Of a stretch of 38,454 bases of DNA, positions 1 through 38,454 are shown one piece after another; the first letter of the stretch is position 1; the number at the start of each line of letters is the position of its first letter. The DNA comes from Paludibacteraceae bacterium (GTDB lineage Bacteria; Bacteroidota; Bacteroidia; Bacteroidales; Paludibacteraceae). The position numbers and the translations under genes were made by a program. Under the pieces are notes generated by a model. It was not told where the DNA came from, ran no database searches, and worked only from the letters and a program-made list of their open reading frames with translations. Where the stretch lies: assembly GCA_017959385.1 (NCBI GenBank), contig JAGDAS010000038.1, forward strand, positions 1 through 38,454, written 5' to 3'.

Positions 1-396
1 AGAATCGGCAGCTTCGTTCATATACCACAAACGGGCTTTCTCGTTTTCAACACTCAAGAGACGCCGGTAATGCGACCAACTCAATTCGTGACGCAGTGTG
101 TCACAAATTGGGAAAGCCTTGTAAAACAACTGCATATATCGCAAATTGCTTTCGTCAAATCCTTTGCCGAATTCAACAGTCAACCGCTCCGAAAGGTTTT
201 TCAAGACAGACTTGCCGTAGTCGGCACGCTCCCAATGCAGTTCATCTTCCACAATCAGCTTGCCGATATTCCAATATGCTGCCACCATGGTGAAATTCAC
301 GGCACGATACGCCGTTTGCCGAGCGTCACGAATGATTCGGGCAATTTGCACTGCAAGTGATCCGTTGTCGTTATGTTGCTTGATTTCGTTTGTCAT
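1..396 (-). CDS. YhcG/DUF1016 family nuclease, N-terminal part (truncated by window edge)
   Basis: The leftward reading frame opens with ATG at 396 and runs without a stop off the window start, giving 132 residues. It begins MTNEIKQHNDNGS and contains ARQTAYRAVNFTMVAAYWNIGKLI, then a segment ending in RYMQLFYKAFP and LSWSHYRRLLSVEN. This is the pattern of the DUF1016 N-terminal domain (YhcG family), which in full-length proteins is followed by a PD-(D/E)XK nuclease fold; that C-terminal half lies outside the window. Family members occur in accessory and defence-associated regions, often near restriction-modification genes, but no such partner is visible here. The DNA is AT-richer than the core genes that follow. 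A promoter matching both Bacteroidota boxes lies about 45 bp upstream, so it appears independently transcribed. Family assignment is from recognised motifs; function is inferred. Confidence 0.85.
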   Translation of the reverse strand, partial: MTNEIKQHNDNGSLAVQIARIIRDARQTAYRAVNFTMVAAYWNIGKLIVEDELHWERADYGKSVLKNLSERLTVEFGKGFDESNLRYMQLFYKAFPICDTLRHELSWSHYRRLLSVENEKARLWYMNEAADS

Positions 397-440
397 CCTA
401 TTTCATCCGTTGGGCGGGGGCAATGGTTGAGATCGTTTTC

Positions 441-471
441 CAAAGGTACGTTATTTTTGGCAAAACACAAA
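441..471 (-). promoter_or_regulatory. Promoter of the YhcG-family gene
   Basis: On the minus strand there is TTTG (471-468), a 19-nt spacer and TACCTTTG (448-441). Both boxes and the spacing fit the Bacteroidota housekeeping consensus TTTG-N19-21-TAnnTTTG. The predicted transcript would have a leader of roughly 40 nt before the ATG at 396. Confidence 0.75.
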
Positions 472-490
472 AAGAAAGCATAGCAGTCAG

Positions 491-518
491 AAAAAAACAT
501 TGGAGATTGCGCAATGTT
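491..518 (-). terminator. Intrinsic terminator after the tyrosine phosphatase gene
   Basis: Reading leftward, AACATTG (518-512) can pair with CAATGTT (502-496) around a 9-nt loop, followed by a T run (complement of 497-491). The 5' arm overlaps the TAA stop of the phosphatase gene. The 7-bp stem is AT-rich, so strength is moderate. Confidence 0.55.
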
Positions 519-978
519 ATAAACCAGCGGTCAACTCCTTCAACAACCCTTTGCAGCCGGCCAGCACGTCGCGCCAGGTGGCTTCAAAGTCGCCGGTGTA
601 CCAAGGGTCGGCCACTTCTTGTCCGGGCCTTCCGGCATAGTCAAGCAACATGGAAACTTTGTGCGCCTCGTCAGGACCCACCACATAGGCAAGATTGCGC
701 TTGTTGGCGGCATCCATCACCACAATCCGGTCGTAATGGCGGTAATCGCTGCGGGTAATCTGCCGGGCGGCGTGACCCTCGCAGGCAATGCCGTGCTCGG
801 CGAGTTTGCGGCGGGCGGGCGGATACACCCCGTTGCCGATCTCCTCGGTGCTGGTGGCCGCTGAGGCGATTTCGAACTCGCCGGCCAGCCCGGCCTCTTC
901 CACCAGGCGTTTCATCACATACTCGGCCATCGGGCTACGACAGATGTTGCCGTGGCAGACAAACAGGATTTTGTGCAT
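517..978 (-). CDS. Low-molecular-weight protein tyrosine phosphatase
   Basis: The 153-residue product carries the P-loop CHGNICRS at residues 8-15 (nucleophile Cys8, Arg14) close to the N-terminus and the general-acid motif DPWY near the C-terminus, the two hallmarks of the low-molecular-weight phosphotyrosine phosphatase family. Length is normal for the family (about 150). The start chosen is the ATG at 978 (MHKILFVCHGN), which places the P-loop as in homologues; an upstream in-frame ATG at 1005 would overlap the ATPase gene by 22 nt and add an untypical N-terminus. In bacteria such enzymes act in the cytosol, often on tyrosine kinases of polysaccharide export, but no kinase is adjacent here. 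The gene is GC-rich, unlike the ATPase gene ending 5 nt upstream, on whose transcript it probably depends. Confidence 0.93.
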   Translation of the reverse strand: MHKILFVCHGNICRSPMAEYVMKRLVEEAGLAGEFEIASAATSTEEIGNGVYPPARRKLAEHGIACEGHAARQITRSDYRHYDRIVVMDAANKRNLAYVVGPDEAHKVSMLLDYAGRPGQEVADPWYTGDFEATWRDVLAGCKGLLKELTAGL

Positions 979-983
979 GGGTA

Positions 984-2105
984 TCAACATCTTTGTCTTA
1001 ACCACAATTCAAAAAATTTGTCATAGATCTGATACACGTCTTTCTCTTGCGTGACCAAATCCTTATCCAGGAGCGCTTTGACCGCCGATTTTACAGCACT
1101 CGGAGAGATCAACCCATAGCGTTTTGCAAAACTTCCGGAGGTAATCTGTCTCGTTTTTCCCTCTCGGGCCATCGCCATCAAGACCAAACTTTGTTTTTCC
1201 GGCAATTGATACATCAAGTCCTCGTACGTAGGGCTCGTAAAATCAATGATATAATCAATAGCAGGTTGCAACTCGTCTACTCCACAACGCTCTCCAGACA
1301 ATGTTCGCATAAAGAGGACATTCATCACTTTCTGTAAATAAAAAGTAACGCCATCAAAGCGTTCGTAAAGCTGTTCGACCAAAGCCTTGTCAATGGTTTT
1401 TCCTGCATCTTCAAAATGCTTTTTACAAAAATCCCAATATTTCTCCACCGTAATCTGCCGTAAATTCATCACCGTTACACTTTGATAAAACGGACGATTC
1501 GGCGAAACAAACATAGCCCCCATAAGATGGCGCTGCGATCCCATAAAAACAAAGTTCGCATTACTGCAATATTGCACGTACGTACGGAGAGAAGCTTCCA
1601 CATCGACATCGTCATACTTCAATATTTGCTGGAATTCATCAATGGCTACCAAGCATGGCTTGTCGGCATTTTGTAAGTAATGGAAAATTTCATCCAAAGT
1701 GTTGTTGGGATTGACAATGTCACCCACGGACACATTCCAAGAAGGTTGACCCATCGCATCATACGTGATACCGGTTTTAAATGAGTGGACAATATTGAGA
1801 AATTGTTCCCAGTGCCGCTTTCCTTTCGGTTTAAGCACTTCAAGTATACTACGCCCCATCTTGTTCACCATTTCGGAGAGCGATTTGGTAGAATATATAT
1901 CTATGATAAAAGTATAGTATTCTTTTTTTATGGCTTCTTGAGCAAAGCAATGTCGAATTAAATCGGTTTTTCCGTAGCGTCGTGGCGAAATCAAGGCAAT
2001 ATTGTTCCCATTTCTAAGCCACGCTTCAATATCCTTGGTTTCCTGTTCACGATCGCAGAAATACTCCGGACCAACATAACCATTTGTAACAAAGGGATTT
2101 GTCAT
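984..2105 (-). CDS. AAA ATPase of the archaeal-ATPase (ATPase_2-like) type with C-terminal winged helix
   Basis: The 373-residue protein opens with the CDREQE segment typical of these ATPases, has a Walker A region SPRRYGKT (residues 40-47, lacking the usual first Gly) and a Walker B CLVAIDEFQQ around residues 150-160, followed by an arginine-containing sensor-like segment (FMGSQRHLM) and a C-terminal domain that looks like a winged helix (roughly 290-373, with KRYGLISPSAVKSAVKALLDKDLV). Such genes are scattered, often in accessory DNA of Bacteroidota and archaea, and their biological role is not established. No nuclease domain of the DUF234 type is visible. The gene is markedly AT-richer than its right-hand and left-hand core neighbours, which suggests acquisition by transfer. 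It has its own promoter with two palindromic repeats and is followed after 5 nt by the phosphatase gene. Confidence 0.88.
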   Translation of the reverse strand: MTNPFVTNGYVGPEYFCDREQETKDIEAWLRNGNNIALISPRRYGKTDLIRHCFAQEAIKKEYYTFIIDIYSTKSLSEMVNKMGRSILEVLKPKGKRHWEQFLNIVHSFKTGITYDAMGQPSWNVSVGDIVNPNNTLDEIFHYLQNADKPCLVAIDEFQQILKYDDVDVEASLRTYVQYCSNANFVFMGSQRHLMGAMFVSPNRPFYQSVTVMNLRQITVEKYWDFCKKHFEDAGKTIDKALVEQLYERFDGVTFYLQKVMNVLFMRTLSGERCGVDELQPAIDYIIDFTSPTYEDLMYQLPEKQSLVLMAMAREGKTRQITSGSFAKRYGLISPSAVKSAVKALLDKDLVTQEKDVYQIYDKFFELWLRQRC

Positions 2106-2128
2106 TTTTTATTTCAGTATCTATACAG

Positions 2129-2136
2129 CAAAGATA
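2129..2136 (-). promoter_or_regulatory. -7 element of the AAA ATPase gene
   Basis: TATCTTTG on the minus strand matches TAnnTTTG exactly and lies 23 nt before the ATG at 2105. No TTTG box is found at the standard distance; that position is occupied by the tandem repeats at 2143-2170, which suggests that the promoter is regulated. Confidence 0.6.
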
Positions 2137-2142
2137 CAAATT

Positions 2143-2171
2143 TTATCATAAAATGATTATCATAAAATGAC
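2143..2171. repeat. Two tandem 14-bp repeats, each holding a palindrome; candidate operators
   Basis: TTATCATAAAATGA occurs twice head to tail without a gap (2143-2156 and 2157-2170). Each copy contains ATCAT-AAA-ATGA(T/C): the first is a perfect 13-bp palindrome (2145-2157), the second has one mismatch (2159-2171). They cover the -33 zone of the ATPase promoter, where bound repressor would block RNA polymerase. Binding is inference; no regulator gene is adjacent except the ATPase itself, which has a DNA-binding-like C-terminus. Confidence 0.55.
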
Positions 2172-2262
2172 AAAATTTACACGTATGCATACATATCGCT
2201 TAAAATCACCGTCCTATACTAAGTACTCTCACAAAGCGCTCATCGCATGCCACGACTGCAAT

Positions 2263-2298
2263 AAAAAAAGGGCCGCAGGCAATCACCTACAGCCCTTT
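2263..2298 (-). terminator. Strong intrinsic terminator after the DUF5723 gene
   Basis: Leftward transcript: AAAGGGCTGTAGG (2298-2286) pairs with CCTGCGGCCCTTT (2279-2267) over 13 positions, two of them G-U, with a 6-nt loop, followed by a T run (complement of 2269-2263). It closes the lipoprotein/DUF5723 unit. The rest of the interval to the ATPase promoter (about 2172-2262) shows nothing recognisable beyond a 10-bp palindrome at 2183-2192. Confidence 0.85.
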
Positions 2299-2316
2299 TA
2301 TGTTCAACGGAGTGCT

Positions 2317-3759
2317 TTAATCCGCAAAGTCCGTCTGCTCGAAATAGGGCACGAACTTCTTGTTCTTGCAACCGATGGTCAGGACAATACCAGTCTGCAG
2401 GTTGAATGCCTGCGCACGGTACGGAATACCCTGCTCGGTATAGTGCAACGGCATGTAATCGCCCACCAGGTAAAAGCTGAACGGAGTGAGACGCACATTG
2501 AGACCGAGACCCATGCTGCTGAAACCACCCGAGAAGAACGAGTAGCTGGCACTGATGCCGAACCAACGGCAGGGACGGATGTTGTAAGCAGCCGTAATCT
2601 CCTCGTAAAGCTTGCCACTGACCAGCTCCGTCTTGGAGAGCAGGCCCAGGCTCATTTTGTCCTTGAGGAAGGAATATTCGACGGCCGCATACATCTTGGC
2701 GTTCATCATGGTAAAGTAGCGTTTCGTCTCGGCCGAATAAACATACGACTTGCGGAAAGCCTCGGCCAGCGAATCGCCGTACTGCTGCATATCGTTCCGG
2801 TTGTACCGGTACGCCATACCGTCGAAGGTGTAATCAATATCCCCTTCGGCCACAGTAGCGTTCTGCCAGCTCATAAAGCCCACATCCTTCAGCGAGAAGG
2901 ACAGCGAGAGACTCTTAACCGGCTTGTACTCAAAGCCCAGGTCAAGAGCGAAGCCCAGGCTGGGTTCGTAATTGCGGAGAATGTCGTCAACGTCGGTCGT
3001 TTCCATGCCCCCCTTGGTGATATGGCCCTCATCGTCGCTATCCACCTTGAACGACGGCATGGACACCGTCGCCTTGCCGGCACCGACCACCTGCCAGTAA
3101 TCGGACGTGGCGTTGATGTTCAAATCCGAGAAACGGGCACGCGCATTGGCGACACCCAGCAACAAGTGCGCCCGGCCGCCCACCGACCAGTGTTCGTTGA
3201 TCCGGTGTGAGTAACCACCCCCCAGATCAAGGTAGGCATTGGCCTCCACCGCCAGGCTTTTCAGCTTGTAGCGGTTCACCCCTACCGTGTCGGGAGTGCC
3301 ATAAAGCGCGAATTTCAACAGATCGCGCGGAACCGTCACATTGGCATCGGCACGCACCGACACATTGAAATCGAAATAACCGCGTTCGGCGATGCGGGAA
3401 CCGAATCCCAATACCGTCAGCGATGCCTCGGCATAAACGCGCTCATTGCGCTTGAGTTTGGCGTAAAGCAGTTCGCGGTTACCGAAATCGGGGTGCAAGG
3501 CCGTCACCATCTGCTTCTGGTCATTCAGATAAACGGCATCGTTCATTGACAAAGCATTGTTGCCCGCCGAAACCTGGATGGTGGAAATTCCGGGCAGCTC
3601 CACAAAAGTGCCGCACACCGGCTGCAGGGCCGGATTCATCCGCATACGGTACGGTAGGTATTTCATAAAGTACAGGGTATTGGGCTCGGCGGCGGAAACA
3701 CTCACAGCCGTCAGAAGACCGGCCAACACCAGACGCATAATCCGTTTCATCTGCTTCAT
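2317..3759 (-). CDS. DUF5723 family outer-membrane beta-barrel protein
   Basis: The 480-residue product has a signal peptide (KRIMRLVLAGLLTAVSVSA, cleavage expected near residue 24) and then the family's opening pattern, in which NPALQP and a short LPGIS segment are followed by alternating hydrophobic strands with aromatic girdles, ending in a strand-like C-terminus. This fits DUF5723, a Bacteroidota family predicted to form an outer-membrane barrel related to the PorV/FadL type. Substrate or partner is unknown. The ATG at 3759 lies 3 nt after the stop of the upstream lipoprotein gene, so the two are almost certainly co-transcribed and probably work together at the outer membrane. A strong terminator follows. 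An internal Met at residue 4 is an equally possible start. Confidence 0.85.
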   Translation of the reverse strand: MKQMKRIMRLVLAGLLTAVSVSAAEPNTLYFMKYLPYRMRMNPALQPVCGTFVELPGISTIQVSAGNNALSMNDAVYLNDQKQMVTALHPDFGNRELLYAKLKRNERVYAEASLTVLGFGSRIAERGYFDFNVSVRADANVTVPRDLLKFALYGTPDTVGVNRYKLKSLAVEANAYLDLGGGYSHRINEHWSVGGRAHLLLGVANARARFSDLNINATSDYWQVVGAGKATVSMPSFKVDSDDEGHITKGGMETTDVDDILRNYEPSLGFALDLGFEYKPVKSLSLSFSLKDVGFMSWQNATVAEGDIDYTFDGMAYRYNRNDMQQYGDSLAEAFRKSYVYSAETKRYFTMMNAKMYAAVEYSFLKDKMSLGLLSKTELVSGKLYEEITAAYNIRPCRWFGISASYSFFSGGFSSMGLGLNVRLTPFSFYLVGDYMPLHYTEQGIPYRAQAFNLQTGIVLTIGCKNKKFVPYFEQTDFAD

Positions 3760-3762
3760 CGC

Positions 3763-5493
3763 TTACTCCTCCTCTTTGTTTTGATTAATTACCACGCCAC
3801 CCTCCAGGTAAATGGAGATTTTCCCTTCCAGCCAATCCAGCTTGTGGCAGCGGAACGTCTTCTTGTCTTCGTTGGCCATATTGTATTCATACAGGGTATA
3901 AGCACCCTCACGCATCAAGCGGTCCAATTCCTTGTAGGTCAAGCGCCGCCATATCGTTGTGGTGTCGGTCGGGGCCTTCACATAACCGTCTTCACCCAAC
4001 GGAGCACCCTGAATTTCAAACGGTGCCACCGTTACAATCGGTTGGTAGTGTTCATCGGTAAACACCGCCTGGGCCGTTGCAGTGACGGGCAGGAAGTTGA
4101 CGTACTCCATCTTGAGGATCGCATACGTGGTATCCGTAACGGTTATATCCCCCAAGTCGATGGCGTCGCCCGAGAAATCGGTCGTATCCCGCTGGCTGAT
4201 GAAGAAGTTCTTCTCCTTCCCCATTTCCGGATGTCCTTCGAACGCCAGGGCGAAACGCATGTGTACACCCAACTCAATATCGGCATCGTTGAAGAAGTAG
4301 TGAACGTTGGCGGGATTGTCGTCAATGGAGCGGACACGGTAATGGTATTCCAAACGGTCCGGATTGATCATGAACAACTGCTGCGTACCGCCGTTGTCGC
4401 GGTTGAAAGCCAGCGAGGTTTCCTTGTTCAGTGTTTCGGAATTCATGGAAATGAGCGAAGCGCGCGGCGTTCCGGCGATTTCGCTGTAAGCGGGCGTGTT
4501 CAGCACAAAATCGGTGGCCTTGGAACCGTTGAACAGTGCCCATACGGTATCGGTCTGCCCTTTGCGGTAAGCTTTCATCTCATCCACATAGTACTTGACA
4601 GGAACGCCGATGTTGTTGACCGCCTCAACCGTAATCTCCGGATTGTAGAACGGCAGGAAGTAGGTTTTTCCCTCCATGTCGTTGGTATAGGAGAAGCTGA
4701 CCGTACGCGAGGCGCCGTACAAATCACGGCCGGTGCCCACATTGCCGTAATAAACACGGCCGGGAATATCCTCAAAGTAGATCTTGATATTGATAATGGA
4801 TCCTTCGGTCATGTCGGTATTCGAGAAACATTTGCCCTGGAAATGGACGTTGACCGTATTGGTACCGTTGAGGTGGAGCACCGCTCCGTTGAGGTCGAGC
4901 ACCGCATCCTGCAGGCCGGCCAGGGAGAACCAGGCTCTCCCCTCCGGATAAAGCTCGCGGTTGAGTTCGATGCCTCCGTCGGGGAATTCGATCCATACGT
5001 GCGAGGGTTCAATCAAATCGGTCAGCGTGGAGGAGAAGGTGACCCGCATGGTGCCGCTTTTACACAAGATGCTGTCCAGACGTTCGTTTGAAGCGGTATT
5101 GACATCGTCGAAGGTAATGACCGAGACCTGGTCGATATCCGCCTCCTTGCCGACATGGGCGGGGATGATGATGGACAGATCCTCGGTATAATCCGAACTC
5201 GGGAACATATCCATGTCCGCTACGAGGTCCTGACCGATGTTGACCGTATCGTTCTGCACCATGTACACGTCGTTTCCGACAAATTCAAAGGTGAACTTAC
5301 CCCAAGTCTCGGGCAATGCCTCCCCCAGAGTGACATGCGTATGCACAACAGGTGCGATAAGTTTCGTATTGAGACCTATGGTGGTGTCAATATCACTGAT
5401 GTCGTAGTCGCGGTTGATACAGGAACCGAGCGAGCCGAGCAGCGGAAGCAAAACCGCCGCGGCGGAGAGGCGGAATAAAACTGATTTTGTCAT
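3763..5493 (-). CDS. Large predicted lipoprotein, partner of the DUF5723 barrel, unknown function
   Basis: With the ATG at 5493 the product has 576 residues and a lipoprotein signal (MTKSVLFRLSAAAVLLPLLG, then SLGSC with the lipobox Cys at about residue 25). A longer frame starting at 5541 would run across the promoter and is rejected. The mature part is rich in predicted beta strands, with many DTT/DTVN segments and no catalytic motif that I recognise, and ends in a charged EEE tail. I cannot name the family. It begins CINRDYDISDIDTTIG, a style often seen in Bacteroidales surface or periplasmic lipoproteins. The gene has its own -7 element and is followed 3 nt later by the DUF5723 gene, which implies a two-component envelope system. 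Confidence 0.8.
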   Translation of the reverse strand: MTKSVLFRLSAAAVLLPLLGSLGSCINRDYDISDIDTTIGLNTKLIAPVVHTHVTLGEALPETWGKFTFEFVGNDVYMVQNDTVNIGQDLVADMDMFPSSDYTEDLSIIIPAHVGKEADIDQVSVITFDDVNTASNERLDSILCKSGTMRVTFSSTLTDLIEPSHVWIEFPDGGIELNRELYPEGRAWFSLAGLQDAVLDLNGAVLHLNGTNTVNVHFQGKCFSNTDMTEGSIINIKIYFEDIPGRVYYGNVGTGRDLYGASRTVSFSYTNDMEGKTYFLPFYNPEITVEAVNNIGVPVKYYVDEMKAYRKGQTDTVWALFNGSKATDFVLNTPAYSEIAGTPRASLISMNSETLNKETSLAFNRDNGGTQQLFMINPDRLEYHYRVRSIDDNPANVHYFFNDADIELGVHMRFALAFEGHPEMGKEKNFFISQRDTTDFSGDAIDLGDITVTDTTYAILKMEYVNFLPVTATAQAVFTDEHYQPIVTVAPFEIQGAPLGEDGYVKAPTDTTTIWRRLTYKELDRLMREGAYTLYEYNMANEDKKTFRCHKLDWLEGKISIYLEGGVVINQNKEEE

Positions 5494-5511
5494 ACAGCCA
5501 CAAATTTGCGC

Positions 5512-5519
5512 CAAATGTA
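5512..5519 (-). promoter_or_regulatory. -7 element of the lipoprotein/DUF5723 unit
   Basis: TACATTTG on the minus strand matches TAnnTTTG and lies 18 nt before the ATG at 5493. It sits in the 84-nt gap after the helicase gene. No good TTTG box at the expected distance. Confidence 0.5.
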
Positions 5520-5577
5520 CAAATAATTTCCCATCCGACACGCATTTCCTCCTCTTTTATATAGAAATAACAGGGAT

Positions 5578-6969
5578 TTACGTTTCTTTTGTAAAAAAAC
5601 CTTCCGGAAAATGAATCAGATACAACCGCTCGGTCGCCCGGGTGAAGGCCGTGTACAGCCACTTGATGCCACCCTCGTCCAAGTCGTCGGGGGTCAGTGC
5701 GCCGGCATCGACATACACATGCTTCCACTGGCCGCCCTGGGCTTTGTGGCAGGTCAGCGCATAGGCCGGTTTCAGCTGAAGCGCCGTCAGGTACGGATCC
5801 GTGCGCATTTTGCGGTAACGCGCCCGCTTGTCGCGGATATCGAGATAGTCCTCCTCAACCGCATGGAACAACTGTTCCGACATAGTGCGCAGATCGGCCG
5901 GCGACGGGGCGGTCAGTGAGGACAGCAGCACTTTGACATCCATCTCCACGTTATAATCGTCAAAACGCAACAACGCATCGGCAAACTGCAGTCCGTACAT
6001 CTCACAGCCTCCGCGCACGCGCACCACCTCCGCAATGTCACCATTGGCGACAAACTCCACACCGTAGGGCTTACCCACCGCATAATTGTTGCGCACCACC
6101 ATAACCAGGTCGCCGCCGGAAAGCAGCGACTCCCGATACAGAACACGGCCGCGGATTCCTTGGGCGTACAGGTCCGCCCGCTTGTTGGAGCGGGTCACCA
6201 CCAAAGTCTCCGTTTCTCCCACCTCACGGTACGATTGGTCCAGGCATTCCATAAAGTTGCCACCGTCCACACGGATCACGTCCGGATAGGTGCCGAGTCG
6301 GACCGGCCCGCCCTCCAAAGCGGCCCGTACCGCGGTCGCGTTGCTCAGAATACCGCTCTCGGCCGCCTGCCGGAGCACCTCGGTCATCTGGAAGGACCGC
6401 ACCTGCCAGTTTGTTTGGAAGGTCTGCGGCCGCAACGCCGGACTACGCTGGCAGAAAACCGGCGGCAGCTGGGCCTCGTCGCCGGAAAGCAGCAACCGGC
6501 AACCGGACCCGTTGTACACAAATTGCAGCAGATCGTCCAGCAGGCGGCCCGAACCGAAATTCGACTCGCCGGCCTCTCCGATCATCGAAGCCTCATCCAC
6601 CAGAAACAAGGTCTGCTTGTATCGGTTCCACGATAGTTCAAACCGCGCTCCGGGGGTATCGTTAACCTGTCGGTAAATGGTGTGGTGAATGGTATAGGCG
6701 GGCGCTCCGGCATAAGCGGACAGCACTTTGGCCGCCCGCCCGGTGGGGGCAAGCAGAACCGGCGGTGTCCCCGCCTCGGTCAGCGCACGTACCAAAGCGG
6801 CCAGAACCGATGTCTTACCGGTACCCGCATACCCCTGCAGCAAAAACAATCCCTGCGGATCGGTTGAAACGGCGAACGCCGCCAACGCATCAATCAGCGC
6901 CGACTGCTGCCCGGATGCGGGAAAGGGCATGGCCGCCCGTATTTTTTGTGAGAACCAATCGGCAATCAT
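5578..6969 (-). CDS. RecD-like/UvrD-type ATP-dependent DNA helicase (ATP-dependent exonuclease-like)
   Basis: The 463-residue protein has Walker A GYAGTGKT (residues 46-53), motif Ia-like LLAPTGRAAKVL, Walker B LFLVDEASMIG, a Q-rich motif III (LLLSGDEAQLPPV), and near the C-terminus the UvrD_C_2 signature YALTCHKAQGGQW followed by YTAFTRATERLYLI (motif VI with the arginine finger). This is the compact single-chain RecD-like helicase common in Bacteroidota. It is expected to unwind DNA 5' to 3' in repair, in the cytosol. It is shorter than RecD2 (about 700+), lacking the long N-terminal HhH region. M1 is preferred because the sequence from residue 2 onward aligns with the family pattern. The -7 box ends only 4 nt before the ATG, predicting a leaderless message. 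Confidence 0.92.
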   Translation of the reverse strand: MIADWFSQKIRAAMPFPASGQQSALIDALAAFAVSTDPQGLFLLQGYAGTGKTSVLAALVRALTEAGTPPVLLAPTGRAAKVLSAYAGAPAYTIHHTIYRQVNDTPGARFELSWNRYKQTLFLVDEASMIGEAGESNFGSGRLLDDLLQFVYNGSGCRLLLSGDEAQLPPVFCQRSPALRPQTFQTNWQVRSFQMTEVLRQAAESGILSNATAVRAALEGGPVRLGTYPDVIRVDGGNFMECLDQSYREVGETETLVVTRSNKRADLYAQGIRGRVLYRESLLSGGDLVMVVRNNYAVGKPYGVEFVANGDIAEVVRVRGGCEMYGLQFADALLRFDDYNVEMDVKVLLSSLTAPSPADLRTMSEQLFHAVEEDYLDIRDKRARYRKMRTDPYLTALQLKPAYALTCHKAQGGQWKHVYVDAGALTPDDLDEGGIKWLYTAFTRATERLYLIHFPEGFFTKET

Positions 6970-6973
6970 GCCC

Positions 6974-6981
6974 CAAAGTTA
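6974..6981 (-). promoter_or_regulatory. -7 element of the helicase gene, almost touching the start codon
   Basis: TAACTTTG on the minus strand, 4 nt before the ATG at 6969. With a start of transcription 4-6 nt downstream of the box, the mRNA would begin at or within 1-2 nt of the AUG. Confidence 0.5.
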
Positions 6982-7046
6982 GGGGATATTTCAACCGGAC
7001 GGTGAAAAATTTATGGAAATGAAAACCCTATGTGAATAAATTTGCC

Positions 7047-7054
7047 TACATTTG
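7047..7054 (+). promoter_or_regulatory. -7 element of the membrane protein/DUF3822/rsmD unit
   Basis: TACATTTG matches TAnnTTTG and lies 30 nt before the ATG at 7085, divergent to the helicase promoter 65 bp away. No clear -33 box. Confidence 0.55.
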
Positions 7055-7084
7055 CGAAGTAAATCCTAAAAATCATCGAAAATC

Positions 7085-7723
7085 ATGGAGAAAACCATCC
7101 GAATTGTCCTGACCACGCTTTTGGCCGCATCCGCCTGCTGCCTGGCTTGGATGTGCTACGACAGCGTCACCACCCCCATCAAATTCAACGAATCCCGCGA
7201 ATACCGCGAAGGCAAGGTGATTGACCGACTCAAAGACATCCGCCGCGCCGAGGCCGCCTACAAGAGTGAAAAAGGCGAATACACCGCCAGCTTCGACACA
7301 CTGATCGACTACGTCAAAAACGCCAAGGAGGCGATCGTCCTGAAAGAGGGCGAGCTGACCGACGAGCAGCTCAACGAAGGTATGACGGAGAAGAAAGCGG
7401 TAGCCCTGGGCCTCATCAAACGTGACACCACCTATGTGAGCGTGCTCGTATCGCTCTTCGGCGAAAGCTACCCCATCGACTCCATCCGCTACATCCCGTT
7501 CAGCGACGGTCAGGAATTCGAACTGGCCAAAGCCGAAATCATGGCGGGCAACGTACCCGTCAAAGTGATGGAAGCCAAAGCCCCCTTTGCCAGCTACCTG
7601 TCCGGTTTGGACAAGCAGGAACTGATCAACCTGACGGAATTGGAAGAAAAACTCGGCCACTACGCCGGTACCAAATTCGGCGACATCAACTCCGCCAACA
7701 ACAATGCAGGCAACTGGGAATAA
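7085..7723 (+). CDS. Single-pass membrane protein with pilin/GspG-like head, function unknown
   Basis: The 212-residue product has one N-terminal hydrophobic helix (about residues 6-25, VLTTLLAASACCLAWMC), followed by a helical segment KVIDRLKDIRRAEAAYKSEKGEYTAS and FDTLIDYVK. That combination of membrane helix, AEAAYK and GEYT resembles the start of the globular part of type II secretion pseudopilins and type IV pilins, although no prepilin peptidase site is present. Conserved proteins like this precede DUF3822 and rsmD in other Bacteroidales as I recall; this is from memory. The C-terminus (residues about 150-212) is acidic and low in complexity at the end (NSANNNAG). The stop overlaps the DUF3822 start by 20 nt, indicating translational coupling. 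The function is not known. Confidence 0.8.
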   Translation: MEKTIRIVLTTLLAASACCLAWMCYDSVTTPIKFNESREYREGKVIDRLKDIRRAEAAYKSEKGEYTASFDTLIDYVKNAKEAIVLKEGELTDEQLNEGMTEKKAVALGLIKRDTTYVSVLVSLFGESYPIDSIRYIPFSDGQEFELAKAEIMAGNVPVKVMEAKAPFASYLSGLDKQELINLTELEEKLGHYAGTKFGDINSANNNAGNWE

Positions 7724-8411
7724 ACCATATACCGCATGCAAGTCCATCCGTTTCTCAACGGATGGACTTTCTTTTTCCGGCGCATCCGGAGGATCCATCC
7801 GTTTCCCGCATCCGGATCCACACTATCTGCGTGCCATGTCCTATTGCTTGTGCGACGCACGACTGCAGGAATTCATACCGGAAGTGGTCTGGGTGCACAG
7901 CCCGGCCAGCCTGCTGCTGCCCGACGGTCTTTTTGACCACCGGCAAACGGAGCATCTGCTTCGTTGGCACCACCCGGAGACCCGGACCGACCGGATTCTG
8001 ACCGAAACACTTCCGGAAGGAGCCGTGATGGCTTACGCCATACCGGCGCAATTGGCCGACTTCCTGCAGGAGCAGTTCCCCGCCGCCGAGGTCCGCCATC
8101 CCGACATACCGCTCATTGACCGCCTGATCCGGGAAACCGCCGCCGGCCAATACCGGGCCGTCTATATCCACCCGCAGCAGAATGCCTGCACGCTGGCTTG
8201 GGCCTACAGCGGCAGACTGGAAGGCTACAACCGTTTCCCAACCCCGACCGAAGACGACCTGCTCTACTACACCGGCGCCGTTTTGCAGCAGCTGAATGCC
8301 ACCCAGGCGGAAGTCCGTGCCACCCTGTTTGAAAACGACCAATACCAGTCACCGTTGCAACAACGGCTGCCCCGGTTGCAATTCCAACCCATACCACCAT
8401 GCGCATTATAG
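7704..8411 (+). CDS. DUF3822 family protein (ASKHA-fold, PilM-like)
   Basis: The 235-residue product starts with the family's signature segment KSIRFSTDGLSFS (residues 13-25) and has later stretches such as AVYIHPQQNACTLAWAYSGRL and LLYYTGAVLQQL that match the DUF3822 pattern. The family is placed in the actin-like ATPase (ASKHA) fold group and has no assigned reaction. It is found in Bacteroidota between a small membrane protein gene and rsmD, as here. The ATG at 7704 overlaps the preceding gene by 20 nt and leaves a normal short lead-in before the signature; there is no other start in frame before it. The stop overlaps rsmD by 13 nt. A perfect terminator-like hairpin (7740-7776) lies within its first 25 codons, which is unusual. 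Confidence 0.85.
   Translation: MQATGNKPYTACKSIRFSTDGLSFSGASGGSIRFPHPDPHYLRAMSYCLCDARLQEFIPEVVWVHSPASLLLPDGLFDHRQTEHLLRWHHPETRTDRILTETLPEGAVMAYAIPAQLADFLQEQFPAAEVRHPDIPLIDRLIRETAAGQYRAVYIHPQQNACTLAWAYSGRLEGYNRFPTPTEDDLLYYTGAVLQQLNATQAEVRATLFENDQYQSPLQQRLPRLQFQPIPPCAL
7740..7776 (+). terminator. Terminator-like hairpin inside the DUF3822 coding region
   Basis: AAGTCCATCCGTT (7740-7752) and AACGGATGGACTT (7757-7769) form a perfect 13-bp stem with the 4-nt loop TCTC, followed by TCTTTTT (7770-7776). It lies 16 nt after the stop of the membrane protein gene but inside codons 13-25 of DUF3822. It looks like an intrinsic terminator that reduces transcription into DUF3822 and rsmD. Confidence 0.7.
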
Positions 8412-8929
8412 GAGGCACCTACAAAGGGCGGCAGATCCATCCGCCGGCCAATCTGCACGCAAGGCCCACCACCGACTTCGCCAAAGAGGGGCTCTTCAAT
8501 GTATTGGACAATCTCCTGGATTTGGAGGGGAAACGCGTATTGGAACTGTTCAGCGGGAGCGGAAGCATCGGACTTGAATTCGTGTCGCGGGGTGTGGAAT
8601 CGGTTACCGGCCTGGAGTTGGACACCGTCAATGCCAACTTCATCCGCAAGACGCTCCAATTGTTGAGAATCACCAATTATCAGGTACTCAAGGCCGATGT
8701 GTTCAAATTCCTGGCCTCGGGCGGCATGGCATACGACATCGTGTTCGCTGATCCGCCCTACGCCAACGAACGCCTGGCGGAACTGCCGGATTTGGTGTTG
8801 GAGGGCGGCTACCTGGCCGAAGGAGGACTCTTTATCCTGGAGCACGGCCGGACGCACCGGTTCGAAACGCATCCACGCTTTGTGACAGAACGTCACTGGG
8901 GCAATGTACACTTTTCGTTATTCCGCTGA
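8399..8929 (+). CDS. rsmD: 16S rRNA (guanine(966)-N2)-methyltransferase RsmD
   Basis: The 176-residue protein begins MRIIGGTYKGR and has RPTTDFAKEGLFNVL, the SAM-binding motif I VLELFSGSGSIGLEF (residues about 46-60) and the catalytic motif IV VFADPPYA, which together define RsmD. It methylates G966 of 16S rRNA using S-adenosylmethionine during 30S assembly in the cytosol. Length is typical (about 180). Its start overlaps the end of DUF3822 by 13 nt, so translation is coupled to that gene. Its last 12 nt overlap the end of the convergent EEP-family gene, and no terminator lies between the two. Confidence 0.95.
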   Translation: MRIIGGTYKGRQIHPPANLHARPTTDFAKEGLFNVLDNLLDLEGKRVLELFSGSGSIGLEFVSRGVESVTGLELDTVNANFIRKTLQLLRITNYQVLKADVFKFLASGGMAYDIVFADPPYANERLAELPDLVLEGGYLAEGGLFILEHGRTHRFETHPRFVTERHWGNVHFSLFR

Positions 8930-9958
8930 TTGCCAGCGGATATCCAAGTATATCGGCAAGTGATCGGAAAAACCTTCCGCATCGTAGAACTGGTTGGAGT
9001 AACTCCGTCGGGGCTTGCTGCCCAGATAGCGTGTGTCCGGCATCAGCAGAAAATCGTCGTGCATAATCCGCAAGCCGTCGGGTAAGACATACAGGCCGGT
9101 CGGACGGAGCAAACCGGCACTTGCCATCATCTGGTCAATCATACTCCACTCCGCCTTGTATTTGTAACTTCCTTCGCTGGTGCAGCCCGCCCAACGGGCC
9201 GCCATGTTGTACAATCCATGCTCCGGCAATGCTTCCGGCGTCAAGGACGCCCGCAACCCGTCCCGCAGGCACTCCGACTCGGGGGTATCGTTGAAATCAC
9301 CCATTACAAGCAGATAACCACCCGGATAAGCAGCCTGTACCGCATCCAGCTCGGCACGAAGACGCTGCATGACATACATACGTTTGGGCAGTGATTGCTC
9401 TGCGCCCCCGCGTTTGGAAGGCGCATGACACAACAGAACGGAAAGGGTGTCGCCGTTGGGCACCACCCCCGTGGCAACCAACAAATCGCGCGTTTTGCCG
9501 CCGGCGGAAACGGAATCGGGATAACGGATGCCCACGCGCCGTCCCTCCAACAAACGGAAGGCGGCGGGCCGATACAACAATGCCACATCGATGCCGCGTA
9601 CATCGGGCGATTCGAAATGGAGCACCCGGTAATCGGAGGTCTTCAGAGGTGACGAGCGGAGCAGGTCGCGCAGCACCGCGTCGTTCTCCACCTCGGCCAT
9701 CCCTACCAATGCCGGCAGTTCGCCGCGGCCGGAGGCAATCAGCACCCGAGCCACCTGGTTGAGCTTGTTGTAATATCGTCCGGAGGTCCAACTGCGTTTG
9801 CCTTCGGGCGTGAATTCCAGGTCGTTGTGAAGCGAATCGTGCCGGGTGTCGAACAAATTCTCCACATTGTACCACACAACGCGCAGACCGTTCTTGGGAA
9901 AAACAGCTGACGGCAGAAGGAGCAAAAAGAGTGGAAAGAGCAGCCTAACGGTACGCAT
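8918..9958 (-). CDS. Exported endonuclease/exonuclease/phosphatase (EEP) family hydrolase
   Basis: The 346-residue protein has a signal peptide (RLLFPLFLLLLPSAVFP) and the EEP motifs in order: VVWYNVENLFD (Asn), GMAEVEND (metal-binding Glu), GIDVALLYRP, VMGDFNDTPES (Asp/Asn pair), and FSDHLPIYLDI (catalytic His). The fold performs metal-dependent phosphodiester or phosphomonoester hydrolysis; because of the signal peptide this one should act in the periplasm or outside, on nucleic acids or another phosphoester, and the substrate cannot be told from sequence. The ATG at 9958 overlaps the end of the upstream lipoprotein gene by 14 nt, so the two are translationally coupled. Its 3' end overlaps rsmD, convergent. 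Confidence 0.9.
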   Translation of the reverse strand: MRTVRLLFPLFLLLLPSAVFPKNGLRVVWYNVENLFDTRHDSLHNDLEFTPEGKRSWTSGRYYNKLNQVARVLIASGRGELPALVGMAEVENDAVLRDLLRSSPLKTSDYRVLHFESPDVRGIDVALLYRPAAFRLLEGRRVGIRYPDSVSAGGKTRDLLVATGVVPNGDTLSVLLCHAPSKRGGAEQSLPKRMYVMQRLRAELDAVQAAYPGGYLLVMGDFNDTPESECLRDGLRASLTPEALPEHGLYNMAARWAGCTSEGSYKYKAEWSMIDQMMASAGLLRPTGLYVLPDGLRIMHDDFLLMPDTRYLGSKPRRSYSNQFYDAEGFSDHLPIYLDIRWQSAE

Positions 9959-11375
9959 AGCAACCTAAATCGTATTGTCCGTCGGCCGTTCGGTCCTTCC
10001 CGTCCAGATCCAAGGGGCAGGATTCCGCCGCCGACTTGAGCGCGCCCCCCACCGCCGACGACGCTGAAGTGAGATGGAAATCGTATAGGAAAGGATGCTC
10101 TCCCTCCTCCCAATCTTCAAACACGAAACCCGACTTGCCGTTGAATATGCAGTTGTCGTAATGAGCGGAAATGTCGCTGAGGCGTTTGTTGAGCATACAT
10201 TTCCGCAACGTATAGTCGAGCGTTCCGCCGGCATCCGCCTGATCGATGGTAAACTCGTTGGTCCAGGCCCCCGTAACCATGCAGTTGACTGCCGAGAACG
10301 TCACATCGGTCGGCAGGAGGTCGCCCCGGTCTGTGTGCATATAGTTGGCAATCCGCAACGAAGAACCGGTGCGGGAGCTCCATGAGAAACCGTAATAATT
10401 GGCCACCGTGCAATGAACCAGCTCACAGGTGCCTGCCTGCACATTGATCACGTTCTCCGCAGCATTGTAGAGCAGACAGCTCAACAGTCGGAGCGTTCCG
10501 CCCCGTTGGGTCAGCACGCAGCCGGTCGCATTGGACATCCGGCAGTGGTCCAGTTCCAACGACTGCGGCAAGGCTGTGGAATCGAGCACCACCCCGTCGG
10601 ACGAATTGCGCACCTCGGTCCAGGCCATGCGGTTGTCGGACGAAGTACGGAAACGGATGCCGCGCCATTGTCCGGGCGAAAGATCGTAGGGCAGCGGAGG
10701 CAGCGTGTTCATGCAGTCACTGCGGTCACCGCGCATCACCACCGGCTTTTCAACCGTTCCCTCACAACGCAAAGCGCCATACACCTGCAGACCGCCCCGA
10801 TTGGTAAAGTACAACGTAGTACCTTCGGTGATGGTCAGGGTGGCCCCCTCGGCCACCGTCACCGTATCGAATACGAGAAAAGGCAGTTCACCCGTCCAAG
10901 TGGTGTCGCGGCTTATCACCGACGCGCCGACGCGGTGCGCGGAACGCCCCCAGGCCTCCAGGCCAACCGCCTGGCGGTGTCCGTTGAGTTCGAACCGCAA
11001 CTGTCCCGTCACCCGGTAGGGAGCGGCCGAAGCGGCATCCTCCACCATCGACTGCACATAGACCAGCAGACTGTCGTGCGCATGGAGCACCAACGGCCCG
11101 CAGCTGTCGGCGGCCACCCCGTCCACATTCACGCGGAAACTTTTCCCGTCAAGGGTAATGGAATTGATTTTCAGCCGGTTGGAATAGTCATTATAAACCT
11201 TCAGCAACTTGGTGGCCGACCCCCTTTCGGCAAACAGCGTGTCGAAACGGAGTGTATCGGCTGAAAAGCGGAGCCGGCAGGACGGGTCGTCGGAGAAACG
11301 GTCCTCCCGGCAGGAACTCAAACCGGAAAGAACAGCCAGGAATAGCAGAAACAGGAAAATCGTGCGGCGTTGCAT
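9945..11375 (-). CDS. Lipoprotein with right-handed parallel beta-helix domain
   Basis: The start chosen is the ATG at 11375 (MQRRTIFLFLLFLAVLSG followed by LSSC, a lipobox), giving 476 residues; a longer frame from 11450 would cross the promoter. The first 150 or so mature residues look like an Ig-like/ASPM-type beta sandwich (SADTLRFDTLFAERGSATK, KVYNDYSNRLKI). From about residue 190 follow stacked short repeats (VAEGATLTITEGTTLYF, GGLQVYGALRCEGTVEKPV, LDHCRMSNATGCVL, LRKCMLNKRLSD) typical of a parallel beta-helix. Such proteins in Bacteroidales are surface lipoproteins, often polysaccharide-binding or lyase-like, but no active-site pattern is recognisable. It is co-transcribed with the EEP hydrolase gene that overlaps its end. 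Confidence 0.85.
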   Translation of the reverse strand: MQRRTIFLFLLFLAVLSGLSSCREDRFSDDPSCRLRFSADTLRFDTLFAERGSATKLLKVYNDYSNRLKINSITLDGKSFRVNVDGVAADSCGPLVLHAHDSLLVYVQSMVEDAASAAPYRVTGQLRFELNGHRQAVGLEAWGRSAHRVGASVISRDTTWTGELPFLVFDTVTVAEGATLTITEGTTLYFTNRGGLQVYGALRCEGTVEKPVVMRGDRSDCMNTLPPLPYDLSPGQWRGIRFRTSSDNRMAWTEVRNSSDGVVLDSTALPQSLELDHCRMSNATGCVLTQRGGTLRLLSCLLYNAAENVINVQAGTCELVHCTVANYYGFSWSSRTGSSLRIANYMHTDRGDLLPTDVTFSAVNCMVTGAWTNEFTIDQADAGGTLDYTLRKCMLNKRLSDISAHYDNCIFNGKSGFVFEDWEEGEHPFLYDFHLTSASSAVGGALKSAAESCPLDLDGKDRTADGQYDLGCYAYR

Positions 11376-11396
11376 AGGGTTTCGTCGGATTGTGGA

Positions 11397-11404
11397 CAAA
11401 AATA
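11397..11404 (-). promoter_or_regulatory. -7 element of the beta-helix lipoprotein unit
   Basis: TATTTTTG on the minus strand matches TAnnTTTG and lies 21 nt before the ATG at 11375. It is divergent to the promoter at 11439. Confidence 0.5.
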
Positions 11405-11438
11405 CAAAAAAAAGCGCTTGCCGTCCGATAAAAAAAAC

Positions 11439-11446
11439 TAAATTTG
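11439..11446 (+). promoter_or_regulatory. -7 element of the small protein/acyltransferase/amidase operon
   Basis: TAAATTTG matches TAnnTTTG and lies 24 nt before the ATG at 11471. A CTTG at 11417-11420, 18 nt upstream, is a weak -33 candidate. Confidence 0.5.
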
Positions 11447-11470
11447 TCACAAACTCAAAATTCTATCCGC

Positions 11471-11758
11471 ATGGCAAGCAAACGAGACATCAAAAAAGAC
11501 ATACGCGCCCTGTATGCCGGATTGCTGGAGGAATGTCTGACAGACGCAGTACTCTACCGGGATGCCGACCGGGACGCACTGGAGCAGACCTATCAGAAGA
11601 TCACCACGCACTGCTGCGACTTTCTGTCGCGCGCCGGCCACACCGACGGCAAGGAGAATCCGGCCCATGTGAAGTCCTACTACCGTCAGCTCGGCAAGGA
11701 ACTGATGCAGGACGTTTTGGAAATCACGCAAGACCTTCAAAAGGTACGCAAACAGTGA
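11471..11758 (+). CDS. Small conserved helical protein, unknown function
   Basis: The 95-residue product begins MASKRDIKKDIRALY and appears all helical and charged (KRDIKKDI near the start, LGKELMQDVLEITQDLQKV at the end), with no signal peptide or membrane segment, so it is probably cytosolic. I recognise the MxKKRDIKKDI opening as a recurrent small Bacteroidota protein without assigned function. The ATG at 11471 is preferred over one at 11444, which would lie inside the promoter. Its TGA overlaps the GTG start of the acyltransferase gene (GTGA), so translation of the two is coupled. Confidence 0.75.
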   Translation: MASKRDIKKDIRALYAGLLEECLTDAVLYRDADRDALEQTYQKITTHCCDFLSRAGHTDGKENPAHVKSYYRQLGKELMQDVLEITQDLQKVRKQ

Positions 11759-12309
11759 AAGCGCGTTTCTGCCGATTCCTGCTCCGCCTGATGGGCTGGC
11801 GCACCGAATATGATCTGCCGCAGGTGGACAAGGCGGTGCTGTGTCTGGCTCCGCACACCTCCAACTGGGATTTCATTATCGGAAAATTGATTTACAGCGG
11901 ATTGGGCCGCCAAGTGAATTTCCTGATCAAACAGGAATGGATGCGGGGTCCGGTAGGTTGGTGGATGCGGAGGCGCGGCGCCATCGGGGTGGACCGGGAC
12001 CGTCGCACCTCCTTGACCGACAAGTGCATCCGCATTCTGCAGGAGCACGATCACATACACCTGACCATCACCCCGGAGGGAACGAGGAAAGCCAATCCTG
12101 ACTGGAAAAAAGGATTCTACTACATCGCGCTGGGTGCGAAAGTGCCCATTCTCATGCTGGCGCTCGATTATCGGGAGAAAACGGCCAAAGTTTTGGGCCT
12201 GTTCACCCCGACGGGCGATGCCGATGCCGACATCAAAGCCATCAAACGCCACTACATCGGCATCCATGCCAAATATCCCGAACTTTTCGACCTCGGGGAA
12301 ACCGACTGA
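11755..12309 (+). CDS. PlsC-type 1-acyl-glycerol-3-phosphate acyltransferase-like protein
   Basis: With the GTG start at 11755 the protein has 184 residues. It shows the acyltransferase motif I H-x4-D (HTSNWD), a KQEWMRGPVGWWMRRRGAI segment corresponding to motif II, and motif III TPEGTR, the defining blocks of the glycerolipid acyltransferase family. It is shorter than typical PlsC (about 240) and lacks the N-terminal membrane helix, like the small Bacteroidota members. It likely transfers an acyl chain to a lysophospholipid or another lipid at the inner membrane. There is a longer in-frame open stretch upstream (from 11209), but it runs antisense to the lipoprotein gene and through the promoter. 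The GTGA overlap with the previous gene supports this start. Confidence 0.87.
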   Translation: MKARFCRFLLRLMGWRTEYDLPQVDKAVLCLAPHTSNWDFIIGKLIYSGLGRQVNFLIKQEWMRGPVGWWMRRRGAIGVDRDRRTSLTDKCIRILQEHDHIHLTITPEGTRKANPDWKKGFYYIALGAKVPILMLALDYREKTAKVLGLFTPTGDADADIKAIKRHYIGIHAKYPELFDLGETD

Positions 12310-12314
12310 CCGCC

Positions 12315-13100
12315 ATGGAAATACAAGAAGAACTCCGTGTCGCCCTGTTACAAATGGACCTGGCTTGGGAAGACCGTCCGGCCAACCTGCACCATGCCGA
12401 CCGACTCATTGCCGAACTTCCGCAGACCATAGACCTCATCGTGCTGCCGGAAATGTTCTCAACCGGGTTCAGTGCCCGTGCCGAAGCGTTGGCCGACACC
12501 ATGGACGGGGAAACCCTGCGGCAGATCCGTCATTGGGCGGAAAGCCGGCAGGCCGCCGTAACCGGTTCCTTCATCGTTCGGGAGAACGACCGCTATCACA
12601 ACCGGGGATTTGCCATACTGCCCGACGGACGCGCGTATTTCTACGACAAGCACCACCTCTTCTTCGGCGGAGAGAAGTCCATGTTCACTCCCGGCGGCAC
12701 CCGGCCCGTGTTCGAATTCCGCGGCTGGAGAATCTCCCTGGCCATCTGCTACGACCTCCGCTTTCCGGTCTTCATGCGCGGCCGGCGCTGCGACTACGAC
12801 CTGATGATTCTGCCGGTGGAATGGCCCAAGAGCCGGCAGGAAATGCTCGATATTCTGGTGCGGGCCCGCGCCATTGAGAACCAGGCCTACTACTGTCTGG
12901 TCAACCGCGTCGGCACCGACGGCATGGACTTGGTTTACCAGGGCGGCTCGCAAATGGTCAAGTACAACGGCAAAGTAATAGAACGCCTCACCGACTACCA
13001 GGAAGAGGTCCGCATCGTCACCTTGGAGCACTATCCGTTGGAAAGCTACCGCGAAAAAGCGCCGATCTGGCAGGACGGCGACGACTTCCAACTGCTGTAA
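12315..13100 (+). CDS. Omega-amidase (YafV/Nit2-like) of the nitrilase superfamily
   Basis: The 261-residue protein shows the nitrilase catalytic set: Glu46 in VLPEMFSTGF, Lys112 in YDKHHLF, and Cys145 in AICYDLRFP. The segments STGF and GGEKSMFTPG fit the YafV/Nit2 branch, whose known members hydrolyse alpha-ketoglutaramate or ketosuccinamate to the keto-acid and ammonia in methionine salvage and glutamine-transamination metabolism. The role here is inferred from the family branch. Cytosolic, normal length. It follows the acyltransferase gene by 5 nt as the last gene of a three-gene unit, and a hairpin lies just after its stop. Confidence 0.92.
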   Translation: MEIQEELRVALLQMDLAWEDRPANLHHADRLIAELPQTIDLIVLPEMFSTGFSARAEALADTMDGETLRQIRHWAESRQAAVTGSFIVRENDRYHNRGFAILPDGRAYFYDKHHLFFGGEKSMFTPGGTRPVFEFRGWRISLAICYDLRFPVFMRGRRCDYDLMILPVEWPKSRQEMLDILVRARAIENQAYYCLVNRVGTDGMDLVYQGGSQMVKYNGKVIERLTDYQEEVRIVTLEHYPLESYREKAPIWQDGDDFQLL

Positions 13101-13105
13101 AGCCG

Positions 13106-13147
13106 AACGGGCGGAACCCGAAGGCCCCGCCCGTTGTACCGTTTTTT
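13106..13147 (+). terminator. Terminator after the omega-amidase gene
   Basis: AACGGGCGG (13106-13114) and CCGCCCGTT (13127-13135) form a perfect 9-bp GC-rich stem with a 12-nt loop; a run of T (13142-13147) follows after a 6-nt gap. It lies between two convergent genes. The gap before the T run makes it imperfect. Confidence 0.5.
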
Positions 13148-13158
13148 CCCCGAAAGGA

Positions 13159-13905
13159 TTACATATTCATACCGCCGCAGCAATGGATCACCTGTCCGCT
13201 TACATAGGAAGACAGATCGCTGGCCAGGAAAGCGGCCACGTTGGCCACATCGGCCGGCGTACCGCCGCGACGCAGCGGAATCTGCTTTTCCCACTCCTTG
13301 CGAACCTCCTCGCTGAGCGCATTCGTCATATCGGTAATAATGAATCCCGGAGCGATGCAGTTGGCCCGCACACCGCGCGAACCCAACTCCTTGGCAATGG
13401 ATTTGGCCAGACCGATCATGCCCGCCTTGGAGGCGGAATAGTTGCACTGTCCGGCATTGCCGCTCACACCGACCACCGACGAAATATTGATGATCGAACC
13501 ACCCTTCTGGCGCATCATAACCGGCGAAACGGCGTGAATGAAATTGAACGCCGACTTCAGATTGACCGTCAGCACGGCATCCCACTGCTGTTCGGTCATG
13601 CGGAGCATCAGACCGTCGCGGGTGATACCGGCGTTGTTGACCAAAATGTCAATGCGCCCGAAGTCTTTTACAATCCGGTCCACCACCTGGTGGGCATCGT
13701 CAAACACAGCGGCGTTGGAGGCGTACGCCTTGGCTTTCACACCCAGCGCCAGGAGTTCCGACTCCGTAGCGGACGCCACTTCATCAACAGCCAAATCGGT
13801 AAATGCCACCTGAGCGCCCTCCTGGGCGAATTTAAGAGCTATTGCCTTGCCAATACCTCGTGCAGCCCCGGTAATCAGGGCCGTCTTTCCTTCTAGCAAC
13901 TTCAT
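13159..13905 (-). CDS. fabG: 3-oxoacyl-[acyl-carrier-protein] reductase FabG
   Basis: The 248-residue protein is a short-chain dehydrogenase with TGAARGIG (residues 12-19) for NADP binding, LVNNAGITRDGLMLRM (the FabG-characteristic NNAG-TRD block), the catalytic Ser in INISSVVG and the YSASK motif (Tyr, Lys), and a C-terminus VSGQVIHCCGGMNM. It reduces beta-ketoacyl-ACP in fatty acid elongation. The start at 13905 (MKLLEGKTALITG) is standard; the longer frame from 13983 crosses the promoter. It stands alone, divergent to folB and convergent with the omega-amidase gene. The C-terminal CCGG instead of the usual VDGG is a minor variant. Confidence 0.95.
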   Translation of the reverse strand: MKLLEGKTALITGAARGIGKAIALKFAQEGAQVAFTDLAVDEVASATESELLALGVKAKAYASNAAVFDDAHQVVDRIVKDFGRIDILVNNAGITRDGLMLRMTEQQWDAVLTVNLKSAFNFIHAVSPVMMRQKGGSIINISSVVGVSGNAGQCNYSASKAGMIGLAKSIAKELGSRGVRANCIAPGFIITDMTNALSEEVRKEWEKQIPLRRGGTPADVANVAAFLASDLSSYVSGQVIHCCGGMNM

Positions 13906-13930
13906 ACTTGAGTATTTAAAAATTCGAACG

Positions 13931-13938
13931 CAAAGATA
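13931..13938 (-). promoter_or_regulatory. -7 element of fabG
   Basis: TATCTTTG on the minus strand matches TAnnTTTG, with about 25 nt to the ATG at 13905. It is 22 bp from the divergent folB box, so the two promoters overlap and may compete. Confidence 0.55.
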
Positions 13939-13960
13939 GCAAAAATTGACCAATTTGATG

Positions 13961-13968
13961 TAACTTTG
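13961..13968 (+). promoter_or_regulatory. -7 element of folB, 8 nt before the start codon
   Basis: TAACTTTG matches TAnnTTTG. The ATG at 13977 follows after only 8 nt, predicting an mRNA leader of a few nucleotides. Confidence 0.5.
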
Positions 13969-13976
13969 CCTTTGAT

Positions 13977-14321
13977 ATGGCACGAATCAGTATCAACAAC
14001 ATGCGCTTCTACGCCCATCACGGGTGTTTTGAAGAGGAGCGGAAAATCGGAACCTGGTTTACGGTTGATGCGTCGTTCGAATACGACGCTTCGCAGGCCG
14101 TTGCCACAGACGACGTTCTGCAAGCCGTCAATTATGCATCTGTTTATCAGCTGATCGCCAAAGAAATGAAAACCCCCTCCCACCTGATCGAAACGGTGGC
14201 CGTGCGGATCCGCGACAGCCTCTCGTCCGCGTTCCCGCAAATAACGGACATCCGCATTCGGTTATCCAAACTCCGTCCGCCCATCGGCGGGGAAATCGAA
14301 TCGGTCAGCGTGGAGATCTGA
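13977..14321 (+). CDS. folB: Dihydroneopterin aldolase FolB
   Basis: The 114-residue protein has the FolB pattern: ISINNMRFYAHHGCFEEERKIGTWFTVDASF at the start, the VLQAVNYASVYQLIAKEM segment, HLIETVAVRIRDSL, and the closing VxLSKLRPPIGGEIESVSVEI. It converts 7,8-dihydroneopterin to 6-hydroxymethyl-7,8-dihydropterin and glycolaldehyde in folate synthesis, as a cytosolic octamer in the family. Length is typical. The start is fixed by the ISINNM segment, which must be retained. It is a single-gene unit whose TGA abuts the stop of the convergent M23 gene without any spacer or terminator. Confidence 0.95.
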   Translation: MARISINNMRFYAHHGCFEEERKIGTWFTVDASFEYDASQAVATDDVLQAVNYASVYQLIAKEMKTPSHLIETVAVRIRDSLSSAFPQITDIRIRLSKLRPPIGGEIESVSVEI

Positions 14322-16004
14322 TTACCAGTAGGCCATCACACTCAAAGTCGAGACGTTGCCGCACTGATCCATGACGGTGATCTCAACAGGGTGCTCCCGC
14401 CCCTTCTGCACCCGTTGGGGGTCGAATTTGTACTGGAGCGACGCATTCTTGGCATCATATACAAACAAAGCCCAGCGGCCGTCCACCGTACCGCGGTAGG
14501 AGGCGATGCCCGATTCCTTGTCGGCAATGCGCACACGCACCGATTCGCCCCTGCTCACCAACCGCACCTCCGGCGGCACCGTGTCGCACAGTACCCGGAA
14601 AGAGCCCAGGTTACGCGTGGATCCGGACAAGAAACCATCCTCGTATGTATTGCCGACAAAATCGTAACCGCCTTTGCGTCCGACCCTTCCGATGTAGTAT
14701 TTCCGCTTGTCGGAGAGCGTGTCGTTCTGCAGCCGCAGCCGGACTGTTGCCGCCACCTGCAGCGGAACCGTTCCCTGCAGCAGCTGGTGGATATCCGAAT
14801 AACCGGCACTGTCCCTCCTGACATTGTAATGGAAATACGCGTCCTCATACAACGCGCCGGCGGGAATTTCCAACTCCACATCGTCGTTGGCATATCGGAA
14901 CGGCATATCGTGATACATTTTGTTGGCGTTGGTCACCACATGCACCATGGGCACCAGTTGCTTCCTCCCCCGGATGACGAAACGAAGCTCGGACGTATTG
15001 CCCTGTCTGTCGTCGGCAAGCAGGCGCACGTTGTAGCACCGCTGTTCGTTGATGGTCAGGTATCCGTCGTCCTCCACCTGCGGGAAAAGCGGCAACCGGT
15101 TGCCCGGCAGCAGGAATGTGCGCATGTAAACATCGTTGTGCTGGTACCAGGCCGGGTAATCGATAAAGGCGTTGATCATTCTCGTTTCCGAAAACAGAAA
15201 TCCGTCGTTGCGGTACTCGAATACGGGCAGCCCGTCCACCTCGACACGCAGGTGATACACGCCGTAGATATTGTTCTGACCGGGCATGTAGTCGTACGAC
15301 TTGACCTCCAAACCGATTTTGCCCCAGGCCTCAACGGTATCGCGCGACAGGCGGTAACCGCCGCCTTCCCGCTGCTGAACGGTGTAGGTCTGCGCCAATC
15401 CCTGCCCCCGTACGGCTCCCTCACCGGCCACGGGCAGCAGTCGGATTTTCTTGAAACGGGGCGCCACATTGTCGGGCAGCGTATAGAACTGCTGGGGATC
15501 CAAGGCACGCTGTGTATCCGTCTCCCGGATTTCAAAATGCAGATGAGGTCCTCCCGATCCGCCGGAATTGCCGCTGTACGCAATCAGCTGGCCCTTTTTG
15601 ACCGGCAGACTTCCCGCGGGTGGATAATAGTCGATGGCGAAACTCCCGCGGGCATACTGTTCCCGCTTGGCAATGGAATCCACAAAGGGCAGGAAGCGCT
15701 CCAGATGGGCATAGACCGTGGTATAGCCGCTTGGATGGTCGATATAGAGACAGTTTCCGTAACCATAGGGGGAAATGTGGATCCGGGACACATACCCGTC
15801 CTGCACGGCATAAACCTTTTGTCCGCACACCTGCTGGGTCTTGAAATCCAAACCGGAATGAAAGTGGTTGGCCCGGAGTTCGCCGAAATTGGCACTGAGC
15901 GCCACCGGTATGTCCATCGGCAGCCGGAAGTCGGGACCGGCCGGTTCGGCCGCCGCCCCGTGCAGCAGCATGACAAGCACGGTCAAAAGGGAAATGCGTT
16001 TCAT
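14322..16004 (-). CDS. M23 family metallopeptidase (LytM domain) with large C-terminal beta region
   Basis: From the ATG at 16004 the protein has 560 residues. A signal peptide (KRISLLTVLVMLLHGAAA) is followed directly by the LytM/M23 domain (about residues 35-180) with the zinc ligands His49 and Asp53 in FHSGLDF and the catalytic HLH (His154, His156) in GPHLHFEIR. It is therefore predicted to be an active zinc endopeptidase on peptidoglycan cross-bridges in the periplasm. The remaining 380 residues are beta-rich, with no motif that I can name, and may bind the wall or a regulator. This N-terminal M23 plus long C-terminal extension is a common Bacteroidota arrangement. It has its own promoter, divergent to pnp. 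Confidence 0.92.
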   Translation of the reverse strand: MKRISLLTVLVMLLHGAAAEPAGPDFRLPMDIPVALSANFGELRANHFHSGLDFKTQQVCGQKVYAVQDGYVSRIHISPYGYGNCLYIDHPSGYTTVYAHLERFLPFVDSIAKREQYARGSFAIDYYPPAGSLPVKKGQLIAYSGNSGGSGGPHLHFEIRETDTQRALDPQQFYTLPDNVAPRFKKIRLLPVAGEGAVRGQGLAQTYTVQQREGGGYRLSRDTVEAWGKIGLEVKSYDYMPGQNNIYGVYHLRVEVDGLPVFEYRNDGFLFSETRMINAFIDYPAWYQHNDVYMRTFLLPGNRLPLFPQVEDDGYLTINEQRCYNVRLLADDRQGNTSELRFVIRGRKQLVPMVHVVTNANKMYHDMPFRYANDDVELEIPAGALYEDAYFHYNVRRDSAGYSDIHQLLQGTVPLQVAATVRLRLQNDTLSDKRKYYIGRVGRKGGYDFVGNTYEDGFLSGSTRNLGSFRVLCDTVPPEVRLVSRGESVRVRIADKESGIASYRGTVDGRWALFVYDAKNASLQYKFDPQRVQKGREHPVEITVMDQCGNVSTLSVMAYW

Positions 16005-16025
16005 ACAGTTCGCAGGAATTTTCCG

Positions 16026-16033
16026 CAAAGGTA
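16026..16033 (-). promoter_or_regulatory. -7 element of the M23 peptidase gene
   Basis: TACCTTTG on the minus strand matches TAnnTTTG and lies 21 nt before the ATG at 16004. Confidence 0.55.
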
Positions 16034-16107
16034 AGGGTTTTCCGCCATCTTTCGTCGAACATTTGAATTCCGTGCGGACATTTTTAGAATATTCCGAATT
16101 TTTGTTG

Positions 16108-16115
16108 TAAATTTG
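16108..16115 (+). promoter_or_regulatory. -7 element of pnp
   Basis: TAAATTTG matches TAnnTTTG; 42 nt of leader separate it from the ATG at 16158. The leader is AT-rich and shows no strong hairpin, unlike the enterobacterial pnp leader. Confidence 0.5.
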
Positions 16116-16157
16116 CGCCGAATTAAAGGGTAAGAAATAATTTAATTACAAACTTTT

Positions 16158-18308
16158 ATGAACGTAATCACCAAGAAAATCGCGCTCCCCGACGGACGCG
16201 AGATCACCATCGAGACCGGCAAGCTGGCCAAACAGGCCGACGGTGCGGTCATGGTGCGCCTGGGCAACACCATGTTGCTCGCAACGGTTTGCTCCGCACA
16301 GGACGCCGTTCCCGGCACGGACTTCATGCCCCTGACCGTTGAGTACAAAGAAAAATTCGCATCCGCAGGCCGCTTCCCCGGCGGTTTCACACGTCGCGAA
16401 GGCAAGGCATCCGACTATGAGATTCTGATCGCCCGCCTCATCGACCGCGCCCTGCGTCCGCTCTTCCCGTCCGACTACCACGCAGAGACCTTCGTCAATG
16501 TGACGATGTACTCCGCCGACGGAATCGATATGCCCGACAACATTGCCGGTTTGGCCGCTTCGGCCGCCCTGGCAGTCAGCGACATCCCGTTCGAAGGCCC
16601 CATCTCCGAAGTACGCGTAGCCCGTGTGGACGGTCAGTTCGTCATCAACCCCACTTTTGAACAAGCCGAAAAAGCCGACATCGAACTGATGGTGGCCGCC
16701 ACGCTCGACAACATCATGATGGTGGAAGGCGAGATGAAGGAAGTTTCCGAAGCTGAAATGCTCGATGCCATCCGCGTAGCCCACGAGGCTATCAAGCCCC
16801 AGTGCCAGGCACAGTTGGAATTGATGAAGGAAGCCGGCAAAACCGAAAAACGCGTGTACTGCCACGAAGTCAACGACGAGGCGCTCCGTCAGGATGTACA
16901 CGACAAGACCTACGCCAAGACCTACGAACTGGCCAAGGCCTGCAACACCGACAAGCACTCGCGTGAAGCCAATTTCAAGGCAGTATGCGAAGAATATAAA
17001 ACCCAATACCTCTCCGAAGAGGAAATGGAGGAGAAGGCACCGTTGGTGGACCGCTACTACCACGACGTGGAGAAAGAAGCCATGCGGCGCGCCGTTCTTG
17101 ACGAGGGTCTGCGCCTGGACGGCCGCAAGACCAACGAAATCCGTCCGATCTGGTGCGAAGTAGGCTACCTGCCCGGCCCCCACGGAAGCGCCATCTTCAC
17201 CCGCGGTGAAACGCAGTCTCTCAGCACGGTTACCCTGGGCACCAAGCGTGACGAGAAAATGATTGACGAAGCCCTGATCCAGGGCAACGACCGTTTCCTG
17301 CTGCACTACAACTTCCCGCCCTTCTCCACCGGCGAAGCCAAAGCCCAACGCGGTGTGGGACGTCGTGAAATCGGTCACGGCAATCTGGCCTGCCGTGCGC
17401 TGAAGAACATGATCCCGGAGGACTACCCCTACGTTGTACGCGTGGTATCCGATATTTTGGAATCGAATGGTTCGTCGTCAATGGCGACCGTATGCGCCGG
17501 CACGCTGGCCCTGATGGATGCCGGTGTGCAAATCAAACGCCCCGTGTCCGGTATCGCCATGGGTCTTATTTCGGAGAACAAGGGTAAGAACTACGCCGTA
17601 CTATCCGACATCCTGGGCGACGAAGACCACCTGGGCGACATGGACTTCAAGGTAACGGGTACCGAAAAGGGTATCACCGCCACCCAGATGGACATCAAGG
17701 TGGACGGTTTGTCGTACGAGATTCTGGAGAACGCCTTGGCACAAGCCCACGAAGGCCGTATGTACATTCTGGGCAAAATCAAGGAAACCATCGCCGAGCC
17801 CCGCGCCGATCTGAAGCCGCACGCTCCGCGCATTGTCACCATGAATGTTCCCAAGGATATGATCGGCGCCATCATTGGCCCGGGAGGAAAGATCATTCAA
17901 GGCATGCAGACCGAAACGGGCGCCACCATCTCCATTACGGAAGACGACGACAAAGGCATTGTCGAAATCGCTGCCTCGAACAAACAGTCGATTGATGCCG
18001 CCGTGGCCAAAATCAAGGCGATCGTGGCCATCCCCGAGGTGGGCGAGGTCTATGAATCGAAGGTTAAGTCCATCATGCCCTATGGTGCATTCGTCGAATT
18101 CATGCCGGGCAAAGAAGGCCTGCTGCATATTTCCGAAATCAGCTGGACCCGTCTGGAAACCATGGAGGAAAGCCATCTGAAAGAAGGCGACTCCATTACG
18201 GTCAAGTTGTTGGACATTGATGCCAAGACCGGCAAGTTCAAACTCTCTCACAAAGTGCTGACCGAACGCCCGCCGCGTCCGGAGAAGAAGCAGGAAGAGA
18301 AGAACTGA
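16158..18308 (+). CDS. pnp: Polyribonucleotide nucleotidyltransferase (PNPase)
   Basis: The 716-residue protein has the full PNPase order: RNase PH domain 1 ([26 protein letters not shown] and the FFRREG-like GFTRREG), the helical linker, RNase PH domain 2 with the catalytic segment around [16 protein letters not shown] and [22 protein letters not shown], then KH ([18 protein letters not shown], about 565-625) and S1 ([33 protein letters not shown], about 630-705). It degrades RNA 3' to 5' by phosphorolysis in the cytosol. Length is normal. A strong hairpin and the sensor kinase gene follow 64 nt downstream on the same strand. Confidence 0.98.
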
Positions 18309-18325
18309 TCCTGATATTCATTTTT

Positions 18326-18356
18326 AACGGTTCCTGCACAACCTGCAGGAACCGTT
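18326..18356 (+). terminator. Hairpin between pnp and the sensor kinase gene
   Basis: AACGGTTCCTGCA (18326-18338) and TGCAGGAACCGTT (18344-18356) form a perfect 13-bp stem with a 5-nt loop. The T run after it is poor (ATTCATAT), so it may act as a weak terminator or as a 3'-end stabilising structure for pnp mRNA. It ends 16 nt before the kinase ATG, which lacks an obvious promoter. Confidence 0.55.
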
Positions 18357-18372
18357 ATTCATATCCCCGCCT

Positions 18373-20067
18373 ATGCTGAAGAAACGACTCGTATTCTCCT
18401 TTCTGACGGTATTCGCTCTCTTTGCCTTGCTCATCAGCCTTATCCAATACCGTTACCAGAAAAATCAGGCCACGGAACAACTGTGCGGTCGGATGCAGGC
18501 ATACTGCGACTACTTTGACCATGTCTGCCGCGACTCGCTCTACGGAAGCCTCCCCGACACGGCCTACCGACTGGATGTCTATTCCGAGCAGGGCACTTTG
18601 TTATACCGCTCATCGGTATTGTCCGACACCACCGCTTCGCGCACCCACCTGTACAAAGAAACGGCGATGGCGCGCCAATCCGGTATGGGTTACAACATCC
18701 GCCGCAACCATACCACCGGAGAACTCTGTTTCTATTACCTCCGGCATTATCCGCAATCGAAGCGGTACATCCGCATCGAATGCCCATACGACAAAATCCG
18801 GGACGAACTGCGCCCGCTGGCACTGCCCATTCTGCTGGCGGTGTTCCTCTTCCTTTTTGTGTTGGTCTGTCTGGTGTTTGTACTCCGGCACTTTAACGGC
18901 ACCATCAGCTCGCTGCGCACATTGATCGGGCGAATGGACGCCGGTGACAAATACAACTTCCCGGACAATGAATTCCGCGACATCAGTGAACATATCGTCA
19001 ACTCCTACAAACGGCTGGACCGGACCGAGAAGGCGCTCAACATGGAGCGGGAGCGTATGGTGGCCCACCTGAAATTTTCCAAAAGAGGGCTGGCGATCTT
19101 TTCACCACAGCGCAAGGAGATCTTCTCCAACGAACTGTTCACGCAGTACATCAACCTGATTGCCGACGCGCCCTGCCGCTATCCGGGTGCCGTTTTTGAC
19201 ATCCCGGAATTCAGCGCCATAGTGGACTTTCTGGACGAACAGCAACGCAGCGGGGAGGACAAACTCGTCACCAAGACCCTGCAGCTGGACAAGAACGACC
19301 GGCACCTCATGCTGGCCTGCATCGTATTCCAGGACAAAAGCTTTGAAATCACCGTAGATGACATTTCCCAAAAGGAAGAACAGAATCTGCTGAAACGGCA
19401 GCTTACGCAAAACATCTCGCATGAACTCAAGACACCGGTCAGCAGCATCCAGGGCTTTATGGAGACACTGCTCAACAACCCGGATATGGACGAGGAGAAG
19501 AAACAGTTCTACATACAGCGGTGCTACTCCCAGGCTTCCCGTCTGACGAACCTGCTGCAGGACATCTCAACCCTCAACAAATTGGACGAGGCATCGGATA
19601 TTTTCGCCAAGGAGCCGGTCAACCTGACCGATATTATCCACAGTGTACTTGGCGACGTGGAACTGCAACTGCAGGAAAAAGGATTCAGCGTGGAAACCGA
19701 TTTGCCCGAACAGCTGCCCATCCAGGGCAATACATCGCTGCTCTACTCGATCTTCCGCAACCTCATCGACAACAGTCTGCACTATGCCGGTGAGAACATT
19801 CATCTGACCATCAGTTGTTACCGTACCGACGAGACCTTCTACTACTTTGCCGTATCAGACAACGGTGTCGGAGTGGACGAAGCGCATCTGGCCCGGCTGT
19901 TCGACCGGTTCTACCGGGTGGATAAAGGTCGCTCGCGCAAACTGGGAGGTACCGGACTCGGCCTGGCGATTGTCAAAAACGCCATTGCCTTCCATCAGGG
20001 ACGCATCTCAGCCAAACCGCATCAAGGTGGAGGCTTGGAATTCCTCTTCACGCTGCGCAAAGCCTAA
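18373..20067 (+). CDS. Membrane sensor histidine kinase (PhoR-like), no adjacent response regulator
   Basis: The 564-residue protein has an N-terminal membrane helix (about 5-25), a small periplasmic part (about 28-150), a second helix (about 153-175, LPILLAVFLFLFVLVCLVFVL), a linker and PAS-like segment, then HisKA with the phosphorylated His350 in NISHELKTPVSS, and HATPase_c with the N box NLIDNSLHYAGE, G1 DNGVGV, F box LFDRFYRVDKG and G2 GGTGLGLAIV. All residues needed for autophosphorylation are present. The architecture is that of PhoR/RprX-type kinases in Bacteroidota. Its response regulator is not in the window: pnp lies upstream and the convergent pepD overlaps its last 4 nt. The signal is unknown. 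No promoter box was seen, so it may be read through from pnp. Confidence 0.93.
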   Translation: MLKKRLVFSFLTVFALFALLISLIQYRYQKNQATEQLCGRMQAYCDYFDHVCRDSLYGSLPDTAYRLDVYSEQGTLLYRSSVLSDTTASRTHLYKETAMARQSGMGYNIRRNHTTGELCFYYLRHYPQSKRYIRIECPYDKIRDELRPLALPILLAVFLFLFVLVCLVFVLRHFNGTISSLRTLIGRMDAGDKYNFPDNEFRDISEHIVNSYKRLDRTEKALNMERERMVAHLKFSKRGLAIFSPQRKEIFSNELFTQYINLIADAPCRYPGAVFDIPEFSAIVDFLDEQQRSGEDKLVTKTLQLDKNDRHLMLACIVFQDKSFEITVDDISQKEEQNLLKRQLTQNISHELKTPVSSIQGFMETLLNNPDMDEEKKQFYIQRCYSQASRLTNLLQDISTLNKLDEASDIFAKEPVNLTDIIHSVLGDVELQLQEKGFSVETDLPEQLPIQGNTSLLYSIFRNLIDNSLHYAGENIHLTISCYRTDETFYYFAVSDNGVGVDEAHLARLFDRFYRVDKGRSRKLGGTGLGLAIVKNAIAFHQGRISAKPHQGGGLEFLFTLRKA

Positions 20068-21488
20068 TCGGCGAGCACCTTTTCGAGTAGTGACAGGAAA
20101 CGCTCCACCGAAGCTGTTTCAACACACTCGCCGGTGGAATGGGGATGCAGGATATTGGGCCCGAAGGAAATCATATCCAGGTAGGGATAACGACCGGCCA
20201 GGATACCGCACTCCAACCCGGCATGTACCAGACACACACGCGGTTCGTGTCCGAATACCTGCGGATATATGCGGCGCACCTTCGCCAGGACAGGCGAATC
20301 GTAATTGGGCTGCCACCCCTCATAATCGTCAGACCCGCTAACCGATGCTCCAGCCAGGGAGAATATACTTTCCAAACGGCTGCGCACTTCCCCCTTCATA
20401 CTGTAACGGGTACTGCGCACCAGAAATTCGATTTCAATCCGCCCCTCACTGCTGTGAATGCAACCCAGATTGGACGAGGTTTCAAGGGTAGCGGGATCGT
20501 CCGGCTGCCGGCGGATCACCCCGTCGGGTGCCGCCACCAGCGCATTGATCAGATCATCCTGTACACATTCCGGCAGCAACGAGGCCGGCAGCGGTACCGC
20601 CTCCGCCTCCAACAGGATATCCGGATCGACCGCTCCGTATTCGTCACTGTAGATTTCCTGGTATTGGGCGATCACTTCATACAGATCGTCTTCCGCTCCG
20701 TCGGGGAGCGTCACCACCAACTCCACCTGCCGCGGAATGGCATTGGACACATTGCCTCCTTCCATCCAGGCCAGGCGTGCCTCGCAGTCCGTCACCAGGC
20801 TTTTCAGCAAATGGGCGGCCAGTTTGACCGCATTGGCACGCTGCAGATGGATATCCATGCCGGAATGTCCGCCCAAGAGGCCGGAAATGGTGATTTTGTA
20901 AGCCTGATCGCCTTCGGGCACGGGTTCGGGCACGTAGCGGAACACCGGATGCACCCGGACGGCACCACAGCACCCCACCACCAACTCCTCTTCATTCTCC
21001 GTATCCAGATTGAGCAGGGTTTCCCCCTGCAGTACCCCGGCGGGCAGTGCAAAGGCTCCCAGCATACCGATTTCCTCATCAACGGTAAAAAGGCACTCCA
21101 AAGCCGGATGTGACAGGGACGCATCGCCCATGACCGTCATCATGGCGGCCACCGCCATGCCGTTGTCCGCTCCCAGCGTGGTACCGTCGGCCTTCAGCCA
21201 ACCGTTCTCCTCGTGACAGGTAATGGGATCGGTCAGCGGGTCGTGGGAAACTCCGTCGTTTTGATAGACCATATCCACATGTCCCTGCAAAATCAACGGG
21301 GTGTCGGCCTCCCTGCCCGGCGAAGCTGGTATCCGCACCAACAGATTGCCCCCTTCGGTTACTTCATGGGACAATTGGAGCGATGCGGCATAATCCGATA
21401 GAAAACGGATCACTTTTTCACAGTGACCGGAAGTGCGAGGCACTTGACGAAGTGCCTCGAAATGGTTCCAAAATACAGTGGTATTCAT
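20064..21488 (-). CDS. pepD: Aminoacyl-histidine dipeptidase PepD (M20C), copy 1
   Basis: The 474-residue protein has the M20 metal-site blocks: LQGHVDMV, KADGTTLGADNGM (bridging Asp), FTVDEEIGM (catalytic and metal Glu), NLDTENEEE, and GLLGGHSGMDIH in the lid domain, with HAGLECG near the C-terminus. It is a two-zinc dipeptidase that cleaves Xaa-His and other dipeptides in the cytosol. The gene starts 5 nt after the dnaG stop and is the distal gene of the leftward dnaG series. Its end overlaps the sensor kinase gene by 4 nt, convergent. A second, divergent PepD is encoded at 27596-29008. Confidence 0.93.
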   Translation of the reverse strand: MNTTVFWNHFEALRQVPRTSGHCEKVIRFLSDYAASLQLSHEVTEGGNLLVRIPASPGREADTPLILQGHVDMVYQNDGVSHDPLTDPITCHEENGWLKADGTTLGADNGMAVAAMMTVMGDASLSHPALECLFTVDEEIGMLGAFALPAGVLQGETLLNLDTENEEELVVGCCGAVRVHPVFRYVPEPVPEGDQAYKITISGLLGGHSGMDIHLQRANAVKLAAHLLKSLVTDCEARLAWMEGGNVSNAIPRQVELVVTLPDGAEDDLYEVIAQYQEIYSDEYGAVDPDILLEAEAVPLPASLLPECVQDDLINALVAAPDGVIRRQPDDPATLETSSNLGCIHSSEGRIEIEFLVRSTRYSMKGEVRSRLESIFSLAGASVSGSDDYEGWQPNYDSPVLAKVRRIYPQVFGHEPRVCLVHAGLECGILAGRYPYLDMISFGPNILHPHSTGECVETASVERFLSLLEKVLAD

Positions 21489-21493
21489 GATCT

Positions 21494-23617
21494 TTATTGC
21501 ATATAGACCCGCGTCCCCAGCAATTTGCCTATCTGGCGGCGCAGCTGCTTGATTTCATCCTTTTGACGGATCAGAGCGTCCAATTCCTCGCTCTCCGAAT
21601 CCGTCTGACGGATCCGGGCATCGACCTCCTTCTGCCGCATACTCAACACTGCATCCCGATACTCCAGCAGCAATTGATAAGCCATTTGCGAAAAGCGGTA
21701 GCGGCGTTGTTGTTCGTTTTCCTCCGTCGCCGTAGAGCGCATATCCACCAACCGGGCAAACAGTTGCTGCACTTCCGGATCGGGATGATTGAGAAAGTAC
21801 ACTTCCGACAAACCACCTTCCCCTTCTTTTTGGATAATCTCTTCATAAACCCGCTGATAAACCGGGTCGTTGAAGGTCAGTTGGTCGGCCTGCAGGGAGG
21901 AGACCAGATAGTCGAGCATCGTACCTTCCATGCACTCATGCCCCTCCTGAACCGCCGTATCGGGCCGCAGCGGAACCATGAATCCTGTCTGCGGATCGTA
22001 ATCAAACGCCAACGACTCCCTGCCGTAGCTGATCATGGCATGCAGCAGATTGCGCTCAGCATCGGAAGTGGGAGCCTTGACCCGGCGTACAGCGGCGGCG
22101 GGAACCGGAGCCACCGGTGCATCCGGCACGGAAACATCGGCGTCGGACGGCAAAGGTGCCATCTCCTGCGGGGGGGCGGCGGGCGAAAATTCGGATTCCG
22201 GCAGGGGAGCCATCTCGCGGGGAGGCGCCGGGGTTCCGGCATACAGGCTCTCACCCACCTGCCGCCGCCGTTCTTCCCGCAACTTCTCCTGCGCCTGCTG
22301 GGAACGCTGCTGTTGAAGATAATCCTGCACCCGGGCCGCCAGTTCCTCCTCCCGCATATTCACCTTTTCCGCCACAAAACGGACATAGGTGGAACGAAGC
22401 AAGGGGGCAGGAATCGCAGCAATCGTGCCGGCCACCAGGTTGATGGCCTGCGCCGTTCGCGCAGGGTCTCCTTCGGCGCCCTGCATGGCCATGCGGAGTT
22501 TGAAGAAAACCCCGTCCTCCATGTGCGAATCCACGTAGGCCAGCAGTTCGTCGGCATTGTGGCTTTGGGCGAACGAATCGGGATCCTCGCCTTCGGGCCA
22601 CAACAGCACACGCACCGACTCAAACCGTTCGGCCAGCAGCAGGTCAACCGCCTTCAGCGCCGCATGGATACCGGCTTGGTCACCGTCATACAGCACAGCC
22701 ACATTCTCCGTCTGACGGTGGATCAACTGCGCCTGTTGGGAAGTCAGCGCCGTTCCCAACGATGCCACCACATTATCCACACCGGCCTGGTGCATGGAAA
22801 CCACATCGGCATTGCCCTCCACCAGGTAGCAGACATCTTTGGAAAGGATGCCCTTGCGGGCCACATAAAGGCCGTACACCTCATTACTCTTCCGGTAAAT
22901 GGGAGTTTCAGGCGAATTGACGTACTTGGCCGTCTTCTCATCCTTGATCAGAATGCGGCCGGAGAAAGCCACCACCCTTCCGGAAATGGTCATTACGGGA
23001 AACATGACACGTCCGCGGAACTTGTCGTACACCCGGCCCTGATCCGTACGACCGGCCAAACCGGCTTTCAGCAAGAGCTCAACCGGATAACCGGCCGCCT
23101 TGGCGGCGACACACAAAGCATCGGACGCATTGGGGGCATAGCCCAATTGGAAACGCCGGATGATCTCGTCCGAGAAACCGCGGTTGCGGTAATACGACAA
23201 TCCCTCCGAGCGGCCGTCGTCGGTATCCCAGAGGTATTGCTGGAAGAATTTGGATGCGAACGCATTGACGGCGAACAACGCGTCGCGTTCCGACTGCGCC
23301 TGCCGCTCCGCATCCGTCATTTGGGTCTCCTCGATTTCGATGCCGTATTTTTTCGCCAGAATACGCAAGGCATCCGGAAAGGAGACATGCTCCATCTCCA
23401 TGATGAACTTGGCCGCGCCACCGCCCGCCCCGCAACCGAAACAGTGGTAGAAATTCTTGGCGGTATTGACATGAAACGAAGGGGTCTTTTCGTTATGGAA
23501 CGGACACAATCCCAGCAGACTGGAGCCACGGCGGCGCAGGGTGACATACTCCCCCACCACCTCCTCGATACGGGCGGCGTCCAGAATTCTGCGGGTGGTT
23601 GCGTCACTGATAGCCAT
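21494..23617 (-). CDS. dnaG: DNA primase DnaG
   Basis: The 707-residue protein has the N-terminal CHC2 zinc finger (Cys38, His41, Cys59, Cys62 in LCPFHNEKTPSF and HCFGCG), the RNA-polymerase core with RGRVMFPVMTISGRVVAFSGRIL, and the TOPRIM motifs LVEGNADVVSMHQAG and LYDGDQAGIHAA. A proline/alanine-rich linker (about 455-515) leads to a C-terminal helical domain expected to bind the DnaB helicase. It makes RNA primers at the replication fork. Its ATG shares a base with the stop of the upstream GH2 gene (TAATG), so translation is coupled to a glycosidase gene, an odd pairing. PepD follows after 5 nt. Confidence 0.97.
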   Translation of the reverse strand: MAISDATTRRILDAARIEEVVGEYVTLRRRGSSLLGLCPFHNEKTPSFHVNTAKNFYHCFGCGAGGGAAKFIMEMEHVSFPDALRILAKKYGIEIEETQMTDAERQAQSERDALFAVNAFASKFFQQYLWDTDDGRSEGLSYYRNRGFSDEIIRRFQLGYAPNASDALCVAAKAAGYPVELLLKAGLAGRTDQGRVYDKFRGRVMFPVMTISGRVVAFSGRILIKDEKTAKYVNSPETPIYRKSNEVYGLYVARKGILSKDVCYLVEGNADVVSMHQAGVDNVVASLGTALTSQQAQLIHRQTENVAVLYDGDQAGIHAALKAVDLLLAERFESVRVLLWPEGEDPDSFAQSHNADELLAYVDSHMEDGVFFKLRMAMQGAEGDPARTAQAINLVAGTIAAIPAPLLRSTYVRFVAEKVNMREEELAARVQDYLQQQRSQQAQEKLREERRRQVGESLYAGTPAPPREMAPLPESEFSPAAPPQEMAPLPSDADVSVPDAPVAPVPAAAVRRVKAPTSDAERNLLHAMISYGRESLAFDYDPQTGFMVPLRPDTAVQEGHECMEGTMLDYLVSSLQADQLTFNDPVYQRVYEEIIQKEGEGGLSEVYFLNHPDPEVQQLFARLVDMRSTATEENEQQRRYRFSQMAYQLLLEYRDAVLSMRQKEVDARIRQTDSESEELDALIRQKDEIKQLRRQIGKLLGTRVYMQ

Positions 23618-25668
23618 TATTTCTTCTTAGCCGGTTTGTAGTTCCAGGTAACCGTATCCTCAACCGTACCCTGACGGCCGGCCGCCTCGATGCGGATCAC
23701 ATTGTCACCCTTTTTGAGCGTCAAAGGGCAAACCGCCAGGCAGTCCTTTACATCCACATCGGCCACCTTTTTCCCGTTCAGGTAAACGGTCACACGGGGC
23801 AGGTTGGCGTAAATACGCAGGTTGGTGGTCTGCTGCGAGCGCTGCGTGTAGCGGCGGGAGGTGATGTACACGAAGTCCTCCTCCTTGTTCCAGTTGGCCT
23901 TGTACCAATAGAAAGCATCCTTGCGCGTCTGACGGTCAAACGAGGCCAGACCCTTGTCGTTGCGGCCCGGCACACCGCCCTCGTTGCGGCTGTCCACCGC
24001 GAAGTCGAAGCCGGCCCATACCGACGAGCTCCAGATGAAAGGACGGTCTTTGATCATCTTCCAATACGACTCGTGGAAGTGCGACTGGTATTCCTCCGGA
24101 TGGAACTGACCGCCTTCCTGGATCGGAGCGGCGATATCCTGATGGTGGGTGACATTGGCTCCGACACCGTATTCACTCACACCGATGGCACGGTAAGGAT
24201 ACTTGCTGTGCAGTTCGTCCATCACCTTGCCGAAGTCCTCGATTTTGCCATAGTACCATCCGTCGTAACGGTTGGCGGCATAGGCGTCGGGCACGAAATT
24301 GGTCATCTTCTCGGGGAACATGGCGGCCACCACCGTCGGACGGTGACGGTCCATCGTCTTCACCACCTCGTTGAGCGTCTTGATCGTGTAGGTGGGATCA
24401 ATGCCCGGTTGGTAGTTCACCTCGTTGCTCAATCCCCATACCACGATAGAGGGATGGTTGTAGAGCTGCATGACCAGTTCGAACATCTGGCTGACGGCAT
24501 TGCGCTGGAACACCTCGTTCTCCGAATCGTTCATACCCACACTGTTGACCACGGGCACCTCACTCCAACAGAAGATTCCGAGCGAATCGAGGTAATGGTA
24601 GGTGAAGTCACCGTGCTGGTAGTGGGCGAGGCGGAAGTAATTCAAACCCGTCTCACGCATCACATCGATGGAGAGCTTACGGTCGGCGTCCGATACGGCA
24701 CGGCCCTTGTGGGGCATTTCCTCATGCAGGCAGACACCGTACAACCGATAGGATTGGTCATTCAGGAAGAAACCCTGTGCCGGGTCGATACGCATGGAGC
24801 GCAGACCTACGGGTTGCCGGTCGGTATCCACCAGACGGCCGTCCACATACAGTTCGGACACCTCGCTGTACATATAGGGATCCGGCTTGCCTTGATACAG
24901 ATGCGGGCGGCTGACCTGCCATTTCACCAGTACGTCCGGTTCCTCCCAAGCCTTCACTTCGAAAGTTGTATCGGACGAGCAGACGGTCTTGCCGGCAGCA
25001 TCCTCCAGACGCGATTTCAAGCGGAAAGAAGCCGCGGCGCCGGTGCTATTGCGGACAAAGGCGCGCAAGCCGAGCGAAGCGGCATCGGCATTGACCTCAT
25101 ATTGCTCCACACGCGTGGAAGCGGCGTTGATACGTTTTTCGCCGAAGAGCTTGTGCTTGACGATCGGATTCGGATTGAAACTCCGGTTCTCCTTCACCAC
25201 CCACGAGACCGGACGGAGAACACCACCATAGAACGTAAAATCGGCACTCAACGGAGGGCTGACGATGCTCTTGCTGTTGTTTACCTGAATCTTGAGGGTG
25301 TTGACCGCGCCGTATTTCAGCGTTTGGGTCACTTCGAACATGAAGCTGGCATAGCCGCCCACATGCGTCCCCACCTGTTCGCCGTTGACCGACAGGGTGG
25401 TTTCCATATTGGCGGCACCGATCTTCAGGTAAACCGTCTTTCCCTGCCATTCAGCGGGGACCTCCACTTCCTTTTCATAGGTTCCTACACCACGGAAATA
25501 GTTGTTGCCACCATCCTGGCCGTCGTCGCCATTCCAGGTGTAAGGCAGGTTGACCTGGGTCTTTTTGGCACTGCCTTCCAGCGTAAACTGCCAGTCGTCA
25601 TTAATTCCGTTTGCGCACACAGCCAGAGTGGAACAAGCCATGGCGATCAGCGATGCAAATTTTTTCAT
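23617..25668 (-). CDS. Glycoside hydrolase family 2 enzyme, exported
   Basis: The 683-residue protein has a signal peptide (KKFASLIAMACSTLAVCANG), a GH2 sugar-binding jelly-roll domain (WQFTLEGSAKKTQVNLPYTWN, YEKEVEVP, about 22-190), an Ig-like domain (about 190-300) and the TIM barrel. The acid/base Glu416 lies in VVWGLSNEVNY and the nucleophile Glu499 in GVSEYGVGA, both in the expected GH2 contexts, so the enzyme should be an active retaining beta-galactosidase, beta-glucuronidase or beta-mannosidase type; specificity cannot be read. There is no SusC/SusD pair nearby. It sits between fmt (14 nt upstream) and dnaG (1-nt overlap), tying a periplasmic sugar hydrolase to housekeeping genes. Confidence 0.93.
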   Translation of the reverse strand: MKKFASLIAMACSTLAVCANGINDDWQFTLEGSAKKTQVNLPYTWNGDDGQDGGNNYFRGVGTYEKEVEVPAEWQGKTVYLKIGAANMETTLSVNGEQVGTHVGGYASFMFEVTQTLKYGAVNTLKIQVNNSKSIVSPPLSADFTFYGGVLRPVSWVVKENRSFNPNPIVKHKLFGEKRINAASTRVEQYEVNADAASLGLRAFVRNSTGAAASFRLKSRLEDAAGKTVCSSDTTFEVKAWEEPDVLVKWQVSRPHLYQGKPDPYMYSEVSELYVDGRLVDTDRQPVGLRSMRIDPAQGFFLNDQSYRLYGVCLHEEMPHKGRAVSDADRKLSIDVMRETGLNYFRLAHYQHGDFTYHYLDSLGIFCWSEVPVVNSVGMNDSENEVFQRNAVSQMFELVMQLYNHPSIVVWGLSNEVNYQPGIDPTYTIKTLNEVVKTMDRHRPTVVAAMFPEKMTNFVPDAYAANRYDGWYYGKIEDFGKVMDELHSKYPYRAIGVSEYGVGANVTHHQDIAAPIQEGGQFHPEEYQSHFHESYWKMIKDRPFIWSSSVWAGFDFAVDSRNEGGVPGRNDKGLASFDRQTRKDAFYWYKANWNKEEDFVYITSRRYTQRSQQTTNLRIYANLPRVTVYLNGKKVADVDVKDCLAVCPLTLKKGDNVIRIEAAGRQGTVEDTVTWNYKPAKKK

Positions 25669-25682
25669 AGTCTGGATTATTG

Positions 25683-26627
25683 TTAATTAAACTTAGTTCC
25701 TCTCAAAAGTTCCCGGATATCCAGGACCTTCTTGCCGGGCAGCTGGGCGGAAAGCACTTCCAACCAACCGTCGGCGGCGGCGAAACGCAGGTAGTTGCGA
25801 CCATCGGTGTCCAACGTACCCGGTGCCGCATGACACGGCTGCCCGGACACCCGACCGGCGAATATCTTCAACGCCACCTGCGCCTCCTTCCCGGTGCGCA
25901 CTTCCGTAAATGCGGCCGGATAAGGCGACAAGCCTCGTACAAAGTTATGAATTTTTTCAACGGGTTGGTCCCATTGAATACGACAATCTTCCTTAAAGAT
26001 TTTCGGGGCGGGTTTGACGGCCTTGGTTTCATCCTGCAGCACGGTATCGTAACTGTCGTCGGAAACCTGCTCCAAGGTCTTGACCAGCAGACGGGAGCCC
26101 ACATGCATCAATTTGTCGTGCAGGGTGCCGGCTGTATCGTCGGGTGCAATATCAACCGTTTCCTGCAGAACCATGTCGCCGGTATCGATTTCGTGCTTGA
26201 GGAAGAAGGTGGTGACACCCGTTTGGGATTCACCGTTGATGATCGCCCAGTTGATGGGCGCGGCCCCCCGGTATTGGGGAAGCAGGGAGGCATGCAGGTT
26301 GACCGTACCCAACCGGGGCATGTTCCAAACCACTTCGGGCAGCATCCGGAACGCCACCACCACCTGGATATCGGCATCCCACATTTTCAAGTTGATCAAA
26401 AAGTCCTCATCGCGCAGACGCTCGGGCTGCAGCAACGGCAGGTCGTGCTCCAGGGCGAAACGCTTGACGGGCGAAGCCTGCAGATGATGGCCGCGACCGG
26501 CGGGTTTGTCCGGCATTGTGACCACGCCGACCACATTGAAGCCGGCGTCCAACAAAGCCTCAAGGGGTTCCACGGCGAAATCCGGGGTTCCCATATAGAC
26601 GATTCTCAACGAATTATTCTCTTCCAT
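25683..26627 (-). CDS. fmt: Methionyl-tRNA formyltransferase
   Basis: The 314-residue protein has the formyltransferase blocks LRIVYMGTPDFAV, MPDKPAGRGHHLQASPVK, NLHASLLPQYRGAAPINWAIINGE (with the catalytic Asn-His-Asp set: NLHAS, and the TGVTTFFLKHEIDTGDM block) and a C-terminal OB-like domain with PAFTEV and AADGWLEVL. It formylates Met-tRNAfMet using 10-formyl-THF for translation initiation. M1 is the start because LRIVYMGTPDF must be included. That ATG is inside a perfect 9-bp hairpin (26625-26645). The gene lies 57 nt after the Skp-like gene and 14 nt before the GH2 gene. Confidence 0.97.
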   Translation of the reverse strand: MEENNSLRIVYMGTPDFAVEPLEALLDAGFNVVGVVTMPDKPAGRGHHLQASPVKRFALEHDLPLLQPERLRDEDFLINLKMWDADIQVVVAFRMLPEVVWNMPRLGTVNLHASLLPQYRGAAPINWAIINGESQTGVTTFFLKHEIDTGDMVLQETVDIAPDDTAGTLHDKLMHVGSRLLVKTLEQVSDDSYDTVLQDETKAVKPAPKIFKEDCRIQWDQPVEKIHNFVRGLSPYPAAFTEVRTGKEAQVALKIFAGRVSGQPCHAAPGTLDTDGRNYLRFAAADGWLEVLSAQLPGKKVLDIRELLRGTKFN

Positions 26628-26645
26628 CTTATTCCAAATAAGATG
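26625..26645 (-). promoter_or_regulatory. Hairpin that buries the fmt start codon
   Basis: CATCTTATT (26645-26637) and AATAAGATG (26633-26625) form a perfect 9-bp stem with a 3-nt loop on the leftward mRNA. The last three bases of the 3' arm are the fmt ATG, so translation could be limited by folding. It sits directly after the hairpin at 26644-26673. Confidence 0.5.
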
Positions 26646-26673
26646 CCCCGCCGGTACAGAGACTGGCAGGGCA
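26644..26673 (-). terminator. Hairpin after the Skp-like gene, possible weak terminator
   Basis: TGCCCTGCC (26673-26665) and GGCGGGGCA (26652-26644) pair over 9 positions with one G-U, and the following TCTTATTT is T-rich. It would reduce transcription from the Skp-like gene into fmt. Confidence 0.4.
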
Positions 26674-26684
26674 CAAAGGGGTCA

Positions 26685-27281
26685 TCACTCGGCAACAGCC
26701 GTGCTGTCGGCATTGAGGCGTTCCAAAATCTCCTGCGTAACGTCAAAAGCCTTGTCGGCATACAACAGGGGTGCATGTCCGGCATTGCTGAAAATAAGTT
26801 GGTACTGCTTCTCCTTGTTGTACTCCACCACCACCGAATCCACAATGTGGTTCAACTTTTCGTTGAGTGCGGTCTGTTTGGCCACCAGTTCCTGGCTCAA
26901 ACGGTTGTCGAGTTCCTGCAGCTCGCGTTGTTTCTTCAACAGGCGTTCCTGCTCGCTGCGGGCACGGGCCTCGCTCAAAAAGGCATTGTTCTCCAACTTC
27001 TTCTGGAAATCGGCGGCATCGGCCTGCAGCTGATTGGCTTTCTGATTGATGGTGGCACGCGAACGTTCCTCCTCGCGGAGCAGCTCCTCGCTCATGGTGT
27101 TGTACAAGTGGTAGTTGAGCAGCAGCGTATCCATGTTCACATAGGCGACGGGAAGCTGTCCTTCCGCCGTCACGACACGCTCCTCCTGCTGCGGCTGACG
27201 GGTTGCGAACAATACAAAAAGCACCACAACGGCCACAGCCAGAATACCGTTAATCACATAGAGAATAATATCCTTCATCAT
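26685..27281 (-). CDS. Skp/OmpH-like periplasmic chaperone with N-terminal membrane anchor
   Basis: The product has 198 residues from the ATG at 27281 (MMKDII). An uncleaved-looking hydrophobic segment (about 4-27, ILYVINGILAVAVVVLFVLFA) precedes LPVAYVNMDTLL, the typical first beta strand of the OmpH/Skp family, then a long charged coiled coil (about 65-140, EELLREEERSRATINQKANQL through RSEQERLLKKQRELQEL), and the C-terminal strand YQLIFSNAGHAPLLYADKAFDVTQEIL. It should bind unfolded outer-membrane proteins in the periplasm, here tethered to the inner membrane. The longer frame that opens at 27386 overlaps the preceding small gene and is not used. It follows that gene after 7 nt. Confidence 0.88.
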   Translation of the reverse strand: MMKDIILYVINGILAVAVVVLFVLFATRQPQQEERVVTAEGQLPVAYVNMDTLLLNYHLYNTMSEELLREEERSRATINQKANQLQADAADFQKKLENNAFLSEARARSEQERLLKKQRELQELDNRLSQELVAKQTALNEKLNHIVDSVVVEYNKEKQYQLIFSNAGHAPLLYADKAFDVTQEILERLNADSTAVAE

Positions 27282-27288
27282 TTTCCTA

Positions 27289-27489
27289 TTATTTGTCATA
27301 CAGTTTCTTCCGGTTCCGCTGCTCGTAATCCTGCGCCTGCACGCACCGGATACCGCGCCGGCGCATCTCCGCACTGTCCGACACATGCCCCATCGTAAAC
27401 TTCCCGTTGCGGGTGAAGAACACCTTCATCCCCATCAGCAGGACGGCAGGCACCAGAATCGCCACGGCTATGAGCAGGGTCTTGAGCAT
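27289..27489 (-). CDS. Small single-pass membrane protein, conserved in Bacteroidota, unknown function
   Basis: With the ATG at 27489 the product has 66 residues: a membrane helix (about 3-20, KTLLIAVAILVPAVLLMG), VFFTRNGKFTMGHVSDSAEMRRRGI, a single Cys in GIRCVQAQDYEQR, and a basic tail. The pattern GKF..xHV..s..mrrrGI.CvqxQD recurs in small Bacteroidota membrane proteins as I recall; no function is known to me. The gene lies 7 nt before the Skp-like gene and has its own -7 element, so it starts the leftward series that leads through fmt, GH2 and dnaG to pepD. Confidence 0.75.
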   Translation of the reverse strand: MLKTLLIAVAILVPAVLLMGMKVFFTRNGKFTMGHVSDSAEMRRRGIRCVQAQDYEQRNRKKLYDK

Positions 27490-27507
27490 AAAACCGGATT
27501 TTGTTTG

Positions 27508-27515
27508 CAAATATA
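27508..27515 (-). promoter_or_regulatory. -7 element of the small membrane protein/Skp-like unit
   Basis: TATATTTG on the minus strand matches TAnnTTTG, 18 nt before the ATG at 27489. Confidence 0.5.
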
Positions 27516-27549
27516 GGAGAAATCGCGGGAGTGACCTTGAATTTTTTCG

Positions 27550-27557
27550 TATTTTTG
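27550..27557 (+). promoter_or_regulatory. -7 element of the second pepD gene
   Basis: TATTTTTG matches TAnnTTTG and lies 38 nt before the ATG at 27596; divergent to the box at 27508-27515. Confidence 0.5.
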
Positions 27558-27595
27558 TGAAAACATTTGTGATTTAAGCATTTTTAAGAAGCCGC

Positions 27596-29008
27596 ATGAC
27601 GCTGACCGATTCCCAAACCGTCTGGCAGTTTTTCCATGAAATCTGTCAGATTCCCCGCCCTTCCAAGCAGGAGGAACGAATGATTGAATACCTGACCCGT
27701 TTTGCCGCGGCGCACAACCTGCCTGTCCGGGTGGACGCCTCCGGCAACGTACTGATCACCAAACCGGGCAATGCACCCGCCATCGCCCTGCAGGCGCACA
27801 TGGACATGGTGTGTGAGAAAACCGCCGAAAGCCGGCACGACTTCAGCAAAGACCCCATTGAAACCTATATCGAGGACGGATGGATGCGGGCCCGGGGCAC
27901 CACGCTGGGTGCCGACGACGGGGTGGGCGTGGCATTGGCGCTGGCCGCCCTGCTGTCCGACACGGCGCGCGCTGTGGAAGCGCTCTTCACGGTTGACGAG
28001 GAAACCGGCCTGACCGGAGCCGAAGCCGTCGAACCCGGCTGGCTGCAGGCCTCCGAACTCATCAACCTGGATTCGGAGGAGGATGACGAGCTCATCATCG
28101 GATGCGCGGGAGGCTGTGAAACTTCGGCGCGCTACACTTTGGAGACCTCGGTTCCCGATGCCGGATCGTTTGCCGTAAGGCTGGAAATCAAAGGATTGCG
28201 CGGAGGACACAGCGGCAGCGACATCCACGAGCACCGTGCCAACGCGCTGCAACTGCTCGGAAGGTTTATCGCCGGATGCCGGTCGCAGTACCCGCTGCGG
28301 ATTGCCGGCTTCGAAGGCGGCAGGATGCACAACGCCATTCCACGGGAAGCGAACGCCGTAGTGGTGGTCCCGCTGGGAAAGAAAGAGCAGATCCGCATCG
28401 ACTGGAACATCTACCTGGCGGAGTTGGAGGAAGCATGGCAGCAGGACGAGCCCGGGCTGCAGGCGCAGCTCGACTCCTGCCCGTTGCCCGAAACCGTATG
28501 GAGCGACGCGCTGACCGCCGGCGTGCTGGAAGCGGTAACCACCTGCCCGCACGGAGTACAGGCATGGAGTCGGAAGTTGGAAGGCATCGTGGAAACCTCC
28601 TGCAACCTGGCCTCCCTGAAACGCGAGGACGACCTGCTGCTGTTGGTCAGCAGTCAACGCTCCTGCGTAGAGGAATCGCTCGACGCACTGGCCTTTGAGG
28701 TATATGAGAAATGGGCCGCCACCGGTGCCACCCCGGCCATCACCGGGCGCTACACGCCGTGGCCGCCCCGCTTCGACTCCCCGCTGATACGCCGCACCTG
28801 CGACACCTACCGCCGATTGTTCGGCACCGACGTTTCGGTCAAGGTCATCCACGCCGGGTTGGAATGCGGACTGCTGCAACAGAAATATCCGCGTATGGAA
28901 ATGCTGTCGATGGGTCCCACCCTGCGCGACGTACACTCACCGTCGGAACGGTTGAAGGTGGATTCTGTGGACAAGGTCTGGCGGCTGCTGCAGGAATTGA
29001 TTCAATAA
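27596..29008 (+). CDS. pepD: Aminoacyl-histidine dipeptidase PepD (M20C), copy 2
   Basis: The 470-residue protein has the M20C blocks LQAHMDMVCEK, RARGTTLGADDGVGVA, FTVDEETGLTGAEAV, NLDSEEDDELIIGCAGG and LRGGHSGSDIHEHRANA, with HAGLECGLL near the end. These match copy 1 in order and spacing, but overall the two differ at most positions, so they are old paralogues. Predicted zinc dipeptidase of the cytosol. It is a single-gene unit with its own promoter and ends in the long palindromic terminator. The start at 27596 gives a standard N-terminus (TVWQFFHEICQIPRPSKQE). Confidence 0.94.
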   Translation: MTLTDSQTVWQFFHEICQIPRPSKQEERMIEYLTRFAAAHNLPVRVDASGNVLITKPGNAPAIALQAHMDMVCEKTAESRHDFSKDPIETYIEDGWMRARGTTLGADDGVGVALALAALLSDTARAVEALFTVDEETGLTGAEAVEPGWLQASELINLDSEEDDELIIGCAGGCETSARYTLETSVPDAGSFAVRLEIKGLRGGHSGSDIHEHRANALQLLGRFIAGCRSQYPLRIAGFEGGRMHNAIPREANAVVVVPLGKKEQIRIDWNIYLAELEEAWQQDEPGLQAQLDSCPLPETVWSDALTAGVLEAVTTCPHGVQAWSRKLEGIVETSCNLASLKREDDLLLLVSSQRSCVEESLDALAFEVYEKWAATGATPAITGRYTPWPPRFDSPLIRRTCDTYRRLFGTDVSVKVIHAGLECGLLQQKYPRMEMLSMGPTLRDVHSPSERLKVDSVDKVWRLLQELIQ

Positions 29009-29042
29009 GAAAAAAGGGAGCGTCGCTCCCTTTTTTCTTATT
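29004..29042. terminator. Bidirectional terminator: 39-nt perfect palindrome containing both stop codons
   Basis: The sequence from 29004 to 29042 is its own reverse complement around the central T at 29023 (arms of 19 nt; core GAAAAAAGGGAGCG and CGCTCCCTTTTTTC). In either direction it gives a GC-rich stem followed by a T6 run. The TAA of pepD (29006-29008) and the TAA of tyrA (29040-29038) lie within the arms. Confidence 0.9.
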
Positions 29043-29811
29043 CGATATTCTTGCGCAGTTGCTTGAGGTAAGCCTTAAGCGCCGCCGTATCCTTATGGTC
29101 GATGATTTCAATCAGCAATTTGAGTTGCTCCCGGATCTTGGCCACCTGCGCCGAGGTGAACGGATTGAAGAGCACTTCGGTAATCAGGTAGTCATCTTCC
29201 GAAAGGAAACCGCGGGCAATGTCCATGTGCTTCTTGAAAGTCGTACCCGGCGCATCCTGGTGCTTCATCACGGCGGCGAACGTCATGGTGGAGACAAAAG
29301 GAATGGACAGCGAGTAGGCAATGGTCTCGTCGTGCTGCAGGAAAGTATATTCAAAGATATTGAGGTGCAGCGAGTTGTACAGATCCTTGAAGAACAGTTT
29401 GCCCATGTGGTCCGACTCGGCGATGATGATGGCGTTCTGCGTGCTCAGGTTGTCAAGGTTGGCAAAGGTGGGACCGAACATCGGGTGCGTGGAGACAAAA
29501 CGGTGTCCGCACTTGGCATAGAATTCCGGCAAACCGGTCTTCACAGAGGCGATATCGGACAGGAGGCAGTCTGCGGGCAGAAAGGGAAGCACTTCCGTAA
29601 ATGCGTCGAAAGTATGGTTGAGGCTCACGCAGTTGATCAGCATCTCGGGGGCGAAATCCCGCACCTCGTCGAGCGTGGTCATACGACGCGTGTTGAACAC
29701 GAACCGCAGCCGTTCCGGCTGTTTGTCGAACAACGCCACCTCGTGCTTCATACACAGCACATCGGTCATAAAGGTGCCCATTTTGCCGGCACCCATAATC
29801 AGGATTCTCAT
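29038..29811 (-). CDS. tyrA: Prephenate dehydrogenase
   Basis: The 257-residue protein starts with the NAD-binding loop MRILIMGAGKMG (GAGKMG, residues 7-12) and has SDIASVKTGL and STHPMFGPTFANL, the conserved TyrA segments with the substrate-binding His. The C-terminal half is the helical prephenate dehydrogenase domain. It oxidises and decarboxylates prephenate to 4-hydroxyphenylpyruvate, the precursor of tyrosine. It is the last gene of the aromatic operon (3 nt after the DAHP synthase/mutase gene) and lacks a fused mutase or ACT domain, which fits the mutase being fused to DAHP synthase. Confidence 0.93.
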   Translation of the reverse strand: MRILIMGAGKMGTFMTDVLCMKHEVALFDKQPERLRFVFNTRRMTTLDEVRDFAPEMLINCVSLNHTFDAFTEVLPFLPADCLLSDIASVKTGLPEFYAKCGHRFVSTHPMFGPTFANLDNLSTQNAIIIAESDHMGKLFFKDLYNSLHLNIFEYTFLQHDETIAYSLSIPFVSTMTFAAVMKHQDAPGTTFKKHMDIARGFLSEDDYLITEVLFNPFTSAQVAKIREQLKLLIEIIDHKDTAALKAYLKQLRKNIE

Positions 29812-29814
29812 CGC

Positions 29815-30876
29815 TTACTTGTTTACAATCTCCAGTTGTTGGCGTACCGATTCGGCATGCACCGCCTCCAAAAACGTCTTGACAAATTCACCCGACATAC
29901 CGAGCGATTCGCCCAGAATGATCCGCTTCTGCATGATTTCATCGTAACGGGCGGCCTGCAGTACCTGAATGTTGTGCTCCTTCTTGTACAGACCGATCTC
30001 GCGGCTCACACGCATACGCTTGGAGAGCATTTCGAGCAGGTCGTTGTCAATGGAGTCGATCTGCTTGCGAAGTTCGGTCAGATTCTCCGTGCTCTGCTTG
30101 GTCTCACGGATCACGAGCATATTGAGAATGTACTCCAGAATCTCGGGGGTCACCTGTTGGGCGGCGTCGCTCCAGGCCTTGTCCGGGTTGCAGTGCGACT
30201 CGACAATCAGGCCGTCGAAGCCCAGGTCCATGGCCTGCTGGCACAAGGGGGCGATCAGCTCGCGCTTGCCACCGATGTGGCTGGGGTCGCAGATGATGGG
30301 CAGATCGGGATAGCGGCGGCGCAATTCGATGGGCAGGTTCCATTGCGGCTGGTTGCGGTAGATTTTTTTATCGTAGGTGCTGAATCCGCGGTGAATGGCC
30401 CCCAGGCGTTTGATACCGGCGTTGTTGAGCCGCTCCATCGCTCCGATCCACAACTCGATATCGGGGTTGACCGGATTTTTGACCAAAACCGGAACATCCA
30501 CACCCTTCAACGCATCGGCGATTTCCTGCATGGCGAAAGGGTTGGCCGAAGTGCGGGCACCGATCCACAACAGGTCAATGCCGTGTTTCAACGCCTCGCG
30601 GACATGTTTCTCGGTGGCAACCTCGGTGGCCACATACATACCGGTTTCAGCCTTCACCTTTTCCAGCCAGGGCAGTCCCTCCACTCCGACGCCCTCAAAG
30701 CCGCCGGGTTTGGTACGGGGCTTCCAGATGCCGGCGCGGAAAATTTTGACGTTGCGTTCCGCCAGCTGCCGGGCGGTTTCCATTACTTGCTCTTCGGTCT
30801 CGGCACTGCAGGGACCGGCAATAACCACGGGGCGCTTGGGATCCACGCCGGGCAGTAAGAATGATTCGATTTCCAT
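29815..30876 (-). CDS. Bifunctional DAHP synthase / type II chorismate mutase
   Basis: Residues 1 to about 255 form a DAHP synthase of the AroA(Q)/KDO8P-like type (VVIAGPCSAE, FRAGIWKPRTKPGGFEG, DLLWIGARTSANPF, CDPSHIGGKRELIAPLCQQAMDLGFDGLIVESH). Residues about 268-353 form a helical AroQ-type chorismate mutase (LTELRKQIDSIDNDLLEMLSKRMRVSREIGLYKKEHNIQVLQ, ending in VHAESVRQQLEIVNK). The protein condenses PEP and erythrose-4-phosphate and also converts chorismate to prephenate, the first and branch steps to Phe and Tyr. In this fused class the mutase domain also gives feedback control. It is co-transcribed between the aminotransferase and tyrA genes and lies under the leader-peptide attenuator. 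Confidence 0.95.
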   Translation of the reverse strand: MEIESFLLPGVDPKRPVVIAGPCSAETEEQVMETARQLAERNVKIFRAGIWKPRTKPGGFEGVGVEGLPWLEKVKAETGMYVATEVATEKHVREALKHGIDLLWIGARTSANPFAMQEIADALKGVDVPVLVKNPVNPDIELWIGAMERLNNAGIKRLGAIHRGFSTYDKKIYRNQPQWNLPIELRRRYPDLPIICDPSHIGGKRELIAPLCQQAMDLGFDGLIVESHCNPDKAWSDAAQQVTPEILEYILNMLVIRETKQSTENLTELRKQIDSIDNDLLEMLSKRMRVSREIGLYKKEHNIQVLQAARYDEIMQKRIILGESLGMSGEFVKTFLEAVHAESVRQQLEIVNK

Positions 30877-30895
30877 TTTTTATCTGATTATTGAT

Positions 30896-32059
30896 TTATA
30901 ATTCAAGTTGTCGGATACGGGTAAGCGCCTCGCTGAGTTTCTCCCGGGTGGCGCAAAGGGATATGCGGATGTAACGTGCGCCGTTGCTGCCGAAAATGAA
31001 GCCGGGCACCAGAAAGACCTTGGCCTCGTGCAGCACTTTTTCGGTCAGTTGTTCAACGTCGGCATACCGGTCGGGAATGCGCCCCCAGAGGAACATACCG
31101 GTCTGCGCCGGATCGAAGGTGCAACCCAGCGCCTGCATGATCTCCTCCGCCACGGCCCTGCGTTCGCCGTAAAGGCGGATATTCATCGCCTCGTGCCACG
31201 CCTCATCGTTGTGCAGCGCACGGGCGGCCGCCAACTGCACCGCACGGAACATGCCGGAATCAACATTGCTCTTCACCTTGAGCACCCACTGCACGAACTG
31301 TGCGTTGGAAGCCAGCATGGCGACACGCCAACCGGGCATGTTGTGACTCTTGCTCATGGAATTGAATTCGATGCAACAGTCTTTGGCGCCGGGCACCGAC
31401 AGGATGCTCAGCGGCTTGCGGTTGAGAATGAAGCTGTACGGGTTGTCGTGCACAATGACGATTTGGTGTCTTTGGGCGAAGGCCACCGCCTTTTCGAACA
31501 GTTCCATGCCGGCGGGAGCACCGGTCGGCATATTGGGGTAATTCATCCACATCAACCGCACCTTGGAAAGGTCCATACGCTCCAGCGCCTCAAAATCGGG
31601 CTGCCACTGCCGGTCCTCCAGCAGGTCGTAAGGGACCACCTCCGCCCCGAGCAGCCGGCTGAGCGACGTATAGGTCGGATAACCGGGATTGGGCACCAGG
31701 ACCTGTTCGCCGGGATTGACAAACGCCAGCGTAACATGCAGAATACCCTCTTTGGAGCCGATCAGCGGTTGGATTTCGGTTTTCGGATCCAACTCCACCC
31801 CATACCACCTGCGGTAAAAATCGGCAAAGCCCTGACGCAGTTCGGGGATACCCACATAGGGCTGGTATCCGTGCGCATCGGGGCGTGCCGCCGCCTCACA
31901 GAGCATTTCGACGGTTTCGGGCGAAGGGGGCATATCGGGACTGCCGATGCCCAGACTGATCACATTTGCGCCTGCGGCGTTCATGGCAGCCACTTCTTTC
32001 AGCTTGCGCGAAAAATAGTATTCGCTGACGGTTTCCAAACGTTTGGCCGGTTGTATCAT
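30896..32059 (-). CDS. Pyridoxal-phosphate aminotransferase (class I/II) of the aromatic operon
   Basis: The 387-residue protein has the fold-type I blocks NVISLGIGSPDMPPSP, VPNPGYPTYTSLSRLLGAEVVPYDL, WMNYPNMPTGAP and the PLP-binding Lys237 in SMSKSHNMPGWR, followed by the Arg in IRISLCATREKL that binds the substrate carboxylate. In aromatic operons of Bacteroidales it is taken to convert phenylpyruvate and 4-hydroxyphenylpyruvate to Phe and Tyr, though aspartate or LL-diaminopimelate-type activity cannot be excluded. It is the first structural gene after the Phe/Tyr leader; a prephenate dehydratase gene, often found next to it in related genomes, is absent here. The ATG is 11 nt after the attenuator's U run. 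Confidence 0.9.
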   Translation of the reverse strand: MIQPAKRLETVSEYYFSRKLKEVAAMNAAGANVISLGIGSPDMPPSPETVEMLCEAAARPDAHGYQPYVGIPELRQGFADFYRRWYGVELDPKTEIQPLIGSKEGILHVTLAFVNPGEQVLVPNPGYPTYTSLSRLLGAEVVPYDLLEDRQWQPDFEALERMDLSKVRLMWMNYPNMPTGAPAGMELFEKAVAFAQRHQIVIVHDNPYSFILNRKPLSILSVPGAKDCCIEFNSMSKSHNMPGWRVAMLASNAQFVQWVLKVKSNVDSGMFRAVQLAAARALHNDEAWHEAMNIRLYGERRAVAEEIMQALGCTFDPAQTGMFLWGRIPDRYADVEQLTEKVLHEAKVFLVPGFIFGSNGARYIRISLCATREKLSEALTRIRQLEL

Positions 32060-32070
32060 AGATCTTTCAT

Positions 32071-32097
32071 AAAAAAAGCCCGTTCATTTGAACGGGC
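32071..32097 (-). terminator. Attenuator terminator of the aromatic operon
   Basis: On the leftward RNA, GCCCGTTCA (32097-32089) and TGAACGGGC (32086-32078) form a perfect 9-bp stem with a 2-nt loop, directly followed by seven T (complement of 32077-32071). The segment CCCGTTC (32096-32090) can instead pair with GAACGGG (32137-32131) upstream, which would prevent the terminator. Confidence 0.9.
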
Positions 32098-32106
32098 CTC
32101 ATGTTT

Positions 32107-32155
32107 CTATTTGATTGCTTGCACTACCATCCCGTTCTACTTGGATCCCAAATAG
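32107..32155 (-). promoter_or_regulatory. Alternative base-pairing segments of the Phe/Tyr attenuator
   Basis: CTATTTG (32155-32149, in codons 12-14 of the leader) can pair with CAAATAG (32113-32107). Between them lies GAACGGG (32137-32131), the antiterminator arm, which begins on the last base of the leader stop codon. A ribosome stalled on the Phe/Tyr codons would cover the first segment and free GAACGGG to pair with 32096-32090; a ribosome at the stop would mask it. Confidence 0.7.
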
Positions 32156-32190
32156 AAAAAGTAAAAGTAATAGGCAAACATTTCTTTCAT
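32137..32190 (-). CDS. Phe/Tyr-rich leader peptide of the aromatic amino acid operon
   Basis: A 17-codon frame, MKEMFAYYFYFFYLGSK, begins 8 nt after a strong -7 box and ends in TAG at 32139-32137. Residues 5-13 contain four Phe and four Tyr, far above chance. It sits upstream of a terminator and the Phe/Tyr biosynthesis genes, exactly the place and composition of an attenuation leader peptide such as PheL. It has no expected function other than to report charging of tRNA-Phe and tRNA-Tyr through ribosome stalling. The role is inferred; reading frame, composition and RNA pairings are seen directly. Confidence 0.88.
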   Translation of the reverse strand: MKEMFAYYFYFFYLGSK

Positions 32191-32198
32191 AACGGGGA

Positions 32199-32230
32199 CA
32201 AAGATAGCGCATTTATGGAATACAGCCAAA
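32199..32230 (-). promoter_or_regulatory. Promoter of the aromatic amino acid operon
   Basis: TTTG (32230-32227), a 20-nt spacer and TATCTTTG (32206-32199) match the Bacteroidota consensus in both boxes. Transcription would begin about 4-6 nt downstream, leaving only a few nucleotides before the leader ATG at 32190. Confidence 0.85.
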
Positions 32231-32249
32231 AAAAGAACGGAAAAATGAC

Positions 32250-32257
32250 TACCTTTG
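32250..32257 (+). promoter_or_regulatory. -7 element of the GT-C glycosyltransferase gene
   Basis: TACCTTTG matches TAnnTTTG and lies 17 nt before the TTG start at 32275. It is divergent to the aromatic operon promoter, with 43 bp between the two -7 boxes. Confidence 0.5.
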
Positions 32258-32274
32258 CAGAAAAAATTTGACCG

Positions 32275-33696
32275 TTGACGATTCAGAACCCATATAGACC
32301 ATCGGCCGACATCCTGTTGGCTGGGATCATCGGCTGCATCGGAGCCGTCATCTGGGGCTTTCAGCTGCACGGAACACTGGTCTCATCGCCCGTGTACTGC
32401 GATTCCGGATACTACCTGGCCATTGCGCAACAGCTGGCGGAAGGCCACTCGCTTTACAGCGAAATCCGATGTGCCTACCCGCCCCTATGGCTCTACCTGA
32501 TGGCGGGCCTGCTCAAAATCCTTCCACCAACGGGCTATACCGGTTGGCTGGTGGTACAGGCGCTGGTCAATCTGGCAACGGCAAGTCTGATCGGGTTGCT
32601 TTGCCATGCTTTTACTTCCAAACGCTGGGCAGCCGCCCTGGCCGGATGGCTTTGCGCCTGCAGCACCTTCCAATTCGGCGGCGACCAGGTTCTTCTGGAA
32701 ATCCCCAGCCTGGCGTTCGGACTGCTTTCGGCCTACCTCATCCAGCGGTCCAACGGCAAGTGGCACCGCATCCTGCTGGCAGGGGTCTGCGCCGCCGTCT
32801 CGTTCGGCATCAAACAATACGGTGCCGGATTCATCCTGCTCAACCTGGCACTATTAATGGCGAACGACCCTAAGAATTGGCGCCAGCCTCTGATTTACAG
32901 CGCCGGTGTGCTGGTACCGCTGCTGGCTGTGTTCGCGATCAACCCCCTGGTGGTCAGTATCTTCCAATCCGGTTACGGGACTTCCGACATCGCCCGGCAG
33001 ATTTACCGGGATCTCGGGCCGCTGCGGCATATTCCGGAGGCCTGCAGGCAGTTGTTCCGATACTTTCTCCCCGGCCTGTTGGCACTTTTGTACCCCGGTT
33101 TCTACCTGCGGGGGAAAAAGCAGGCCCTTCCGCTGGCATGGTGCCTGCTGGGTATTATCGGTTTTCTGGGACAATTCTATTTCAACAACGGCGACCACTA
33201 CTACCTGTACCTGTTGGGAATCGGCGCCGTGGCCATCGGCTGCCTGACGGCCTACTGCATCCGGGAACCCTGGTACATCGGTCTGACCGTACTGCTGCTT
33301 ACCGCCTACACCTGCCGATGCCAATACGACCGATACCACAACTGGTGGTGGTACCGGGATGGCGATCGGGCGCGGGAGCGCGAACTCACCGGAGTCGTAA
33401 AGCGTATCACACCGGAGGAATCCACCCTCTATGTATTCAATGCGGAGAACATCGGCCAGTACTACCTATGCCAGCGCCGGCCTCCCGTTATAGACGGATG
33501 CCTGTCCTACAGTTTCGGACCACTCGCTTTGAACAACGACCTGGTGGCGCAACGCATCCGTCAGACAGATTATCTACTAAAAAGAAAAGACCTTGAATGG
33601 GAATTCAAGGTCTGCGATTCCATCCGGCTTTTATTAAGCCGCTGCGACACACTCTATGCAGACGACAAAAACGTACTGCTGAAGGCGGATTTCTAA
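32275..33696 (+). CDS. GT-C fold integral membrane glycosyltransferase (PMT/ArnT-like)
   Basis: The 473-residue protein has about ten hydrophobic helices. After the first helix it shows the GT-C motif in the first periplasmic loop (CDSGYYLAIAQQLAEGHSLYSEI, with the catalytic-type Asp43), then CAYPPLWLYLMAGLL as in PMT_2/GT39 and ArnT-like enzymes, and a hydrophilic C-terminal domain (about 350-473). Such enzymes move a sugar from a polyprenyl-phosphate carrier to a periplasmic acceptor. The frame has no ATG near the start; TTG at 32275 is used because an in-frame stop lies at 32269-32271 and the first Met is after the catalytic loop. Acceptor and sugar are unknown. It lies next to a surface-polysaccharide cluster and converges on gmhA with a 4-nt overlap. 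Confidence 0.85.
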   Translation: MTIQNPYRPSADILLAGIIGCIGAVIWGFQLHGTLVSSPVYCDSGYYLAIAQQLAEGHSLYSEIRCAYPPLWLYLMAGLLKILPPTGYTGWLVVQALVNLATASLIGLLCHAFTSKRWAAALAGWLCACSTFQFGGDQVLLEIPSLAFGLLSAYLIQRSNGKWHRILLAGVCAAVSFGIKQYGAGFILLNLALLMANDPKNWRQPLIYSAGVLVPLLAVFAINPLVVSIFQSGYGTSDIARQIYRDLGPLRHIPEACRQLFRYFLPGLLALLYPGFYLRGKKQALPLAWCLLGIIGFLGQFYFNNGDHYYLYLLGIGAVAIGCLTAYCIREPWYIGLTVLLLTAYTCRCQYDRYHNWWWYRDGDRARERELTGVVKRITPEESTLYVFNAENIGQYYLCQRRPPVIDGCLSYSFGPLALNNDLVAQRIRQTDYLLKRKDLEWEFKVCDSIRLLLSRCDTLYADDKNVLLKADF

Positions 33697-34271
33697 CGCG
33701 GGAACAAAACCGACTCCACGCATTCGCAGATCAAATGCCCCATCATAATGTGGGCCTCTTGAATACGCGGTGTGTCAATAGAGGGAACATTGAGCAGAAT
33801 ATCGGCGGCCTGTTTCATCTTTCCGCCGCTGGCGCCGGTCATCGCAACCACCTTCATGCCGCTGGAGCGGGCCACCTCAAACGCCTGCAGGATATTCTCG
33901 GAATTACCGGAAGTCGATATTCCGACCAGCACATCCCCTTTCCGGCCGGAGCCTTGAAGCAGACGCGCATAGATCCTGTCATATCCGTAATCGTTGCCGA
34001 CTGCCGTCAGGAACGAAGTATTGCAGTGCAACGCTTCGGCATACAAGGGTGGACGGTCGTAATAAAAACGACCCGACAAGTCCGCAGCCAGATGCTGGGC
34101 GTCGGCGGCACTTCCGCCGTTTCCGCAAAAAAGCACCTTACCCCCCGCTTTCAATGCCGCCACCATGCAATCGGCGGTCAACTGCATCCGCGACAACAGA
34201 GCCTCATCGGCGAGTATAGCCTCCTTTACCGCGATAGAAGCGGCTATTCCATTGGTTATTGTATTGTCCAT
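33693..34271 (-). CDS. gmhA: Phosphoheptose isomerase GmhA (SIS domain)
   Basis: The 192-residue protein has the SIS-fold GmhA blocks LFCGNGGSAADAQHLAADLSGRF, VGISTSGNSENILQAF, and EAHIMMGHLICECVE (with the active-site His and Glu). It isomerises sedoheptulose 7-phosphate to D-glycero-D-manno-heptose 7-phosphate, the first step to nucleotide-activated heptose. Length is typical. Its ATG lies inside the end of the hddA gene (16-nt overlap), so the two steps are translationally coupled. Its 3' end overlaps the convergent GT-C gene by 4 nt. Confidence 0.95.
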   Translation of the reverse strand: MDNTITNGIAASIAVKEAILADEALLSRMQLTADCMVAALKAGGKVLFCGNGGSAADAQHLAADLSGRFYYDRPPLYAEALHCNTSFLTAVGNDYGYDRIYARLLQGSGRKGDVLVGISTSGNSENILQAFEVARSSGMKVVAMTGASGGKMKQAADILLNVPSIDTPRIQEAHIMMGHLICECVESVLFPR

Positions 34272-35296
34272 GTGCGTAATCCCTCCTTCGTAAATTCGTA
34301 TCGTTTGACGTTACCGCCAAAAGCCAGCAAAGCCTTCTCGACGGCATAGCGGTTCAACTGCGGGCAATAAAAGAACATAAAGCCTCCGCCACCGGCACCG
34401 GAGATTTTTCCTCCCGTGGCCCCCGCCTGTACAGCAGCCTCATACACCTGGTCAATCTGCGTATTGGTGATCGAATCGGCCATCTGTTTCTTGTACTGCC
34501 AACCGAAATCCAAAATCCGCCCCATCTCGTCCAAATCGCCCTTCAGCACGGCTTCCTTCATCCATACCGCCTGCTCTTTGAGCTTGTGCATGGCCTCAAT
34601 GGACCTGCCGTTCTTGTTCTTCACATTCCGCGTCTGGGCCTCGATGATTTCGGCCGATTTGCGCGAGGTCTGTGTATAGTAAAGCACCAGATTGTGCGAC
34701 AGCTCGTACAAAACTGATTTGCGGATGCGTAATGGATTGACAATTACTTTATTATTGTCATAAAACTCCATAAAATTCACCCCTCCGAACGTAGCGGCAT
34801 ACTGATCCTGCTTGCCTCCGGCCATAGCCAGATCCTCCCGTTCGATCGAATAGGCCAGTTGGGCGGTATCATATTCGCCCAAAGGCAGTTTCAGCCATTC
34901 GACAAAAGCACCCAGAATCGAAACCACCAGGGTGGACGACGTGCCCAGGCCCGAACCAGCGGGTGCGTCAACGTGACTGGATATCCGCAAGGAGAGGGGA
35001 CGGTGGGTGAAATCGCGCACAATACGGTTATAAACACCCAAGTGCAGGACAGCGGGGCCTTCGGCCGGCAACACGGTTGCGCTGTCGTACGTCTCAGACA
35101 CTCCCAAGTCCGGCAGTTCCACGACCACTTTGCCATCGTCGGTCGGGACAATGGTCGTATAGGCATACATATTGATGGTGGCGTTCAAAATGGCGCCACC
35201 GTACAAATCAGAATAGGGCGACACATCCGTACCACCACCGGCCAAACCTAAACGCAGAGGAGCTTTGCTTCTGATAATCATTCGATCGAGTGTCAA
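34256..35296 (-). CDS. hddA: GHMP kinase, D-glycero-D-manno-heptose 7-phosphate kinase (HddA-like)
   Basis: The 346-residue protein has the GHMP blocks: SKAPLRLGLAGGGTDVSPY at the start, the ATP loop GSGLGTSSTLVVS, and the C-terminal GGKISGAGGGGFMFFY. The AGGGTD opening and the adjacent gmhA mark it as the heptose kinase of the GDP-D,D-heptose route (HddA) rather than galactokinase or mevalonate kinase; it phosphorylates D-glycero-D-manno-heptose 7-phosphate at C1. The next enzymes, a GmhB-type phosphatase and a nucleotidyltransferase (HddC), are not in the window. M1 at 35296 or Met6 may be the true start. It follows the Wzz-like gene by 2 nt. Confidence 0.9.
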   Translation of the reverse strand: MTLDRMIIRSKAPLRLGLAGGGTDVSPYSDLYGGAILNATINMYAYTTIVPTDDGKVVVELPDLGVSETYDSATVLPAEGPAVLHLGVYNRIVRDFTHRPLSLRISSHVDAPAGSGLGTSSTLVVSILGAFVEWLKLPLGEYDTAQLAYSIEREDLAMAGGKQDQYAATFGGVNFMEFYDNNKVIVNPLRIRKSVLYELSHNLVLYYTQTSRKSAEIIEAQTRNVKNKNGRSIEAMHKLKEQAVWMKEAVLKGDLDEMGRILDFGWQYKKQMADSITNTQIDQVYEAAVQAGATGGKISGAGGGGFMFFYCPQLNRYAVEKALLAFGGNVKRYEFTKEGLRTWTIQ

Positions 35297-35298
35297 GA

Positions 35299-36255
35299 TT
35301 ATTTGTCACTTCCGCCTTTCAGGAAGGATCCTATAGCAGACCGATAGGTCAGCAGCAACATCAAAACCAAACCGATAACGAACCCCGTAATCAGGGATTT
35401 AACAGTAAAATTCCCCCAGTAATTGAGCGGCGCGGCTTCCTTCTGCATATCGGTCACCACCACCACCGGATCAGCGTCGTACTGCAAAGCGCTTTTGTAG
35501 TCATCCAGCCGTTCCGACAGACCAAGCACATGGTCATGGTACAATTCCGGGTTGGGGTTGACCAGAGGAAGACCGCTTACGACGACATTGCGACGCTCGC
35601 GGGCGAAGTATTCCAAACTTTGCAGGCTGTCAAGCTTGGCCAGTTCGTCGGCTACAAATCCGGCCCGGTGTTCGATGCTTTGCACCCGTTGAACACCCAG
35701 CACGTTGATGTAGGGATCGTTGTTGAAGTAATACAAAAGGCCGTCCACCCAACCATCCAACGACTGCAGACTGGTAGCGCGCACCTCCACCGCAAAACGA
35801 CTCGTCATGATGTACATCTTGTCCTCATGCGGTTTGAAATACTGATCCCAGTAATCAACAAAGCATGCCATATACAGCGAATCGGTTGAATAAACGAAAT
35901 GCGGTATGATACTCCGTTTGTCCTTCACCACCTCAAAATCCATATTCAGCTTTCCGGCAACCACGGACGGATCCTCCAGATTCAGCTGACGCAGATTGAG
36001 GATAAAATCGGAACTGCGCCACACGTTGTTTTGGAACATGACCACCCCTTTGTAAATGGGGAAACTCTTGCACCAAACGAACATACAAAGAAATCCGGCG
36101 GCGGCGAAAGCTGTCAACGGCAACCATTTGCGTGCGATGAAGCGGATCATGAACAGCAACGGCGACCAGATCCATTTCGTCCACAAAACGGACAACTGGT
36201 CCAGAATCTCCCGGATGGTCAAGTCATCATTCTGCATATTGGAGTTGTTTTCCAT
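35299..36255 (-). CDS. Wzz-like chain-length determinant protein
   Basis: The 318-residue protein has two membrane helices, one near the N-terminus (about 43-65, RKWLPLTAFAAAGFLCMFVWC) and one near the C-terminus (about 288-308, SLITGFVIGLVLMLLLTYR), with a periplasmic region of about 220 residues between them. The proline-bearing segment before the second helix and the overall layout are those of polysaccharide co-polymerases (Wzz family), which set the length of O-antigen or capsule chains. Sequence similarity to named members is weak by eye, and no kinase domain follows. It is in line with hddA and gmhA and starts the leftward heptose unit. Confidence 0.78.
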   Translation of the reverse strand: MENNSNMQNDDLTIREILDQLSVLWTKWIWSPLLFMIRFIARKWLPLTAFAAAGFLCMFVWCKSFPIYKGVVMFQNNVWRSSDFILNLRQLNLEDPSVVAGKLNMDFEVVKDKRSIIPHFVYSTDSLYMACFVDYWDQYFKPHEDKMYIMTSRFAVEVRATSLQSLDGWVDGLLYYFNNDPYINVLGVQRVQSIEHRAGFVADELAKLDSLQSLEYFARERRNVVVSGLPLVNPNPELYHDHVLGLSERLDDYKSALQYDADPVVVVTDMQKEAAPLNYWGNFTVKSLITGFVIGLVLMLLLTYRSAIGSFLKGGSDK

Positions 36256-36284
36256 AAACGATAATATGAGGTGTCAAACGGTTG

Positions 36285-36292
36285 CAAAGATA
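36285..36292 (-). promoter_or_regulatory. -7 element of the Wzz-like/hddA/gmhA unit
   Basis: TATCTTTG on the minus strand matches TAnnTTTG and lies 29 nt before the ATG at 36255. It is in the 101-nt gap after the GT2 gene. No terminator was recognised in that gap. Confidence 0.5.
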
Positions 36293-36356
36293 AGCATTTT
36301 ATAAAAATTCCATAGTGCTTTTGGACAAATTCTTCCACCATCATGGTACAGCCCGC

Positions 36357-37169
36357 TCACGGCAGCACCTTCCATTGCTCCAGAATCCGGCGGTTCACCT
36401 GCCTGCGCTCCCGGTCCAGCCACCATCCCCATTTATGGAAATACCTGGCTATGTTGAGCATGTGGACGCCCAGCATCCGGATGCTGTGATAGGAAGCGGC
36501 GGCATGATCGTGCACAATGCTCACGTACGGATAGTAGAGCGTTTGGAACCGGGCATGCATACGCCGGGAAAAGTCGATATCCTCGCCATACATGAAAAAA
36601 CGTTCGTCAAAACCGCCGGTCTGCACAACGGCTTCCATGCGCAGAAACATGAAGCACCCGGACAGGAAGGGGACCTCCATCACCTGGTCGTAGGAGGTGA
36701 ACTGCATTTGAAAACGGTGGTCGCTTCTTTTGCGCATACAGGCAGGCAGGAAACGCCTTACCAGCAGATCAAGCGGCGTAGGCAGCAGTTTGCAGAGGTA
36801 TTGCATGCTGCCGTCGGGATAAACCACGCGCGGCATCAACTGCCCCACCTCGGAATGGGATTGCATATAGGAGGCAAGCCGGTCAATGACTTCCGGCCCG
36901 AAAACCACATCCGGATTCAGCACGACATGATAGTCGGCACCCAAAGCCTGAGCCTCGCGGAACCCCAGGTTGTGCGTACTGCCGTAGCCCGAATTCTCGT
37001 GCATGGCATAGCGGGCCTTGGCATATCCGGCGACCAATGCCGCCGTGGACGCCTGCGATGAGTTGTCATATACAAACACCCGGTCAATGGCGGAATCTTC
37101 CACGCATTGCAGGATGCGGCGGACCTGACGCGGATCGGTGCGGTAAAATACCAATGACGCTGTAATCAT
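36357..37169 (-). CDS. Glycosyltransferase family 2 (rhamnosyltransferase-like)
   Basis: The 270-residue protein is a GT-A fold enzyme: VFVYDNSSQAST near the start, NSGYGSTHNLGFREAQ, the metal/nucleotide site VLNPDVVFGPE (residues about 81-91), VPFLSGCFMFLRMEAV and GEDIDFSRRMHARF with the catalytic Glu-Asp. This is the order seen in WbbL-like and other rhamnosyl- or heptosyl-adding GT2 enzymes of O-antigen assembly; the sugar is not readable. It is cytosolic, acting on lipid-linked intermediates. Its ATG overlaps the end of the GT4 gene by 4 nt. Confidence 0.92.
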   Translation of the reverse strand: MITASLVFYRTDPRQVRRILQCVEDSAIDRVFVYDNSSQASTAALVAGYAKARYAMHENSGYGSTHNLGFREAQALGADYHVVLNPDVVFGPEVIDRLASYMQSHSEVGQLMPRVVYPDGSMQYLCKLLPTPLDLLVRRFLPACMRKRSDHRFQMQFTSYDQVMEVPFLSGCFMFLRMEAVVQTGGFDERFFMYGEDIDFSRRMHARFQTLYYPYVSIVHDHAAASYHSIRMLGVHMLNIARYFHKWGWWLDRERRQVNRRILEQWKVLP

Positions 37170-38236
37170 AGTTCGGCCAATCTTTGTGACAAATGTCGGT
37201 TATCGTATTGCGCAAGGAAGGCTTCCCTGCGTTGTAGTTTCCCGGACGCCGACGAAGGCTTCAAGGCATCGACGGCTGCGGCGAAGGATGCCGGCGAATC
37301 ACACACCGTCTCCAATTCCGGAAATTCCGGGAGTCCCTCAAACGCCAGCGGGGTCCCGATCACACGGGTACCGGTGGCAAACGCATCCAAGGCCTTGACC
37401 TTGACGCCCGCCCCCTGAAACAGGGGGACCACCAGGGCCGCCGATCGGTACAGCTCCGGCATGGGATCCTCCACAAAACCCAAACACCGCACCCCGATCT
37501 GCCCGGCCAGCCGCTTCAGATCCTCCGGCATACCGCCGCCGACAGCGGCAAATTCCCGGGGCACCTGCAGCAAGGGCATCACCTTGCGGATGAACCACCG
37601 CAGGCCGTCGGCATTCTCCGGGCGTTTCCAATAACCATAGAATACAATACGTTCCGTAACCGGTCCCGCACCGGAGGGGTCAAACGGCTTGATGTATTCG
37701 TGGGTATAATCGGCTTCCACACCGTAGTTGTCGCGCAGCAGGGCGGCATCCTTTTCCGAGGGTACCAGCACCTTGGCTGCCGAACGGACAATACGGGATT
37801 CCGTGCGGCGCACCCACCGGCCGGTCCATCCGGCTTTGCGGTCGAACTTTTGGCACAGTACGTCGTGCAGGCGCACCACCTTGCACGGATGGTCCACCAT
37901 CAGGGAGGCCATCGCCACCTGCGACAAATCGAAATACAGAAGATCGTATCCGGCGGCTACGCGGCGCAGTTCCAGCAGGAACTCCCTCCCCATGCGCCGC
38001 GAAAAAATCGGATGCACTGTAGGATACCCAAGCCAGGCCGACCGGGGCACGTTCCACGAGCGGACGTTTTCCACGGACGGATCCGGCATCAAATCGGGTT
38101 TGTGCCCGGGATAGGCGAAGTACCAGACATCAAGGCGGTCGGACTGCGCCAAGTCGTGGATGGCATTCTTGGAGAACGCCTGACCGCCGGTGCATTCATT
38201 GGGAGGGAACGCCGTTATGTACAAAATACGCCTCAT
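37166..38236 (-). CDS. Glycosyltransferase family 4-like protein
   Basis: The 356-residue protein has an N-terminal Rossmann half (RILYITAFPPNECTGGQAFSKNAIHDL, then LYFDLSQVAMA and CKVVRLHDVLCQKF) and a GT-B C-terminal half with IVFYGYWKRPENADGLRWFI, GVRCLGFVEDPMPELYRSAALVVPLFQGAGVKVKALDAFATGTRVIGTPLAFEG, which includes the donor-binding loop and the conserved Glu-like acidic end. It transfers a sugar from a nucleotide donor to a growing surface glycan. Both ends overlap neighbours by 4 nt (GT2 downstream, the next GT upstream), showing tight operon organisation. Confidence 0.9.
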   Translation of the reverse strand: MRRILYITAFPPNECTGGQAFSKNAIHDLAQSDRLDVWYFAYPGHKPDLMPDPSVENVRSWNVPRSAWLGYPTVHPIFSRRMGREFLLELRRVAAGYDLLYFDLSQVAMASLMVDHPCKVVRLHDVLCQKFDRKAGWTGRWVRRTESRIVRSAAKVLVPSEKDAALLRDNYGVEADYTHEYIKPFDPSGAGPVTERIVFYGYWKRPENADGLRWFIRKVMPLLQVPREFAAVGGGMPEDLKRLAGQIGVRCLGFVEDPMPELYRSAALVVPLFQGAGVKVKALDAFATGTRVIGTPLAFEGLPEFPELETVCDSPASFAAAVDALKPSSASGKLQRREAFLAQYDNRHLSQRLAEL

Positions 38237-38454
38237 CCGTGACTCTTCAAAAATGTTTCCAACCGTTTCTGAACGACAGCCGTGTCAAATTCTCTTTCAA
38301 AGCAGCGCCGGGCCGCCGCGCTGAATCCGTCGTCCACCACCTGGCGGTTGACTGCCTCGGCGAATTCCCGGTCGGTATCACAGAGTTCGATGGCTTCGGG
38401 GTCGCCGGTCGAATAACCGGATGCGGCGAAGGGGGTGGCAATCACTTTCTTTCC
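38233..38454 (-). CDS. C-terminal end of another glycosyltransferase (cut by window edge)
   Basis: The frame is open to the window edge and ends at 38233. The visible 73 residues start GKKVIATPFAASGYSTGDPEAIELCDTDRE and contain AVNRQVVDDGF and a helical end ERLETFL-like, which matches the C-terminal part of a GT4-type enzyme, where the GxPVIATP...G segment binds the donor nucleotide. No more can be said without the remainder. Its stop overlaps the next GT gene's start by 4 nt. Confidence 0.75.
   Translation of the reverse strand, partial: GKKVIATPFAASGYSTGDPEAIELCDTDREFAEAVNRQVVDDGFSAAARRCFEREFDTAVVQKRLETFLKSHG

Follow-up and report, generated by a model that had tools for sequence, protein, structure and literature searches.

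The 38,454-nt stretch of Paludibacteraceae DNA analysed here (the window) carries, on the minus strand and 12 nt upstream of an operon (32059-29038) that comprises aminotransferase, DAHP synthase/chorismate mutase and tyrA genes, an element that is very probably a ribosome-mediated transcription attenuator sensing charged tRNA-Phe and tRNA-Tyr. This reading is based on the anatomy of the element, predicted folds of its successive states, conservation, covariation and spacing, from which we also infer the response to charging. The element combines several features of its functional class: a run of end-product codons in a short ORF, a terminator between this ORF and the first gene, a mutually exclusive antiterminator supported by covariation, and control codons placed so that segment 2 can be freed or covered. 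Its parts and the genes that follow are listed below.

32227-32230, minus strand: -33-like promoter element TTTG, by direct reading, 20 nt 5' of the -7 box
32199-32206, minus strand: -7 promoter box TATCTTTG (Bacteroidota consensus TAnnTTTG), 8 nt before the leader ATG
32137-32190, minus strand: leader ORF MKEMFAYYFYFFYLGSK followed by TAG, 17 codons, ATG at 32190 and TAG at 32139-32137; leaders rich in phenylalanine and tyrosine (F/Y) are conserved in relatives
32181-32179, minus strand: second in-frame AUG of the leader ORF, 9 nt after the first
32152-32178, minus strand: control codons F-A-Y-Y-F-Y-F-F-Y, Phe or Tyr at 8/9 (codons 5-13), by direct reading
32135-32158, minus strand: 1:2 protector hairpin, UUCUAUUUGG with CCAAGUAGAA, from the minimum-energy fold, sharing bases with the last control codons and with the 5' end of segment 2
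32131-32137, minus strand: segment 2, GAACGGG, 5' arm of the antiterminator; its first G is the last base of the stop codon
32090-32096, minus strand: segment 3, CCCGTTC, common to antiterminator (2:3) and terminator (3:4)
32078-32097, minus strand: terminator stem-loop GCCCGTTC-AAAT-GAACGGGC, containing segment 4, GAACGGG (32085-32079)
32071-32077, minus strand: terminator U run, 7 U, by direct reading
30896-32059, minus strand: aminotransferase class I/II (Pfam PF00155, E 3.5e-58), the first controlled gene, ATG at 32059
29815-30876, minus strand: DAHP synthase fused to chorismate mutase (Pfam PF00793 and PF01817)
29038-29811, minus strand: prephenate dehydrogenase, tyrA (Pfam PF02153, E 9.7e-9)

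A complete attenuator of this kind, with a promoter, a 17-codon F/Y ORF, three pairing segments and seven U, had been proposed in an initial annotation, and its coordinates prove to be right, as do the eight F/Y codons among nine consecutive ones and the contact between the stop codon and segment 2. The U run of the terminator likewise stands, but the perfect 9-bp hairpin does not: the core consists of 8 Watson-Crick pairs closed by an AAAU loop, and a ninth pair (A-U) would require a 2-nt loop. Outwards, the hairpin can be extended by G-U and A-U pairs with the U run. Among the short ORFs (8-45 codons) of the 38 kb window, the leader alone reaches 6 or more F/Y in 9 codons. The heptamer GAACGGG alone is not rare (8 found in the window against 8.5 expected), so that the evidence lies in the arrangement of the segments and its conservation.

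The proposed mechanism starts with transcription that would begin a few bases before the 17-codon ORF. When Phe- or Tyr-tRNA is scarce, the ribosome translating the leader is expected to stall in the F/Y run with its leading edge halted before segment 2, which would then pair with segment 3 as this emerges. Segment 4 would be left unpaired and the polymerase would go on to transcribe the aminotransferase gene, the DAHP synthase/chorismate mutase gene and tyrA. When both tRNAs are ample, the ribosome would reach the stop codon and cover segment 2, and the 3:4 hairpin would form and end transcription at the U run. In the absence of leader translation, the 1:2 hairpin would mask the beginning of segment 2, and once more the terminator would be expected to form. 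The efficiency of termination and the response to Phe and Tyr are both read from this architecture and should be taken as predictions.

Folding calculations are consistent with this scheme. The leader folds at -41 kcal/mol, compared with -23.1 +/- 3.3 for shuffled sequences (z = -5.4; 0/200 as good). For the separate states, only RNA outside the ribosome was folded, with the leading edge assumed to be 14 nt away from the start of the A-site codon. With a stall at any of the eight F/Y codons and segment 4 not yet made, the 2:3 antiterminator is predicted (-11 to -16 kcal/mol); a ribosome at the stop codon covers segment 2 and leaves the terminator as the only predicted structure (-17.8 kcal/mol). 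In the untranslated RNA, the 1:2 hairpin is predicted to take the first bases of segment 2, together with the terminator (-41.0 kcal/mol). None of 200 controls gives as good a 1:2 hairpin as the window, and 24 of 107 leaders of the family have one at p <= 0.05, where about 5 are expected. The predicted protector is therefore best regarded as part of the anatomy of the window, where it is well supported, and not as a defining property of the family, across which it is weakly indicated.

The promoter is of the Bacteroidota type, and 76 of 84 Bacteroidales leaders have a TAnnTTTG box in the 60 nt that precede their AUG, compared with 2.3% of random 60-mers. The gap between the -7 box and the first AUG is 8 nt in the window against a median of 27 nt in relatives; one relative (L013, genome G015), which has two in-frame AUGs, likewise shows 8 nt before the first of them. 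Given the usual spacing of Bacteroides promoters, the first AUG would lie on an unusually short 5' UTR of about 5 nt, and this near-leaderless arrangement is mostly peculiar to the lineage of the window. It had been supposed that ribosomes must load on this AUG. The 8-nt gap is real, but the obligation is not, since the downstream in-frame AUG offers another start and makes near-leaderless loading possible without requiring it. This second AUG at 32181, which is preceded by A-rich sequence, may be the real start. The intergenic region is common to the attenuator promoter and a divergent membrane mannosyltransferase-like gene (32275-33696, plus strand), whose PMT_2 match falls just below the Pfam cut-off.

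Comparison with relatives, which the initial annotation had suggested as a check able to refute it, supports the proposal. Aminotransferase orthologues were collected in 60 related genomes as well as in named ones, and nearly all of those with enough upstream sequence are preceded by a short F/Y-rich ORF, which amounts to 84 distinct Bacteroidales leaders preceding this operon. Examples are MKALFHTYFYFFFYFYFSNKVKREVVYVR in Bacteroides sp. Marseille-P3684 (L034) and MNKLNAYIYVYFYFARNCEAGSCV in Prevotella aff. ruminicola (L083). The leader mostly lies about 1 kb upstream of the aminotransferase gene, because prephenate dehydratase (pheA) is the first gene of the operon in these relatives. Among orthologues with at least 1.4 kb of upstream sequence, L023, L043 and L098 are the sole cases in which no F/Y leader was found; the leader of L004 lies outside its flank and is visible in L035. 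To cover the phylum, 118 genomes were drawn evenly and pheA was located in 102 of them. An F/Y leader precedes pheA in 20 of 24 Bacteroidia genomes outside Bacteroidales; in other classes a comparable ORF occurs in 1 of 40 genomes examined, and there it has no significant antiterminator. The element looks class-wide in Bacteroidia and absent or rare outside this class.

The codon content of these leaders bears on a first alternative, in which the ORF senses general translation speed or ribosome-inhibiting drugs and the F/Y codons merely slow the ribosome over a U-rich stretch. Phenylalanine is indeed mostly encoded by TTT (415 against 113 TTC) and the run is very U-rich; for tyrosine, TAC is used 276 times and TAT 194 times. 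However, codons for both amino acids persist in leaders that otherwise vary, and the controlled genes belong to the Phe/Tyr pathway (pheA, tyrA and DAHP synthase genes) in varied arrangements. Moreover, in two related genomes (G109 and G016), His, Trp and Ile/Leu/Val leader ORFs followed by terminators are found near hisG, trpE and ilvD (L179, L183, L185, L186), each matching the product of its pathway. This alternative is accordingly held to be very improbable.

A sequence-only MAFFT alignment of 36 leaders shows 93.6% of cells paired in the antiterminator and 94.9% in the terminator, with 5 and 7 pairs, respectively, that have undergone double changes. None of 500 shuffles matches the observed pairing or covariation score. 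When the register is slid by one base, pairing falls to 49-57%, with the slid registers of the antiterminator at or below 50%. On the aminotransferase tree, the partner base followed the change in 2/2, 3/3 and about 4/4 supported independent contrasts at three positions, and segment 3 nearly always tracked segment 2, each position alone offering too few contrasts for significance. Beyond Bacteroidales, complementarity is retained even though most bases of the segments have often changed, as in GAGACTTT/AAAGTCTC and GCCGGGACT/AGTCCCGGC. Antiterminator and terminator thus both covary in relatives, and the mutually exclusive pairings of CCCGTTC anticipated from the window alone are supported by covariation of both helices as well as by the state folds.

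Segment 2 was also searched for automatically, as the complement of the 5' arm of the terminator, blind to position and scored against shuffles. It is recovered at p <= 0.05 in 73 of 80 Bacteroidales leaders (72 of 80 with a different shuffle) and in 19 of 23 leaders outside this order, and a leader's own scores (median 22) exceed those of between-clade swaps (median 13.5, 95% at 19.5). Measured from the last F/Y codon, its start lies at a median of 11 nt in Bacteroidales (interquartile range 11-12 nt), at a median of 8 nt outside this order and at 14 nt in the window. This spacing approximates the reach of a ribosome, so that a stall in the F/Y run would leave segment 2 free. Two layouts of the stop codon are observed. 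In the window and many relatives it abuts segment 2, which a terminating ribosome would cover; in Bacteroides and Prevotella the ORF crosses segment 2 and ends some 20-35 nt past its start. Both fit the same mechanism, translation itself masking segment 2 in the second layout.

These observations also weigh against a hairpin that acts as a constitutive terminator, giving a fixed low read-through or releasing a small RNA, with an incidental ORF upstream. A strong terminator is present, and small RNAs derived from 5' UTRs have been reported in Bacteroides (PMC7366714), but such an explanation would leave unaccounted for the F/Y ORF in more than 100 leaders, the covariation of segments 2 and 3, and the near-fixed distance between the last F/Y codon and segment 2. 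It is given about half the credence of a general sensor of translation speed, which is itself slight. Control of the terminator by a T-box or a metabolite riboswitch, frequent as T-boxes are in amino-acid operons of Firmicutes, is the least credible possibility of all: neither a T-box nor a riboswitch is matched at a cut-off as permissive as E <= 10, the space of about 120 nt between promoter and terminator is nearly half coding, and conservation is concentrated in the peptide and the pairing segments.

An attenuator sensing Phe and Tyr charging remains the preferred reading, and it has no counterpart among Rfam families, none of which covers this leader. The best match, Phe_leader (RF01859), reaches 30.4 bits (E 0.0037) against a gathering threshold of 55 bits; neither the T-box leader nor Bacteroid-trp (RF01692) models match at E <= 10, and ten relatives gave no gathering-level match to any Rfam leader family. 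Bacteroid-trp RNA is listed as a probable cis-regulatory motif of Bacteroidetes whose name points to trp genes (PMC2864571). The closest classical system is the enterobacterial pheL/pheA attenuator, with which the element shares a Phe-rich leader peptide, the alternation between a 2:3 antiterminator and a 3:4 terminator, and genes of the pheA type. It differs in its Tyr codons, as prominent as those for Phe, in its Bacteroidota-type promoter and in its operon, and an origin independent of the enterobacterial system is most likely. Attenuators of the trpL, hisL, leuL and ilvL type have the same layout and working principle, with different amino acids and in different phyla.

A 2010 paper that added a Firmicutes case stated that demonstrated leader-peptide systems had until then been confined to Proteobacteria and Actinobacteria (PMC2965389). 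For Bacteroidota, short ORFs reminiscent of leader peptides were mentioned in passing for Bacteroides thetaiotaomicron (PMC7366714), and a 2021 study of Flavobacterium psychrophilum reported strong clues that amino-acid operons are preceded by leader-peptide attenuators, as well as a structured 5' element at pheA that is conserved in Flavobacteriaceae (PMC9723704). That element resembles the present one in preceding the same gene and in having no Rfam hit; in the main text of that study, however, neither a leader sequence nor a mechanism is given for pheA, and there is no extension to Bacteroidales. The view that attenuation is little described in this phylum is therefore only partly right, since signs of it at Flavobacterium pheA had already been published. 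A search of openly available journal papers yielded nothing on a Bacteroidota Phe/Tyr leader beyond these two studies, and no description of the family in Bacteroidales. The mechanism is of a classical, known kind, whereas little of the family or of its spread through the class seems to have been described.

Several features are specific to particular lineages. The usual operon of relatives starts with pheA and that of the window does not. The sole pheA of the host genome is located on another contig (L112, G000:C14:14980-18516), divergent from a rho-like gene, and no F/Y leader was found there; in the lineage of the window, pheA appears to have been freed from the attenuator. In genome G015 (L013), as in the window, the leader directly precedes the aminotransferase gene. 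Five genomes of the same genus (G001-G004, G010), in assemblies that are 78-95% complete, have neither an aminotransferase orthologue nor a leader match, which suggests that the aromatic operon has been lost in part of the genus. At hisG, ilvD and thrA of the host genome no His, Ile/Leu/Val or Thr leaders were found, and trpE, sought for a Trp leader, was not found in this genome.

A covariance model of the leader matches 38 of 61 genomes (the host and 60 relatives) at E <= 0.01, with a single match in the host genome, the window itself. Where strong additional matches were followed up, most proved to precede pheA or tyrA-DAHP synthase-aroB (G054); a weak match in G026 precedes a DAHP synthase gene. 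In G054 (L212, G054:C6) the F/Y leader MNNTFGYYAFYYYFFYNN precedes tyrA-DAHP synthase-aroB, and a further model match precedes pheA. Other weak matches, for example G014:C10 and G025:C36, have no nearby F/Y ORF and were taken as chance. Tandem F/Y leaders occur in several lineages (L148, L154, L210, L215), G020 and G042 carry two, and in L148 each leader of the tandem is followed by its own terminator; these arrangements suggest double attenuators. A second copy of the leader was also observed about 10 kb from the first (L209, G009:C37:36309), and the stretch retrieved there contains no clear aromatic gene.

The balance tips slightly towards leader-peptide attenuation being a class-wide, ancestral form of amino-acid control in Bacteroidia, with one Phe/Tyr family across orders together with His, Trp and Ile/Leu/Val leaders, all operating through tight coupling of transcription and translation in a phylum believed not to rely on Shine-Dalgarno loading and, in the lineage of the window, even from a nearly leaderless start. 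Ribosome-mediated attenuation requires a ribosome close behind the polymerase. A class-wide family of such switches would therefore constitute a natural assay of transcription-translation coupling in Bacteroidota, which are major gut bacteria with unusual translation initiation. The family, which is missing from Rfam, is provided here with an alignment and a covariance model. Its recognition gives a function to tiny unannotated ORFs and assigns a likely Phe/Tyr control to the synthesis of aromatic amino acids in Bacteroides and Prevotella.
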